Shown: piece by piece, positions 1 through 64,000 of the stretch | Position numbering within the stretch: the first letter of the stretch is position 1 | Layout of the letters: the number at the start of each line of letters is the position of its first letter | Assembly: GCF_003946345.1 (NCBI RefSeq) | Contig: NZ_RHNY01000016.1 | Location: forward strand, 1 to 64,000 | DNA length: 64,000 nt | DNA from: Levilactobacillus tongjiangensis | Lineage (GTDB): Bacteria; Bacillota; Bacilli; Lactobacillales; Lactobacillaceae | Direction of reading: 5' to 3' | Made by a program: the position numbers and the translations under genes | The notes under the pieces: model-generated | Told to the model about the DNA's origin: nothing | What the model saw: only the letters and a program-made list of their open reading frames with translations | Databases searched by the model: none

Positions 1-79
1 GAATACCGGAATGAGGCCGCTTAGAGACAACATAAAATTATATTATTTCGTATGACAACTTGACAGGGACTAGTACAGA

Positions 80-112
80 AGGATGTCTGGCTGCGGCTAG
101 GCATCTTTTTTT
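80..112 (+). terminator. Intrinsic terminator of the gene upstream of engB
   Basis: A G/C-rich stem (GATGTCTGGC pairing with GCTAGGCATC around a short loop) is followed by seven T. It ends a transcript that begins left of the window, so engB probably has its own promoter between here and its start. Confidence 0.75.
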
Positions 113-244
113 GTTTAGGTAAAGCCCGGCCAACCACTCTTTACGGTGGGTCCGTTGGAAAAGTTCCGGGGAATCAATCCTGTGGTGCCAAGTTCTGTGT
201 TAGAATGGTGAAAGATATTTTTTTGGAGAGGATGGCACTACCTA

Positions 245-838
245 ATGCAAGTTAATCATGTGGAATTAGTCATGAGTGCGGTTGACCCCGTACAGTATCC
301 CACCACGGGCTACCCAGAAATCGCGCTGGTGGGACGTTCAAACGTGGGGAAATCCTCACTGACGAACGTGTTGATCAACCGAAATTCTTATGCCCGGACG
401 TCCAGTCAACCTGGGAAGACGCAGACCCTGAACTTTTACAACGTGGAGGATCAACTCTACTTCGTGGACGTTCCCGGTTACGGTTACGCCAAGGTTTCGA
501 AGTCTGAACGGGAAAAATGGGGACAAATGATTGAAACTTACCTGACGCAACGAGATCAGTTGCGGGGAGTTGTTTCATTAATCGATGCCCGGCACGCGCC
601 AACGGAGGCTGATGTGACCATGTACCAGTGGTTAGCTTACTACGAAATTCCAACGCTGATTGTTGCCACTAAGGCTGACAAGATTGCGCGGGGGAAGTGG
701 AACCAAACGGTCAGCCAGATCAAAAAGACATTGAATTTGCCTAACACCGACAACATTGTGATGTTCTCAGCACCTAAGAAGTCGGGTAAGGATGACGTCT
801 GGAACTGGATCGAGCAACAAGCCTTTGGGGAGGAATAG
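245..838 (+). CDS. engB: Ribosome biogenesis GTPase EngB (YsxC/YihA)
   Basis: Essential TrmE-Era-EngA-EngB family GTPase that helps assemble the large ribosomal subunit in the cytosol. The 197 residues carry a complete G domain: P-loop GRSNVGKSS at about residues 29-37, switch II DVPGYG near 76, and the base-specificity motif TKADK near 142. The length is normal for the family. The ATG at 245 gives the typical N-terminus (MxVNxVELVxSAV); the GGAGAGG upstream lies farther away than usual. The next gene starts 3 bases after the stop, so the two are probably co-transcribed. Confidence 0.95.
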
Positions 839-840
839 TA

Positions 841-1140
841 GTGGAATTTAATGAATATCAAAAAGCCGCTAACCGGACGTTGTACGGCAACGAACAGGTT
901 CTGACGAATTGCGCGTTGGGCTTAGCTGGTGAGACGGGACAGGTCGTTGACTTGGTTAAGAAATACACGTTTCACGGTCAAGACTTGGATCACGATGCTA
1001 TTGTAAAAGAAATGGGTGACGTTCTCTGGTATTTAAGCCAGATTGCCCAGTGGGCGGACATCGATTTTGACGAGGTCGCACAGGATAACATCAAGCGGTT
1101 AAACGCACGGTACCCTGACGGCTATCAACCGAAACGCTAA
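841..1140 (+). CDS. MazG-like nucleotide pyrophosphohydrolase, small all-alpha type
   Basis: A 99-residue all-alpha NTP pyrophosphatase-like protein, probably a housecleaning hydrolase for non-canonical nucleotides. It starts at GTG with GGGGAGGA close upstream and follows engB by 2 bases. The second metal motif KEMGD is present near residue 60. The first motif reads ETGQ near residue 32, where the family usually has ExxE, so one expected acidic ligand is a glutamine. Activity may therefore be altered, or another acidic residue may substitute. The assignment rests on the motif pattern and on the motif LGLAGE at residues 27-32, which is typical of the family. Confidence 0.8.
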   Translation: MEFNEYQKAANRTLYGNEQVLTNCALGLAGETGQVVDLVKKYTFHGQDLDHDAIVKEMGDVLWYLSQIAQWADIDFDEVAQDNIKRLNARYPDGYQPKR

Positions 1141-1147
1141 AACACAA

Positions 1148-1184
1148 AAAGGACTCACAGCTGTTCGCCGTGAGTCCTTTCTTT
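1148..1184. terminator. Bidirectional terminator between the MazG-like gene and a small minus-strand gene
   Basis: AAAGGACTCAC (1148-1158) pairs perfectly with GTGAGTCCTTT (1170-1180). The A and T flanks let it work for both converging genes. Confidence 0.85.
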
Positions 1185-1188
1185 ACCT

Positions 1189-1377
1189 TTAATCCTGTTC
1201 GTGTTTTTGCTCGTGCTTAACTTTGTCATCCTTAATCAAGCCCTTGCCCCGCTTATCATTCTTGTGAAAATCGTTACTCTTCAAGAATTTATCGCGCTTT
1301 ACGTCCGTGGGGTCCATCTGGGCAAATTTACCGAACATGGAGTCTAGGTCGTCTTGCCGTTTAACCTTTAAGGCCAA
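1189..1377 (-). CDS. Small charged hypothetical protein
   Basis: Unrecognised, very polar 62-residue protein rich in Lys and Asp, with a HEQKHEQD-like tail and no membrane segment or signal. I chose the TTG at 1377 because AAGGAGG sits 8 bases upstream of it on the minus strand. A longer in-frame form starting at ATG 1434 would add 19 residues but lacks a comparable ribosome binding site. It stands alone, convergent with the MazG-like gene and divergent from uvrC. It is probably real because of the strong ribosome binding site and the shared terminator. No function can be given. Confidence 0.6.
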   Translation of the reverse strand: MALKVKRQDDLDSMFGKFAQMDPTDVKRDKFLKSNDFHKNDKRGKGLIKDDKVKHEQKHEQD

Positions 1378-1468
1378 TTCAGCCACCTCCTTGTCTTTTG
1401 CAGTTATTCTAGCAGAATTCTGCGGGTTTGTCATTTAATGTCAGTTTTGGGAGCGGAGGGTGGATTGC

Positions 1469-1497
1469 TTGCACCAAACAGGCATTCGGCTTATACT
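1469..1497 (+). promoter_or_regulatory. Sigma-A promoter of uvrC
   Basis: TTGCAC (1469-1474), a 17-base spacer and TATACT (1492-1497), located 40 bases before the uvrC start. Confidence 0.7.
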
Positions 1498-1536
1498 TTA
1501 TTAGCTAATTATTCATAAAAACGGGAGGGATCATCC

Positions 1537-3354
1537 TTGGCATCAGAATACCTTGAACATAAGTTGGCACTTCTGCCGGGCCTTCCCGGCTGTTACCTCA
1601 TGAAAAATATCAATAGTCAGATTATTTACGTGGGTAAGGCGAAAAACTTAAAGAACCGGGTCCGCTCCTATTTTAAGAGTAGTCATACCGGTAAGACGGC
1701 CCAATTGGTAAGTGAAATTGTTGATTTTGAGACGATCATCACGTCCACTGATAAGGAAGCTTTTTTGCTGGAAATTACCCTGATCCAAAAGCACCAACCC
1801 TATTTCAACATTAAATTAAAGCGGGGGACTGGTTACCCCTACATTAAAATTACCAATGAACGTGATCCACAGTTACTGCTGGTCAGTGACATTCGCAAGG
1901 ACGGGGCCTACTATTTTGGTCCGTATCCGAATGTTTACGCGGCTGAGGAAACGATTCACTTCTTGCAGAAGGTCTATCCCTTGCGACGGTGTACCGGTTA
2001 TCAAGGGCGTCCATGCTTGTACTACCATATGGGGCAGTGCTTGGGGGCTTGTTTCAAAGAGGTGCCCGAGGCCGAGTATGACAAACAGATTCGCAAGATT
2101 AAATCGTTCTTGAATGGTAACGTGGCCCATGCGGAAAAGGATTTGAATCAACGGATGAGCAAGGCAGCAGCCGACATGGAATATGAACGGGCGGCCGATT
2201 TACGTGATCAAATTCGTTATATTGAGGCCACTGTCGAAAAGCAAAAGATCATTTCCAACGATAGTACTCCCCGAGATATTTTTAACTTTTACATGGATAA
2301 AGGGTGGCTGTCGATTCAGGTCTTCTTCATTCGCCAGGCACGGCTGATGAAGCGGGAAAAGCGACTCTTTCCCATCGTCAACACGCCTGAGGAAGAATTA
2401 GCCAGCTTCATTGTGCAATTTTATCAGCGGAAGAATACCGTGTTACCTCGCGAAATCTTGTTACCGGCAAGTGTGGACCACGAGGTTATCGAGGAGCTGC
2501 TCCACGTGCCCGTTAGAACGCCTCAGCGGGGAACCAAGCGGGACTTGCTGGACATGGCAGGTAAGAACGCTAGACTGGTCTTAGAAGAGAAGTTTCGGCT
2601 TCTGGAGCTGGATGAAAGCAAAACAACCGGTGCGATGAAAGAAATTACCGACGCATTAGGTATTGCACCCGGTCATAAGATTGAAGCGTTTGACCACTCC
2701 CATATTCAAGGGGCGGACTTAGTTTCGGCAATGGTCGTGTTCGTTGATGGTCAACCCAATAAGAAGTTATATCGTAAATACAAATTGAAGACGGTGGATC
2801 ACGCGGATGAAACGGCCAGCACACTGGAAGTTATTCGCCGACGTTACGGACGGTTACTAAAGGAAAATAAACCGATGCCCGATCTCATTCTCATGGATGG
2901 GGGCGACATTCAAATGAATGCCGTCAAGGAAGTTTTGGAGGATGAGTTTGACTTGCACATTCCAGTTGCCGGCATGGTCAAGAATGATCACCATAAGACC
3001 GCCGACCTGTTATTTGGTGGGGATGATCACCACATCCATTTGGACCCGAAGAGCCAGGGCTTCTACTTGGTTCAACGAATTCAAGATGAAGTTCACCGTT
3101 TTGCAATTACGTTCCACCGTCAGGTTCACAGTAAGAACTCACTGAGTTCTCGGCTGGACTTGATTCCTGGTGTGGGACCCAAGACACGGACGAAGCTGTT
3201 GAAGAAGTTTGGCTCAACCAAGAAGATTGGCGAGGCTAGTGTGGAAGATTTGCAAGGTCTGGGCATCAGTAAGACGGTCGCACAGATAATTCACGTCACG
3301 CTGGCGACGGAGACCGCGGAGATCAAGAATCCGCGGACACCAACCAAACTTTGA
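1537..3354 (+). CDS. uvrC: Excinuclease ABC subunit C
   Basis: UvrC makes both incisions around a bulky lesion in nucleotide excision repair, after loading by UvrA and UvrB. The 605 residues show the expected order: GIY-YIG nuclease at the N-terminus (GCYLMKN and IIYVGKAKNL within residues 17-40), the UVR helical pair that contacts UvrB near 200-235, the RNase H-like second nuclease (DHSHIQG near 387, DGG near 453), and C-terminal helix-hairpin-helix motifs (LIPGVGPKT near 540). Translation starts at TTG 1537 with GGGAGGGA upstream. The obg promoter overlaps its stop codon. Confidence 0.97.
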   Translation: MASEYLEHKLALLPGLPGCYLMKNINSQIIYVGKAKNLKNRVRSYFKSSHTGKTAQLVSEIVDFETIITSTDKEAFLLEITLIQKHQPYFNIKLKRGTGYPYIKITNERDPQLLLVSDIRKDGAYYFGPYPNVYAAEETIHFLQKVYPLRRCTGYQGRPCLYYHMGQCLGACFKEVPEAEYDKQIRKIKSFLNGNVAHAEKDLNQRMSKAAADMEYERAADLRDQIRYIEATVEKQKIISNDSTPRDIFNFYMDKGWLSIQVFFIRQARLMKREKRLFPIVNTPEEELASFIVQFYQRKNTVLPREILLPASVDHEVIEELLHVPVRTPQRGTKRDLLDMAGKNARLVLEEKFRLLELDESKTTGAMKEITDALGIAPGHKIEAFDHSHIQGADLVSAMVVFVDGQPNKKLYRKYKLKTVDHADETASTLEVIRRRYGRLLKENKPMPDLILMDGGDIQMNAVKEVLEDEFDLHIPVAGMVKNDHHKTADLLFGGDDHHIHLDPKSQGFYLVQRIQDEVHRFAITFHRQVHSKNSLSSRLDLIPGVGPKTRTKLLKKFGSTKKIGEASVEDLQGLGISKTVAQIIHVTLATETAEIKNPRTPTKL

Positions 3355-3379
3355 CGTCACGGTCGTTTGCCGGTATACT
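3351..3379 (+). promoter_or_regulatory. Sigma-A promoter of obg, overlapping the uvrC stop
   Basis: TTGACG (3351-3356), a 17-base spacer and TATACT (3374-3379). The -35 box includes the uvrC stop codon. A leader of about 55 bases follows before obg. Confidence 0.75.
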
Positions 3380-3442
3380 AGCTAGCAGGAATCTTACAGA
3401 GAAAGCAGCGCAGGCTGGTTTAGAAAACGAGGAAAATAAATT

Positions 3443-4738
3443 ATGTTTGTAGATCAAGTTAAAATTAATGTGAAGGCCGGAAACGGTGGGAATGGTATGG
3501 TGGCCTTCCGCCGGGAAAAATTCGTGCCCAATGGTGGTCCCGCTGGGGGCGATGGTGGTCGCGGTGGGAACATCGTGTTCATGGTCGACGAGGGTTTGCG
3601 GACCCTGATGGATTTCCGCTATTCCCGTAAATTCAAGGCAAAAAATGGTGGCAACGGTGCTATCAAGTCAATGACTGGTCGGGGTGCGGATGATACCTTG
3701 ATCAAGGTGCCGCAAGGAACGACCATCATCAATGATGAAACGGGCCAGGTCATTGCCGACCTCGTGGCCAGTGATGATTCAGCTGTCATCGCCCGTGGTG
3801 GCCGTGGTGGCCGTGGTAACATCCACTTTGCATCACCTAAGAACCCCGCACCAGAAATTGCCGAAAACGGTGAACCTGGTGAAGAGTTCGAAGTTCGTTT
3901 GGAATTGAAGGTGTTAGCCGACGTCGGACTGGTTGGATTCCCATCTGTTGGGAAGTCGACCTTACTGTCAACGGTCACGAGTGCCAAGCCTAAGATTGCG
4001 GAGTACCACTTTACGACCTTAGTCCCTAACCTGGGGATGGTGCGGTTACCTGACGGCCAAGACTTTGTGATGGCTGATTTACCTGGTCTGATCGAAGGGG
4101 CCGCTACGGGTATCGGACTGGGCTTCCAATTCTTACGGCACGTTGAACGGACGCGGGTCATTCTGCATCTGATCGATATGAGTGGTTTGGAAGGACGTAA
4201 TCCTTACGATGACTTTGAAAAAATTAATGAAGAGTTGAAGACGTATGATCCAGATATCTTGAAACGACCACAAATTGTGGTTGCTAACAAGATGGATATG
4301 CCGGATTCAGCGGACAACTTAGCGCAATTCAAGGAAGACTTGAAGCAAGATAAGTTGTTGGCTGACACGCCAGAGATTTTTGCCGTTTCTGCGTTGACTC
4401 ACGATGGCTTAACGCCACTGTTGCAACGGACGGCTGTTCTGTTGGCTGAGACACCGAAGTTCCCAGTTAAGCAGCCGGAAGCCCCAACGACCGCAGAGTA
4501 CACGTTCAAACCCGAGGAGAAGTTTACCATCGACCGGGATGAAGATGGTACTTGGGTTCTGGGTGGTGCTGAACTTGAAAAGCTATTCAAGATGACGGAC
4601 ATCAACCATGACGAAAGTCTGTTGCGGTTCACCCGTCAAATGCGTGGTTTGGGCGTGGACAATGGTCTGCGTGACCATGGTGCTCAGAACGGTGACTCTG
4701 TTCGAATCGATGATTTTACATTTGAATATATGGCCTAA
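3443..4738 (+). CDS. obgE: GTPase Obg/CgtA
   Basis: Large essential GTPase that binds the 50S subunit and links ribosome maturation with growth and stress control. The 431 residues have the glycine-rich Obg fold at 1-158 (repeated GGxGG turns), a G domain from about 159 ([22 protein letters not shown]), and the lactobacillus/Bacillus-type C-terminal OCT domain from about 345. The length matches gram-positive Obg. The ATG at 3443 follows GAGGAAAA. It is transcribed from its own promoter and ends in a strong terminator. Confidence 0.97.
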
Positions 4739-4746
4739 CGAAGAGA

Positions 4747-4789
4747 CGCTACCGTTGTGCTTAACCGCGCAACGGAGCGCCTTTTTTTT
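4747..4789 (+). terminator. Terminator of obg
   Basis: CGCTaCCGTTG (4747-4757) pairs with CAACGGAGCG (4770-4779) with one bulged A, followed by eight T. Confidence 0.85.
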
Positions 4790-4795
4790 GTGGCA

Positions 4796-5352
4796 AAATG
4801 ATTACTCGGATTGGGTGTTGGGGTTTTGTCAAATATAGCGGGAAATTGTCGCCTTACCGTTCGCCAAATTTGGACTGGAACGCGGTGGAAAGGACGGGAC
4901 AAGCCAAAAAGCGGTCTTGCCCCTCGCTTGAAGCCGAAAAACACGTCTTCAAGTCGCCATTTTCAAGAAGAGCACTTGAAAATTCCACGGCTGAGTCCAA
5001 ATTTGACTCACTCTCGGCTACCTAGTGGCGCATCAATAATACTGAGTAAGTTTTGTCATTCAGGCATCTAAGTTGGCCTATTCTCCAAGCACCCGTTTAA
5101 CCGGAGGCGGTCAGAGGTGAAGCCAGCTGTGGCTACGGTGTTAGCCGATTTTCGGCTTACAGCGTGGGACGTGTTTGGAGACTGGTGGTTTTCCTAGGCT
5201 TCAAACCGAGCCGAAGGACCGCTTTTCAGGCCGGAGGCGTTCCCCACAGCAGGCGGAATCTCTGACCGCCACAGGTGGCTGGTAAGACTAATTTTAAGTC
5301 GATAACGCTTTACTATTCTTGGTTTGATAACAGTTTTCGAACTTTCAACCTT
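4796..5352. repeat. Structured intergenic repeat, locus A: back-to-back double module
   Basis: About 555 bases without a credible gene, between convergent obg and the lipoprotein gene. The minus-strand module is closed by AAATTTGGACT (4866-4876) and AGTCCAAATTT (4994-5004). The plus-strand module is closed by GGCGGTCAGAG (5106-5116) and CTCTGACCGCC (5260-5270), with a TTAGCCGA/TCGGCTTA hairpin and a GTTTGGAG/CTTCAAAC hairpin inside. The whole stretch is repeated, inverted, at 45962-46505. The right end from about 5270 to 5352 is also present at locus B. Short open frames inside it have no coding support. Confidence 0.85.
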
Positions 5353-5365
5353 TAGACTTAGGCAC

Positions 5366-5398
5366 CAAAAAAGGACCGTGATTTCACATCACAGTCCT
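5366..5398 (-). terminator. Terminator of the lipoprotein operon
   Basis: On the minus strand, AGGACTGTGAT pairs with ATCACGGTCCT and is followed by six T. Confidence 0.85.
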
Positions 5399-5433
5399 GG
5401 GAAGTAATCTCGGGGATGCCCAAGATTACGCGG

Positions 5434-6183
5434 TTATAGGGTTAATTTTAACCAGCCGGTAGGGCTGACGAGTTGCTTTTGGTCACCATTGTAGGCACCA
5501 GCGAAGGCGATTTTAACCGACTTGAACGTTGGTTTGGTCTTTTGGCCGGCTAATCCGGTCGCCCAAGTGTCTAAGCTTTGACCCGCTGGGATGGTTTTGC
5601 CAGCACTGGCATCGCTCAGCTGGTTGGCGGCGTTTAGCTGGAGGCCCTTGCGGAGGAGCAAACTCTTGATACCGTCGGTGATGAGGTCCTGCTTGCCACG
5701 GTTGGTGATGGTAAATTTGACCTGAATCGTGTAGTAGGGGCTCTGAATCTCTGGCAAATTGAGCGCTTGCGCGGCCATGCGTTTAGCGGCTGCAGTTTTC
5801 GCGGTGTTTTTAATCAATCGGACGGTAGTGACCTTGTAGGTTAACTTACCACTCTTGATGGTGGCCGCTCGGTGAGCAACTTCACTTAACTGAACCTTGG
5901 TACCGACCTTGTCGTAGGTGAATTGGCCAGCCTTCTTGAGGTTGCCGGATTTTACGTAACTAGGACTGGTGAGTTGATTTTTCTTGGGCTTGTACGTCTG
6001 GGCTTCTTTAGAAGACGAAGAGGTGGAGACGGCTGCATCTGGTTTCGGGGCGCTATAGTGACTGGATTTTGAAGAACTATCCTTAAAACTAGCCGTGCTC
6101 TTTGATGCATTTGACTGACAGCCTGCCAATCCGAGGGCGAGAACACTCAGCGCTGCAAATAGCGTGATTTTGAAATAACGCAT
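5434..6183 (-). CDS. Lipoprotein with a C-terminal DUF4352-like (telokin-like) domain
   Basis: Predicted surface lipoprotein of 249 residues. The N-terminus is a type II signal peptide with lipobox LAGC and the lipidated Cys at residue 22. A Ser/Lys-rich linker (about 23-75) is followed by a beta-rich domain (about 85-249) whose pattern YYTIQVKFTITNRGKQDL resembles the extracellular DUF4352/telokin-like fold. No catalytic residues are evident. I use the ATG at 6183, which has AAAGGAG 8 bases upstream; a longer open frame exists but would bury the signal peptide. It lies 13 bases after the preceding small gene, so they form an operon. Function unknown. Confidence 0.8.
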   Translation of the reverse strand: MRYFKITLFAALSVLALGLAGCQSNASKSTASFKDSSSKSSHYSAPKPDAAVSTSSSSKEAQTYKPKKNQLTSPSYVKSGNLKKAGQFTYDKVGTKVQLSEVAHRAATIKSGKLTYKVTTVRLIKNTAKTAAAKRMAAQALNLPEIQSPYYTIQVKFTITNRGKQDLITDGIKSLLLRKGLQLNAANQLSDASAGKTIPAGQSLDTWATGLAGQKTKPTFKSVKIAFAGAYNGDQKQLVSPTGWLKLTL

Positions 6184-6196
6184 GGTAAAACTCCTT

Positions 6197-6472
6197 TCAT
6201 CCAAGTAGAATTTGATGTGGCACCAAGCGGTACCCGTAGAGGCGCTGTGGTGGGGTTTGTTCAATGAAGAGGCTGGCCTGTTGGTTGACCTGTTGGCTCC
6301 GGGTACGGAACTGATCAAGCGTTAGGGGGTGGCCGCTACCGGTCACTAAGCGAAGTTGATTGGCACTAGTTTGCAGATCGACAATGGGGACACGGTTACC
6401 AGCATGCTCCCAGTAGAGCCCGAGCCCCGGATGTAGGTCGATCGTTGAGAGATTAAAATCAATGAGACGCAT
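6197..6472 (-). CDS. Hypothetical protein, first gene of the lipoprotein operon
   Basis: Unrecognised soluble protein of 91 residues without signal peptide or membrane segment. It is moderately hydrophobic, with several Leu/Gln-rich stretches (TSANQLRLVT, SQQVNQQASLF). The ATG at 6472 has GGAGGTGG upstream, a strong ribosome binding site. On the minus strand TATACT lies about 30 bases farther upstream, with a weaker TTAGGG -35 at 18-base spacing. Tight spacing to the lipoprotein gene implies joint expression. Confidence 0.65.
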   Translation of the reverse strand: MRLIDFNLSTIDLHPGLGLYWEHAGNRVPIVDLQTSANQLRLVTGSGHPLTLDQFRTRSQQVNQQASLFIEQTPPQRLYGYRLVPHQILLG

Positions 6473-6576
6473 AGGACCACCTCCACAATCGTTAGCTTAA
6501 CCTTAGTATACCGAACTTTGCGAGGGAACCCTAATGAATTATTTGCTAAAATCAGGTCGGGTTCGCGCCGGAAAAG

Positions 6577-6605
6577 TTGCGGTTTAGGCAAAAATCCCCT
6601 AAAAT
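6577..6605 (+). promoter_or_regulatory. Probable promoter of rnz
   Basis: TTGCGG (6577-6582), 17 bases, TAAAAT (6600-6605), 39 bases before the rnz start. Confidence 0.55.
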
Positions 6606-6644
6606 AGTGGACGGACTTTAATTATAGAATAGGAACGAAAAAAT

Positions 6645-7598
6645 ATGGAAATTGAATTTTTAGGAACGGGCGCCGGTTCACCGGGAAAGTTTCGCAATGT
6701 GTCTAGCACAGCATTACGCTTGCTGGACGAACGAAACTCGGTGTGGTTGTTCGACGTGGGTGAAGCCACCCAGCACCAAATTTTGCGGACGACTTTAAAG
6801 CCGCGTAAAATTGATAAAATTTTTATTACCCACTTGCATGGTGACCACATTTTTGGACTGCCGGGCTTGTTGAGTAGTCGGTCGTTTCAGGGCGGAAATT
6901 CTGCGCTGACAATCTACGGACCTAAGGGTATTCGGGACTTCGTAGAGGTTAGTATGCGGGTCTCTGAGACCAAGTTGTCCTACAAGATTCATTACCAAGA
7001 AATCGCTGCGGATGGGTTAGTCTTTGAAGACGATAAGTTTCAAGTCTACGCGCAGCACCTGGATCATAAGATTGAATGTTTCGGGTACCGCGTGGTTGAG
7101 AAAGACCACCCGGGTGAACTGCAGGTTGATAAGTTGCGGGAAGCTAAGATTCCGTCAGGACCAGTGTACGGTAAGTTGAAGTTGGGCGAAACGGTAACCT
7201 TACCAGATGGGCGGACCATTAACGGTCAGGACTTCCTCGGGCCAGCCCAACCAGGCCGAATCGTGGCATTATTGGGAGATACGCGTCAGACCAAGAATGC
7301 AGAACGGTTGGCGAAGGATGCCGACGTGTTAGTTCATGAAAGTACGTTTGCCAAGGGTGAAAGTAAGTTAGCGCGGTCGTATTACCACTCCACCAACATC
7401 CAAGCGGCTGAACTGGCTAAGCGGATGCACGTGAAGATGCTCCTGTTGAACCATATTTCGGCGCGCTACACCGGGAAGATGGCGCAAGACCTACAACACC
7501 AGGCACGAGAAATTTTCCATAACACACGGGTCGTTAAGGACTTTGATGAAGTGGATGTGCCGTTTCAAAAATTGACCACAAAGGGTGATGAGCAATGA
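6645..7598 (+). CDS. rnz: Ribonuclease Z
   Basis: Zinc-dependent endonuclease that trims tRNA precursors lacking an encoded CCA at the 3' end. The 317 residues form a metallo-beta-lactamase fold: the metal motif [11 protein letters not shown] lies at about 62-72, further ligands lie in LLGDTRQ (about 210) and LLNHISARY (about 268), and GTGAGSPG near the N-terminus is typical of the family. Length is normal. The stop overlaps the next start by 4 bases (ATGA), so the two genes are translationally coupled. Confidence 0.96.
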
Positions 7599-7984
7599 AA
7601 AATCAATGGCGAATTGTACTCACAATTTTATTGGTGATTGTAGTCGCGGTATTTGCAATTCTAAACTTGGATAGCGTGCCGGTTTCCTTTGGTTTTACGA
7701 CGGTTCACTGGCCACTGATTCTGGTTTTATTGGTATCGATTCTAATCGGTGCGGTGCTGATGATCCTCTTTTCGAGCATCAACGCCTTTCAACACAATCG
7801 GGCTTATAAGGAACTGGCGAAGACCAGTGATGACCGTATTGCGGCATTGAACGCCGATAATGAACGTTTGACGAAGCGCCTGCAAAATTCAAAGAGTAAG
7901 CAGGTCGCTGGTCAACAAGAAAAACAGATTCAGGACCTGAAAGCCCAGATTACCGACTTACAGGAAAAATTAGCAACTAAATAG
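7595..7984 (+). CDS. LapA/DUF1049-family membrane protein with coiled coil
   Basis: Small membrane protein of 129 residues. Two hydrophobic helices (about 7-25 and 35-58) resemble the LapA (lipopolysaccharide assembly protein A) domain, and the tail from about 73 is a charged coiled coil ending in DLQEKLATK. In gram-positive bacteria the role is not established. It overlaps rnz by 4 bases and precedes recJ, separated by a terminator-like hairpin. Confidence 0.75.
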
Positions 7985-7994
7985 CTTACGAACG

Positions 7995-8034
7995 AAAGAG
8001 TGGTGCCGTTGACACCGCTCTTTACCGTTTTTTT
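7995..8034 (+). terminator. Terminator after the LapA-like gene
   Basis: AAAGAGtGGTG (7995-8005) pairs with CACCgCTCTTT (8013-8023). The T run starts a few bases later (8028), so termination may be partial and recJ could receive read-through. Confidence 0.6.
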
Positions 8035-8048
8035 AAGGAAAGGATGGT

Positions 8049-10370
8049 TTGCTGGTGATTGCCGCACAGTACAAATGGAACATTAAAGACGTCGATCAAC
8101 CGTCGTCGGAGGCGCAAGCCCTAGCGGAAACGGAAAAGATTTCACCAATCGTAGCGCAGATTTTGTGGAATCGTGGCTACCAGACTCCGGTAGCGGCGCA
8201 CGAATTTCTGAATCCTGGTCCAGAACAGCTACATGACCCGAGCCTATTACACGATATGGACAAGGGGACTGCCCGCATCGAAGAGGCGATTGGTACAGGC
8301 CAGCAGATCACTATTTACGGCGATTACGATGCCGATGGGGTCACGAGTACGTCGATCCTTTACGAAACGCTCAACGAGATGGGTGCTAACGTGAACTACT
8401 ATATTCCTAACCGGTTCACGGACGGATATGGTCCGAACGTGGCGGCCTTCAAAAAGCTGATTGCAGCGGGGACCCAGTTATTTGTTACGGTCGATAATGG
8501 GGTGGCGGGTAACGAAGCGATTGACGTGGCTAATGCAGCTGGCGTGGATGTAGTCGTGACCGATCATCATGAGCTACCAGCAGAACTACCAGCAGCCTAT
8601 GCCATCATTCACCCGCGTTATCCCGGAGCTGAATATCCATTTGGCGGTTTGTCCGGTGCGGGGGTGGCTTTCAAGGTGGCTCAGGCGTTGCGGGAGGAGA
8701 TTCCGCAAGACATGCTTGATTTGGCGGCCATTGGGACCGTCGCGGATTTAGTACCGTTAATCGATGAAAACCGGGTCCTAGTGTACTTTGGCCTACAGTT
8801 GCTCCAACAGGATGAGCGCCCGGGCCTACAGGCACTGATGAAGGGTGCTGGCATTAAACCTGAGGAATTGACCGAACAGTCGATTGGTTTTGGGATTGCG
8901 CCCCGCTTAAACGCCTTAGGACGCCTCGACGATGCGACCCCAGCGGTTAAATTATTAACGACACTGGATGAAACGGTGGCGAATGATTTGGCTCAGGAGA
9001 CTGAGCAAAAGAATCGTCACCGCCAAGAGTTAGTTCAACAAATCAGTGAGACCGCATTGGCGCAAGCCACGGATGCCAATCACGCGAAGCGACCAACATT
9101 GATCATTAGTGGTCACGACTGGCACGAAGGTGTGTTGGGAATCGTGGCTAGTAAGGTGGTCGAACAAACGGGCAAGCCCACTTTAGTCGTGAACATTCAG
9201 GATGGTCGGGCCAAGGGGTCGGGCCGGAGTGTGGAGGCATTCAATCTGTTTACAGCGTTAGATGGTCATAGAGACCTGATGACAGCATTTGGGGGCCATC
9301 ACATGGCTGTGGGGTTAACGGTCCCTGAGGCACAGTTAACGGCCTTAGCCGATGCCTTAGATGTGGAAGCTGGTAAGCAAAAATTAACCGAGAGTGGCCC
9401 TAGTGAATTGCCAGTGGCGGCTTCGGTGAGTGTAGCGGCGATTACGCCGGCACTCTTCCAAGAGTTAGCTAAAATGGCACCGTTTGGGACGGATAATAGT
9501 CAGCCGCTGTTTGCCTTTGAGTCGGCCAGTCTGACTCAGTTGAAGGCGATTGGTAAAGATCACAGCCATCTGAAATTTCAGCTCCAAGAGGGAACTCATC
9601 AGCTCAATGCCATTCAATTTGGTGCTGGGGCCCACGTTCCTGAACTAACGGCGGCGCCGGATCAGGCAGCTGTGCTGGGGGCGATTGAAGATAACGTCTG
9701 GCAGGGCCGGCATTCATTGCAGCTCATGGTCAAAGACCTGAAGCTTTCTGCGGAGACCGTCGTGGATGCTAGAACCAACCGGGTCCACCAAGCGATGTTC
9801 AAGGATGCGGGGACCTATATTTTCTTCCACCGGAATATTTTCCAGCAGTTGCGTGATCAGGTACCAACTGGTAGTCAGGCAATCCTGTATGATGGGACGG
9901 TCCAAACGCCGCTCCCCGCTGATACAGCGGTGTTTGTGATTGATTGCCCCGATGCAACGAGTGATCTGGAGACCGCTTTACAGCAATTGCAACCGGCAAA
10001 AGTTACCGCTTATTTGTACAAGAAGGAAAGTCTTTCGCAATTAGGGATGCCAACTCGCGCGCAATATGCTAAACTATTTAAGTTCATTGCTACGCATCAA
10101 CAAGTCGATGTTGGGCATCAGCTAGCGGAATTGACGAAGTTTCTACAGATTCCGCGAACTCAGTTAGTCTTCATGATTCAGGTCTTCTTCGAATGTGGCT
10201 TCATCACAATCGAGCATGGCATGATGAATGGTGTGGCGCATCCAGAGCATAAAGAATTGACGACGGCGCCAAGCTACCAACTAAGACAACAGCAGGTACA
10301 GACGGAAACGGACCTTTTACTTTGTCCGTCCGCTGTACTCAAGCAGCGTCTTCATGCCCCATTGAACTAA
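8049..10370 (+). CDS. recJ: Single-strand DNA exonuclease RecJ
   Basis: 5'-3' single-strand exonuclease of recombinational and mismatch repair. The 773 residues include the DHH phosphoesterase core ([10 protein letters not shown] at about 93-102, VTDHHE near 172), the DHHA1 domain with GGHHMAVG near 417, an OB-fold domain, and a gram-positive C-terminal extension (from about 560). The start is uncertain: TTG 8049 or the in-frame GTG 8055, both near AAAGGA. apt follows closely, as in other lactobacilli. Confidence 0.93.
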
Positions 10371-10393
10371 AATTAAAGGAGCTACTTAAACTT

Positions 10394-10912
10394 ATGGCAA
10401 CTGATTTTACGAAATATATTGCAAGCGTTCCGGATTACCCAGAAAAGGGCATCATGTTCCGGGATATCTCGCCATTAATGGCTGATGGAGAGGCCTTTCA
10501 CGCCGCAACCAACGAAATTGTGGCTTACGCTAAAGACAAGGGTGTTGAAATGGTCGTGGGTCCAGAAGCCCGCGGATTTATCGTGGGTTGCCCAGTGGCC
10601 TACGAAATGAACATCGGATTCGCTCCAGCTCGTAAGCAAGGCAAGTTGCCTCGCGAAACGGTCAAGGCAACCTATGATCTGGAATACGGTCAATCAGCCC
10701 TGTACATGCACAAGGACGCCATCAAGCCTGGTCAACGGGTGTTGGTGACTGATGACTTGTTAGCTACTGGTGGGACTATTGGTGCCACGATTCAATTGGT
10801 CGAGGACCTGGGTGGTATTGTGGTTGGTACGGCATTCTTAATTGAATTAAAGGACCTTCACGGTCGTGACAAGCTGAAGGGTTACGATATCTTCAGTTTA
10901 ATGGATTATTAA
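10394..10912 (+). CDS. apt: Adenine phosphoribosyltransferase
   Basis: Purine salvage enzyme that joins adenine and PRPP to AMP. The 172 residues contain the PRPP-binding loop [15 protein letters not shown] at about 115-129 and the family signature PEARGFIVG near 57-65. The start is ATG 10394 with AAAGGAG somewhat distant (12 bases); longer open reading upstream overlaps the recJ end and is not needed. It lies 23 bases after recJ and is followed by a strong terminator. Confidence 0.96.
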
Positions 10913-10918
10913 AAATAT

Positions 10919-10966
10919 GAAATGGTGGATCGCTTCTATGTTTAGAGGCGGTCCACCATTTTTTTG
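10919..10966 (+). terminator. Terminator of recJ-apt
   Basis: AAATGGTGGA with the following CGCTTCT pairs with AGAGGCG and TCCACCATTT, followed by a T run. Confidence 0.85.
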
Positions 10967-10974
10967 ACAATATT

Positions 10975-11200
10975 CAAAGGGTTGAAAGTTCGAAAAACGT
11001 TATTAATCCAAGAATAGTAAGGCGGTACAGGCTTAAAATTAGTCTCACCCAGCACCTGTGGCTGTCAAAGATTCCGCCTGCTGTGGGGAACGCCTACAGC
11101 CTGAAAAGCGGTCCTTCGGTTCGGTTTGAAGCCTGGAAAAACCACCAGTCTTCAAACGCGGCCCAGGTGTAAGCTGAAAATCGGCTAACTTTTCGGGGAG
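10975..11200 (-). repeat. Structured intergenic repeat, locus B: 5'-truncated module
   Basis: On the minus strand this matches the right two-thirds of the plus-strand module of locus A: the TTAGCCGA/TCAGCTTA hairpin, the GTTTGAAG/CTTCAAAC hairpin, the block AGGACCGCTTTTCAGG, CGTTCCCCACAGCAGGCGG and the tail running to TTCGAACTTTCAAC. The left closing arm is missing. Homology stops within about 15 bases of the stop codon of the MFS gene, suggesting that the copy was cut by a rearrangement there. Confidence 0.8.
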
Positions 11201-11207
11201 TGAAAAG

Positions 11208-12398
11208 TTATTCAGCGATCATGCCATGATGTTGAATTAGGTTTCCCGTGAGACTCAGGAGGGCTGCAAATAGTGCTAAGAGGCCGATAACGGGCGACCA
11301 GTTTCCTAATAGGCTCTGGAGATAGCCGAAGAGCAGCGGCCCGACTGCGGCTAGTAGATAGCCTGCAGACTGGGCCATCCCGGAGACGGCCGCCGTTTGG
11401 ATGGGATTAGTCGTTTTCTCCGTGAAGAAAAGCACGGCTAAATTGAAAGCGACCCCGGCACCAACGCCAATAGTCAGGGAACAAAGCGCTAGCCAGCTGA
11501 GGGCGTGGAGTGGCAGAAGAAAGCCCAGCGGTGCGATAACGTATCCCAGAGTCATGAGAGCAATCAACCAGCGGACACCGTGGCGCTTATTGAAGAGAAA
11601 GGGAACCAAGAATGAGAGTGGCAGACCGCTGATTTGCAGAACGGTGAGGAGGTTGCTGGCCGTTAAAGCAGGGATGCCGTGCGCACTGAGCATACCGGGT
11701 AGCCAAGTGACAAAGGAGTAGTAAACCAGTGCTTGGAGTCCAAAGAATAGGGTAATCAGCCAGCCTAGTGGTTGATGCCAGACGCTTTGATAGTGGGGCT
11801 GAGGTTGATTATGCTTAGTCGTCGTTGTCGTTGTCGTTGTCGTGACGGGTCGACGGAGGTTGGGAATCCAGGCGAGTGCGGCCACGATACTTAAGACGGA
11901 TAACCAACCTAACGTGGCCCGAAGGCTAATTTGGCCTATTAGAAAACCGGCTGCGGCGGTGCCTAAAGCACCAATTAGCAGCATTGCAAGGGTGTAGAGC
12001 CCGGTTCCCACATTGACGCGATCGGGCATGTTTTCTTTGATTAAGGCGGGAATCAGGACGTTGCCACTGTCGGCACCGATACCGATTAAAAAGGTCCCAA
12101 AGAAAACGGCTGCCACGGTGGGAATCAACCGAAGGTAGCTACCGATGATCAGCAGAAGAAACAGGCTGAAGACGGTCAAGGAATTCCCCCATCGTTGTGC
12201 TAATTTCACAATAATGGGCGAGAAGACGGCGAAGGTGACCAACGGAATCGAAGTCAGTAGGCCACCCATGGCACTGGGCAGCGCCAACGCGTGCTCAATC
12301 TTGGGTAGGAGCGGTGGAATGATGGTGATGGGGAGTCGTAAATTGGCTGCTATCAGCATCATGCTGACTAGGAACCAGGGTTGTTTGGAACGCGACAA
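11208..12398 (-). CDS. MFS transporter, CynX/NimT (cyanate/nitroimidazole) type
   Basis: Inner-membrane carrier of 396 residues with about twelve hydrophobic helices. The N-terminal pattern (LIAANLRLPITIIPPLLPKI, then ALPSAMGGLLTSIP) is that of the CynX/NimT branch of the major facilitator superfamily. The substrate is unknown. The cytosolic linker between the two halves holds nine consecutive Thr encoded by an ACG/ACA hexanucleotide repeat (11818-11846), which could vary in length. It begins at ATG 12398 after GGAGGGATTC. No normal terminator follows; repeat locus B lies directly downstream. Confidence 0.85.
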   Translation of the reverse strand: MSRSKQPWFLVSMMLIAANLRLPITIIPPLLPKIEHALALPSAMGGLLTSIPLVTFAVFSPIIVKLAQRWGNSLTVFSLFLLLIIGSYLRLIPTVAAVFFGTFLIGIGADSGNVLIPALIKENMPDRVNVGTGLYTLAMLLIGALGTAAAGFLIGQISLRATLGWLSVLSIVAALAWIPNLRRPVTTTTTTTTTKHNQPQPHYQSVWHQPLGWLITLFFGLQALVYYSFVTWLPGMLSAHGIPALTASNLLTVLQISGLPLSFLVPFLFNKRHGVRWLIALMTLGYVIAPLGFLLPLHALSWLALCSLTIGVGAGVAFNLAVLFFTEKTTNPIQTAAVSGMAQSAGYLLAAVGPLLFGYLQSLLGNWSPVIGLLALFAALLSLTGNLIQHHGMIAE

Positions 12399-12505
12399 AA
12401 GAATCCCTCCTAAAATAAATCATGAACCAATTATAAGCTGAATCGCGCTGGAAAGGAAAGACTGAAAAGATTGGGGAGGTAATAGTTGAATGAAAGAACG
12501 GTATT

Positions 12506-12530
12506 AAAAAAAGAGCCAGTCAATGGCTCC
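12506..12530 (-). terminator. Terminator of the universal stress protein gene
   Basis: On the minus strand GGAGCCA, TTGAC loop, TGGCTC and seven T. Confidence 0.8.
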
Positions 12531-12539
12531 CCAGCAAGA

Positions 12540-12992
12540 CTATGATTTGGCAGGTTCACTATCGTTGACAACGAAGACGTTCGGCCGAGCGTGTTGGACG
12601 ACATAGTTGGTGGTTGAACCAACGACCATCCGAGAAAAGGCGTTGGTTCCGGACTTACCAATGACGATAAGGTCGATGGCGTCGGCGGGACTATTGGCGA
12701 TTTCGACAATATGTTGCTTCGGTGAACCGTCACTTTGGAGAATTGTCGTTGGGATATCACTGTTGGCGGCCATGGCTTGGGCGTCCGTGAGAATCTGGTG
12801 ACTGGCTTCACGCATTGCAGAAACGACTTCGTTGTAGCTAGCGCCTAGACCACCGGAGCTGACCTGGGTGATGTCATCGATGTGGAGCAGAACCAGTGAA
12901 GCATGCCAATCTTGGGCTAACCGAATGGCTGTCTTCAGGGCCTCAATCGAGTTACTGGATCCATCAAGTGGGACTAATAATCGTGAGTACAT
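12540..12992 (-). CDS. Universal stress protein UspA family
   Basis: Cytosolic nucleotide-binding stress protein of 150 residues. The N-terminal strand (SRLLVPLDGSSNS) and the C-terminal ATP-binding motif GKSGTNAFSRMVVGSTT (G-2x-G-9x-G-S/T) are both complete, pointing to the ATP-binding subclass. The ATG at 12992 has AAAGGAGG about 10 bases upstream. It has its own promoter, a leader of about 110 bases with a hairpin, and its own terminator. A 24-residue upstream extension is open but would replace the leader and is not supported. Confidence 0.9.
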   Translation of the reverse strand: MYSRLLVPLDGSSNSIEALKTAIRLAQDWHASLVLLHIDDITQVSSGGLGASYNEVVSAMREASHQILTDAQAMAANSDIPTTILQSDGSPKQHIVEIANSPADAIDLIVIGKSGTNAFSRMVVGSTTNYVVQHARPNVFVVNDSEPAKS

Positions 12993-13535
12993 GCTGAAAA
13001 CCTCCTTTAGGAAAAATATGTGAACAACGCTACTGTTGATGAAAGTAGCGTAATTGACGTTCATCTAAGCAGAAAAATATGCTGGGGTCAAATTGACAGC
13101 CCTTTCAAGGCCAGTATAACAAACAAAAGATACCGACCCAAGTTGTGTTGGGATGGTGTCTTTACGGTGATGTCAATAAAATTAAGCGTGGGAGACAGGA
13201 TCGTTTGAAGGGGGTGCGTCGGTTTTGGAAGTGGGACGTCTCAGGTTCAGCTGGTTGTGCTGCTTGAGCGGGTTCCTGAGCTGGATATGGCTGTAAGGAT
13301 GAGGGAGTATGAGCCAATCAGTTAATGGGGTGAATTGGCTGAACGGTTGCTGAGTAAGAGGTTGATAGGTGTAGAAGATTTGAATAAATGTAAACTGTAA
13401 GTAACGAGCGAAGGTCAGCTAATTGGCAATTTCAGTCTACAAGTATAGTATTCATAAGAAATAAACATTACTGTAATGGTTTTGACTCACATGGGGCATA
13501 CAATAGACCTAGTTCAGCGAGAGGAGACGAAAGTG
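12993..13535. other. Gene-free stretch between the usp gene and the TIR-like gene
   Basis: About 540 bases. The left part is the usp leader: a hairpin ACGCTACT/AGTAGCGT at 13027-13051 and the promoter described separately. From about 13200 to 13470 I see no gene; one imperfect foldback (CTCAGG near 13229 with CCTGAG near 13272) is the only structure. Short frames here lack ribosome binding sites and family resemblance. Confidence 0.5.
13113..13141 (-). promoter_or_regulatory. Promoter of the universal stress protein gene
   Basis: Minus strand: TTGGGT (13141-13136), 17 bases, TATACT (13118-13113). The start would lie near 13105, giving a leader of roughly 110 bases that carries the hairpin at 13027-13051. 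Confidence 0.65.
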
Positions 13536-13934
13536 ATGAGTGATTTGTTTGTGAGTTATCAATCGGCAGATCCGTTGGCACATTCTGTACAGGTGCGGTT
13601 TCACCAGTGGGCTAGTCATAGTTGGGATTTTCCGACAGTGAGTTTTCATGAACAGGAACCACCCGTGAAGTTTACGGGACGGGGAGCAGGTCGAATCAAG
13701 CGGGAATTATTGCGGGAAATTAAGCGGTCCCAACAATTGTTGGTCATGATTAGTCGGACCACTTGGCAGTCGGAATGGACGGATTGGGAAATTTCTATGG
13801 CGTTGGCTCACGATAAGCAATTGTTGGCGGCTAAACTAGATAGTACGAGTATTGTGCCACTGGGATTGTTGAGTACGAAGCCGGTGTGGATTGATCCATT
13901 TGACCCAGTTATGCTAACGCAACGGAGATTTTAG
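13536..13934 (+). CDS. Orphan TIR-like (DUF1863/ThsB-type) protein
   Basis: Predicted 132-residue single-domain protein. The start DLFVSYQSAD, the central helix LLREIKRSQQLLVMIS and the block SEWTDWEISMAL (Glu at 85) follow the pattern of the MTH538-type TIR-like fold found in ThsB of Thoeris defence. I assign it by pattern only. It is shorter than typical ThsB proteins, and no ThsA-like NADase or other partner is next to it. ATG 13536 has GAGGAG 9 bases upstream; a longer frame from 13476 lacks this. It sits immediately before tRNA-Ser in an accessory-looking patch. It could be a defence remnant, an isolated effector or an unrelated small TIR protein. Confidence 0.6.
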   Translation: MSDLFVSYQSADPLAHSVQVRFHQWASHSWDFPTVSFHEQEPPVKFTGRGAGRIKRELLREIKRSQQLLVMISRTTWQSEWTDWEISMALAHDKQLLAAKLDSTSIVPLGLLSTKPVWIDPFDPVMLTQRRF

Positions 13935-13988
13935 CAAACGGGGCTTGCATTTATATTCATAATTGGTAGAATAAATAAGTAATCACTT

Positions 13989-14076
13989 GGAGAGTTGGCA
14001 GAGTGGTAATGCAACGGACTCGAAATCCGTCGAACCGGCTAATACCGGCGCGCAGGTTCAAATCCTGTACTCTCCT
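13989..14076 (+). tRNA. tRNA-Ser (anticodon CGA)
   Basis: Class II tRNA of 88 bases. Acceptor GGAGAGT (13989-13995) pairs with ACTCTCC (14069-14075). The anticodon stem ACGGA/TCCGT holds loop CTCGAAA with anticodon CGA, the long variable arm is ACCGGCTAATACCGG-like, and the T arm contains GGTTCAAATCC. No CCA is encoded, which matches the presence of RNase Z. The downstream region is AT-rich and accessory in character, so this tRNA may have served as an integration site. Confidence 0.93.
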
Positions 14077-14415
14077 TATTAGAACTCGTTAGAAAAATAT
14101 TAAAAAACAAGAATCCCGTTAAATCAACGTTTAGCGAGGTTCTTGTTTTTTTAAAAACGTTAAAAAGTAGGAGAAAATTGAAAGAGTTTGCGCATAATTT
14201 TCGCATAGATTTAATCTTACGAAGATAATATTGGACCAACTGTCAATTTATAATGCGGGATTCTTATGACATCGTTGTTGCTATTCCACTTTGCATAATA
14301 TTTTTTTATAGATACTCTTTACCGTTATATAGGCCCGAACTTACTATTTGTACTGCTGACTGATGTGTATAGTTTCTGACGGCCTTCATCTGCTTATAAC
14401 TAAGACGGCGTATAT
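14077..14415. other. AT-rich stretch after tRNA-Ser, no gene seen
   Basis: Apart from the tRNA terminator I see no gene. The region is AT-rich and contains a short dyad TGCGCATAATTTTCGCATA near 14190. No integrase gene and no second copy of the tRNA 3' end were found in the window. Confidence 0.45.
14107..14152 (+). terminator. Terminator downstream of tRNA-Ser
   Basis: ACAAGAA (14107-14113) pairs with TTCTTGT (14140-14146), with further inner pairing, followed by a T run. Confidence 0.75.
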
Positions 14416-14907
14416 TTATCGTAATAGTATTCGTTGAATTTTGAAGTTTTTGTACTTCACAGAAGGGTGCTTGGCGATTGCCCTTGTCTTGTACCAGTAG
14501 TCAACGTGGGCTCCTGTGTCAGGAAGATCGTGCCAAACTTGCTTAATGGCAGCATGTCCTTTGTGAGTAACCTTCTTAAAAGTGCCTACATCATCGATTC
14601 CGTACTTTCCAATGTTGTAATAACCCTTGGGAGTCCGATGAACAAACAAGTCAGCATGACCAAAAGCATATTTTGGGAACTTAACTCCAGAAAATGAGCT
14701 AGACCCATTTGAGCCAGAAGTTTTAAAGTGATACTTTGTTGCACGAATCTTGTTATAAGATCCATCGTAGTGATACCAAGTTCCTCTAAGCGATGCAGGA
14801 ACCTTAACGGCCCGCGAGTGTGCACTTACGTCTGTTCCGGTAGTTGTTAAAATAATCCCTGTGGTAAATAATGCGATACTAACGAAAACCAATCTATGTT
14901 TTTTCAT
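14416..14907 (-). CDS. Secreted hypothetical protein with RGTW motif
   Basis: Predicted exported protein of 163 residues. A signal peptide (positive start MKKHR, hydrophobic core to about 25, then TDVSAHS) precedes a basic, Tyr/His-rich domain beginning with SLRGTWYHYDG. The LRGTW start of the mature region is shared with the protein at 17437-17829, so the two are distant paralogues with a possible lipocalin-like or other small beta-barrel fold. ATG 14907 has AGGAGGG upstream. The upstream region has a block shared with the paralogue. Function unknown. Confidence 0.75.
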   Translation of the reverse strand: MKKHRLVFVSIALFTTGIILTTTGTDVSAHSRAVKVPASLRGTWYHYDGSYNKIRATKYHFKTSGSNGSSSFSGVKFPKYAFGHADLFVHRTPKGYYNIGKYGIDDVGTFKKVTHKGHAAIKQVWHDLPDTGAHVDYWYKTRAIAKHPSVKYKNFKIQRILLR

Positions 14908-15026
14908 ATTTCCCTCCTGGAGTATGTACAGCTTTTAATGTCGTCAGTTTTGGACGAAATTTCAAAAATAGCAAGGCATCATTAAGGATGTCAGTAATAT
15001 CTGTTTGTGAATTCTCCAATGGATGA

Positions 15027-15069
15027 GCAAGGTAGCTTTCGGACTAAAGGTCACCTTAAGTTACCTTGC
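15027..15069. repeat. Imperfect inverted repeat between secreted-protein genes
   Basis: GCAAGGTAGCTT (15027-15038) pairs with AAGTTACCTTGC (15058-15069), 11 of 12. There is no T run, so it is not a standard terminator for the pseudogene upstream of it on the minus strand. Confidence 0.6.
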
Positions 15070-15108
15070 TTAAGAATAGTCAGTGTCGTAAGTAGTTGTA
15101 CCATCAAT

Positions 15109-15813
15109 TTAATAATTTGACCGGTCATAGTGATCATCGTCTGGATCTGGGGTGACGGCTAATACTTGCTGAATTGTCTTGGCAGATGAACGTTTTGAAG
15201 TGAGGGTCACCGTTTCACCAATAGCCAATAGGCCCTGGGGGTTTATTTTTAACGTAAATGTTCCGTCTTTATAAGCGTGAGTGTCTTCGCCACTGCTAAG
15301 TGAAAGTGTTGCTCCAGGCAAAGTTTTCCCGGTTATTTCGTAATAATCAAAAGGTAATCCTAGTTGATAAATTGGATCCAGTTTGATGAAATTAGTATCT
15401 TTGAGGGGGTACTTGAGCAAGTTTCCCTTATAAAATAAGCCATCGTACCCAGGAGTAGAGGTGTTAACCTTTATACTCAGCGTTTTAACACTCTTTCGAT
15501 TACCGACGATACGACTGCTATAGAAGATTTTGACCGGCTTATGCGTGTTTAGATAAAAGGTGTAGTGCTTGGAGGAGGTCTTTTTAGCGTAACGTAATTT
15601 ATATGAATGGCTGCCTAAATTAATTTTTTTAGAATAGACATGAATCTTGCTATCGGGAAGTTTCCCGGTGGTGACCCATTTGGGATTCCAAGTTCCTCTG
15701 GTAACTGAAGGGGTGGTTTTATAGGTTGTTGATGCAATGGCTGTCATACTTGTGAAAGTGCTAAGTGAGGAAACAGTGAATAGCGTAAGCAGTAATGAGG
15801 TTTACCTGTTCAT
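15109..15813 (-). pseudogene. Secreted Ig-like protein gene broken by a stop at codon 4
   Basis: The long open part (15109-15801) encodes a basic domain followed by an Ig-like module (TGKTLPGATLSLSSG, DGTFTLKI) and a short acidic tail PDPDDD. It lacks a start with a ribosome binding site. Upstream, ATG 15813 follows a GGAG site and reads Met-Asn-Arg then TAA (15804-15802). The same frame continues without a further stop as a hydrophobic signal-peptide core (TSLLLTLFTVSSLSTF). A single change of TAA to AAA or CAA would restore a normal exported protein, so this looks like a recent nonsense mutation or a base-call error. Confidence 0.75.
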
Positions 15814-15881
15814 AGTAGTGTTTCTCCGAAATCTCTAAAATTTTTTTGAGTGTGATCAAGTAGCGTAAGGACTCATTCAAC

Positions 15882-16091
15882 TTATCGTGCCAAGGGGACT
15901 GCATACATAATGTTCGCTGGATTGATTACAATCGGTTTGTCATTCCAAGTTGTAGCAACCAGTACGTCGGTTCGTTCGTTAGAAACCGATTTAATCGTCA
16001 AATGTTTTTCGGTACTCAGTAGATGTAGGGCAATTTGGTCATAGTTGGCAGCAAGTTTAATAATTTCAACGACTAGTGGATTTTCAGTCAT
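15882..16091 (-). CDS. Small hypothetical protein
   Basis: Unrecognised 69-residue cytosolic protein starting MTENPLVVEIIKLA. ATG 16091 has GGAGGAAT 6 bases upstream, which decides the start; a 21-residue upstream extension is open but has no site. It contains a predicted alpha-then-beta pattern (helix about 4-28, strands after KHLTIKSVS). It lies between secreted-protein genes, with no terminator visible between it and the pseudogene, so they may share a transcript. Confidence 0.6.
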   Translation of the reverse strand: MTENPLVVEIIKLAANYDQIALHLLSTEKHLTIKSVSNERTDVLVATTWNDKPIVINPANIMYAVPLAR

Positions 16092-16383
16092 AAGATTCCT
16101 CCAAATAATTGTGCTGCTCAACAACTGAGTAGCAAGATAAGTAAATGATACCATACGTGCTGGTATTTGAGGTGGGCCCTTTATGATGAGTCAGTTTTCT
16201 GTGAATAGGAAGTGAAACCAATGGGTAATCCGGTTATGGCATGACATGGTTTAGATTGCACTGCATAGGGCTAGAAACCTTATCGATAGTTACGATACCG
16301 CTTTCATAGCTAAATAAATGATGCAGATTCTATGTGCCAGTTTGGTGCTACATGCTAGACTCAAAAGGCAGGAGGGGATGTAG

Positions 16384-17352
16384 ATGAAAAAATACAGTCA
16401 ATGGATTGTTGGATTTGCCATTATTTTGGGTATCTTCAATGTAACCGATACGAATGCTCATGCTAGTCACAATTATTCAGCACGCCGGTCAAATTCAGTA
16501 AAACTTGTGTGGCGTAAAACAATGGGCAAACATACCCTGATGACTAAGAGCGGTACCCTCTATTCAAAACATCTTGGTAGCAAGCGTTCTTATGGTCATG
16601 CTTTGATCAATCAGGCAGTCGTTACCACTGGTCATGAAAAGTTATATCGCAAAGCCAAGAAAAATTTTGCGGTCTATTATCGTGTGGTTAGTGTAGACGG
16701 CCGATATTCTGGATGGATTTGGCGGGGGTACCTGACCAAGAAATCAGGAAACGTTCCTTCAAGCGCACAACCTGTCACGTCTAAACCAATCTCAACGAAT
16801 TTCATTGTACCTAAAAAATCAAAAGATCATAATTATCAGGATAGTCAGAAATTTACGAAGTTAGTTTCAGAACAAATGCACCGAGACGGGTATCGTCAAA
16901 GTCAGAACTTATCAGCAATTTACACGGCTGCCTTGTCGGATCTTGACGATTGGACCGGTACTTTGACGAAATCAATTTTGACTAGTGGATTTGGGGAAGA
17001 GGCAGGACCGCTTAAGTTACAGCCCAAAGATTTACACTTTACTTATTCAGCGACTGGCGGAAAGGTTGGTAGTGATACAGCCACACCAATGCTTGATAGC
17101 TGGAACCAACCAGTAATTGAACGTGTATTACATACCTCTGGTTTCAACTCGAATACGGGGGAGACCGGCACTTTAGTCAATGATTTAGCTAAGTATTTGG
17201 AAAAAGAACTCAATACGCATCGTGCCAAGAATTTCTATTTGGTTGCCGCAATTGGTTATCCGGGAAGTCTAATGGACGCCGGTTGGCCCGACACTTCAGG
17301 ATTTGGAATCAGTTTTCATTTTCTATACAGCAGGGTAGCAGATGGTAAGTGA
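16384..17352 (+). CDS. Secreted protein with SH3-like/GW-type cell-wall module
   Basis: Predicted exported protein of 322 residues: signal peptide about 1-26 (ending NAHAS), then a domain of about 40-120 whose pattern (KLYRKAKKNFAVYYRVVSVD, GWIWRGYL) resembles the GW/SH3-like wall-binding repeats of lactobacillus surface proteins. A Ser/Pro linker follows, and then a C-terminal domain of about 155-322 that I do not recognise. It is one of four secreted-protein genes clustered here. ATG 16384 follows GGAGGGGATGTAG. Confidence 0.7.
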   Translation: MKKYSQWIVGFAIILGIFNVTDTNAHASHNYSARRSNSVKLVWRKTMGKHTLMTKSGTLYSKHLGSKRSYGHALINQAVVTTGHEKLYRKAKKNFAVYYRVVSVDGRYSGWIWRGYLTKKSGNVPSSAQPVTSKPISTNFIVPKKSKDHNYQDSQKFTKLVSEQMHRDGYRQSQNLSAIYTAALSDLDDWTGTLTKSILTSGFGEEAGPLKLQPKDLHFTYSATGGKVGSDTATPMLDSWNQPVIERVLHTSGFNSNTGETGTLVNDLAKYLEKELNTHRAKNFYLVAAIGYPGSLMDAGWPDTSGFGISFHFLYSRVADGK

Positions 17353-17364
17353 TAGGTATTGCAC

Positions 17365-17405
17365 AAAAAAAGCCTTCAAGCTAGGGTGATTCCTAACCTG
17401 AAGGC
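17365..17405 (-). terminator. Terminator for the 17.4-kb secreted-protein gene
   Basis: On the minus strand GCCTTCAGGTTAGG pairs with CCCTAGCTTGAAGGC and is followed by seven T. It may also stop the convergent 16384 gene. Confidence 0.8.
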
Positions 17406-17436
17406 AGTGGTAGTCATGAAATTTTAAACGCTTAAC

Positions 17437-17829
17437 TTATTTATAGAGGCTGATACTGGTGCTCTTTTTGACATGCTTGAAGTTAGAAACTTCAATATGA
17501 TGCTTTGAGACGCGCTTGATGTACAGGTTGCCACGCTTCTTGGAATAGACTGGCTCATAACCATTGATTTTGTAGACGTGATGGCCTAGATACTTAAATT
17601 TAGTGTTATTCAAATACGTGGGGTCATTGGCCTGGAAATGGTAATAGTTTTTGCCAATTTTAGCCTGGCTATGGAAAATTTTATCGTGATGAGCGCGCCA
17701 AGTACCTCTGAGTTTCTTGGCCATGCCCCAATGCCAAGCTGATGCATTAGCTTGAGTCAGGGGTAATGCAGGTAATGCTAGTGATAAGCCGACAATTGCC
17801 AATGCGATTGGTTTCGTAATGCTTTTCAT
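17437..17829 (-). CDS. Secreted hypothetical protein with LRGTW motif
   Basis: Predicted exported, very basic protein of 130 residues. The signal peptide is about 1-28 (cleavage after ANA), and the mature part starts near KKLRGTWRAHHD and is rich in Lys, His and Tyr. It is related in layout to the protein at 14416-14907. ATG 17829 is preceded by GGAGGAGGAAT; upstream extension would run over the leader. A leader block at 17850-17883 resembles that of the paralogue. Confidence 0.72.
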   Translation of the reverse strand: MKSITKPIALAIVGLSLALPALPLTQANASAWHWGMAKKLRGTWRAHHDKIFHSQAKIGKNYYHFQANDPTYLNNTKFKYLGHHVYKINGYEPVYSKKRGNLYIKRVSKHHIEVSNFKHVKKSTSISLYK

Positions 17830-17906
17830 TATGTAATTCCTCCTCCGGAAATGACAGCTTTTTGAGACATCAGTCTTTGGTCCAGTTGCGTTTATGAAAA
17901 TTCCAA

Positions 17907-17934
17907 TAAAAATAGCCTGCCTACGCAGGCTATT
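17907..17934 (-). terminator. Terminator of ndk
   Basis: On the minus strand AATAGCCTGC, a four-base loop and GCAGGCTATT, then a T-rich run. It separates ndk from the secreted-protein gene. Confidence 0.8.
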
Positions 17935-17943
17935 ACCGATCAT

Positions 17944-18405
17944 TTATTTCTTGTTACCACTTTGTTTGTGAGCGGCTACTGCCAGTTCTGGGAACCAAAT
18001 AGCAATTTCGTGGTGAGCATTTTCACGACTGTCTGAAGTATGGATGATATTCCGCAGAATGCCATCGGGATATTCGTGGGCAAAGTCACCCCGAATTGTG
18101 CCTGGCTGGGCATCGTTGGTCCGGGTCTTACCAGCCAAATTATGGACCGCCTTTACAACGTCGGTCCCAGTTACAATGATAGCAACGAGTGGGCCTTCCT
18201 TCATGTAGGTTTCAATTTCATGGAAGTAGGGCTTCTCAACCTGCTCTCGATAGTGTTGTCTTAATTGTTCGTCAGTTGCGTTGACAACCTTTAATGCAGA
18301 AATCTGGAATCGCTTACGTTCGAACCGAGAAATAATTTCACCAATATGACCTTCGGCAACGCCGTCGGGTTTAACTAATACTAAAGTCTTTTCAGAATTT
18401 GCCAT
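17944..18405 (-). CDS. ndk: Nucleoside diphosphate kinase
   Basis: Cytosolic enzyme that moves the gamma phosphate from ATP to other nucleoside diphosphates by a phospho-histidine intermediate. The 153 residues include the active-site motif NIIHTSDS (His about 117), the start TLVLVKPDGV and the RGDFA loop near 104. Length is normal. The ATG at 18405 has AAGGAGG upstream; the frame is open for 11 more codons without need. Confidence 0.95.
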   Translation of the reverse strand: MANSEKTLVLVKPDGVAEGHIGEIISRFERKRFQISALKVVNATDEQLRQHYREQVEKPYFHEIETYMKEGPLVAIIVTGTDVVKAVHNLAGKTRTNDAQPGTIRGDFAHEYPDGILRNIIHTSDSRENAHHEIAIWFPELAVAAHKQSGNKK

Positions 18406-18512
18406 GGTAGAAACCTCCTTGATTTTAGAACAACTCACAATTGCTCAGTGTCTAACAAGTTGTTACCCTAAATTGTAGAAGAAGCACGGTCTGCCGTCAA
18501 CTAAGTTCTGAT

Positions 18513-18547
18513 AAAAAAAGCGCTAATCATTAAAAAATAATCAGCGC
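18513..18547 (-). terminator. Terminator of the phosphatase-PspC operon
   Basis: On the minus strand GCGCTGATTATT pairs with AATGATTAGCGC, followed by seven T. Confidence 0.8.
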
Positions 18548-18555
18548 AATAATAT

Positions 18556-18741
18556 TTAAGCGGGATCACCCATGATCATCCAGAGAATTAAATAGACAAT
18601 TAGACCCGGAAACATTGGTGTGATGGTTAAAACGACGAAGAGTAACCGAGCAACGCCGACGTTCCAGTCGAAGTGCTCCGCTAGACCGCCAATTACTCCA
18701 GCAAATACTTGGTTTGAACGGGAACGATGAATATTCTTCAT
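18556..18741 (-). CDS. PspC-domain membrane protein
   Basis: Small membrane protein of 61 residues matching the PspC domain: basic start MKNIHRSRSNQVFAGV, GGLAEHFDW, then a hydrophobic hairpin of about 33-57. The domain is linked to envelope stress responses in other bacteria; the role here is inferred only from the domain. GGGAGG lies 8 bases before the ATG. It starts 17 bases after the phosphatase gene and shares its terminator. Confidence 0.85.
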   Translation of the reverse strand: MKNIHRSRSNQVFAGVIGGLAEHFDWNVGVARLLFVVLTITPMFPGLIVYLILWMIMGDPA

Positions 18742-18758
18742 GCAAATACCTCCCTAGA

Positions 18759-19421
18759 TTAAGATTGGAAATCAATCCGATTGAAGAAGTCAACGTGGAC
18801 ATCATCATCTGTGATTTCGAGTTTAGTAATACTGCCATTGATGGTTGGAATACCTTCGTCCAATTTTGGCGCATATCGATCAACAATGGATCGAATCGTC
18901 ATTCCATGGGAGACCACTAGGACTGATTCGCCATCCTTGGTGTTGGCTCGGAGCTTATCAAAGCCACGGTCGAGTCGTTTCCAGAACATGGCGTCGTCTT
19001 CAGCATCTTCGTACAGGTCAGCCTTCCGAATCAGGTCACGGGCCCGTTCAAGTCCATATTTGCCCAAAATATCGGATTCAGAGGTCAAATTGACCTGGGC
19101 ACCGACAAATTGCCACATTTGGTTGCCGTCATTGCCTTCGAAGTAACCAAAGCATTGTTCCCGAAATTCAGGATACTGGTAGGAAACGATGTTGACGTTG
19201 TCTTGGTTTTGCCGTAAGGCTAATCGAGACGTTTCAATGGTGCGACCTGAATCACTGCTGTAGGCAGCTGCGAGTTTGACGTTACTGAGTTGTTTCCCCG
19301 CACGAACCGCATCCGCGCGGCCCTTTTCAGTCAGTGGTGAGTCAACCCAACCCTGAACCTTATTGTAGTGATTCAGCATGGTCTGACCGTGACGAACAAA
19401 ATAAGCGGTAAACTTTTTCAT
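18759..19421 (-). CDS. Histidine phosphatase (phosphoglycerate mutase-like) family protein
   Basis: Member of the histidine phosphatase superfamily, 220 residues. The catalytic RHGQT lies at about 10-14, the second His is in VVSHGMT near 171, and ETSR near 65 fits the family. The substrate is not clear from sequence; a cofactor-dependent mutase is less likely than a phosphatase because the protein is an outlier in length and motif context. ATG 19421 follows AAGGGGC. It is the first gene of a two-gene operon with the PspC protein. Confidence 0.85.
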   Translation of the reverse strand: MKKFTAYFVRHGQTMLNHYNKVQGWVDSPLTEKGRADAVRAGKQLSNVKLAAAYSSDSGRTIETSRLALRQNQDNVNIVSYQYPEFREQCFGYFEGNDGNQMWQFVGAQVNLTSESDILGKYGLERARDLIRKADLYEDAEDDAMFWKRLDRGFDKLRANTKDGESVLVVSHGMTIRSIVDRYAPKLDEGIPTINGSITKLEITDDDVHVDFFNRIDFQS

Positions 19422-19596
19422 AAATGAATGCCCCTTTTCGTTGACTCCATTATTGTTACGTCCTTAGTATAGCAAGCTCTATGAAAGAACGCGACGGTTT
19501 TACTCGATAAATTAAGGCCGGAAACTATTTCAGGTGATTTCAACAGTTATTTTTCCGGATGCGTGCTAAAGTAAAGGGCAATAGGAGATGATGCGT

Positions 19597-20478
19597 ATGA
19601 GTACTGAAAGTAGTTATCGGTATACGGGAGAGCGGTCAGTTGACCTCTCTCAGCTAGCAACTAAAGCTAGTCGCGTTCCTGAGGCAAGTGTCATCAACAA
19701 TGCCATAGAGGCTAACGTAGCCGCGTTGAGTGACCTGCAAAGTCGACTTTACTCGCAACAACAGGCGGGGGTCATCATTATTTTACAGGGGATGGATACA
19801 GCTGGTAAGGATGGTTTGATTCGACACGTATTTAGCGGATTAAATCCAGCTGGAACAAGTGTGGTGAGTTTTAAGCAACCGACCCATCTTCAATTAGATC
19901 ATGATTTCCTATGGCGAATTAATCAGGAATTGCCCAGACGAGGGGAGATTCGCGTATTTAACCGCTCACAGTACGAGGACGTTCTGATTAGCCGCGTTCA
20001 TCCGGAAATCGTTTTGAGTCAGAATCTTCCCGGAATTACGAAATTAGCAGATGTTGATGATCGGTTCTTTGCAAAACGCTATAGTGATTTACGAAATTAC
20101 GAAAAGTATTTACGTCACCAAGGTTTTGTGACGATTAAATTCTTCCTTCACCTATCTAAGGAGGAACAGACCAAACGGTTTGAACGACGAATCGAAATTC
20201 CCAACAAGAATTGGAAGTTCTCGCCCAGTGATATGACCGAACGGGCTTTCTGGCAAGACTATCAAATTGCCTATACCAAGATGCTGGAACATACGGCTAC
20301 TAAAAAGCAACCATGGTACCTGATTCCGGCCGATGATAAGGCAGTAGCCCGGTTGATTGTTTCCAATATTCTGGTTGAACGATTGCAGGAATTAAATCCA
20401 AGTTATCCAGTTGTGAGTGCATCCGAACAAGAAAAGCTTAAAACTATCTTGAGACAACTAAAAGAAGGAGAATTGTAA
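19597..20478 (+). CDS. Polyphosphate kinase 2 family protein
   Basis: PPK2 enzymes transfer phosphate between polyphosphate and nucleotides. The 293 residues contain Walker A GMDTAGKDG (about 68-76), the lid and Walker B region (FNRSQYEDVLISRVHPE near 121-137) and the aromatic-basic C-terminal half typical of single-domain PPK2 (NWKFSPSDM). The subclass (AMP or ADP phosphorylation) cannot be told by eye. ATG 19597 is chosen over the ATG at 19588 because AGGAG directly abuts the earlier one. Confidence 0.9.
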   Translation: MSTESSYRYTGERSVDLSQLATKASRVPEASVINNAIEANVAALSDLQSRLYSQQQAGVIIILQGMDTAGKDGLIRHVFSGLNPAGTSVVSFKQPTHLQLDHDFLWRINQELPRRGEIRVFNRSQYEDVLISRVHPEIVLSQNLPGITKLADVDDRFFAKRYSDLRNYEKYLRHQGFVTIKFFLHLSKEEQTKRFERRIEIPNKNWKFSPSDMTERAFWQDYQIAYTKMLEHTATKKQPWYLIPADDKAVARLIVSNILVERLQELNPSYPVVSASEQEKLKTILRQLKEGEL

Positions 20479-20554
20479 TAGACAATTTGCTATGTGTCAG
20501 GAAATTATCAACTTTTTTTATCCAACGCAATTGTATATAGCAATCGTCTCAAAT

Positions 20555-20606
20555 TTGCCCTCACCAGTCACAAAATGGTACAGTAGTTTCATTAATTAGT
20601 GAGGGC
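20555..20606 (+). promoter_or_regulatory. mvaS promoter spanned by an inverted repeat
   Basis: TTGCCC (20555-20560), an 18-base spacer and TACAGT (20579-20584) form the likely promoter. GCCCTCAC (20557-20564), overlapping the -35, and GTGAGGGC (20599-20606), in the early leader, are perfect inverted copies. The layout suggests an operator pair. Confidence 0.5.
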
Positions 20607-20630
20607 TTAGCCTCAAGGAGGAAATACAAC

Positions 20631-21803
20631 ATGACGGTGACGGTTGGTATTGATAAGATGGGGTTTTATACGCCAGGAATGTACCTAGACATGACAGATT
20701 TAGCCCATGCACGGCATGACGATCCTAATAAATACTTGATTGGGATTGGCCAGTCCAAGCAGGCAGTAATTCCGCCAACCCAGGACGTTGTGACCATGGC
20801 TGCAAACGCTGCAAGTCAGTTTATGACCCCAGAAATTAAACAAAGCATTGCGATGGTGTTGTTTGGAACCGAATCGGGTATCGACAATTCAAAGGCGACG
20901 GCCGTTTATTTGGCGCATCTTTTGGATTTGCCACAAACGACCCGAGCGGTGGAAATCAAACAGGCCTGTTATGGCGCAACTGCGGGACTACAACTTGCGG
21001 CAGATTATGTTCGCGTTCATCCCGAAGCCAAGGTATTGGTCGTTGGTGCTGATATTGCCCGATATGGGTTACGAACGGCCGGTGAGGTCACGCAAGGTGG
21101 CGGTGCAGTGGCATTCTTAGTGACAGCTAATCCGCAAATTTTAGCACTTGATGAAGTCAGCAGTTACCACACTGAAGACGTTATGGACTTCTGGCGGCCG
21201 GTTTATCGGACGGAAGCTCTAGTCGATGGTAAGTATTCAACGAACGTTTACTTAGACTTCTTTAAGACGGTGTGGACAGAGTATCAACGACAAACGTCCC
21301 GTAAAATTGCTGATTTTGATGCGTTTGTTTTCCATATTCCGTTTACCAAGATGGGGCGCAAAGGGTTGCGGCAGATTTTGCCAGAAGCCACGCCAACTCA
21401 TCAAGCTGAGCTGACCGCAGCTTTTGAAGCCAGTCAGGAAGATAATCGTAACGTTGGGAATTTGTATACTGGGTCTTTGTACTTAAGTTTTCTATCACTT
21501 CTCCGGCACGGGGATTTAAGTGCAGGCAAGCAAATTGGTTTCTTTAGTTATGGTTCTGGTGCGGAGGGTGAATTCTTCAGTGGCAAGATTCAACCTGATT
21601 ATCAGCAGGGCTACGACGAATCAGCAATCAGTCAACTGTTGACTAAACGGCGGCGGGTTTCCGTAGCCGAATATGAAGAGATTTTTAATCAGCGCCTCGA
21701 TACAATTGGTAGTGATCAGCGGTTGCCGGTCGATGAAGAGTCAGCCCAATACTATTTAGCCGGTCGGTTGAATGAGCAGCGTCAATATAGAATTCAAAAA
21801 TAA
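20631..21803 (+). CDS. mvaS: Hydroxymethylglutaryl-CoA synthase
   Basis: Second enzyme of the mevalonate route to isoprenoids: condenses acetoacetyl-CoA and acetyl-CoA. The 390 residues have the thiolase-like fold with the catalytic Cys in IKQACYGATAG (about Cys 111), the general-base Glu region GTESGID near 79, and FHIPFTKMGRKG near 234 with the catalytic His. AAGGAGGAAA precedes ATG 20631. It stands alone; the reductase and other mevalonate genes are not in the window. Confidence 0.96.
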   Translation: MTVTVGIDKMGFYTPGMYLDMTDLAHARHDDPNKYLIGIGQSKQAVIPPTQDVVTMAANAASQFMTPEIKQSIAMVLFGTESGIDNSKATAVYLAHLLDLPQTTRAVEIKQACYGATAGLQLAADYVRVHPEAKVLVVGADIARYGLRTAGEVTQGGGAVAFLVTANPQILALDEVSSYHTEDVMDFWRPVYRTEALVDGKYSTNVYLDFFKTVWTEYQRQTSRKIADFDAFVFHIPFTKMGRKGLRQILPEATPTHQAELTAAFEASQEDNRNVGNLYTGSLYLSFLSLLRHGDLSAGKQIGFFSYGSGAEGEFFSGKIQPDYQQGYDESAISQLLTKRRRVSVAEYEEIFNQRLDTIGSDQRLPVDEESAQYYLAGRLNEQRQYRIQK

Positions 21804-21828
21804 AAGGACGCCCACAAGGCGTCCTTTT
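21802..21828. terminator. Bidirectional terminator after mvaS
   Basis: AAAAGGACGCC, CACAA loop, GGCGTCCTTTT, between two convergent genes. Confidence 0.85.
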
Positions 21829-21832
21829 GCAA

Positions 21833-22414
21833 TTATTCAAATTCATTCTTGGTAACGTAGCCATCTTTGAAGACGAGCACGGGTGATTGTCCTTTTAGAC
21901 CAAGGGTCAATGAGTAACCCTTACCTAATGCCTTTTCTAAGGATTGACTGGTTTGCGTAAAATTGCTGACAAACTTAGGCCATTTGGCTTGTTTGGCCTG
22001 ACTGGGGTCCTTTTCCAAGGCCTTGATGGTCTTCACCAGGTCCGAGTTTGTAATGGTCAAGACGTACGTTTTAGTTTTTGGATTAAACGTAACTGGTCCT
22101 AGCTTGTGTAATGATTTATTGAGTTGCTTCCGCACAGTCTCTTCATTTTGAGACTGACTGGTTGTGCTACTGGATGAAGTGAAGGGGTGACTAGAGGCTA
22201 GGCTAGCGCTCTTACTTGAACTTTCAGCGCTCGAAGACTGGTGATTGTTTGACCAGTAAGGAAGCTTCCAAATTGAGACACCCGTTAAGACCAACGCAAT
22301 TGCTAAAACAATGGCTGACCCGATAGGTGAATCATGGTGCTGGATGGCAGTAGCCATTGAAAAAATGGCAATGACTGCCAAAAAAATACCAAAAATAACA
22401 AAACCAAGAATCAT
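21833..22414 (-). CDS. Membrane-anchored hypothetical protein
   Basis: Protein of 193 residues with two N-terminal hydrophobic helices (about 1-22 and 32-52), a Ser-rich spacer (about 58-90) and a soluble C-terminal domain (about 92-193) ending near the start of the shared terminator. The C-terminal pattern (LHKLGPVTFNPKTKTYVLTI) suggests an extracellular alpha/beta domain, but I cannot name it. GGGGGGATT lies upstream of ATG 22414. Confidence 0.7.
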   Translation of the reverse strand: MILGFVIFGIFLAVIAIFSMATAIQHHDSPIGSAIVLAIALVLTGVSIWKLPYWSNNHQSSSAESSSKSASLASSHPFTSSSSTTSQSQNEETVRKQLNKSLHKLGPVTFNPKTKTYVLTITNSDLVKTIKALEKDPSQAKQAKWPKFVSNFTQTSQSLEKALGKGYSLTLGLKGQSPVLVFKDGYVTKNEFE

Positions 22415-22637
22415 AGGTGAATCCCCCCAAGTTACGTGTCTTAAGCTAAGTATAGCATGAAATAATTATTGTTTGAATGGTTGGTCAACCATTTGTAAAA
22501 AGTCGAATAATAAAGCAAGTAATCTTTTAATTTTTGAATAATGTGAATTATAACCGAATATTAATTTTAAATAGGTCGCCAACCGTTAGCTTTTACAGTA
22601 TAATAGGGCTATTCGAGAGAGAAATGAGGAGATTAGT

Positions 22638-23078
22638 GTGACTAGTGTATATTTAGCAGGACCATTCTTTGATGACGAACAAATTGCCCGCATCGAACGG
22701 GTGGAAAAAGCCTTAGCAGCTAACCCACGCGTAGCGAATGTCTTTAGTCCCCGGTTGAGTGAAATCCCTGGGCTAACTATGGGAACCCCTGAATGGGCCA
22801 CACAGACCTTTGAAATGGATGTGCATCAAATTGATCAGGCCGACGTTGTTGTGGCTTTGGTAGATTTCGTAGGGGACCAGGTAGACTCTGGGACGGCCTT
22901 TGAAATTGGATACGCCTTCCACAGTAAGAAACCAGTCGTCATTCTGCATGAAAAGGACACCATTCTGAATTTGATGATTGCCGAAGGTTTGCATGCCTAC
23001 TTACGAGAAGCGGAATCCCTAGCCGCATACGATTTCTCTACGCTGCCCGAGAGTCACTATTCAGGAAAAGTTATCTAA
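22638..23078 (+). CDS. ntd: Nucleoside 2-deoxyribosyltransferase
   Basis: Salvage enzyme typical of lactobacilli that swaps bases on deoxyribonucleosides. The 146 residues carry the start YLAGPFF, the motif DVVVALVD near 73-80 and the catalytic SGTAFEIGYAF (Glu about 93). Type I (purine) or II (all bases) cannot be decided by eye. Translation starts at GTG 22638 with GAGGAG upstream. TATAAT at 22599-22604 is the likely -10. It converges on lexA. Confidence 0.93.
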   Translation: MTSVYLAGPFFDDEQIARIERVEKALAANPRVANVFSPRLSEIPGLTMGTPEWATQTFEMDVHQIDQADVVVALVDFVGDQVDSGTAFEIGYAFHSKKPVVILHEKDTILNLMIAEGLHAYLREAESLAAYDFSTLPESHYSGKVI

Positions 23079-23110
23079 GAACGTCGTTTAAGTATCAGAA
23101 CTGAAAAATA

Positions 23111-23148
23111 AAAAAGAGGCCGAGATATCATATCTCGACCTCTTTTAT
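23111..23148. terminator. Bidirectional terminator between ntd and lexA
   Basis: AAAAGAGG plus CGAGATAT fold back on ATATCTCG and CCTCTTTT. Confidence 0.85.
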
Positions 23149-23159
23149 TTTACAAAAGA

Positions 23160-23789
23160 TTAGTGAACGTCATCGCGGAAGAGACCCACGACTCGGCCCA
23201 AGATGCTAACGTGATTTAAGATGATTGGCGCCATTGTGTCATTTTCAGGTTGGAGCCGGAAATGGTCGGCCTCTTTGAAGAAACGCTTGCAGGTTGCTTC
23301 GTTATCCTCAGTCATCGCAATGACGATATCCCCATTGTCAGCCGACTGTTGTCGACGAACAATCACTTGATCACCATTTAAAATACCAATGTTGATCATA
23401 CTTTCGCCACGAATCGTCAACATAAACAGTTGATCATCATCGTTTTCAAATTCTGGGGGAACCGGGAAGTAATCAGTTGCTTCCTGGACAGCCAAGATTG
23501 GTTCACCAGCCGTAACCGTTCCTAGAACAGGAATCTTAGTCTGCTGTTCGTGAACACCCAGTTCTTCCAAACCCGCCGCTGTGACTTCCAAAGCCCGGGG
23601 CTTCGTTGGATCCTTAGTCAAGAGACCCTTCTTTTCCAGACGGGCGATGTGACCATGGACCGTAGAGGTTGAAGAGAGAGCTACGGCTTCACCAATTTCG
23701 CGGACAGTTGGTGGATATCCTTTTTCATTGACTCGTTCCCAGATGAAACGAAGAACGGCCATTTGTTTGCTTTCTGATGCTTTACTCAT
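23160..23789 (-). CDS. lexA: SOS repressor LexA
   Basis: Repressor of DNA-damage genes that cleaves itself when bound to RecA filaments. The 209 residues comprise a winged helix domain (about 1-66, [13 protein letters not shown]), the Ala-Gly cleavage site in TVTAGEP near 92, and the S24 peptidase domain with the catalytic Ser in RGESMI near 131 and the Lys in ATCKRFF near 169. ATG 23789 is preferred over GTG 23801 because GAGGTGG, which contains that GTG, is its ribosome binding site. A LexA box lies on its promoter, so it represses itself. Confidence 0.95.
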
Positions 23790-23833
23790 CGTTACTGCCA
23801 CCTCGTTCGTCGTTCGATTTATAGTTTAGTTAG

Positions 23834-23873
23834 AGTGTAGCATAGGTGGCGAACATTTTCAAACAGATGTTCG
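23834..23873 (-). promoter_or_regulatory. lexA promoter with LexA box on the -35
   Basis: Minus strand TTGAAA (23862-23857), 17 bases, TACACT (23839-23834). CAAACAGATGTTCG (23860-23873) matches the gram-positive SOS box with one mismatch and overlaps the -35. A perfect spaced dyad CGAACAT (23850-23856) / ATGTTCG (23867-23873) extends the operator. Confidence 0.75.
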
Positions 23874-23980
23874 GTTAAATCGGTTGAAATCTGAAAATAA
23901 CCCTGATATGATAGGTCATGGCTTGAAAACAAGCGGTACGACCCGCTACAATGGGTCAAGTAAATAAAGGAGGTTTGTTC

Positions 23981-24229
23981 ATGGCAGAACCAACGATGGA
24001 CACCTTATTAGTCCGAATCAATGAACTCGCCCACAAAGCGAAGGGCGAAGGACTCACACCTGCTGAAACAGCAGAACGGGCCAAGTTACGTAAACAGTAT
24101 CTTAAACTGTTTAGAGCAAGCTTTAAGAGCCAGGTTGAAATGATGCAAGTCTACAACGACCAAGGCGAAGAAGTGACCCCTGAAAAAGTTCGAGAAGTTC
24201 AGCGGAAAAAGGGTTTACGGGACGATTAA
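23981..24229 (+). CDS. DUF896 (YnzC-like) protein
   Basis: Small cytosolic helical protein of 82 residues matching the DUF896/YnzC pattern (RINELAHKAK, GLTPAE, ERAKLRKQYLK). In Bacillus subtilis a homologue lies in the lexA region and is linked to the SOS regulon; here it is divergent from lexA, so the LexA box between them could act on both. The ATG at 23981 has AAAGGAGG upstream. Confidence 0.88.
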   Translation: MAEPTMDTLLVRINELAHKAKGEGLTPAETAERAKLRKQYLKLFRASFKSQVEMMQVYNDQGEEVTPEKVREVQRKKGLRDD

Positions 24230-24234
24230 TTAGG

Positions 24235-24268
24235 AAAGCGACTCCCAATTAGGGATTCGCTCTTTTAA
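24235..24268 (+). terminator. Terminator of the DUF896 gene
   Basis: AGCGACTCCC, AATTA loop, GGGATTCGCT, then a short T run. Confidence 0.7.
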
Positions 24269-24331
24269 TTTGCGTTAAATTTGTGTAAAATTGTGTATTG
24301 AATGACGTTTCGAAGAAGGAGGGGAATCGAT

Positions 24332-24556
24332 TTGCACACTTGGATATGGATCTTAATCCTCATCGTGGTCGCTTTGGCCAGTGCTGCCGCAGGTTTCTAC
24401 GGTGCCCGTAAGTACATGGAAAACTACTTGAAGAAGAATCCACCGATCAACGAAGATCAATTACGAGCAATGATGTTACAGATGGGGCAAAAGCCTTCAC
24501 AGCGTAAGTTACATCAAATGATGAACGCGATGCAACAAAACGCGAACAAAAAGTAG
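24332..24556 (+). CDS. UPF0154 (YneF-like) membrane protein
   Basis: Small protein of 74 residues with one N-terminal membrane helix (about 3-24) and a polar helical tail ([19 protein letters not shown]), the pattern of the YneF/UPF0154 family. The TTG at 24332 is chosen because GAAGGAGGGG lies 7-8 bases upstream; the in-frame ATG at 24302 lacks a site and would add a basic stretch before the helix. Role unknown. Confidence 0.88.
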
Positions 24557-24574
24557 GGGTCACCTTACTTCCGA

Positions 24575-24611
24575 GACTCACCACCGTTTTCAGCGGAGGT
24601 GAGTCTTTTTT
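24575..24611 (+). terminator. Terminator of the YneF-like gene
   Basis: GACTCACC (24575-24582) pairs with GGTGAGTC (24598-24605), followed by six T. Confidence 0.85.
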
Positions 24612-24694
24612 GTTGTATTTTATGAAAATATCTGTAAACTATATTAGTCTGTGCTATATTTTAATCATATTCTAATTTTTGAGGAGGGATGTTC

Positions 24695-26455
24695 GTGAGT
24701 ATTTTTAAGAAACTTGCCTGGTACTTTCGCCTAGAATGGCGGCGTTACCTGATGGGCGTGCTCGGCCTATTATTGACGGCCATCATTGCAATTGTACCCC
24801 CCAGAATCATCGGGAACATGGTGGACGGCATTCACGGGCAGACCATGACGGGACGGCTGCTCATGATCGATCTACTATGGGTCACGCTAGCAGCGCTCGC
24901 CCAGTACGGGACCCGTTATATTTGGCGGAACGCCATTTGGGGCGGTGCCGCACGACTTGAACAGTTACTGCGGGACCGGTTATTTGGCCATTTCATGAAG
25001 ATGGACCGAGTCTTCTACCAAAAGTATCGGACTGGAGATCTCATGGCGCACGCAACCAACGACTTGGAAGCCATTCAACGGGTTGCTGGTGGGGGAATTC
25101 TCCAGTTTGCCGACGCCATCATCACTGGTGGGACCACGTTGATTGCCATGATGACATTGATCGACTGGCGGTTGACACTGCTGGCCATCGTTCCATTCCC
25201 GTTTTTAGCCCTGATCTCGTGGTACCTGGGTCAGAAGATCCACCGGGCCTTTGGTGCCTCTCAAGCGGCTTTTTCCCGGTTGAACAACAAGGCACAAGAA
25301 AGTATCAGTGGCATCAAGGTTATCAAAGCCCTGGGCCAGGAAGATGCTGACGTGGCGGACTTTGACTCTCAGGTCGACCGCACCATTCAAATCAATCGCC
25401 GCGTCAACCGGCTGGATTCACTATTTGATCCCGCCATTACGCTGGTGATCTCATTGTCCTACGTGGCAACCATTGTTTTAGGCGGTCTCTTTGTGAACCA
25501 TCAAATCATCACGATTGGGAACCTGGTGTCGTTCATCAGTTACCTGGCCATGATGGTTTGGCCAATGTTTGCCGTCGGGATGTTGTTTAACACGATGGAA
25601 CGGGGTAACGCCAGTTATGACCGGGTCATGGAGCTGTTGAATCAGCGGACTCACATCATTGATAAGTCGAATGGCTTACAACAACGGCCTACGGGGGCCC
25701 TCAGCTATCACGTAAATCGGTTTGACTACCCCGATGACGCAGGTGCCAGCTTGAAACAGATCGATTTCGAGTTACCCGCTGGCCACACGTTAGGAATCGT
25801 TGGTCGGGTTGGTGCTGGGAAGTCAACGATCATGAAGTTGATTCTACGGGAGTTTGATACGTACGCCGGTGAAATTGACTTTGGGGGTCACCCCATTAAG
25901 GATTACGCGCTGGATAGTTATCTGCCAGCCATCGGGTACGTGCCACAAGAAAGCTTCCTATTTTCATCGAACATTTTCGAGAATATTCGTTTTGCCCAAC
26001 CAGATGCCACGCAGGAACAGGTGGAAGCCGCGGCTGCCAAGAGCGATTTGGCTGGCCAAATTAGTAAGTTACCCGCTGGCTACGATACAGAGGTCGGTGA
26101 AGAGGGGATTTCGCTTTCCGGTGGTCAACGACAACGGTTAGCCATCGCCCGGGCCTTGTTGATCAATCCCGAGTTATTGATTTTGGATGACGCGTTGTCG
26201 GCCGTCGATGCTGAAACGGAAGCCGAAATTCTGGCCAACCTGAAGGCAGAACGGGCCAACAAGACGACGATTATTTCTGCTCACCGGTTGAGTTCCGTCA
26301 TGAATGCCGATGAGATTCTGGTCTTAGACCACGGTGCCGTCGTTGAACGGGGGACTCACGCTGAGTTGATGGCCACCCACGGTTGGTATCAACGGATGTT
26401 CGTCCAGCAACAATTAGAGACGCAAGTGAAGGGAGGCGTTAGCGATGGCAGATAA
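24695..26455 (+). CDS. ABC exporter half-transporter, degenerate-site subunit
   Basis: First half of a heterodimeric ABC exporter (BmrC/LmrC-like), 586 residues: six membrane helices in about 1-300, then a nucleotide-binding domain with Walker A GRVGAGKST (about 369-377), Q-loop, signature LSGGQRQR and Walker B LLILDDALS. Asp replaces the catalytic Glu after Walker B, as usual for the subunit forming the non-hydrolytic site. GTG 24695 is preferred because GAGGAGGG abuts the earlier ATG at 24689. Its end overlaps the next gene by 11 bases. Substrates of relatives are drugs and lipids; here unknown. Confidence 0.92.
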   Translation: MSIFKKLAWYFRLEWRRYLMGVLGLLLTAIIAIVPPRIIGNMVDGIHGQTMTGRLLMIDLLWVTLAALAQYGTRYIWRNAIWGGAARLEQLLRDRLFGHFMKMDRVFYQKYRTGDLMAHATNDLEAIQRVAGGGILQFADAIITGGTTLIAMMTLIDWRLTLLAIVPFPFLALISWYLGQKIHRAFGASQAAFSRLNNKAQESISGIKVIKALGQEDADVADFDSQVDRTIQINRRVNRLDSLFDPAITLVISLSYVATIVLGGLFVNHQIITIGNLVSFISYLAMMVWPMFAVGMLFNTMERGNASYDRVMELLNQRTHIIDKSNGLQQRPTGALSYHVNRFDYPDDAGASLKQIDFELPAGHTLGIVGRVGAGKSTIMKLILREFDTYAGEIDFGGHPIKDYALDSYLPAIGYVPQESFLFSSNIFENIRFAQPDATQEQVEAAAAKSDLAGQISKLPAGYDTEVGEEGISLSGGQRQRLAIARALLINPELLILDDALSAVDAETEAEILANLKAERANKTTIISAHRLSSVMNADEILVLDHGAVVERGTHAELMATHGWYQRMFVQQQLETQVKGGVSDGR

Positions 26456-28238
26456 TCAACATCAATCCGCGTGGGCGCACAGTATGTCCACCAAGGAACA
26501 GTTGACGGTCATCAAACGGTTGTTTAAGTTTGCCGCCCCATACAAGTGGTTCTTCATTGGTTCAGTTGTTCTGTCGGCAGTGATCAGTGCCGTTAACGTC
26601 TTCCTGCCGTGGCTCCTCCAGGTCTACATGGACCGGTACCTGCGGACGGATAATGCCACGGTGGCCATCATGTGGATGTTTGCTGGTCTTTACCTGATGG
26701 GGATGGTTTTCAAAGCTCTCTTCCAATTCTGGCAAAATTACACCAGTACGATGGGGGCCGAGTACATGCTGGAAAATGTCCGGCGGAAGCTTTTTAAGGA
26801 CCTTCATGGTAAGGGCATGCGCTACTTTGATCAGACCCCGGGGGGCTCGATTCTATCTCGGTTGATGAACGATACCATGACCTTTTCTAACTTCTGGGCA
26901 CTGTTTAACACCCTGGTGCTGGCGTTGTTTGCGGTGATTTCTTCTTTCATCGCGATGTACGCCACGGACGTAAAGGTAGCCTTGTGGACGCTGGTACTGG
27001 TCCCGTTCTTAGCGTTGACCATCTGGTACTACCAACGGTTCAGTTCAAAGGTTTACCGGCGAATGCGGGAACGGTTGAGTGAGCTGAACACTAAGCTGGC
27101 AGAAGCGATTACGGGAATCAGTGTCATTCAAGAGTTCCGTCAAGAAAAGCGGACGGCTGGTAATTTCAAAAAGACCAACCAGGCCTATTACGGGACGCGA
27201 CGTGACATGATTCGAACTAACTCGTTATTGTTGAGTCCCATCATTAATTTGTTCTACGCGCTCGGCACGGTAATTGTGCTGGGGATGTTCGGGATTCGGG
27301 GGCTACACGAAGTCGTGGCTGCCGGGGTGATTTACGCATTTATTACGTACCTGAACAACTTTTACAGTCCCATGAGCAATATGATGGATAACTTGAGTGA
27401 TTTTCAAAATGGAATGGTCGCTGGTTCCCGAGTCTTGCGGATCTTAGACGACCAAACGCTTGCGCCACAACAACACCCCGTGGCGGATGCTAAAATTACC
27501 GAGGGGAAAGTGGAATTTCGTCACGTGACCTTTGCTTATGATAAAGAACATCCAGTTCTGCGTGACGTTTCTTTCGTGGCGGAACCCGGCCAGACCGTGG
27601 CCCTGGTTGGGCAAACGGGTTCTGGGAAGACTTCCACGATTAACGTGTTAATGCGGTTCTATGAATTTCAAGCTGGTGAAGTCTTGATCGATGATCGAGA
27701 TATTCGCGACTATCCTGCGGAAGAATTGCGGTCAAAATTAGGACTGGTTCTACAGGAACCCCAACTTTTTTACGGGGACATTCAAACCAATATCCGCATG
27801 TTTAATCCAAACATTTCGGACGAACAGGTTGAACGGGCAGCGCACTTTGTTCAGGCGGATGATTTTATTGATCAATTACCGAAAGGCTACGAAACGCCCG
27901 TTTTGGAACGGGGAACTGAATACTCTGCTGGTCAACGGCAATTGATTACCTTTGCCCGGACGGTGGTCACTGATCCTAAAATTCTAATCCTGGACGAAGC
28001 CACCGCCAACGTGGATACCGAAACCGAAACGATGATTCAAAATGGGTTAGATCGGATTCAAGAAAACCGGACCACTATTGCGATTGCCCACCGACTATCC
28101 ACGATTCAGAACGCTGATTTGATTTTAGTTCTGAACCAAGGGAAAATTGTTGAACGAGGCAATAACGATGAGCTGATGGCCAAGCACGGTTACTACTATG
28201 ATATGATTCAACTGCAGAATTCAGCGCACGTTGAATAG
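26445..28238 (+). CDS. ABC exporter half-transporter, catalytic subunit
   Basis: Second half of the heterodimer (BmrD/LmrD-like), 597 residues: membrane domain about 20-330, nucleotide-binding domain with Walker A GQTGSGKTS (about 386-394) and Walker B ILILDEATANVD with the catalytic Glu. The signature reads YSAGQRQ rather than LSGGQ, the standard companion change to the partner's degenerate site. GGGAGG precedes ATG 26445, inside the end of the first gene, so the pair is translationally coupled. Confidence 0.93.
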   Translation: MADNQHQSAWAHSMSTKEQLTVIKRLFKFAAPYKWFFIGSVVLSAVISAVNVFLPWLLQVYMDRYLRTDNATVAIMWMFAGLYLMGMVFKALFQFWQNYTSTMGAEYMLENVRRKLFKDLHGKGMRYFDQTPGGSILSRLMNDTMTFSNFWALFNTLVLALFAVISSFIAMYATDVKVALWTLVLVPFLALTIWYYQRFSSKVYRRMRERLSELNTKLAEAITGISVIQEFRQEKRTAGNFKKTNQAYYGTRRDMIRTNSLLLSPIINLFYALGTVIVLGMFGIRGLHEVVAAGVIYAFITYLNNFYSPMSNMMDNLSDFQNGMVAGSRVLRILDDQTLAPQQHPVADAKITEGKVEFRHVTFAYDKEHPVLRDVSFVAEPGQTVALVGQTGSGKTSTINVLMRFYEFQAGEVLIDDRDIRDYPAEELRSKLGLVLQEPQLFYGDIQTNIRMFNPNISDEQVERAAHFVQADDFIDQLPKGYETPVLERGTEYSAGQRQLITFARTVVTDPKILILDEATANVDTETETMIQNGLDRIQENRTTIAIAHRLSTIQNADLILVLNQGKIVERGNNDELMAKHGYYYDMIQLQNSAHVE

Positions 28239-28322
28239 TAGTTAACTGATTAGTGAACGGTAGCAGCACAATGAGGGGATTAGGGCGACACAAGCCGGCT
28301 GTAATCCATTAAAATTTCAACC

Positions 28323-28365
28323 AAAAAACCGCGACACCTTCCAATCGGAAAGTGTCGCGGTTTTT
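28323..28365. terminator. Bidirectional terminator between the ABC operon and plsC
   Basis: AAAACCGCGACACctt pairs with AAGTGTCGCGGTTTT and is flanked by A and T runs. Confidence 0.85.
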
Positions 28366-28371
28366 AAATGC

Positions 28372-29025
28372 TTAGTGTTCTTTGTTTGCTTTTTCAGCCT
28401 TTTTCTCACCAGTCACATCGACGTAGTGAAAGTTAGGATTGATCTGTTGGTCGAGTTGGTTGAAGGCGTCTTGCATCTGCCGTTCAACCGATGCCTGGCC
28501 ATCGTCATCCAGCTTAAGTTTACGGTCAATCGTGATGGGGTCGCCGAAAGCTACCGTGACCCGTTTTCTGGAGAATAACCGCTTAAAGGTCAGCGGTCCC
28601 TGGTAAACGGCCGGGACTAAGGGCACCTTGGCCATCTTGGCAATTACCGCTGCCCCAGCTTTGAGCTCCTGAGAGTGTCGTGAACCGGAAGGGAAGATGA
28701 TCAACGAAATATCTCCCTGGCGAAGCATTCGGACCGGTGTCTTAATGGCTGAAGGCCCCGGATGCTCACGATTTACTGGAAAACCATTGACATGGTGGAG
28801 CAGCCATCGGAAAATGGAACCTTGAAAGAGTTCTTCCTTTGCCATGAAACCGAACTTACGGGGACTGGCCGCCAACGCAAAGTAGACGGGATCGAACCAG
28901 GTTCGGTGGGGACCCACCAAGATGTAGGGACCCTCTGGTAACTTTTCGCGGTTGAGGTATTTGGCCTTGCCGTTCACAATGAACAGAATGACGCGAATAA
29001 CGTTCCGCAGAAACGAATAAAACAT
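28372..29025 (-). CDS. plsC: 1-acyl-sn-glycerol-3-phosphate acyltransferase
   Basis: Membrane-bound acyltransferase of phospholipid synthesis, 217 residues. It has an N-terminal hydrophobic anchor, the catalytic HRTWFD motif (H-x4-D, about 40-45) and the acceptor-binding block FPSGSRH (about 114-120, the family's FPEGTRS). The C-terminus is Lys/Glu-rich. The ATG at 29025 has GAGGAGC upstream. It may alternatively act on another lysolipid. Confidence 0.9.
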   Translation of the reverse strand: MFYSFLRNVIRVILFIVNGKAKYLNREKLPEGPYILVGPHRTWFDPVYFALAASPRKFGFMAKEELFQGSIFRWLLHHVNGFPVNREHPGPSAIKTPVRMLRQGDISLIIFPSGSRHSQELKAGAAVIAKMAKVPLVPAVYQGPLTFKRLFSRKRVTVAFGDPITIDRKLKLDDDGQASVERQMQDAFNQLDQQINPNFHYVDVTGEKKAEKANKEH

Positions 29026-29126
29026 GTGTCTTGCTCCTCTCGCAGTGACTCTATTGCATCTAGTATGCAAAAAAATGGCCTGGGTTGCAAGCAATCTCTG
29101 TAAAAATTGAAAGAAGGTAGCGTTCC

Positions 29127-29882
29127 GTGTCCACCCCTGAATTACGAGCTGATGAACGAATTGACCAGCTATATAGTCAAGATATCCAAATTATTCAAAG
29201 TCCTGAAGTTTTTGCTTTCTCTCTCGATGCCGTTTTATTGGCGGACTTTGCTAAGCTACCGGTCCGTGCGACTAGTCAGACCGTTGACCTGTGTGCTGGT
29301 AACGGGGCCGTCGGTTTATTTATGAGCCATCAAACCCGCGGACAGATTGCTGAGGTGGAAATTCAACCACGATTAGCTGACATGGCCCGGCGAAGTATTG
29401 CCTTGAACCAGTTAGCCCAACAAATGACTGTCTTCGAGGGTGATTTAGCCGACGTTAACCAGTGGATTCCCAAGGATTCGGTGGACGTCGTGACCTGTAA
29501 CCCACCGTATTTTGAAGATTTGCCGGATAGTCAGAAGAATCCAAACCAATACTTGGCCATTGCGCGACATGAAATTACGACCAACCTGGCGACTATCGTT
29601 CAGACTGCCAGTGGGCTCCTCAAGATGAATGGGAAGGCTTATTTCGTTCATCGGCCGGACCGGTTACTGCAATTGTTGCAGCTGATGAGTGCGAATCGTC
29701 TGGCGCCTAAACGAATTCGACTCGTTCATCCGAAGCCAGGCAAGGAGGCCAACATGGTCTTAGTCGAGGCAATCAAGGATGGTAAGCCAGGGGGCGTCCG
29801 CTTTCCAGCACCTATTACGGTTTATGATGCCCAGGGCCATTACACGCCGGAAGTGGGGGCGCTGCTCTATGGTAACCGATAA
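29127..29882 (+). CDS. yabB: Class I methyltransferase YabB (TrmN6-like)
   Basis: SAM-dependent methyltransferase of 251 residues related to the tRNA1(Val) adenine-37 N6 methylase. Motif I is [10 protein letters not shown] (about 56-65) and the catalytic N6-adenine motif is NPPY (about 126-129). It starts at GTG 29127 after GAAGGTAG. It overlaps yazA, an arrangement also known in Bacillus. Confidence 0.9.
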
Positions 29883-30138
29883 ATTTTACTACTTTTATGT
29901 CCTGCTCTGTGAGGACAACTCACTCTATGGTGGGTTTACCACGGACGTGGCCAAGCGGTTTGCCACGCACGTTGCTGGCAAGGGGGCTAAATACACCCGC
30001 GTTCATCACCCCTTAAAGGTCCTCTACAGTGAACAATTTACGACTAAACACGATGCCTTACACGCTGAGTGGGCTTTCAAACATCAGAGTCGGCAAAAGA
30101 AGTTGGCTTACTTAGCCGCGCATGGCGTGAGCGTTTGA
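29869..30138 (+). CDS. yazA: GIY-YIG domain protein YazA
   Basis: Single-domain GIY-YIG protein of 89 residues, UPF0213/YazA family: [16 protein letters not shown] at the N-terminus corresponds to the GIY-YIG motif, with the conserved Arg in AKRFATH, and a basic C-terminus. The ATG at 29869 lies inside the end of yabB (14-base overlap), implying coupling. Substrate unknown; probably a nucleic-acid nuclease. Confidence 0.9.
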
Positions 30139-30224
30139 CTAGGCAATTATTTAACCATCATGGTATCCTGAGCGAGTGCAACAGAAAAGGGTCATAGACT
30201 CAGCTATCTAAGGAGGAACTTACT

Positions 30225-31220
30225 GTGAAAATTATTGCTTATGGCATCCGTGACGATGAACGACCTTACTTGGACGAATGGTCCGAAGAACAGGGCATTG
30301 CGGTCAAGGCAGTCGGAGATTTATTGGATGAAACGACTGTCGGTCTTGCTAAGGGCTATGACGGGGCAGTGGTTTATCAACAAAAGCCGTACACTGCAGC
30401 AGTTCTGGATCAATTGGCAGCTAACGGCGTCACCAACTTATCTCTGCGGAACGTGGGGGTCGATAACGTTGACGCTAACGCGGTGAAACGCAATGGGTTC
30501 AAGGTCACCAACGTGCCCGCGTATTCACCGGCAGCCATTGCCGAATTGACGGTGACCCAGTTGATGCGCTTATTACGACGGACACCAACTTTTGACCGCA
30601 AGCAGGCGCAGGGCGATTTGACCTGGGCACCGGATATTGCCGACGAGTTGAACACCATGACAGTTGGTATTGTGGCCACAGGGCGAATCGGTCGGGCAGC
30701 CATGCAAATCTATCGGGGGTTTGGTGCCAAGGTGATTGCGTACGACGTCTTCCATAATCCTGAGCTAGAAAAGCAGGGAATTTACGTGGATACACTGGAC
30801 GATTTATACGCGCAAGCCGATGTGATTTCTCTACACGCACCCGCCACCAAAGAAAATGATAAGATGTTGAATGACGAAGCCTTCAGCAAGATGAAGGATG
30901 GTGTCTGGATCTTGAACCCTGCGCGGGGAGCATTGATCGATACTGATGCGTTGATTCGGGCACTAGACAGTGGCAAAGTGGCCGGGGCTGCTTTGGACGT
31001 CTACGAGGATGAAGTCGGTATTTTTAACACCGATTTCGGCAGTTTTGATGCGATTCCTGATGAACGGTTGAAAAACCTGCTGAAGCGGGAAAATGTGTTG
31101 GTAACACCGCATGTGGCGTTCTACACCCGAACTGCTGTGAAGAACATGGTGCAGTTTGCTCTAAATAACAACAAACAGTTGATTGAAACGGGCCAAGCTG
31201 AGAATGAAGTGGCGTTTTAA
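30225..31220 (+). CDS. ldhD: D-lactate dehydrogenase (D-2-hydroxyacid dehydrogenase)
   Basis: NAD-dependent reductase that makes D-lactate from pyruvate, or a close 2-hydroxyacid dehydrogenase. The 331 residues carry the catalytic triad: Arg in NPARGALID (about 235), Glu in DVYEDE (about 264) and His in TPHVAFYT (about 296). The dinucleotide loop reads VATGRIG, so the first Gly of GxGxxG is Ala; the rest is normal. GTG 30225 follows AAGGAGGAA. Location next to rpsB is shared with Lactiplantibacillus ldhD, which supports the name. Confidence 0.88.
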   Translation: MKIIAYGIRDDERPYLDEWSEEQGIAVKAVGDLLDETTVGLAKGYDGAVVYQQKPYTAAVLDQLAANGVTNLSLRNVGVDNVDANAVKRNGFKVTNVPAYSPAAIAELTVTQLMRLLRRTPTFDRKQAQGDLTWAPDIADELNTMTVGIVATGRIGRAAMQIYRGFGAKVIAYDVFHNPELEKQGIYVDTLDDLYAQADVISLHAPATKENDKMLNDEAFSKMKDGVWILNPARGALIDTDALIRALDSGKVAGAALDVYEDEVGIFNTDFGSFDAIPDERLKNLLKRENVLVTPHVAFYTRTAVKNMVQFALNNNKQLIETGQAENEVAF

Positions 31221-31293
31221 GGTTTCGAGGAGTTGCTGGTAGCCGCTTTTTACCTTACCGCCGCCATCACTGATAATTAGATTTGAGAAATAG

Positions 31294-31325
31294 AAACAGG
31301 CCTGAGATTTTTCTCAGGCCTGTTT
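31294..31325 (+). terminator. Terminator of ldhD
   Basis: AAACAGGCCTGAGA, short loop, TCTCAGGCCTGTTT. Confidence 0.88.
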
Positions 31326-31593
31326 GGGTTAGTCAGGTGTGAGGCAATTGTCAATAAAACCGACCGGCCGATATGGTCTGAGCCAGTTCGAGATAATGTG
31401 TATTTCTAAAGATAATGAGCGTCGAATAGCACTTCTAAGGTTAGGTGGATTGCTCGCAAACTAGCGTAATTATGTTGTAGTTGTTCTTAAACGTTCAACT
31501 TGATGAATGGGTTAACAAGCCATCGGTGAAGTCGATGAGCCAGTTTCAATTTATGTAGGAAACCGACATTTGTCGCAGTAATGTGCCATTTAA
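31326..31593. other. Gene-free stretch before repeat locus D
   Basis: No gene, hairpin or known site seen; base composition is mixed and there is no convincing ribosome binding site. Confidence 0.5.
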
Positions 31594-31770
31594 GCGGAGG
31601 TGGCCAGGGGCGGGGCCGGCCGTGAAAATATCGTTAGCTGGCGTACTTTGCTAGCTTACGATATGGGCGTCTTTGCAGACAGGTGGGTTTCGTGGCTTCA
31701 AAGCGAGCGGGAAGCCCGGTCTTTGGCTGAAGCGTCCCCACGGCAGGCCCCGTCCCTGGCCGCCGGAGCG
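31594..31770 (+). repeat. Structured intergenic repeat, locus D: single module
   Basis: Closing arm GGTGGCCAGGGGCGGGGCC (31599-31617) pairs with GGCCCCGTCCCTGGCCGCC (31746-31764), 17 of 19. Inside lies hairpin ATATCGTTAGCTGGC (31628-31642) / GCTAGCTTACGATAT (31650-31664) and hairpin CTTTGCAG/CTTCAAAG, then CGAGCGGGAAG and CGTCCCCAC. The order of parts equals that of loci A, C and E while the stems have other sequences. A 60-codon open frame across it is not credible. Confidence 0.82.
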
Positions 31771-31799
31771 CGACCAAGTTAGTGCATTTGATAGCAAAC

Positions 31800-31836
31800 A
31801 AAAAACGACCTCCTCAATAAATTGAGAAAGTCGCGT
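31800..31836 (-). terminator. Terminator of the HAD hydrolase gene
   Basis: On the minus strand CGACTTTCTCAAT pairs with ATTGAGGAGGTCG, followed by six T. Confidence 0.75.
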
Positions 31837-31848
31837 TAATTAAGTTTC

Positions 31849-32568
31849 CTAAAATTCAGAAACGGCACTCAATGCCAGTAATAGATCTTGTAACTCAGAG
31901 GCGTTGCCAACAGTTTGGTCAGGAATCCACTCGCCATCTGGAATTTCCAGGTTGCGGTGATTGAACCAAAAGGCATGCCAGCCAGCTTTTTTGGCGGCCT
32001 TGACATCCATGCTGTAGCAATCACCGACGTAGGCCACTTCGCTAGCCCGCAGGCCTAAACGCCGGTTCATCATGGTAAAAATTTGAGGGTCGGGTTTTTC
32101 CACGCCAGCATCCTCTGAAGTGAGGATGGCTTCGCGGTCGATCCAGCGGTGCATCTGTAACCGCATGACTTTTGCCAATTGGTGTTGCGTTTTACCGTTG
32201 GTAATGATGCCCAATTGGAATTGGGCGTGAAGACGGTCAAGGGCCGTCTTTAAGCCGGGGAAGAGTTCAATGTGATTCAGGCCATGGGTGTAGGCTTGCT
32301 CAAAATCTAACGCTTGAGCCGTGGTCACACCCGGCAAGTTTTGTTGTTGGAGCGCGATATTTAACCGGTTAACGGCCATTTCTTCACGCGACCAGCGACC
32401 ACTGGAGACCTCGGCGTAGGCTTGCATACTTTGTTGCCGATAGGACTGAAAAATTGGGTCTAGATCATAGTCAGCTGGTAACTGTAGCTGTGTCCGCAAA
32501 GCCGCTACAAACGGGGCTTTTTGGTCATAGAGCGTGTCATCGACATCGAAGACGACCGCTTTTATCAT
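31849..32568 (-). CDS. HAD-superfamily hydrolase (YjjG-like, HAD-IA)
   Basis: Cytosolic phosphatase-like protein of 239 residues. Motif I DVDDTLYD (about 8-15), motif II IITNGKT (about 119), motif III Lys in EKPDPQIF (about 157) and motif IV GDCYSMD (about 182) are intact, with a helical cap between motifs I and II. Relatives act on nucleoside monophosphates. GAGGAACG precedes ATG 32568. Confidence 0.9.
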   Translation of the reverse strand: MIKAVVFDVDDTLYDQKAPFVAALRTQLQLPADYDLDPIFQSYRQQSMQAYAEVSSGRWSREEMAVNRLNIALQQQNLPGVTTAQALDFEQAYTHGLNHIELFPGLKTALDRLHAQFQLGIITNGKTQHQLAKVMRLQMHRWIDREAILTSEDAGVEKPDPQIFTMMNRRLGLRASEVAYVGDCYSMDVKAAKKAGWHAFWFNHRNLEIPDGEWIPDQTVGNASELQDLLLALSAVSEF

Positions 32569-32653
32569 GTTCGTTCCTCCTCATGTAAGTCCTAAGCAGT
32601 TTACCACAACCAGCTTTTTTTTCCAATTTAATGCAAAACTTTCACGATTTTCC

Positions 32654-32682
32654 TTGTGTTAGGGCCCGCGATTTTGTATAAT
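32654..32682 (+). promoter_or_regulatory. Promoter of rpsB
   Basis: TTGTGT (32654-32659), 17 bases, TATAAT (32677-32682). Confidence 0.75.
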
Positions 32683-32689
32683 AACTCTC

Positions 32690-32805
32690 GGTGCGTATGC
32701 GCCAATTCACACCTTGCGTGATGACTGGAGGGGTGCTCGCTTGCGAGTTCTCTGGTCAAATGAGCGTGGGGGAGGAAATCAAAAACTATTTGGAGGCATT
32801 TTATC
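32690..32805 (+). promoter_or_regulatory. rpsB leader with hairpins
   Basis: About 115 bases between promoter and start. A stem GACTGGAG (32723-32730) / CTCTGGTC (32750-32757) encloses an inner CTCG-CTTG-CGAG hairpin, and GGTGC GTAT GCGCC lies at its 5' side. It may be a ribosomal-protein autoregulatory leader. No open frame with a ribosome binding site is inside. Confidence 0.5.
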
Positions 32806-33609
32806 ATGGCTGTTATTTCAATGAAACAACTGCTCGAAGCCGGTGTCCACTTTGGTCACCAAACCCGTCGTTGGAACCCTAAGATGAAGCAATACATCTT
32901 CACGGAACGTAACGGTATCTACATCATCGACTTGCAAAAGACGGTGAAGTTGATTGACGCTGCTTACAACTACATGAAGGACGAAGCTGCTAAAGGCGCC
33001 GTTGTTCTGTTCGTTGGTACGAAGAAGCAAGCTCAAGATTCTATCGAAGAAGAAGCTACCCGTTCTGGTCAATACTACGTTAACCACCGTTGGTTAGGTG
33101 GGACTTTGACTAACTGGGAAACCATTCAAACTCGGATCAAGCGTCTTAAGTCCTTGAAGAAGATGGCTACCGACGGTACTTTTGATGTTCTTCCTAAGAA
33201 GGAAGTTTCCTTACTTAAGAAGTCTCAAGACAAGTTGGAACGTTTCTTAGGTGGTATCGAAGACATGCCTAAGCTGCCTGACGTTATGTTTATCGTTGAC
33301 CCTCGCAAGGAACAAATCGCTGTTCACGAAGCACAAAAGTTGAACATTCCGATCGTTGCCATGGTTGATACGAACACTGACCCAGACGAAATTGACGTGG
33401 TTATCCCATCTAACGATGATGCTATCCGTGCCGTTCGTCTGATCACTTCTAAGATGGCTGACGCTATCGTTGAAGGCCGTCAGGGTGAAGACCAAGTTAA
33501 CGAAAAGACCTTTGAAGGCCAAAAGTCTGATGCCGCTAAGGGCGACAAGAAGACCGCTGACAACTCAATGGAAAGCATCGTTAACGCTGTCGAAGGCGAC
33601 AACAAGTAA
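32806..33609 (+). CDS. rpsB: 30S ribosomal protein S2
   Basis: Ribosomal protein of 267 residues. The N-terminus [22 protein letters not shown] and the [10 protein letters not shown] block are diagnostic. The last 40 residues form a charged low-complexity tail after the conserved core. Codons are strongly biased, as for highly expressed genes. TTGGAGGCA lies upstream of ATG 32806. Confidence 0.98.
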
Positions 33610-33667
33610 TTAAATGCAAGGTAGCGGGTTAACTGCTACTTTCCAAATATAGATTTAAAGCACCTTA

Positions 33668-33721
33668 GGCTGGCTTAATGTTTAGGACCGATAATGGCCT
33701 GAGATTGAGTCAGTCTTTTTT
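33668..33721 (+). terminator. Terminator-like hairpin between rpsB and tsf
   Basis: GGCTGGCTTAAT (33668-33679) pairs over 12 positions, three of them G-U, with ATTGAGTCAGTC (33704-33715), followed by six T. It could lower tsf relative to rpsB. Confidence 0.6.
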
Positions 33722-33759
33722 GGTGAATTAGATGAAATGATAAAAGGAGGCCATTACAC

Positions 33760-34644
33760 ATGGCAAGCAAAATCACTGCGGCACAAGTAAAAGAATTACG
33801 GGACAAGACCCAAGTTGGGATGATGGATGCTAAGAAGGCTCTGGTTGCTTCTGAAGGCGACATGGACAAAGCCATCGACTTCTTACGTGAAAAGGGTATC
33901 GCTAAGGCTAAGAAGAAGAGCGGCAACGTTGCTGCTAACGGTTTAGCTCGGGTGAAGGTTGACGGTAATACCGCCGCTATCATCGAAGTGAACTCAGAAA
34001 CTGACTTCGTTGCAACCAACGACACCTTCAATGGTTTAGTTGATTTAGTTGCTGACACGATTGCTGCCAAGCAACCAGCTGACTTAGACGCTGCTTTGGC
34101 TTTACCAACTGCCGATGGGTCAACTATCAACGAAGAAATCGTTAAGACGACCCAAGTTACGAGTGAAAACGTGCAATTACGTCGTTTCGCTATTGAAAAG
34201 AAGACGGACAGCCAAGTATTTGGTTCATATTTACACCAAGGTGGCCAAATTGCTGCATTAGTTGTCTTAGAAGGTGCTGATGAAGCAACTGCTAAGGATG
34301 TTGCTATGCACGTTGCTGCTATCAACCCTGAGTTCGTTTCTCGCGATGACATTCCTGCTGATCGTTTAGCACACGAACGTGAAGTTCTGAAGCAAGAAGC
34401 CTTGAACGAAGGCAAGCCTGAAAAGATCGTTGAAAAGATGGTCGAAGGTCGTTTACACAAGTTCTTGTCAGAAATCAGCTTAGCTGACCAACCATTTGTT
34501 AAAGATGGCGACCAAACTGTTAGCCAATTTGTTGCTAGCAAGGGTGGCAAGTTAGTCAAGTTCGTTCGTTACGAAGTCGGTGAAGGAATCGAAAAGCCAA
34601 CGGTTGACCTGGCTAAAGAAGTTCAAGACCAAATCAACGGTTAA
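33760..34644 (+). CDS. tsf: Elongation factor Ts
   Basis: Nucleotide exchange factor for EF-Tu, 294 residues. The N-terminal UBA-like part ([19 protein letters not shown]) and the TDFV motif (about 81-84) are diagnostic. AAAGGAGG precedes ATG 33760. It follows rpsB, as in most bacteria, with a terminator-like hairpin between. Confidence 0.98.
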
Positions 34645-34655
34645 TTTTTTGAAAG

Positions 34656-34693
34656 AAAGCGTAGATTCCACTTGGAAACTACGCTTTTTTTTT
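34656..34693 (+). terminator. Terminator of rpsB-tsf
   Basis: AAAGCGTAG pairs with CTACGCTTT, followed by a long T run. Confidence 0.88.
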
Positions 34694-34822
34694 AGCTTCA
34701 CGGGTGGTGTACCGGTCAGTGATTGGCTAACGGTGACCCACATTTCAGAAATACAGCAAGAATTGTAAGGAAAATGGGTAATTCATCGCCCGTGACTATC
34801 ACTAGCCCTGGGTTTATGATAG

Positions 34823-35578
<756 letters not shown>

Positions 35579-35579
35579 T

Positions 35580-36137
35580 ATGGCAGATCAGATAGTTACA
35601 ACTGCACAGGATAAAATGAAGAAGGCTGAGGAAGCCCTGAAGCGTGAATTGGGAACAATTCGTGCCGGTCGAGCTAACGCCAGCATCTTGAATCGGGTCA
35701 TGGTCAACTACTACGGCGCCCAAACGCCATTGAATCAAGTGGCAGCCATTACGATTCCAGAACCACGGATCTTAATGGTAACGCCTTACGACAAGTCTGC
35801 TTTGGAAGACATCGAGAAGGGTATCATGGAATCCGATGTCGGGATTACACCAGCTAATGACGGAACGGCTATTCGTTTGGTCATTCCACAATTAACCGAA
35901 GAACGGCGTAAAGAAATTGCTAAGACGGTTAAGTCTAAGGCTGAAGAAGGCAAAGTCGCTGTCAGAAATGTTCGGCGCGATGCGATGGACGCTGTCAAGA
36001 AGGGCCATAAGAATGGTGACTACACTGATGACGACCTGCACAACCTGGAAGACCAAGTTCAGAAGGTTACCGACAAGGCCATCAAGGGCGTTGACGCAAT
36101 TGCCGCTGACAAGGAAAAAGAAATTTTAACTGACTAA
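35580..36137 (+). CDS. frr: Ribosome recycling factor
   Basis: Splits the post-termination ribosome together with EF-G. The 185 residues are the normal length, with the diagnostic [13 protein letters not shown] (about 27-39) and the [12 protein letters not shown] block near 100. Start ATG 35580 lies 1 base after pyrH. Confidence 0.98.
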
Positions 36138-36163
36138 AACCAACTGAGAAGGAGCGCTTAAAA

Positions 36164-36586
36164 ATGGCAGAAGAAAACGAAAACAACCAAGACAACATGG
36201 AAATCACCCCGGGTTCTAAGGAATTTGGGAAAATGGTCTTTCGGCTAAACAACGCGGTTAATGCTGAAAATGTTTCAGTATTGAACTACAACGGTGCCGA
36301 ACTTGAACAGATTCAGGAGGGCGTGTACGCCCAACCTGCCTTTGTAAGTGATGATTTCAACTTGTTCTTTGTCATTACGCAACTGATTGGTGATGACTGG
36401 ATCATTTCTTTCTCCAAGGCTACCATCGAAAATGGCAACGAAATTACTGACTTAGGCGATCCATTACCAACTGGGGAAGGCCTGAACCTCTTGGGTGAAG
36501 TTAGCGCCGAAGACGCCAACAACCTGTTGAGCTACTTTGGGACCTTAGTTGATGCCAAGCGCGGCGAATGGCGGTTAATTGAGTAA
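36164..36586 (+). CDS. Conserved-looking hypothetical protein after frr
   Basis: Acidic soluble protein of 140 residues, not recognised. There is no signal peptide, membrane segment or known motif. The N-terminus is polar (about 1-20), then a mixed alpha/beta pattern with hydrophobic strands (FNLFFVITQLIG, WIISFSKATI). It follows frr by 26 bases after GAAGGAGCG and ends before a strong terminator, so it is part of the pyrH-frr transcript. That place suggests, without proving, a role linked to translation. Confidence 0.75.
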   Translation: MAEENENNQDNMEITPGSKEFGKMVFRLNNAVNAENVSVLNYNGAELEQIQEGVYAQPAFVSDDFNLFFVITQLIGDDWIISFSKATIENGNEITDLGDPLPTGEGLNLLGEVSAEDANNLLSYFGTLVDAKRGEWRLIE

Positions 36587-36618
36587 GCCGGTCAAAAACT
36601 AAATTTTTGCTCAATTTA

Positions 36619-36649
36619 GGGGCCGGGATAGTTTCCCGGTCCTTTTTTT
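36619..36649 (+). terminator. Terminator of pyrH-frr-hypothetical
   Basis: GGGGCCGGGA, short loop, TTCCCGGTCC, then seven T. Confidence 0.88.
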
Positions 36650-36688
36650 GTTATGATGAGAGGTTGTAAAGACCAATGGAGGTGCGCC

Positions 36689-37477
36689 GTGTTTTCTTTT
36701 TTAAATAAGGATCAAACCACAGGTGAAGTTGAAGAACGGCAACTGGATGATGCCAATATTCCCGCTCACGTTGCTATTATTATGGATGGTAATGGTCGTT
36801 GGGCTCAACAACGCCATTTGCCGCGAATTGCGGGTCACAAACAAGGAATGAACACTGTCAAAACGGTTGCAAAGGCTGCTAGTGATCTTGGGGTAAAAGT
36901 CTTGACCCTGTACGCGTTTTCTACTGAAAATTGGAAACGGCCGTCAGCAGAGGTTAATTATCTGATGAAGCTGCCTGTCGACTTCTTTGGGACGTTTGTG
37001 CCCGATTTGGTGAAGAATAATATTCGGGTCAAGGTCATGGGGTACACGGACCAGTTACCGGCTGCAACGCAAAAAGCTGTCAACGATGCGATTGCGGACA
37101 CTAAGGACTGCACCGGGATGGTGTTGAATTTTGCCTTGAATTATGGGGGTCGAGCAGAGATTGTCACGGCTGTTCAAAAGCTGGCCGAAGAGGTGCAAGC
37201 AGGTCAGTTGACTGCCACTGATATTGATGATGAAGCCATCGGTCGAGAATTGATGACGGCTGATTTGGATGGGTTAAGAGACCCCGACCTTTTGATTCGG
37301 ACGAGTGGTGAAGAACGACTTTCTAATTTTATGCTCTGGCAGGTGGCCTACAGTGAATTTGTCTTCACTCAACAACACTGGCCAGACTTTGATCAAACGG
37401 CGCTAGAACAAGCAATTTATGAGTATCAGCAGCGTCACCGTCGTTTTGGTGGGTTAGCCACCGACAACACGAAATAA
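36689..37477 (+). CDS. uppS: Undecaprenyl diphosphate synthase
   Basis: Cis-prenyltransferase that makes the C55 lipid carrier for wall synthesis. The 262 residues include the catalytic IIMDGNGRWAQ (Asp about 34), TLYAFSTENW, and RTSGEERLSNFMLWQ near the C-terminus. GTG 36689 with GGAGGTGC 6 bases upstream is chosen; an in-frame ATG at 36653 has no site. It is followed by cdsA in 23 bases. Confidence 0.96.
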   Translation: MFSFLNKDQTTGEVEERQLDDANIPAHVAIIMDGNGRWAQQRHLPRIAGHKQGMNTVKTVAKAASDLGVKVLTLYAFSTENWKRPSAEVNYLMKLPVDFFGTFVPDLVKNNIRVKVMGYTDQLPAATQKAVNDAIADTKDCTGMVLNFALNYGGRAEIVTAVQKLAEEVQAGQLTATDIDDEAIGRELMTADLDGLRDPDLLIRTSGEERLSNFMLWQVAYSEFVFTQQHWPDFDQTALEQAIYEYQQRHRRFGGLATDNTK

Positions 37478-37500
37478 AATTGAATTGAGGAGCTTGTGAA

Positions 37501-38289
37501 ATGAGACAACGGGTTATTACAGCAGTTGTTGCGTTGATTATCTTTATTCCCATTATCATTGCTGGGGGTATCTGGGTAGATATTGCAGCCGTTGCATTAG
37601 GATTAGTGGCGCTTTCTGAAGTGCTGATCATGCGGAAGAAACTTCTGATCAGTCCAGAGGCTTGGATTTCTGGAATTGGGATCATTGCGGTGATTGCCCC
37701 CTCAAGTTGGTGGGATTGGTTACCCAGCTATTTAAATCCTTGGTACATCGTTTACCTATTTGTCCTGCTATTATTGTTGCGGACGGTGGTTTCCAAGAAC
37801 CGGTTCTCGTTCGACGATGCCGGGGTGATTACCTTAAGCATGTTATACATCGGAATTGGGTTCCACTTCTTTATTGAAGCTAGAGGCGTTGGCTTGGTCG
37901 CCTTGTTGTACGCGCTCTTCATTGTGTGGACGACGGACTCTGGTGCCTATATGATTGGGCGTAAGATTGGGAAGCATAAATTAGCCCCACATATCAGCCC
38001 TAACAAGACCTGGGAAGGTTCGATTGGGGGGACGCTGGTCGCCACCATCGTCGGGACCGTTTTCTGGTACTTTTACCCAATTGGGAACTTTAACTTGGGA
38101 ATCATGATTTTACTGACGCTGATTTTCTCCGTTACCGGTCAGTTTGGCGACTTGGTTGAGTCTGCCTTGAAGCGGTATTACGGTGTTAAGGATTCTGGTA
38201 AGATCTTACCTGGCCACGGTGGTATTTTGGACCGGTTCGATAGTTTATTGTTAGTTCTTCCCGTCATTCACCTCTTTGGGTTGATCTAA
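37501..38289 (+). CDS. cdsA: Phosphatidate cytidylyltransferase
   Basis: Membrane enzyme that makes CDP-diacylglycerol, 262 residues with about eight hydrophobic helices. The signature lies at about 215-250: KRYYGVKDSGKILPGHGG followed by DRFDS. SPNKTWEGS near 169 is also typical. GAGGAGC lies upstream of ATG 37501. Confidence 0.96.
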   Translation: MRQRVITAVVALIIFIPIIIAGGIWVDIAAVALGLVALSEVLIMRKKLLISPEAWISGIGIIAVIAPSSWWDWLPSYLNPWYIVYLFVLLLLLRTVVSKNRFSFDDAGVITLSMLYIGIGFHFFIEARGVGLVALLYALFIVWTTDSGAYMIGRKIGKHKLAPHISPNKTWEGSIGGTLVATIVGTVFWYFYPIGNFNLGIMILLTLIFSVTGQFGDLVESALKRYYGVKDSGKILPGHGGILDRFDSLLLVLPVIHLFGLI

Positions 38290-38383
38290 GTCTAGCTGTT
38301 CGCTTGCGTCTCAGCGGGTCGTTAAGGTATGCTAGGGAGCAGGTAAAAAACAACGAACAGTACTTGAAGAAGGGACGACATCT

Positions 38384-39661
38384 GTGATTACGACGATTAT
38401 TACCTTTATCATTGTTTTTGGGATCCTGGTAATCGTGCATGAATTTGGGCACTTTTACTTTGCCAAGCGAGGCGGTATCCTAGTTCGGGAGTTCTCTATC
38501 GGGATGGGTCCCAAATTGGTCTATCACCGGGGGAAGGACGGCACGACGTATACGTTGCGCCTCTTACCAGTTGGTGGGTACGTCCGCATGGCGGGTGCTG
38601 AAGACGACGAAGAAGAATTGAAACCTGGGACGCCTGTGAGCCTCTACGTTGGGGATGACGAGAAAGTCCAACGCATTAACACCAGTAAAAAATCGACGTT
38701 GTTCAACGGGATTCCGTTGGAAGTAACCGGGACCGATTTGGAGGAGGAACTCTGGATCGAGGGTTATGAAAACGGCGATGAGTCCGAAGTCAAACGCTAT
38801 CCAGTGGCTCACGATGCCACGATTATTGAAAGTGATGGAACGGAACTACAAATTGCGCCGAAAGACGTTCAATTTCAATCCGCTTCTTTGGGCCGGCGAC
38901 TGATGACCAACTTCGCTGGACCGATGAACAACATCTTTCTGGCCATCGTTGCCTACATGTTGATGGCCTTTGTGCAGGGTGGTGTGCCAATGGGCACTAA
39001 CCAGGTCACAGTGGCGAGTTCACCGGTTTCGGTGGCTCAAAAGGCTGGCATTAAGACCAATGATAAAATCATGGCCGTTGATGGTAAGAAGACCAGTAGC
39101 TGGACGGATCTAAGTACCGCTATTCAGCCGCGGGCTAACAAGAAGACGACATTAACGATCAAACGGGGATCAGCGACGAAACAAATCGTGTTGAAACCGG
39201 CTGGTCAAAAGTCCAACGGGAAGACCGTCGGAATGATTGGTATTACACAGGCGCAGAATAAGCACGTTGGGGCGATTCTGGCTTCCGGCTTTACGCAGAC
39301 TTGGACGATGACTAAGACGTTACTAGGAGCGCTCTGGAGCATGGTTTCCGGTCACTTTAGTTTGAACGACTTGGGTGGTCCTGTGGCCATCTTTGCGACA
39401 ACCTCTCAGGCCACTAAGTTTGGGATGGTCGGCGTGCTGAACTTCTTGGCCTTCCTGTCGATCAACCTGGCAATTGTTAATTTAATCCCAATTCCAGCCC
39501 TAGATGGTGGTAAAATATTATTAAACATAATTGAGGCCATTCGGCGCAAACCTCTTTCAGAAAACGTGGAAGCAGGGATTACGCTGGTTGGGGTGGGGTT
39601 CTTAGTTCTACTGATGTTGTTAGTCACGTGGAACGATATTGAACGCTTCTTCATTCATTAA
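38384..39661 (+). CDS. rseP: Site-2 intramembrane protease RseP/RasP
   Basis: Zinc metalloprotease in the membrane that cleaves regulatory membrane proteins and leftover signal peptides. The 425 residues show the zinc motif HEFGH (about 20-24) in the first helix, a PDZ domain (about 200-280) and the third metal ligand region NLIPIPALDGGK (about 367-378). An extra loop (about 70-150) is acidic. Translation starts at GTG 38384, after AAGGGACG. Confidence 0.95.
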   Translation: MITTIITFIIVFGILVIVHEFGHFYFAKRGGILVREFSIGMGPKLVYHRGKDGTTYTLRLLPVGGYVRMAGAEDDEEELKPGTPVSLYVGDDEKVQRINTSKKSTLFNGIPLEVTGTDLEEELWIEGYENGDESEVKRYPVAHDATIIESDGTELQIAPKDVQFQSASLGRRLMTNFAGPMNNIFLAIVAYMLMAFVQGGVPMGTNQVTVASSPVSVAQKAGIKTNDKIMAVDGKKTSSWTDLSTAIQPRANKKTTLTIKRGSATKQIVLKPAGQKSNGKTVGMIGITQAQNKHVGAILASGFTQTWTMTKTLLGALWSMVSGHFSLNDLGGPVAIFATTSQATKFGMVGVLNFLAFLSINLAIVNLIPIPALDGGKILLNIIEAIRRKPLSENVEAGITLVGVGFLVLLMLLVTWNDIERFFIH

Positions 39662-39681
39662 CAGAATTAAGACGTCACTAG

Positions 39682-41406
<1,725 letters not shown>

Positions 41407-41415
41407 GTTTACCGT

Positions 41416-41444
41416 AAAGACCAGCATTCACGGCTGGTCTTTTT
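41416..41444 (+). terminator. Terminator between proS and polC
   Basis: AAAGACCAGC, ATTCAC loop, GGCTGGTCTTTTT. Confidence 0.85.
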
Positions 41445-41510
41445 CTAACGACACACGCGATGGTGTCCGGTTAGCCGGCCATCGTTTAATGAGACGAAAG
41501 GAGTTTCCTC

Positions 41511-44500
41511 GTGGACGAAGATCGCCATGCTTTATTTGAAAAATTATTACAACAACTAGATCTCACAGAAATGGCCGATCAGCCATACTATCAAACGGCG
41601 ACCATTGACCGTTTGACGGTACATGAACAGTCTCGCCGTTGGCATTTTTTCTTGAAGATGCCCACTATTTTGCCATTTACCGCTTTTGTTGATTTCCACA
41701 ATCACCTGCAGGTGGCTTTCAGAGAAATCGCCACGGTTGAGGCCACCATTGAAGTGGCTGAACCCGAGTTAACGAGCCGTTTATTGGGGGATTACTGGCA
41801 GTGGATCGTTAAAAATAGTGGCCTGACGGGCAACCTGGTTCAAGAGCTGTGTCAGTCTCAAGTGCCAGAGCTGGATAGTGATGGTCGGGTTTTGTTGTAC
41901 GCCCAGAATGAAGTGGTTAAAGACTTCTTGACTAATCAGGCCTTGGGACCGATTGAGGACAGCTATGTGGATGCTGGCTTTCCTAAGTTCAACATTCACG
42001 TGATGGTGGATGAATCCCGGTCGCAGGCTAAGATCGATGAGTTTAAAGCTCGTCAGGAGAAGACGGACGCCCAGTTGGCTCAACAGGCGGCTGTTGCCAT
42101 TGAGAAAGCTAACCAGAAGCGGCAGGAGGATGTCCCAGCTGCCAGTGGGCCCACCCAGATTGGTCGTCAAATCAAGGGCGATCAGCCAACGCTACGGATG
42201 GTGGATATTACCCAAGAGGAACGGTCCGTCATTGTCGAGGGGTACATCTTTGACAAGGAAGTCCGGAAACTGCGGTCCGGTCGTCAGTTGTTGACGATCA
42301 AGATTACCGATTACACGTCCTCCATTTCCGTCAAGAAATTCTCGAAGGGTGCTGAAGACGAAGCTCAATTTGCGGGTATCGAAGAGGGTAGCTGGGTCAA
42401 GGTTCGCGGGAGCGTCCAAGAAGACAGCTACGTTCGGGACCTGGTTTTGACAGCGTATGACATTAACCAAGTTAAGCACGCCACGCGTCAGGACACCGCA
42501 CCAGAAGGCGAGAAGCGGGTGGAACTCCACCTGCACACAACTATGAGTCAGATGGACGCCACCAATCCGATTGGCGATTACGTCAGTCAGGCAAAAAAAT
42601 GGGGGATGCCTGCGCTAGCTATTACGGACCACGCTGACCTTCAAGGGTTCCCGGCGGCATTTAACGCAGGGGCTAAGGCCGGTGTTAAGATGCTCTACGG
42701 GGTTGAAGCTAACCTAGTGGACGATGGGGTACCGATTGGCTACAACAGCGCTCACGAGCCATTAGACGGCGCAACGTACGTGGTCTTTGACGTGGAAACG
42801 ACGGGACTATCCGCCATCTATGACAAAGTTATTGAATTGTCAGCCGTCAAGATGCAACACAAAAACGTGGTTGACCAATTTGAGGAATTCATTGATCCCG
42901 GCTTCCCGCTGTCTGAACAGACGACCAACTTGACCAGTATCACGGATGATATGGTGGCTGGGTCGAAGTCTGAAGAAGAGGTCTTCAAACTCTTCCGCGA
43001 GTTCTGTGGCGACGCAATCATCGTTGGCCATAACGTCACGTTTGACGTGGGGTTCATGAACACCGGGTATAAGCGTCACGGGATTCCAGAAATTCCCAAC
43101 CCCATCATTGATACGTTGACGCTGGCCCGTTTCCTGTACCCAACCTTGAAAAGTTACCGGTTGAACACACTAGCTAAGCGGTTCCACGTCAGTTTGGAGC
43201 ACCATCACCGGGCCGTCTACGATGCGGAATCGACCGGCCACTTGAACTACTTGTTCCTAAAGGATGCGGAAGAACGTTACAATATTCAGTACCACGATCA
43301 GTTGAATGATCACATGACCGATAACGATGCGTATAAGCACGCGCGGCCGAGTCATGCGATTCTGATTGCGAAGACGCAGGATGGCTTGAAGAACATGTTC
43401 AAGCTAGTCTCAGCGTCTAACGTAGATTACTACTACCGGGTACCCCGGGTGCCTCGTAGTGTGCTCGACCACTACCGCGATGGTATCATCGTTGGCTCTG
43501 CTTGTTCATCGGGTGAAGTCTTTACGGCCATGATGCAAAAGGGTCAAGTCGAGGCCGCTGCAAAGGCGAAGTACTACGACTATTTAGAAGTTCAACCCAA
43601 GGCGGCTTACCAACCGTTGATTGATTCTGGATTGATAGCCGACGAGGCAAACCTGGAGGAAATCGTGGGGAACATGGTCAAACTGGGACACGACCTGAAC
43701 AAGCCGGTGGTTGCCACCGGGGATGTTCACTACCTGAATCCAGAGGATTACATTTACCGAAAAATCCTGATTCACTCCCAGGGGGGCGCCAACCCGCTCA
43801 ACCGGCAGGAATTGCCAGATGCGCACTTCATGACGACGGATGAAATGCTGAAGGACTTTGCCTACTTAGGTGAAGAAACGGCCAAGCAAATCGTGGTCAC
43901 TAACACCCAGCAGATTGCTAATGACGTGGATGACGTTCATCCGTTGAAGGATAAGCTCTACACGCCACGGATGGAAGGTGCCGAGGATGAAATCCGGCAA
44001 CGGACCATGGATACCGCCCACGCGTGGTATGGGGATCCGTTGCCCGAACTGGTACAACATCGAGTTGACCGGGAATTGAAGTCGATTATTGGGAACGGGT
44101 TCTCCGTGATCTACCTGATTGCTCAACGACTGGTAGCCAAGTCCAACAAGGATGGTTACTTGGTTGGGTCCCGGGGGTCCGTTGGATCTAGTGTGGTCGC
44201 AACGTTTACGGGAATCACTGAAGTGAACCCCTTGCCACCACACTACCGTTGTCCCAAGTGTCAGTATTCTCACTTCTATACCAAGGGGGAATACAGCTCT
44301 GGGTACGATTTACCGGAAAAGAATTGTCCGAACTGTGGGACGCTCATGATTGGCGACGGTCATAACATTCCTTTCGAAACTTTCTTGGGATTCAAAGGGA
44401 ACAAGGTCCCCGATATTGATTTGAACTTCTCTGGGGACTATCAACCAATCGCCCATAACTATACTAAGGTGTTGTTCGGTGAGAAGAACGTGTACCGGGC

Positions 44501-45842
44501 CGGAACGATCGGTACCGTGGCGGATAAGACGGCTTACGGGTACGTAAAAGCTTACGAGCGTGATACGGAGCAGACGTTCCGGGGCGCTGAAATTGATCGG
44601 TTAGCCAAAGGGGCGACTGGGGTCAAACGGACGACCGGACAACATCCCGCGGGGATCATTGTTGTGCCGGACTACATGGATATTTACGACTTTACGCCGA
44701 TCCAGTATCCAGCGGATGATCAAAATGCCGCTTGGCAAACGACCCACTTTGATTTCCATTCGATTCATGACAACATTTTAAAGATTGATATTCTGGGACA
44801 CGATGATCCCACGATGATTCGGACACTGCAAGATTTGTCCGGGGTCGATCCTCAGACCATTCCAATGGATGATCCGGGTGTCATGGCGTTGTTCTCCGGG
44901 ACGGATTCATTGGGTGTGACACCAGAACAGATTCAGTCCAAGACTGGGACACTGGGTGTGCCAGAATTTGGGACACGGTTTGTGCGGGGGATGCTTGAAG
45001 AAACCCATCCTAAGAACTACTCGCAATTGCTCCAAATTTCGGGTCTGTCTCACGGGACTGACGTGTGGTTGGGGAATGCCGAAGAGTTAATTAAAAACGG
45101 CACGGCCACCATCGCTAACGTGATTGGTTGTCGGGATAACATCATGACCGACTTGATCAACTTTGGTCTCGATTCCGAAACGTCGTTCCAAGTGATGGAA
45201 CACGTACGGAAGGGCCGAGGAATTCCAGATGAATGGCAGGAAAAGATGAAGGCGACGGACTGTCCGGACTGGTACATTGATTCTTGCTTGAAGATCAAGT
45301 ACATGTTCCCCCGGGCCCATGCCGCTGCTTACGTGTTAATGGCATTGCGAGTCGCCTACTTCAAGGTTTACTTCCCAATCATCTACTACGCGGCTTACTT
45401 CTCCGTGCGAGCGGATGACTTCGACGTCGTTTCCATGTCTCAGGGGAAAACGGCGGTTAAGGCAGCGATGAAGGCCATCACTGACCAGGGGATGGATGCG
45501 TCGACTAAGGACAAGAACCTGTTGACGGTTCTAGAACTGGCCAATGAAATGTTGGAACGAGGCTACAAGTTTAAGATGATCGACCTAGAGAAGTCTGATG
45601 CGGCCGATTGGATCATTGACGGTGACACGTTGATTGCACCATTCCAAGCAGCTCCAGGGTTAGGTCTGAACGTTGCCAAGCAAATCGTGGCTGCGCGAAA
45701 TGACCGTGCGTTTATCTCAAAGGAAGACCTAGCCAAGCGAGGCAAGGTCTCCAAGACCATCATTGACTTCATGACGGAAAATGGTGTGCTGAATGGCTTA
45801 CCAGATGAAAACCAATTGAGTCTATTTGACGATATGATGTAG
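41511..45842 (+). CDS. polC: DNA polymerase III alpha subunit, PolC type
   Basis: Replicative polymerase of low-GC gram-positive bacteria, 1443 residues, with built-in proofreading. An N-terminal domain and OB fold (about 230-320) come first, then the PHP region ([11 protein letters not shown] near 343) split by the DEDDh exonuclease (FDVETTGL near 425), a zinc-binding motif (CPKC and CPNC, about 912-945) and the polymerase core with DIDLNFSGD near 968. It starts at GTG 41511 after AAAGGAG. Length is normal. Confidence 0.98.
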
Positions 45843-45916
45843 TGGGTGAGAGCCACCGTGATAACGTTTTAAGAAGGAAAAGACGTTTGTGGTTTTGTCA
45901 CAGATGCCACAGAAAG

Positions 45917-45952
45917 GTTCGACTTAGCAAGTTGCTGAGCCGGACTTTTTTT
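45917..45952 (+). terminator. Terminator of polC
   Basis: TTCGACTTAGCA pairs with TGCTGAGCCGGA (two G-U pairs), followed by seven T. Confidence 0.75.
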
Positions 45953-45961
45953 GATGTTTTT

Positions 45962-46505
45962 AGGCCAAGAATAATAAGGCGTTATAGGCTTAAAATTAGT
46001 TTCACCCAGCCACCTGCGGCTGTCAGAGATTCCGCCTGCTGTGGGGAACGCCTCCGGCCTGAAAAGCGGTCCTCCGGCTCGGTTTGAAGCCTGGAAAAAT
46101 CACCAGTCTCCAAACGCGTCCCACGCTGTAAGCCAAAAATCGGCTAACACCGTCGACACAGCAAGCTCCACCTCTGACTTTCTCCGGGTAAACAGGTTCT
46201 TGGAAACTAAGCTAGCTTAAATGCCTGGACAACAGTACTTACGCAATATTACTGGCGCTCAACAAGGTAGCCGAGGGTGAGTCAAATTTGGACTAATCCG
46301 TGGAATTTTTAAGTGACTTTCTTGAAAATGGTGACCTGAAGACGTGTTTTGCGGATTCACGCGAGGGGCAAGACCGTCTGATGTTGGCTTGTCTCGGCCT
46401 TCCCATCGCGTTCCAGTCCAAATTTGGTGAACGGCAAGGTGGCAATTTTCCACTATGTATGACGAAACCCCAATATCCAATCCTTGTTGCATCAGGCACA
46501 GCGGG
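45962..46505. repeat. Structured intergenic repeat, locus C: back-to-back double module, inverted copy of locus A
   Basis: The reverse complement of this block aligns with locus A (4796-5352) along its length. The minus-strand module (about 45970-46180) has the same TTAGCCGA hairpin, GTTTGGAG/CTTCAAAC hairpin and CGTTCCCCAC block. Its outer arm, CTGTCAGAG (46020-46028) with CTCTGAC (46172-46178), is shorter than in A. The plus-strand module is closed by AAATTTGGACT (46284-46294) and AGTCCAAATTT (46415-46425). Open frames that cross it are not conserved between copies. Confidence 0.85.
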
Positions 46506-46624
46506 TGTTTCAGTGTTTTCGGCCTTTAGCACATATGTTACATTGAAGTGGACGATCAACGTTACAAGCAATCTGACGACTAATTTGTTACGACAGTTAA
46601 CCCCAGTGAGGAATGGATCAACTA

Positions 46625-46812
46625 ACGTAGCCGCAGGAGGCCAGGGATGACGGCCACTGTGTCGACGGTGTTAGCTGGTGGGTTTCCAGGTTACAGCGTG
46701 GGACGGTCTTGGAGCCCCGGCGATTTTCCGGGGCTTCAAGCCGAGGGGAAAGACCGCACTATGGCTTTCCCTGGTCCCCACAGTGGTCGTCATTCCTGGC
46801 AGCCGGAGGCGG
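46625..46812 (+). repeat. Structured intergenic repeat, locus E: single module with near-perfect arms
   Basis: Closing arm 46640-46661 (starts GCCAGGGATGACGG) pairs with 46779-46800 (ends CGTCATTCCTGGC), 20 of 22. Inside, CTTGGAGCCCCGG (46708-46720) pairs with CCGGGGCTTCAAG (46728-46740), and GGGAAAG (46746-46752) pairs with CTTTCCC (46765-46771). GTGGGAC and GTCCCCAC close the inner part. It lies 120 bases after locus C in the same intergenic region. Confidence 0.85.
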
Positions 46813-46859
46813 CCGTAAGCGGTTTGAATTTAATTAAACAAACCGTGATAAAATCACCT

Positions 46860-46896
46860 TGTAAACGCTTACAAAACCGGCAATTCGTGATATACT
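46860..46896 (+). promoter_or_regulatory. cre site overlapping a promoter
   Basis: TGTAAACGCTTACA (46860-46873) fits the CcpA operator consensus TGWAANCGNTNWCA at every position. TATACT (46891-46896) is a good -10, and the -35 position at 17-base spacing (CTTACA, 46868-46873) lies within the operator. CcpA binding would block polymerase, so the downstream gene is probably catabolite-repressed. Confidence 0.8.
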
Positions 46897-46951
46897 ATGA
46901 GTGAGGAATGAAAAGACCATTAATAAACTCTAACGAAAGCGGGTGTTCACC

Positions 46952-47227
46952 ATGTTACGACGTTTCGTAAGATTACCAGATGGGTGGATTTTTCTGGCAG
47001 GTTATTGTTTGATTGGTTTAGGTTACATTTTGTTCGGACTTTTGGCCAATGTTGGTGAAGCAACCTTTTTAGCCATGGTGATCGCCTACTTTGTGGTGGC
47101 CTTCATCTTGACCCTCATTAAGACGTTTAGTCTAAGGGCAATGAACTCGACGCGACTGAATTTCTTGGTATTTGAATTTATTACAATTGTCGGCTTCGTT
47201 TTGCTCCTGCTCACTTGCGAGGCGTAA
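46952..47227 (+). CDS. Small three-helix membrane protein, CcpA-controlled candidate
   Basis: Unrecognised membrane protein of 91 residues with three predicted hydrophobic helices (about 9-28, 34-56 and 67-88) and a basic N-terminus MLRRFVRL. I use ATG 46952; the GTG at 46943 is in frame but overlaps the only purine-rich site (AAGCGGGTG). The promoter carries a perfect cre site. Possible links to sugar or overflow metabolism rest only on that site. Confidence 0.7.
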   Translation: MLRRFVRLPDGWIFLAGYCLIGLGYILFGLLANVGEATFLAMVIAYFVVAFILTLIKTFSLRAMNSTRLNFLVFEFITIVGFVLLLLTCEA

Positions 47228-47239
47228 GTGGTGGAACAG

Positions 47240-47268
47240 TTGCAATCACGGGGAAACTGTAGTAAAGT
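47240..47268 (+). promoter_or_regulatory. Promoter of the rimP-nusA operon
   Basis: TTGCAA (47240-47245), 17 bases, TAAAGT (47263-47268). It lies downstream of the preceding gene and upstream of the leader terminator. Confidence 0.6.
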
Positions 47269-47297
47269 TGTGTTTGTAGTTAAACTCGTTTTTAAAT

Positions 47298-47325
47298 GAG
47301 TGAGCAGTCAATGCTCACTCTTTTT
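47298..47325 (+). terminator. Intrinsic terminator in the rimP leader
   Basis: GAGTGAGCA (47298-47306), GTCAA loop, TGCTCACTC (47312-47320), five T. It ends the small membrane-protein transcript, but as it also lies after the rimP promoter it could attenuate the nusA operon. Confidence 0.85.
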
Positions 47326-47353
47326 AATGGAAAAATGTAGGAGGCGGAATTCT

Positions 47354-47827
47354 TTGAGTACTGTCGTCGAGACCGTGACGGCCTTAGCCCAGCCAATCGT
47401 GGCGCAGCATCAGTTTGAGCTAGTTGACGTTGAATTTGTTAAGGAAGGTAAGAGTTGGTACCTGCGGCTCTACATTGATAAGCCCGGTGGTATCAACATC
47501 GAGGAATGTGCAATGGTCAGTGACGAGGTGTCCGAAAAGATGGACAGCCTTGATCCAGATCCAATTCCTCAGGCCTACTTTCTGGAGGTATCCTCACCAG
47601 GTGCCGAACGACCACTGAAGAAACCAGAAGACTTTGAAAAGGCCGTGGGTGATTACATTCACGTCTCCCTCTACCAAAAGATTGGGCAGAGCAAGGTCTA
47701 TGAAGGAACACTGTTGACGTTGACGGATGAAAGCATGGATCTTAAGGTTAACCTGAAGGGCCGAATCAAAACCCTGACGATTCCTCGTGATAACATTGCC
47801 CAGGCCCGTTTAGCCATCAAGTTCTAA
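47354..47827 (+). CDS. rimP: Ribosome maturation factor RimP
   Basis: Assists 30S maturation. The 157 residues show the RimP pattern ([52 protein letters not shown]). TTG 47354 is chosen because AGGAGGCGG lies 7 bases upstream; the in-frame ATG at 47300 lies in the terminator stem region. First gene of the rimP-nusA-ylxR-ylxQ-infB-rbfA operon. Confidence 0.95.
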
Positions 47828-47849
47828 CGAATAAGGAGCGAAGCAAAAC

Positions 47850-49079
47850 ATGAGTAAAGAATTATTGGGGGCGTTAGACGTCCTGGAAACGGAAAAGGGT
47901 ATCGATAAGCAAATCGTTATTGACGCTCTGGAAGCCGCGTTAGTTTCTGCTTACAAGCGGAACTACGATCAAGCCCAAAACGTGGAGGTCAATTTTGACC
48001 CACGTAAGGGTGACATCCACGTCTTCGCCGTTAAGAAGGTTGTTGATCAAGTCTACGATTCTCGGTTGGAAGTTAGTTTAGATGAAGCACTGACCATCAA
48101 CAAGGGTTACGAATTAGGCGATGACATCAAGTTTGAAGTTACGCCTAAGAACTTCGGCCGGATTGCTGCACAGACTGCTAAGCAAGTTATCTTGCAACGG
48201 GTTCGTGAAGCCGAACGGACAATCATCTACGATCAATACAGCCAATACGAAAATGAAATCGTAACTGGTGAAGTTGAACGTCAAGATTCCCGGTTCGTTT
48301 ATGTGAGCTTGGGTAAGGTTGAAGCCGTGATGGGTCGTCAGGATCAAATGCCTAACGAAACGTACCGGATTCATGACCGAATCAAAGTTTACGTGACGCG
48401 GGTCGAAAACGCCACCAAGGGTCCCCAAGTCTTCGTTAGTCGGACGCACGCTGATTTGTTAAAGCGTTTGTTTGAACAAGAAGTTCCTGAAATTTACGAC
48501 GGGACGGTTGAAATCATGGCCATCGCACGTGAAGCCGGTGACCGGGCCAAGGTCGCTGTTCGCTCGAACAACCCTGACATTGATCCCGTGGGAACCAGTG
48601 TTGGTCCTCGTGGGCAACGGGTCCAAACCATCGTTAACGAACTCGGTGGTGAAAACATGGATATCGTGGAATGGACGGATGACGAAGCGAAGTTTATCGC
48701 TAACGCGTTGAACCCAGCTGAAGTTTTGGATGTCATTTTTGACCCCAACAACGAACGCGCTTGTGAAGTCGTCGTACCTGATTATCAATTATCCTTAGCC
48801 ATTGGTAAGCGGGGACAAAATGCCCGTTTAGCCGCTAAGTTGACTGGATATAAGATTGATATTAAATCAGAATCAGAAGCATCTGCTATAATGGAAGCTG
48901 ATCAGGCACCTACTGATGACGCTACCACGGAAGATGCTGGCGAAGAGGTAAGCGCAACGCCTGATGACGTAGCGCCTAGCGAAGCCACGACTGACGACGT
49001 TACACCAGCTGAAGATGATGCACCAGCAGTGGCAGAGCCAACTAGCGAAGCCACTGATGATGATCAGTCTGCAGAATAG
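47850..49079 (+). CDS. nusA: Transcription termination/antitermination factor NusA
   Basis: RNA polymerase-binding factor that modulates pausing and termination, 409 residues: N-terminal domain (about 1-125), S1 domain (about 135-200, EIVTGEVERQD), and two KH domains (about 230-345, with GTSVGPRGQRVQ and IGKRGQNARLA). The last 60 residues are an acidic Asp/Glu/Ala/Thr tail of low complexity, longer than in Bacillus. AAGGAGCG lies before ATG 47850. Confidence 0.97.
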   Translation: MSKELLGALDVLETEKGIDKQIVIDALEAALVSAYKRNYDQAQNVEVNFDPRKGDIHVFAVKKVVDQVYDSRLEVSLDEALTINKGYELGDDIKFEVTPKNFGRIAAQTAKQVILQRVREAERTIIYDQYSQYENEIVTGEVERQDSRFVYVSLGKVEAVMGRQDQMPNETYRIHDRIKVYVTRVENATKGPQVFVSRTHADLLKRLFEQEVPEIYDGTVEIMAIAREAGDRAKVAVRSNNPDIDPVGTSVGPRGQRVQTIVNELGGENMDIVEWTDDEAKFIANALNPAEVLDVIFDPNNERACEVVVPDYQLSLAIGKRGQNARLAAKLTGYKIDIKSESEASAIMEADQAPTDDATTEDAGEEVSATPDDVAPSEATTDDVTPAEDDAPAVAEPTSEATDDDQSAE

Positions 49080-49106
49080 TTTACATCTGAAGGAGGGTTA
49101 AGACCC

Positions 49107-49403
49107 ATGAAACAACGGAAGATCCCCATGCGCAAGGACATTGTGACCGGGGAAATGGCACCAAAGAAGCAACTGGTCCGGGTCGTTCGCAACCAGGATC
49201 AAGAAGTTAGTGTTGATCCTACCGGGAAACAATCCGGCCGTGGTGCCTACATCTCTTTGGACGTAGACATTGCCAAGCGGGCCAAGAAGGAACGGACTTT
49301 CGACCATACTTTTGGTGTTAAGATCGATGATCAGTTTTACGACGATTTAATCGCTTACGTTGATCATCAGCAAGCACGGCGGGAATTATTTAACAATGAC
49401 TAA
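49107..49403 (+). CDS. ylxR: RNA-binding protein YlxR (RnpM, DUF448)
   Basis: Small basic RNA-binding protein of 98 residues. The family pattern RKIPMRKDIVTGE and PTGKQSGRGAYI is complete. The Bacillus homologue has been reported to bind and modulate RNase P. AGGAGGG precedes ATG 49107. Its end overlaps ylxQ by 8 bases. Confidence 0.93.
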   Translation: MKQRKIPMRKDIVTGEMAPKKQLVRVVRNQDQEVSVDPTGKQSGRGAYISLDVDIAKRAKKERTFDHTFGVKIDDQFYDDLIAYVDHQQARRELFNND

Positions 49404-49698
49404 TGCCGAGCAAGCTTTACAATTATTAGGATTGGTCCGGCGAGCAGGTAAATTGGTTACCGGCGAATCCTTCGTTTTAGCCGCTGTGCGGGATTCTTCT
49501 GCCAAGTTGGTCTTATTGGCTAGTGATACTGGTAAGAGCAGTCAGAAGCAATTTCGTGACAAGACAACGAGCTATAACGTCCCGTTGAATGAATCATTTA
49601 CCAAAGACCAGTTGAGCACGGCCATTGGGTCCGCGCGCACGGTCATAGCAATCACCGATCCGGGATTCGTCCGGAAAATGCAACAACTACTTCAGTAG
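49396..49698 (+). CDS. ylxQ: L7Ae-family RNA-binding protein YlxQ
   Basis: Ribosomal protein L7Ae-like protein of 100 residues: LLGLVRRAGKLVTGE and VLLASDTGKSSQKQ match the family, which binds kink-turn RNA. ATG 49396 is inside the end of ylxR, giving translational coupling; upstream in-frame extension overlaps ylxR coding sequence and is rejected. Confidence 0.92.
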   Translation: MTNAEQALQLLGLVRRAGKLVTGESFVLAAVRDSSAKLVLLASDTGKSSQKQFRDKTTSYNVPLNESFTKDQLSTAIGSARTVIAITDPGFVRKMQQLLQ

Positions 49699-49745
49699 CC
49701 ACCTGACGTTCTCGTGATCGGCCGAAAATTAAGGAGTGTGAAGAT

Positions 49746-52199
49746 ATGGGGAAGAAGCGAATCTATGAACTCGCAAAAGAAATTAACGTCTCCAGTAAAC
49801 AGATCATCGCGAAAGCCGAAGAAAAAGGCTTTCCGGTGAAAAACCACATGTCAACGCTCGGCGATAACGAAGAACGTCAACTGCGGGCAGCCTTTCAACC
49901 AAAGGCTGCGGGGTCTAAGCCAGCTGCCAAGCCACAGGCTAAGCAACCGGTCAAGACCGAGGCAGCGCGCCCTGCAAACCAGGGTGGTCACACGAAGGGT
50001 AACGCCACGACTCATCAGAGTAATCATGGGTCACAGGCGTCAACTAATCGGCAGAATAGCCACACCAATGGGAACCAGAGCCAAAACAAAGGTAACGGTA
50101 ACCAGCAGAACCACAGTACTGGGAACCGGAACCAAAGTCAGGGAACTGGGAACCAAAATCATCGTAACAATAATAAAAATAATGGCCAGGCCGGAAGTAA
50201 TCATTCTGAACAACATAATTCCGGCACCGGCAGATTTGGTGGAAGTTTGAATAATAATACAAATAATAGCAATGGCCGGCGGAGTAGCAACAGTACCAAC
50301 AGTCGCGGGGGCCGGAATAACCGGAACAACCGCAATAACCGTCGCCGTAATAACAATAATAATAACCGTTACAAGAAGAACCAACGGATCAAAGACACGA
50401 ACCAACACAAGGGCGCACCAGAACGTAAAAACAAGGCTTTACCAGAAACCTTACTCTATACTGATGGCATGAACGCCCAAGATCTGGCAAAGATCTTACA
50501 CCGTTCATCAGCTGAAATCGTGAAGAAACTCTTCATGCTGGGTGTGATGGTCAACCAAAACCAATCCCTGGATAAGGATACGATTGAAATTTTGGCTGAC
50601 GACTACGGCATCAAGGCGGAAGAAAAGGTTCAAGTCGATGTTTCTGATATCGATAAGGCCTTTGACGCTGAAATGGCTAACACTGATCACTTAGAATCCC
50701 GGGCACCAGTTGTCACGATCATGGGTCACGTTGACCATGGTAAGACGACGCTGTTGGACCACTTACGTCATTCTCACATCACTGAAGGCGAAGCTGGTGG
50801 GATCACGCAGGCCATTGGTGCCTACCAAGTTCACTACAACGACAAGCTGATCACGTTCTTGGATACGCCAGGACATGCTGCCTTTACTGAAATGCGTGCA
50901 CGTGGTGCTGAAATCACCGACCTGACTGTGCTGGTAGTTGCCGCTGATGATGGTGTGATGCCACAAACCATCGAAGCCATTCACCATGCGAAGGCTGCCG
51001 GAACCCCAATCATCGTGGCGGTCAACAAGATCGATAAGCCGGGTGCTAACCCGAACCACGTCATGGAACAATTAACGGAATACGAATTGATCCCTGAAGA
51101 CTGGGGTGGCGACACCATCTTTGTTGAAATCTCAGCGAAGTTTGGGAAGAACATCGACGAATTGCTCGATATGATCCTCTTACAAGCCGAAGTGCTTGAA
51201 TTGAAGGCCAACCCAGACCAAAATGGTGCTGGGAACGTTATCGAAGCTCGGTTGGATCAAGGTCAAGGTTCCGTTGCCACATTGCTGGTTCAACAAGGGA
51301 CCTTACACGTTGGGGATCCTATCGTTGTAGGGAACACCTTTGGGCGTGTCCGGACGATGGTTAACGAACGTGGTCGGCGGATCAAGGATGCCGGCCCATC
51401 GACGCCAGTGGAAATCACTGGGTTGAACGATGTGCCAGAAGCCGGGGACCGTTTCGTGGTCTTTGACGATGAAAAGACGGCACGGGCTGCTGGTGAAGAA
51501 CGGGCTAAGGAAGCCTTAGTCAAGGAGCGGGGCAATACCAACCACGTGACCTTGGACAATCTCTTTGATTCCCTTAAGGAAGGCGAAATGAAGGAAGTTG
51601 ACGTCATCATTAAGGCTGACGTTCAAGGTTCCGTTGAAGCTTTAGCAGGTAGTTTGAAGAAGATCGACGTTTCTGGCGTGCGGGTCAACATCATTCACTC
51701 TGCCGTTGGGGCCATCAATGAAAGTGATGTCACATTGGCAGAAGCCTCTGACGCCATCATCATTGGGTTCAACGTTCGTCCAACACCGCAAGCACGGGCT
51801 CAAGCCGACAGCGACAAGGTCGACATTCGCCTGCACAACGTCATCTACAACGCTATCGATGAAATCGAAACGGCGATGAAGGGGATGCTGGAACCTACCT
51901 ACGAAGAAGAAGTTACCGGCCAAATTGAAGTTAAGAACATTTTCCACGCTTCTAAGGTCGGCACCATCGTCGGTGGGATGGTTACTGAAGGTTACGTGAC
52001 GGCTGACGCCGACGTTCGTTTGATTCGGGACGGCGTGGTCATCTACGAAGGAAAGCTTGGTAGCTTGAAGCGCTTCAAGGACGACGTCAAGCAAGTTAAG
52101 ATGGGCTATGAACTAGGATTAACTATCGAGAACTACAACGACATCAAGGTAGACGACGTTATCGAAGCCTACGTGATGAAGGAAGTTCCCGTTAAATAA
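49746..52199 (+). CDS. infB: Translation initiation factor IF-2
   Basis: GTPase that brings fMet-tRNA to the 30S subunit, 817 residues. After an N-terminal helical domain (about 1-52) comes a low-complexity linker (about 53-220) rich in Asn, Gln, Gly, Ser and Arg, partly encoded by AAT/AAC repeats. It is followed by an IF2-N helix domain (about 230-290) and the G domain (GHVDHGKTT about 327, DTPGH, NKID). The C-terminal beta and C domains are intact. Start ATG 49746 follows AAGGAGTG. Confidence 0.97.
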
Positions 52200-52218
52200 A
52201 AATCGGAGGCAAACGTAA

Positions 52219-52569
52219 ATGGCACAATATCGAGTTGGCCGGTTGGAACAAGAAATCCAACGGGAAGTTACGGATATTCTACTAAAGCGTGTTCGCGATC
52301 CTCGGGTCGAGGGTGTCACCGTTACCGGCGTGGAAGTCACTGGTGACTTGCAACAGGCAACGATTTACTACAGCATTTTGTCTGATAAGGCCTCATCTGC
52401 AGAAAAAACGCAGCAGGGGTTAAACAAGGCTACTGGCCTGATTCGTTCAGAATTAGGTTCTCGTTTAAGCATCTACAAGACGCCTGAACTGAATTTCGAG
52501 CAGGATTCGTCTGTTCGTTACGGTAGTCATATCGATGAACTGTTAAGCGAACTCCACCACAAGGACTAA
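52219..52569 (+). CDS. rbfA: Ribosome-binding factor A
   Basis: 16S maturation and cold-adaptation factor of 116 residues with the KH-like pattern QREVTDILLKRVRDPRV and SELGSRLSIYKTPELNF. GGAGGC precedes ATG 52219. Last gene of the operon, followed by a terminator. Confidence 0.96.
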   Translation: MAQYRVGRLEQEIQREVTDILLKRVRDPRVEGVTVTGVEVTGDLQQATIYYSILSDKASSAEKTQQGLNKATGLIRSELGSRLSIYKTPELNFEQDSSVRYGSHIDELLSELHHKD

Positions 52570-52587
52570 ACGGTGCAGTTTCACCAG

Positions 52588-52622
52588 AAAAGGCGTTGAT
52601 CTCAGCTGATCGGCGCCTTTTT
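52588..52622 (+). terminator. Terminator of the nusA-infB operon
   Basis: AAAAGGCGTTGATC pairs with GATCGGCGCCTTTT, then T. Confidence 0.85.
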
Positions 52623-53023
52623 GGTTGCTCGGCTATTGTGTCAATTGCCCACACTCCGGTGGCCAGGGATGGGGCCGGCTCTGATTGCGGTTAAGCATGT
52701 GCGTGGTTGAAGGCGCTACTTGCATGAATTATGGTAGTTTTTCGGTAGTTGACCGCAAAGTACTGTGTGAGCTGAGAGATAGGCTAATTTAATCGTTGTT
52801 ATGATGAGATTAATGGGATTAAAAAGCTTTCAATTTTCAATTACTCAGATTGGCGGTCAGAACCACCCACCGGCGTCGTGAGTCTGGCCTAATTTCACAA
52901 AGAGTGATAGGCTAATAGAACTGACATTTAGCGTCGATCTGGTGGGCGGTGGTTTTAAAGCCGTTACCCAGGATTGGAAATAGCATCACACTTAACCACA
53001 ACCAAAAAATTGGAGGAGTCTCA
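52623..53023. other. Gene-free stretch between rbfA and truB
   Basis: About 400 bases. It starts with repeat remnant F (52655-52690). TGCGGTTAA and TTGACCGCA near 52690 and 52750 form a spaced dyad with 8 of 9 matches. Near 52860-52955, AACCACCCACC and GGTGGGCGGTGGTT are partly complementary. No gene is seen. Confidence 0.5.
52655..52690 (+). repeat. Structured intergenic repeat, locus F: left-arm remnant
   Basis: CCGGTGGCCAGGGATGGGGCC is nearly the same as the left closing arm of locus D, but the hairpin and right-arm parts do not follow. It is either a decayed copy or a chance match to a G-rich arm. Confidence 0.45.
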
Positions 53024-53932
53024 ATGGACGGTATCATTCCCCTATATAAGGAACGCGGTCTGACCAGCTTTGACTGCGTGGCAAAGTTACGACACATTTT
53101 ACACACGAAAAAAGTGGGACATAGTGGCACATTGGATCCAGGCGTGGATGGGGTTTTACCCATCTGTATCGGATCAGCCACGAAGGTGGTTCCTTACCTA
53201 ATGGCTTCCGGTAAGGTTTACCGGGGAAGCGTCACGCTCGGTTTTGCGACCACGACGGAAGACTTAGACGGCGAAGAAATCAGTCGGCGGCAGTTGACTG
53301 AACCTTTTTCTCTGGTAGATCTCAAGGCGGCCGCGGCGACTTTGACGGGGACGATTCAGCAAACACCGCCCATGTTTTCTGCTGTGAAGGTGAATGGGCG
53401 CAAGTTGTATGAATATGCGCGAGCTGGAGAGACTGTGGAACGGCCAACGCGGACCATTACGGTTGACCACTTTACGTTGACTGATGCGGGTACCTTTGAT
53501 GGAACGGCCGGAACCCAAACAATCAAGTTTGAAATTGGCTGTTCTAAGGGGACTTATATCCGGACCCTTGCCGTCGACTTAGGTCGGGCTTTGGGCGTAC
53601 CAGCTGTCATGTCTGATCTGACCCGGCTAAAGAGTGGTGGTTTTACGCTTGACCAGGCGGTCAGCCTGGATGAAGTGGCGTCAGCAGTAGCTGAGGAACG
53701 CCTAGACGACGTTTTACGACCAATTGATTACGCACTCCAAGACTTCCCACATGTGGCCTTAGACGACCATTTATGGGGCCTGGTGAAGAATGGCGTTTTT
53801 TTGAGCGCCCATGAGGTGTCCAGTTCGGCGCCAACGATTGCGTTGAGCTATCAGGGCCAGACTAAGTGTCTCTACCAGTGGTCCGATGAAAAAAAACAAT
53901 ATAAGCCGCTTAAAATGTTTGCGGTGAATTAA
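53024..53932 (+). CDS. truB: tRNA pseudouridine synthase B
   Basis: Makes pseudouridine 55 in tRNA, 302 residues. The catalytic Asp lies in GHSGTLDPGVDGVLP (about 37-51) and the RGSVTLGFATTT and SKGTYIRTLAVDLG blocks are typical. ATG 53024 with TGGAGGAG upstream is chosen; a longer open stretch upstream begins in non-coding DNA. Confidence 0.96.
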   Translation: MDGIIPLYKERGLTSFDCVAKLRHILHTKKVGHSGTLDPGVDGVLPICIGSATKVVPYLMASGKVYRGSVTLGFATTTEDLDGEEISRRQLTEPFSLVDLKAAAATLTGTIQQTPPMFSAVKVNGRKLYEYARAGETVERPTRTITVDHFTLTDAGTFDGTAGTQTIKFEIGCSKGTYIRTLAVDLGRALGVPAVMSDLTRLKSGGFTLDQAVSLDEVASAVAEERLDDVLRPIDYALQDFPHVALDDHLWGLVKNGVFLSAHEVSSSAPTIALSYQGQTKCLYQWSDEKKQYKPLKMFAVN

Positions 53933-53955
53933 GCTTTGAGAAGAGGAATTGCAAA

Positions 53956-54906
53956 ATGGAAGTTATCAACATCCACCATCCGTTAGATGAACGGCAGATT
54001 CCGAATGAGCCGGTGGTCTTAGCCATGGGATTCTTTGACGGGGTCCATCGTGGGCATCAAGCGGTCATTAACCGGGCGAAGGCGGAAGCACGGGACCGTA
54101 ACGTTAAACTAGCGGTTCTGACCTACGATCATCATCCGGCCTTGGTTTATCGACCACTGGAACCAGATGACCGGAAGTATTTGAGTACGACTGAGCGCAA
54201 GTTGCGTAAGCTAGACCGGTTGGGCGTAGACCGGGTCTTCTTGGTCAATTACACCGGGGAGTTCTCAGCGCAAACGCCCCAGGAGTTTGTCGACAACTAC
54301 CTCGTGAAGTTTCACACGGTAGCCGCTGTGGCTGGTTTTGACCACACTTACGGAAAAAAGGACGTGGCGACCATGGATAAGCTCGCTGGGTACGCCCAGG
54401 GACGGTTTGACGTGATCACTGTGGCCGAAGAGGCTAAGAATCAGGAAAAAATTAGTTCCACGCGCATTCGGCAGGCCTTGAAGGCGGGCGACGTGGACTT
54501 AGCCAACCAGTTATTGGGGTACACGTACCGCTCGACTGGTTTGGTCGTTCACGGTGAGGCCAGGGGCCGAACGATTGGGTTCCCTACAGCCAATGTGTTG
54601 TCACCAGAAGACGAATGGCTGCCAGGTATTGGTATCTACACGGCTCGGCTAAAAGTAGGCGCAATCTGGTATCCTGGGATGGTTTCAGTAGGTCGCAACG
54701 TGACCTTTGGTGACAATCGGCCGATTACCGTTGAGATGAATCTGCTTGATTTTCAAGGCAACCTGTATGGTGAACCGGTCGAGGTCGAGTGGCACCATCG
54801 GTTGCGTGGTGAAATCAAGTTTGACGGCGTGGAGGCCCTGGTGGCGCAACTCAAGCAAGACGAAGTGGCGACCAGAGACTACTTTAAGCGAGTAGCTGCT
54901 GACTAA
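53956..54906 (+). CDS. ribF: Bifunctional riboflavin kinase/FMN adenylyltransferase
   Basis: Turns riboflavin into FMN and FAD, 316 residues. The nucleotidyltransferase half has GFFDGVHRGHQ (about 26-36) and ISSTRIRQAL (about 167), and the kinase half (from about 185) has GRTIGFPTANV. AGAGGAAT precedes ATG 53956. It follows truB by 23 bases, the usual arrangement. Confidence 0.96.
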   Translation: MEVINIHHPLDERQIPNEPVVLAMGFFDGVHRGHQAVINRAKAEARDRNVKLAVLTYDHHPALVYRPLEPDDRKYLSTTERKLRKLDRLGVDRVFLVNYTGEFSAQTPQEFVDNYLVKFHTVAAVAGFDHTYGKKDVATMDKLAGYAQGRFDVITVAEEAKNQEKISSTRIRQALKAGDVDLANQLLGYTYRSTGLVVHGEARGRTIGFPTANVLSPEDEWLPGIGIYTARLKVGAIWYPGMVSVGRNVTFGDNRPITVEMNLLDFQGNLYGEPVEVEWHHRLRGEIKFDGVEALVAQLKQDEVATRDYFKRVAAD

Positions 54907-55007
54907 GGTGGGGTCGTTACTGGTTTGCTTGAACTTCGGTCTGGTGAAATCCAGCTAGGCAGAGTGTGGCTTATCTAATTTAAAAAATAGCATTTTTCTA
55001 CATGAAG

Positions 55008-55038
55008 GAGACCGAGATGAAAATTCTCGGTCTCTTTT
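55008..55038 (+). terminator. Terminator of truB-ribF
   Basis: GAGACCGAGA pairs perfectly with TCTCGGTCTC, followed by T. Confidence 0.88.
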
Positions 55039-55210
55039 TAGCTGACACATCAGAATACGAAGTGAAATTTAGATGTATGTGGGGTCGTTTAAGGGTGCTA
55101 GTGGTTGTCTGAAAAATTGCGGATTTAGGATCTGATTACGTCGAATTCCAGGAAAAATTCAAAAAATTAGCACTTAACCGCAGAGTTTGCTAAAAATTCT
55201 GCCAGATTTC

Positions 55211-55277
55211 TTGACTTCAAAACCCGGTTTTGCTACATTATATATGTGTCTTAGCACTTGTATAGTTTGAGTGCTAA
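55211..55277 (+). promoter_or_regulatory. hrcA promoter with CIRCE operator
   Basis: TTGACT (55211-55216) and TACATT (55234-55239) are spaced by 17 bases. Directly downstream is CIRCE: TTAGCACTT (55251-55259), 9 bases, GAGTGCTAA (55269-55277), one base off the consensus. HrcA bound here would block the four-gene heat-shock operon. Confidence 0.88.
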
Positions 55278-55293
55278 AAAAGGGGTGATTGTG

Positions 55294-56331
55294 ATGCTTT
55301 CAGAAAGACAAATGATGATTCTGCGAGCCGTTGTCCGCGACTTTACTAACACCGGGGTACCGGTGGGGTCAAAGGCATTAGCCAAGCAGTTACCCATCCA
55401 CGTAAGCTCAGCGACAATTCGTAACGAGATGGCCGCGCTTGAGGAGCAGGGATTGATCAAGAAGACCCACTCTTCGTCTGGGCGCATTCCTTCGGTGGAA
55501 GGCTATCGGTACTACGTTGATCATCTGGTTAAGCCAGATCCACTACAGCCAAACGATATGGACGTGATTCAATCCTCACTTGGTGGGGATTTCCACAAGA
55601 TCGACGAGATCATTTCACAGTCCGCCACGATTTTATCCAACCTGACGTCGTATACGGCGTTCACGTTGAAGCCAGAACTGAAGGATGCCCGGTTAAGCGG
55701 GTTCCGGCTGGTACCATTAGGTCGGCGTCAGGTAATGGCGATTCTCGTGACCGACGGTGGTGACGTGGAAAACCAGACGTTTGATGTGAGTGAAGATGTA
55801 AAGGGCGACCAGCTGGAAGCCGTCGTGCGGTTGATCAATGATCAATTGGTAGGGTTGACCTTACCAGAGGTTATTAAGAAATTGCAGCTCGACATTCCGG
55901 TCCAAATTGCTAATTATCTCCAGAGTCCCACTGGATTCTTGGATATTTTCGGTGATGTGTTGACCCGCGCAGCTCAGGAGCGTTTCTACGTTGGCGGTCG
56001 GTTGAACCTGTTGAACTTCTCACAGGATAGCGACGTCGACTCACTGAAGTCGCTGTACTCACTGATTGATCAGAGCGATGATATCGCCAATGTTTTAGGA
56101 CAACCAAGTGATAACATTTCCGTTCAAATCGGTAACGAGATGACCAACGACGCGTTGCGTAATTACAGCCTGATCACCGCGACCTATGACGTTGATCAGC
56201 ACGGGAAGGGCATGATTGCCATTCTCGGGCCGACCCGCATGCCATACTCGCGGATGTTGGGAATTGTCGGTGCGTTTCGTGAAGAGCTCGCGAAAAAACT
56301 TTTAGATTATTATCGGTTTTACGACGAGTAA
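55294..56331 (+). CDS. hrcA: Heat-inducible transcription repressor HrcA
   Basis: Repressor that binds CIRCE and needs GroE for activity, 345 residues. It has an N-terminal winged helix ([21 protein letters not shown], about 38-58) followed by a GAF-like and dimerisation region. ATG 55294 lies just after CIRCE; the earlier in-frame ATG at 55258 would overlap the operator. First gene of hrcA-grpE-dnaK-dnaJ. Confidence 0.97.
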
Positions 56332-56351
56332 AGAAAGGGAGGTTTTTTATC

Positions 56352-56930
56352 GTGGCTGACAAGCAACAATCATCCACTGATGATGAAACTGCGGCAAAGG
56401 CCGCCACAACCAAGCAAGATTCAGGTAAGACTGAGCAAGGCCAGGACGCGACGGAGAAATCCCAAGCAGCGCCTAAGTCGCAAGAAGTGATTGACTTAGA
56501 GAAGAAAGCCAGTGACTTTGAGGACAAGTACCTGCGGGCCGAAGCCGAAGTGCAAAACATGCAGACGCGGTTCCAAAAGGAACAAGCGACGCTCATCAAG
56601 TATGATGGCCAACAACTTGCAAAGGACGTGCTCCCCGTGATCGATAACCTGGAGCGGGCCCTCGCAGTTGAAGCAACCGATGATACGGGTGCTCAGCTTA
56701 AAAAGGGTGTCCAAATGACCTACGATCACTTGGAAGACGCCTTGAAGCGTAACAACGTCACGGAGATTGAAGCCATGGGCCAAAAGTTTGACCCCACGCG
56801 TCATCAGGCCGTGCAATCCGTTCCCGCTGAAGCAGGACAGGATGCAGAGACGGTCGTCAAGGTGCTCCAAAAGGGTTATCTCTTGAAGGACCGCGTACTT
56901 CGGCCAGCAATGGTCGTTGTCGCACAATAA
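56352..56930 (+). CDS. grpE: Nucleotide exchange factor GrpE
   Basis: Exchange factor for DnaK, 192 residues: a disordered Gln/Thr/Lys-rich N-terminus (about 1-48), a long coiled coil (about 50-100, [16 protein letters not shown]) and a beta domain with the typical [10 protein letters not shown] and [14 protein letters not shown]. It starts at GTG 56352 after AAAGGGAGG. Confidence 0.96.
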
Positions 56931-56953
56931 TTAAACAAACAAAAAAACTATAA

Positions 56954-58834
<1,881 letters not shown>

Positions 58835-58863
58835 TTTCTAGCTCACGGTAGCAAGTAGTAGGC

Positions 58864-58897
58864 AAAAAGTCAGAGTCCGTGGGGCTTTGGCTTTTTG
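58864..58897 (+). terminator. Weak terminator between dnaK and dnaJ
   Basis: AAAGTCAGAGTCC pairs imperfectly with GGGCTTTGGCTTT (several G-U), then T. Confidence 0.5.
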
Positions 58898-58915
58898 TTT
58901 CGAGTATGCTATTCT
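58887..58915 (+). promoter_or_regulatory. Possible separate promoter of dnaJ
   Basis: TTGGCT (58887-58892), 17 bases, TATTCT (58910-58915), overlapping the terminator. dnaJ could have basal expression independent of CIRCE. Confidence 0.45.
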
Positions 58916-58957
58916 TACAAGTAGCGAAAAATATCGGTAAGAATTGGGAGGAAAAAG

Positions 58958-60103
58958 ATGGCGGAAACGGACTTATATGGCGTATTAGGTGTCGCAAAGG
59001 ATGCCAGCCAGGATGAAATTAAGAAGGCCTATCGAAAATTATCAAAGAAGTATCACCCAGACTTGAACAAGGCACCAGACGCGGCGGATAAATTTAAAGC
59101 CGTTCAGGATGCATACGACGTGCTGGGGGATGAACAGAAGCGGGCCAATTATGATCAGTACGGTTCAGCCGATGGCTCCCAAGGGTTCGGTGGCTTCGGT
59201 GGCGGTCAACAAGGCGGCTTCGGCGGTTTTGGTGGCGGCGGTGGCTTCGACGACATCTTCAATTCATTCTTTGGTGGTGGCGGTGGTCAACGGAATCCCA
59301 ACGCACCACGTCCTGGTCGGGACCTTCAGTACCAGATGGACTTGAAGTTTGAGGAGGCCATCTTTGGTAAGAAGACTAAGATCAAATACACCCGTGAATC
59401 ACAGTGTCATACCTGTGGTGGGAACGGTGCTAAGCCTGGTACCTCACCAGTTACCTGTCATCAATGTGGCGGTTCTGGGTTCGTGACGACTGAGACGAAC
59501 ACACCTCTCGGTCGGATGCGTAGCCAACAACCTTGCCCCGTATGTCACGGAACTGGTAAGGAAATCAAGGAAAAGTGCCCAACCTGTGGTGGTTCTGGTC
59601 ACGAAGAAGAACGGCATGAAGTTGAAGTCTCCGTTCCAGCTGGTGTGGATGACGGTCAGCAAATGCGGTTACAAGGTCAGGGTGAAGCCGGCCAAAATGG
59701 CGGTGGTTACGGTGACCTGTTCATTATCTTCCAAGTTGAACCTAGCAAGGACTTCCGCCGTGATGGCACGGAAATTTACTTTGATCAGGATATTTCCTTC
59801 GTTCAAGCTACAATGGGCGACGAAGTCACGGTCAAGACGGTTCATGGTGACGTTAAGCTGAAGATTCCTGCCGGGACACAAGGTGGGACCACGTTCCGTT
59901 TGAAGGGTAAAGGCGCACCACGCTTACGTGGTAATGGTAACGGTGACGAACACGTGACTGTGAAAGTCTTAACCCCTAAGAACCTGAACAAGGGTCAGCG
60001 AGACGCCTTGCGTGACTTTGCCAAAGCCAGTGGTGAAACGGTCTCCGGGACTGGAAAAGGAAACTTATTTAACAAAATGCGCGATAAATTCAACGAAAAT
60101 TAG
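58958..60103 (+). CDS. dnaJ: Molecular chaperone DnaJ
   Basis: Hsp40 co-chaperone of DnaK, 381 residues: J domain (about 4-68) with HPD, a Gly/Phe-rich linker (about 75-115), four CxxCxGxG zinc motifs (about 149-210: [32 protein letters not shown]) and the C-terminal substrate domain. TGGGAGG precedes ATG 58958. Confidence 0.98.
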
Positions 60104-60138
60104 TCGTCGAAAAAAATCGCTATAATGACTAATCTATC

Positions 60139-60170
60139 AAGGCTGCTGAAGATTTTCGGCAGCCTTTTTT
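60139..60170 (+). terminator. Terminator of the heat-shock operon
   Basis: AAGGCTGCtGAA pairs with TTCgGCAGCCTT, followed by T. Confidence 0.87.
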
Positions 60171-60245
60171 GTGGCCCAAAATGACTTTGACCCGGTCGAA
60201 AAGAAAAGAAAGCTTTAAGGTTGAGTAGTGTTGTTTGCAATCCGG

Positions 60246-60405
60246 TTTTCACAATGATAACCTCAAAATATAAGGAGCGTAGCTGGGGCTACATGACTCC
60301 TCAACTGGTCAGAAGGATTCGTCGGGGAAAGTCCCTTCTGAGCAGTGGCGAACGGACATCGGTTTTGGGGACGAATCAACCGACAAAACTTTGGGGGTGA
60401 ATTTC
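60246..60405 (+). promoter_or_regulatory. dlt promoter region and structured leader
   Basis: A likely promoter is TTTTCA (60246-60251), 17 bases, TATAAG (60269-60274); TTGCAA with TAACCT just upstream is an alternative. The leader holds a hairpin with stem TCAGAAGG (60309-60316) / CCTTCTGA (60334-60341), extended by ACTG/CAGT, and a hairpin TCGGTT (60359-60364) / AACCGA (60378-60383). GATTCGTC at the 5' side of the first loop (60316-60323) is perfectly complementary to GACGAATC in the second loop (60370-60377). This may be a kissing-loop regulatory RNA. Confidence 0.5.
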
Positions 60406-60555
60406 ATGAGAGCAAAGTGGCTGGCATTATGGCATCAGCCGGTAATTGCGTTCATTGGCTGGACGGTATTCTACTTTGTGATTTTGATGGCATTAGTATA
60501 TTTGTACGGCTACAGCGGACTAAACAACTCGACGTTTATTTACAACGAGTTCTAG
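60406..60555 (+). CDS. dltX: DltX, small D-alanylation membrane protein
   Basis: Small membrane protein of 49 residues that works with DltB and DltD in adding D-alanine to teichoic acids. It has one membrane helix (about 14-34) and ends in FIYNEF; the conserved aromatic-rich C-terminus is typical for DltX, whose C-terminal Tyr is thought to carry D-alanine. GGGGGTGA lies 5 bases before ATG 60406. An overlapping frame of 77 codons was rejected. Confidence 0.92.
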   Translation: MRAKWLALWHQPVIAFIGWTVFYFVILMALVYLYGYSGLNNSTFIYNEF

Positions 60556-60610
60556 TTGAGGGGTCAACGACCGCATGATTAAGCCGGATAGCCTTTGGGG
60601 GGGATAGAGA

Positions 60611-62140
60611 ATGATTGAAAACATGATCAAAGCAATTGATCAGATAGCACAAAGTGATCCGGAACGGATCGCGTATGATTATTTAGGACAGACGAACACG
60701 TATGGTGATTTAAAACAGCGTTCGGATGCCTTAGCAGCACATCTAGATGAAATGGACTTACCACGAGAATCACCAGTTCTGGTGTATGGTGGGCAGACAT
60801 TCGATATGATGGCGACCTTCTTGGGAATTGTGAAGAGTGGTCACGCGTACGTGCCAATTGATACGCATTCGCCAGTTGAACGAATCGTCACGATTAATGA
60901 GATTGCTAAACCGGTGGCGGCCATTGCGGTCAGTCCACTGCCAACAACGTTAACGGGGACCCCCGTGATTGCCACCGAGGAGTTGGGCGAGATTCTTGAC
61001 CAGCCAGTGGCTGATTACCAGGTGACTCATGAAGTGACGGGGGATGAGACCTATTACATCATCTTTACGTCAGGGACCACCGGGAAACCTAAAGGGGTTC
61101 AAATTTCGCATACCAACTTATTGAGCTATGTGAACTGGATGTTGAGTTCGGACTTCACGTTGCCAGAGACACCTAGAACGCTGTCTCAGGCGCCTTACTC
61201 GTTTGACTTATCCGTGATGGATTGGGGGCCAACATTGGCTGCAGGGGGCACGCTAGTTGCCTTACCGAAGACGGTAACGGATAACTTCAGGGATTTATTC
61301 ACGACCTTGCCTAAGATGGCCCTAAATGTTTGGGTCTCAACGCCATCGTTTGTGGATATTTGTCTGATGGAACCCACGTTTAGTGAGGAACGGTATCCTA
61401 ACCTGACCCGGTTCCTGTTCTGTGGTGAGGAATTAACGCACGCCACGGCGCAGACACTCCGGCAACGATTCCCACACGCCCGTATCTTTAACACGTATGG
61501 CCCAACGGAAACGACCGTGGCGGTCACACAAGTTGAGATTACGGACACGATCTTAGCAGATTATCCACGGTTACCGATTGGCTATGCTAAAGCTGACACT
61601 GAGATGCTAGTGGTCGATGAGCAATTACATCCAGTAGCTGCTGGTGTTGAAGGTGAGATTTTGATTTGTGGTCCGTCCATGTCCAAGGGCTACTTAAACA
61701 ATCCAGAAAAGACTGAAAAGGCGTTCTTGAACGTTGATGGTCGGCGGGTTTACCGTTCTGGTGACTTGGGGGTTCAGTTGGACAATGGCCTGATTATGTA
61801 TCGAGGTCGAACCGACTTTCAAATTAAGCTTCACGGGTACCGCATCGAACTGGAAGAGGTTAACCATTACCTGTCTCAGGAAGACCATATTCAAGTGGGT
61901 GTGGCGGTACCTCGCTATGATCGGAACCATAAAGTTAGCCAGTTGATTGCCTGGGTAGTGCCACAAGCACACGACTTTGCCAGTGAACTGGATCTGACGA
62001 AAGCAATTAAAGACAATTTACAAGGCGGAGATATGATGGAATACATGATCCCACAACGCTTCGTTTATAAAGATAGCCTACCGATGACCCCCAACGGCAA
62101 GGTCGATATTAAATCTATCATTGCCGAGGTCAATCACTAA
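60611..62140 (+). CDS. dltA: D-alanine--D-alanyl carrier protein ligase
   Basis: Activates D-alanine with ATP and loads it onto DltC. The 509 residues form an adenylation domain with FTSGTTGKPKGVQISH (about 152-167), FNTYGPTETTVA (about 296-307) and the C-terminal Lys in PNGKVDIKS. Start ATG 60611 follows GGGGGGGAT. The stop overlaps dltB by 1 base. Confidence 0.97.
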   Translation: MIENMIKAIDQIAQSDPERIAYDYLGQTNTYGDLKQRSDALAAHLDEMDLPRESPVLVYGGQTFDMMATFLGIVKSGHAYVPIDTHSPVERIVTINEIAKPVAAIAVSPLPTTLTGTPVIATEELGEILDQPVADYQVTHEVTGDETYYIIFTSGTTGKPKGVQISHTNLLSYVNWMLSSDFTLPETPRTLSQAPYSFDLSVMDWGPTLAAGGTLVALPKTVTDNFRDLFTTLPKMALNVWVSTPSFVDICLMEPTFSEERYPNLTRFLFCGEELTHATAQTLRQRFPHARIFNTYGPTETTVAVTQVEITDTILADYPRLPIGYAKADTEMLVVDEQLHPVAAGVEGEILICGPSMSKGYLNNPEKTEKAFLNVDGRRVYRSGDLGVQLDNGLIMYRGRTDFQIKLHGYRIELEEVNHYLSQEDHIQVGVAVPRYDRNHKVSQLIAWVVPQAHDFASELDLTKAIKDNLQGGDMMEYMIPQRFVYKDSLPMTPNGKVDIKSIIAEVNH

Positions 62141-63348
62141 TGCTGTCATTTGAACCATACGGTAACCCAACGTATTTTGCCCTGTTGGGGGTGGCACTGT
62201 TGCCACTAATGATTGGTCTTCTATACGGCAAGCGGTCACGTTTGTACGAAACACTGATTTCAATCTTCTTCCTGGTCCTGACCTTTGGTGGTCCTAAGTG
62301 GACACAAGGGGTAGCCTTGATTATCTACATTTTGTACGAAGTGGCGCTCACCTGGGGGTATGCCGTTTACCGAAGACACAAGAATTCGGGGCCGTTCTTC
62401 TACGTCATGGTGATTTTGGCCATTCTGCCGTTAACCATTGTTAAGGTGACACCGGCAGTTGAAAATGGTCAGTCGTCCCTGATTGGTTTCTTGGGTGTCA
62501 GTTATTTAACGTTTAGAGCCGTGCAGACCATGATGGAAACACGAGATGGAACGTTAAAAGACTACAACATCATGACGTTTTTACAATTTATGCTATTCTT
62601 CCCAACCATTTCTTCCGGACCAATTGACCGTTATCGGCGGTTTGAAGCCGACTATCGGTCGGTACCGGACCGGGAGAAGTATCTGGGAATGGTGCAAAAG
62701 GGAATCCGTTACATCTTTGTGGGATTTCTGTATAAGTTCATTCTGGCGTACTACTTCGGAACAATGTTGATGCCGAAGTTACAGCTGATGGCGATGAATT
62801 CACGAGGTGGGTTCTTGGACATGTCATGGCCGGTAATCGGCTACATGTACTGTTACAGTGCGGACTTGTTCTTCGACTTCGCTGGGTATTCACTGTTTGC
62901 GGTGGGGACGTCCTACATTATGGGGATTGAGACACCAATGAACTTTAATCAACCTTGGCGTTCACCAAACATCAAGGATTTCTGGAATCGTTGGCACATC
63001 ACGTTGTCATTCTGGTTCCGTGACTTTATCTACATGCGACTGGTTTTCTGGTTCATGAAGCATAAGGTCTTCAAGAAACCAACGACCACAGCCAACGTGA
63101 CTTACATTATCAACATGTTAGTCATGGGGTTCTGGCACGGGGTAACTTGGTACTACATCACCTACGGCCTGTTTCATGGGGTGGCTTTGGTGGTGAATGA
63201 CACCTGGCTCCGGTACAAAAAGAAGCACCGGGCGAGCGTGCCACACAACCGATTTACGCAGTGGTTTGCTATCTTTTTGACGGCAAATATGGTCTGCTTC
63301 AGTTTCCTGATTTTCTCAGGATTACTGGATAAGTTATGGTTCCAATAA
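62140..63348 (+). CDS. dltB: D-alanyl transfer protein DltB (MBOAT)
   Basis: Membrane-bound O-acyltransferase that passes D-alanine across the membrane, 402 residues with about eleven hydrophobic helices. The catalytic His lies in GFWHGVTWYY (about 330-339), and RWHITLSFWFRDFIY (about 285-299) is the MBOAT signature. The ATG overlaps the dltA stop. Confidence 0.96.
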   Translation: MLSFEPYGNPTYFALLGVALLPLMIGLLYGKRSRLYETLISIFFLVLTFGGPKWTQGVALIIYILYEVALTWGYAVYRRHKNSGPFFYVMVILAILPLTIVKVTPAVENGQSSLIGFLGVSYLTFRAVQTMMETRDGTLKDYNIMTFLQFMLFFPTISSGPIDRYRRFEADYRSVPDREKYLGMVQKGIRYIFVGFLYKFILAYYFGTMLMPKLQLMAMNSRGGFLDMSWPVIGYMYCYSADLFFDFAGYSLFAVGTSYIMGIETPMNFNQPWRSPNIKDFWNRWHITLSFWFRDFIYMRLVFWFMKHKVFKKPTTTANVTYIINMLVMGFWHGVTWYYITYGLFHGVALVVNDTWLRYKKKHRASVPHNRFTQWFAIFLTANMVCFSFLIFSGLLDKLWFQ

Positions 63349-63384
63349 AATACGGGTTTAAATTTCATATAGGGGGAAATTAAA

Positions 63385-63618
63385 ATGGATATCAAAGCAA
63401 CGGTTTTAGCAATTTTAAGTGACTTAACGGGGAACGATGTTAGTGGTGCAATGGATGATAACCTGTTTGACAGTGGGTTAATGGATTCCATGGGTTCAGT
63501 TCAATTGTTATTACAATTACAAAGTGAATTAGGGGTCAACGTACCTGTTTCTGAATTTGAGCGGTCAGAGTGGGACACGCCCAACAAAATCGTTGCGAAA
63601 GTCGAAAGCCTGGCCTAG
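63385..63618 (+). CDS. dltC: D-alanyl carrier protein
   Basis: Acyl-carrier-like protein of 77 residues carrying D-alanine on phosphopantetheine. The attachment Ser is in [10 protein letters not shown] (about Ser 35). Acidic surface helices are typical. GGGGGAAA precedes ATG 63385. Confidence 0.97.
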
Positions 63619-63621
63619 CCA

Positions 63622-64000
63622 ATGGCAAAGCGACTTCTACGGATCTTTGGTCCGTTAATTCTCGCGGCTGTTCTAGTTTTTGCGGTACTGGCGATGCCAG
63701 TCAAGTTAGGTTTTAGCCACGTTAGCAAGTCGCACGAGCGGCAGGCAGCAGTCTCGCTGTCGCCCAACGTTCTGCGGGGAAAGCACATTAAAGAGGAAGC
63801 CTTGAAGGATGGGTTTGTCCCGTTCTTTGGGTCCTCTGAATGGTCCCGGTTTGATCCCATGCATCCTTCGGTCCTAGCACAGAAATACCACCGGGATTAC
63901 CGGCCATTTCTGTTAGGTGCCCGGGGGTCACAATCTTTGACGCAGTACTTTGTGATGCAAAACATCCAAGGGCAATTGCGGAATAAGAAAGCGGTTTTTG
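63622..64000 (+). CDS. dltD: D-alanyl-lipoteichoic acid biosynthesis protein DltD, partial
   Basis: Extracellular membrane-anchored transferase that hands D-alanine to teichoic acid. About 126 N-terminal residues are inside the window: a membrane anchor (about 5-24) and the diagnostic FFGSSEWSRFDPMHPS with the catalytic Ser, plus GARGSQSL. It starts 3 bases after dltC and runs off the right end. Confidence 0.95.
   Translation, partial: MAKRLLRIFGPLILAAVLVFAVLAMPVKLGFSHVSKSHERQAAVSLSPNVLRGKHIKEEALKDGFVPFFGSSEWSRFDPMHPSVLAQKYHRDYRPFLLGARGSQSLTQYFVMQNIQGQLRNKKAVF

Follow-up and report, generated by a model that had tools for sequence, protein, structure and literature searches.

A folded repeat family of Lactobacillaceae, selected on a single strand and paired head to head

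Introduction

What kind of element is the structured intergenic sequence at positions 46625-46812 of the window, the 64,000-nucleotide stretch of Levilactobacillus tongjiangensis DNA analyzed here? A sequence-only reading had described the same parts in the same order at several loci, with arms that differ between loci while still pairing, and had proposed that structure is selected, either in an RNA or in a hairpin of mobile DNA. We find that the folded repeat is real, strongly selected, spread over the Lactobacillaceae and, with respect to Rfam 15 and the open literature, new as a family. A heavily used bacterial family thus carries a large folded repeat family without a name in either source, one that makes it testable how a one-strand fold drives the spread of a non-coding element. 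Its copies often lie in pairs, and these are head to head, a rule that is a sharp clue to the mechanism of spread.

Results

Copies of one module in the window

The sequence at 46625-46812, module E, is one member of a family of folded repeats, elements of ~130-200 nt with a common branched fold. We built two covariance models: R1 (type I) from 31 copies, comprising 28 of the 30 best BLAST loci plus modules A, C, and D, and R2 (type II, shorter) from 30 copies from several genera. The window holds the following features:

46625-46812, plus strand: module E, type I, complete; R1 188 bits, fold z -8.4
46010-46193, minus strand: module C, type I, facing C' and E head to head; R1 139.9 bits; at the same place in two relatives
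46265-46442, plus strand: module C', degenerate partner of C across a 71-bp spacer; R1 28.2 bits
45955-46483, minus strand: MITE-family unit that contains C and C'; homolog of 4808-5355 with each TIR either degraded or gone
5095-5278, plus strand: module A, type I; R1 154.5 bits
4849-5023, minus strand: module A', head-to-head partner of A across a 71-bp spacer; R1 67.5 bits
4808-5355, plus strand: MITE-family unit that contains A' and A; lacks its left end and keeps the right TIR (5342-5355)
11052-11224, minus strand: module B, cut short within P2, with module sequence reaching ~11189; R1 46.9 bits
31588-31772, plus strand: module D, type I; R1 137.5 bits
52650-52684, minus strand: arm remnant, counterpart complete in relative G010 (L214:11194-11380, minus strand)

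As had been claimed, the parts stand in the same order at A, D, and E, and also in the minus-strand copy at 46010-46193, which we take to be the locus C of that reading. The arms are indeed specific to their locus: the closing arms of every copy are complementary to their own partner. The literal strings differ between copies; D carries ATGGGCG where the others have GTGGGAC, and the 3' end of module A is GCGTTCCCCAC. Module C' is missing from relative G010, in which module D is deleted between its arms. Module B, which has a TIR-like end at 10975-10988, is found in the window only; neither of the relatives G010 and G061 has it.

Selection acts on the fold

The type I consensus (RNAalifold) has 67 pairs, with a closing stem that carries a 3x3 GNA/GGA loop near its foot and, in its interior, a GTG/CAC neck, hairpin P2, a GGGAC/GTCCC closing set, and hairpins P3 (of the type CTTGGAG/CTTCAAG) and P4 (of the type GGAGAAAGACCG/GGCTTTCTCC). 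Type II retains the closing stem, P2, and one more hairpin; the junction inside the closing stem holds two elements in type II and three in type I. Folded as RNA, module E reaches -116.2 kcal/mol (z = -8.4 against 200 dinucleotide shuffles), and its opposite strand is also a strong folder (z = -7.0).

Covariation, a check set beforehand, was strong relative to shuffled and slid controls in structure-blind and fitted alignments alike. When the 31 type I copies are aligned by MAFFT without regard to structure, 94.4% of 2062 cells pair, compared to 79.9% in shuffled and 35-46% in slid controls (the consensus structures derive from the same sequences as those tested, and the shuffles ignore kinship, which the slid control retains). 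Double changes occur at 48 of the 67 pairs, the covariation score is 0.449 compared to 0.175 shuffled and 0.07-0.09 slid, and none of 500 shuffles attains any of five measures. For type II, aligned across genera in the same structure-blind way, 40 of 43 pairs show double changes and the score is 0.708, against 0.198 shuffled. Model-fitted sets concur: 93.6% of cells are paired in one set of 126 distinct copies and 94.8% in a second set of 58 distinct copies. These results show that the fold is under selection.

No Rfam 15 family lies over the module at the gathering threshold. Scanning the window returned only a tRNA, the region of module E gave chance-level hits, and at ten module-bearing loci nothing fell over the module. 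Together, the covariation and the lack of an Rfam match uphold the proposal that selection acts on structure, whether of a mobile-DNA hairpin or of an RNA. The statement that no named family fits also stands, for Rfam 15 and for searches of the open literature.

The selected form is one strand

Cells with G-U outnumber those with A-C 2-5-fold across alignments. The structure-blind alignments give G-U:A-C ratios of 110:21 (A1) and 75:26 (A5), or 71:21 and 51:26 in columns where a Watson-Crick pair is commonest; the fitted alignments give 377:85 (246:77 in Watson-Crick-major columns) and 129:33 (90:31). All of these counts include related copies, so that binomial significance is only rough. Two G.U positions in P3 are conserved. 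Whereas a double-stranded cruciform predicts equality, G-U exceeds A-C, and the selected form is therefore the single-stranded sense strand alone; RNA and ssDNA are equally compatible with this result.

Copy number and distribution

The family is far larger than the handful of copies first noted. At the DNA level, module E finds 43 matches in its own genome, counting itself, with identities of 70-100%. By NusA, the named records closest to this 2.72-Mb genome are L. mulengensis, L. wangkuiensis, L. angrenensis, and L. brevis. Searching the genome with R1, we found at least 150 copies: the best 150 of 1077 candidates were scored, all with E <= 7.1e-28, and because every one of them matched, 150 is a lower bound. 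At ~190 nt each, they make up at least ~1% of the genome. Some lactobacilli genomes carry well over a hundred copies, and copy number varies widely among related genomes.

R1 matches 23 of 24 genomes of the genus, own genome included (G022 has none), one of 16 other genomes of the order (E = 5.6e-4), and 10 of 11 named genomes, the exception being Lentilactobacillus fungorum. At E <= 1e-5, R2 matches 17 of 40 named genomes: Levilactobacillus brevis; Secundilactobacillus angelensis and hailunensis; Lactiplantibacillus nangangensis; Pediococcus ethanolidurans; Lacticaseibacillus brantae, daqingensis, chiayiensis, manihotivorans, and camelliae; Schleiferilactobacillus perolens; Companilactobacillus mishanensis, zhongbaensis, musae, tucceti, and formosensis; and Loigolactobacillus backii, with one match. 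Outside the Lactobacillaceae, R2 matched none of nine named genomes. An even sample of the Lactobacillaceae, searched at E <= 1e-8 with stricter filters, gave matches in 28 of 121 genomes and 10 of 40 genera.

Neighboring modules face head to head

We counted orientations in the window plus 20 own-genome stretches picked for holding copies (457,469 bases, 125 modules). Neighbors less than 700 bp apart are 37 (-+), 0 (+-), 9 (--), and 3 (++); the two (+-) neighbors in this sample lie 700-1000 bp apart. The best 150 own-genome copies, counted for neighbors within 500 bp, give 19 (-+), 0 (+-), and 4 (--). Among the matches listed for four other genomes there are 36 (-+) and 0 (+-) neighbors: 27 and 0 in L. 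nangangensis, with one (--), 6 and 0 in P. ethanolidurans, 2 and 0 in C. musae, and 1 and 0 in S. perolens. The head-to-head rule holds in every genome counted.

Pair order is unchanged between tandem or divergent genes, and gene orientation is therefore no explanation for the rule. Comparing 26 own-genome spacers of 100-500 bp, we found homology in only two spacer pairs, at MITE-bearing loci. Subfamilies mix freely within own-genome pairs, which contradicts strictly heterotypic pairing. At the polC-rimP site, other species of the genus have head-to-head modules of their own, different in sequence (L181:3874-4787, L185:3874-4705). A tandem run of modules on the same strand lies at L258:15134-16131, part of it a 327-bp direct repeat with 98% identity and a spacing of 111-112 bp.

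Modules lie between genes, often facing stop codons

Of the 125 modules, 124 lie outside called ORFs, a count favored by the procedure, in which ORFs of >=110 aa came from a greedy caller and those overlapped by modules over more than a quarter were dropped as spurious. Convergent intergenic regions make up 28 of the 70 regions with modules compared to 17 of the 121 without (p = 8e-5), and divergent ones 5 of 70 compared to 41 of 121. Of 115 modules, 84 point their 3' end at a stop codon, 32 of them from <=35 bp away. Downstream of 95 modules, an A-run, which we take to be the terminator T-run of the gene opposite, occurs in 17 and a T-run in 5. There is no excess of promoter-like sites in the 100 bp upstream of modules, and with this negative scan we rejected the idea of independent ncRNA genes.

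MITE units carry some of the pairs

The pairs A'/A and C/C' are copies of a MITE with the 14-bp TIR CTAAAGGTTGAAAG and a 71-bp spacer between modules; B is also assigned to this TIR-bounded family. An intact own-genome copy (L248:3374-3969) has both TIRs and the exact 8-bp TSD TTTATCGC. In P. ethanolidurans, units of ~512 bp bounded by the same TIR show exact 8-bp TSDs at L230 and L225 (TTTTAAAT and TTATTTAA), and a unit of another Levilactobacillus, at L184, again has this TIR, with the 8-bp TSD ATAGGCAT. Allowing at most one mismatch, the TIR occurs 73 times in the own genome, 33 times in G061, and 76 times in P. ethanolidurans, compared to once in each for the reversed control. At the other own-genome pairs, with spacers of 136-499 bp, an outer TIR is not above background.

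We also looked for an autonomous element. No IS-sized TIR pair appeared among the matches listed for the own genome, G061, and P. ethanolidurans, and (-)(+) pairs 1-5 kb apart in the own genome, judged by position, pointed to no transposase; several had nearer partners. The possibility, raised at the outset, that the modules are an IS-derived inverted repeat thus touches A'/A, B, and C/C', which belong to the TIR-bounded MITE; the module, however, is distinct from the TIR, the matches listed included no IS bounded by it, and other copies are TIR-less. In G061, a ~198-bp unit (L210:12658-12855) has the same TIRs and no module match, which shows that some MITE-family members are module-free.

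Single modules move, and copies decay

Six S. perolens copies have ~180 bp in common and unrelated flanks, and the likeness between Levilactobacillus type II twins stops at the module ends. Such near-identical single modules with unrelated flanks indicate that single modules move too, and we dropped the pair as the invariable moving unit on these grounds. No TSD is visible by eye at the single S. perolens and Levilactobacillus modules, and no clean empty site with a TSD was found for single modules.

At polC-rimP, modules C and E stand at the same place in two relatives, with 93% identity. Where relatives differ, it is mostly by deletions, with arms or halves left behind; this was also the outcome relative to G061, where clean insertion of type I modules was considered and rejected. 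The G061 counterpart of L241:2865 has its module replaced by one with other arms, with a near-twin at another place. The type II pair at L246:15275-15621 has the opposite orientation at the same place in G061, with joints in approximately the outer 14 bp (CGCCCGGTAAGGCG). The in-place inversion and the replaced module point to exchange between copies.

In 20 orthologous comparisons, site divergence is 0.066 at paired sites, 0.094 at unpaired sites, and 0.085 in flanks. Single-side changes kept the pair in 49 cases and broke it in 28, with 20 more broken on the own-genome side; double changes kept it in 23 and broke it in 5. Since the loci richest in double changes include the exchanged copies (L241:2865, L246), this in-situ comparison is weak evidence, and we set aside in-situ compensatory change, the richest cases being the replaced module and the inverted unit. 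Constraint after insertion thus appears to be at most weak.

Candidate movers and carriers

Y1_Tnp matches in 6 of 13 genomes, and 6 of 11 carriers lack it, L. nangangensis and S. perolens among them; UPF0236 (ISLre2) matches in 4 of 29 genomes and 3 of 20 carriers. Missing from many carriers, RAYT (Y1) and ISLre2 were both rejected as general movers. On two plasmids, a copy of the ISLre2-like ISLca4 has a sense module ~18 nt past the transposase stop, within a block common to both. Because UPF0236 occurs in only 3 of 20 carriers and six other UPF0236 loci have no module, the ISLca4-borne module looks like a passenger.

Modules were found in four plasmid records in all, via Pediococcus and S. 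perolens queries; module E and the own-genome MITE, used as queries, gave no plasmid match. On two L. paracasei plasmids the module points its 3' end toward the stop codon of a gene for sugar use. The flanks of plasmid modules are IS3 and ISLsa1 copies, and there was no empty site among the matches listed. Two queries of phage records returned no module, and two patterns run on viral contigs gave 4 pattern hits, none convincing (best 15.7 bits).

Discussion

The reading we favor, with confidence that is evenly balanced, is that the family consists of non-autonomous mobile elements of Lactobacillaceae that spread via their single-stranded fold. The folded strand, as ssDNA or an RNA copy, would be recognized by a trans-acting enzyme at copying or insertion; enrichment between convergent genes would reflect tolerance; inserted copies would then decay, often via deletion between arms; and some pairs would be carried inside a MITE with the 14-bp TIR and 8-bp TSD. 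Consistent with this are the covariation, the excess of G-U over A-C, the copy number, near-identical copies with unrelated flanks, the TIR with its TSDs, the module in a plasmid IS, the intergenic and convergent enrichment without promoter excess, the decay by deletion, and the weak constraint after insertion. Against it, no mobility enzyme was found in our searches, the Y1 and ISLre2 enzymes being missing from many carriers; the TIR-less pairs with 136-499-bp spacers have mostly unrelated spacers, unlike recent whole-unit copies; single modules have no clean empty site; and plasmid copies are rare (4 records), with none in phages. This reading also offers no account of the constant head-to-head pairing.

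A possible, if less probable, explanation is a structured RNA in many copies whose function goes beyond moving itself. A sense transcript, which would start in the spacer and run outward or would arise by read-through, would bind a protein or affect neighboring transcripts. The strand bias and the two conserved G.U positions in P3 fit such an RNA, as do the lower divergence of paired sites (0.066) than of unpaired sites (0.094) and flanks (0.085), the retention of C and E at one place with 93% identity, and the 3' ends pointing toward stop codons (84 of 115); the lack of promoter excess in the 100 bp upstream, the uneven copy number among relatives, with none by R1 in G022, and the weak in-situ constraint speak against it.

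We consider with considerable doubt an RNA-centred mobile class, a bacterial counterpart of SINEs, in which a partner-bound sense RNA or ssDNA is copied to new sites without target duplication, preferably head to head; MITEs and IS would then be its occasional carriers.

It is improbable that the modules act in cis as a 3' end or insulator of adjacent genes, whether as terminator, mRNA stabilizer, or read-through block. Convergent regions are over-represented and, of the 84 modules that face a stop, 32 do so from no more than 35 bp away, as such a role would have it, but the module is antisense in the neighboring mRNA, where the G-U excess turns into an A-C excess; the A-run read as the facing gene's terminator intervenes in 17 of 95 cases; and pair order is also kept between tandem and divergent genes.

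Far less probable still is a giant REP/BIME moved by a RAYT (Y1) transposase. GTAG is a motif of REPs, and REPs are several times smaller than our modules. The module 5' foot is often GTAG, a strand-specific foot as in REPs, and the intergenic palindromes in inverted pairs (37 -+ and 0 +- within 700 bp) and the lack of a visible TSD at single modules are likewise shared; in contrast, the module fold is far larger and branched, and the absence of Y1_Tnp from 6 of 11 carriers largely refutes RAYT as a general mover. Hardly credible at all is a symmetric double-stranded DNA cruciform, such as a protein-binding or chromosome-organizing site, because its strands would be equivalent and yet G-U:A-C is 71:21 and 51:26 on one strand, even though both strands fold well.

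Other known systems share some features with the family. L. johnsonii was among the genomes of a published stem-loop survey, whose passage on this contains neither the word plantarum nor the word lactis (PMC2267715); passages of a review on MITEs describe transcripts with stable stem-loops and name no lactobacilli (PMC10969869). Like MITEs, the modules are small, non-coding, and intergenic, and the A-type and P. ethanolidurans units have TIRs and 8-bp TSDs; unlike them, many modules and pairs are TIR-less, single modules have no visible TSD, and the family keeps one internal fold over at least 10 genera together with the head-to-head rule. ERIC, BOX, EFAR, and bcr1 are also folded intergenic repeats of ~100-200 bp in many copies, but they have other hosts and are not known to share the junction fold, the two length types, or the head-to-head rule. 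HEARO/omega RNAs, which belong to IS605-type elements, are structured RNAs of similar size with scattered copies without an adjoining gene and no TSD, but our Rfam scans gave no HEARO match over modules. In the ISLre2-family ISLca4, the homologous block on the two plasmids includes a sense module just past the transposase stop, whereas the six other UPF0236 loci are module-free.

Some modules have distinctive neighbors. In P. ethanolidurans (L177:1501-2712) a module lies directly ahead of a tRNA gene cluster, and in two related genomes (L005:1334-1687, L060:1334-1688) a module lies ~60 nt from a TPP riboswitch. Just 3' of module E in the window, ahead of the next gene, is the cre-like sequence TGTAAACGCTTACA (46860-46873), which we take from the consensus to resemble a CcpA cre site.
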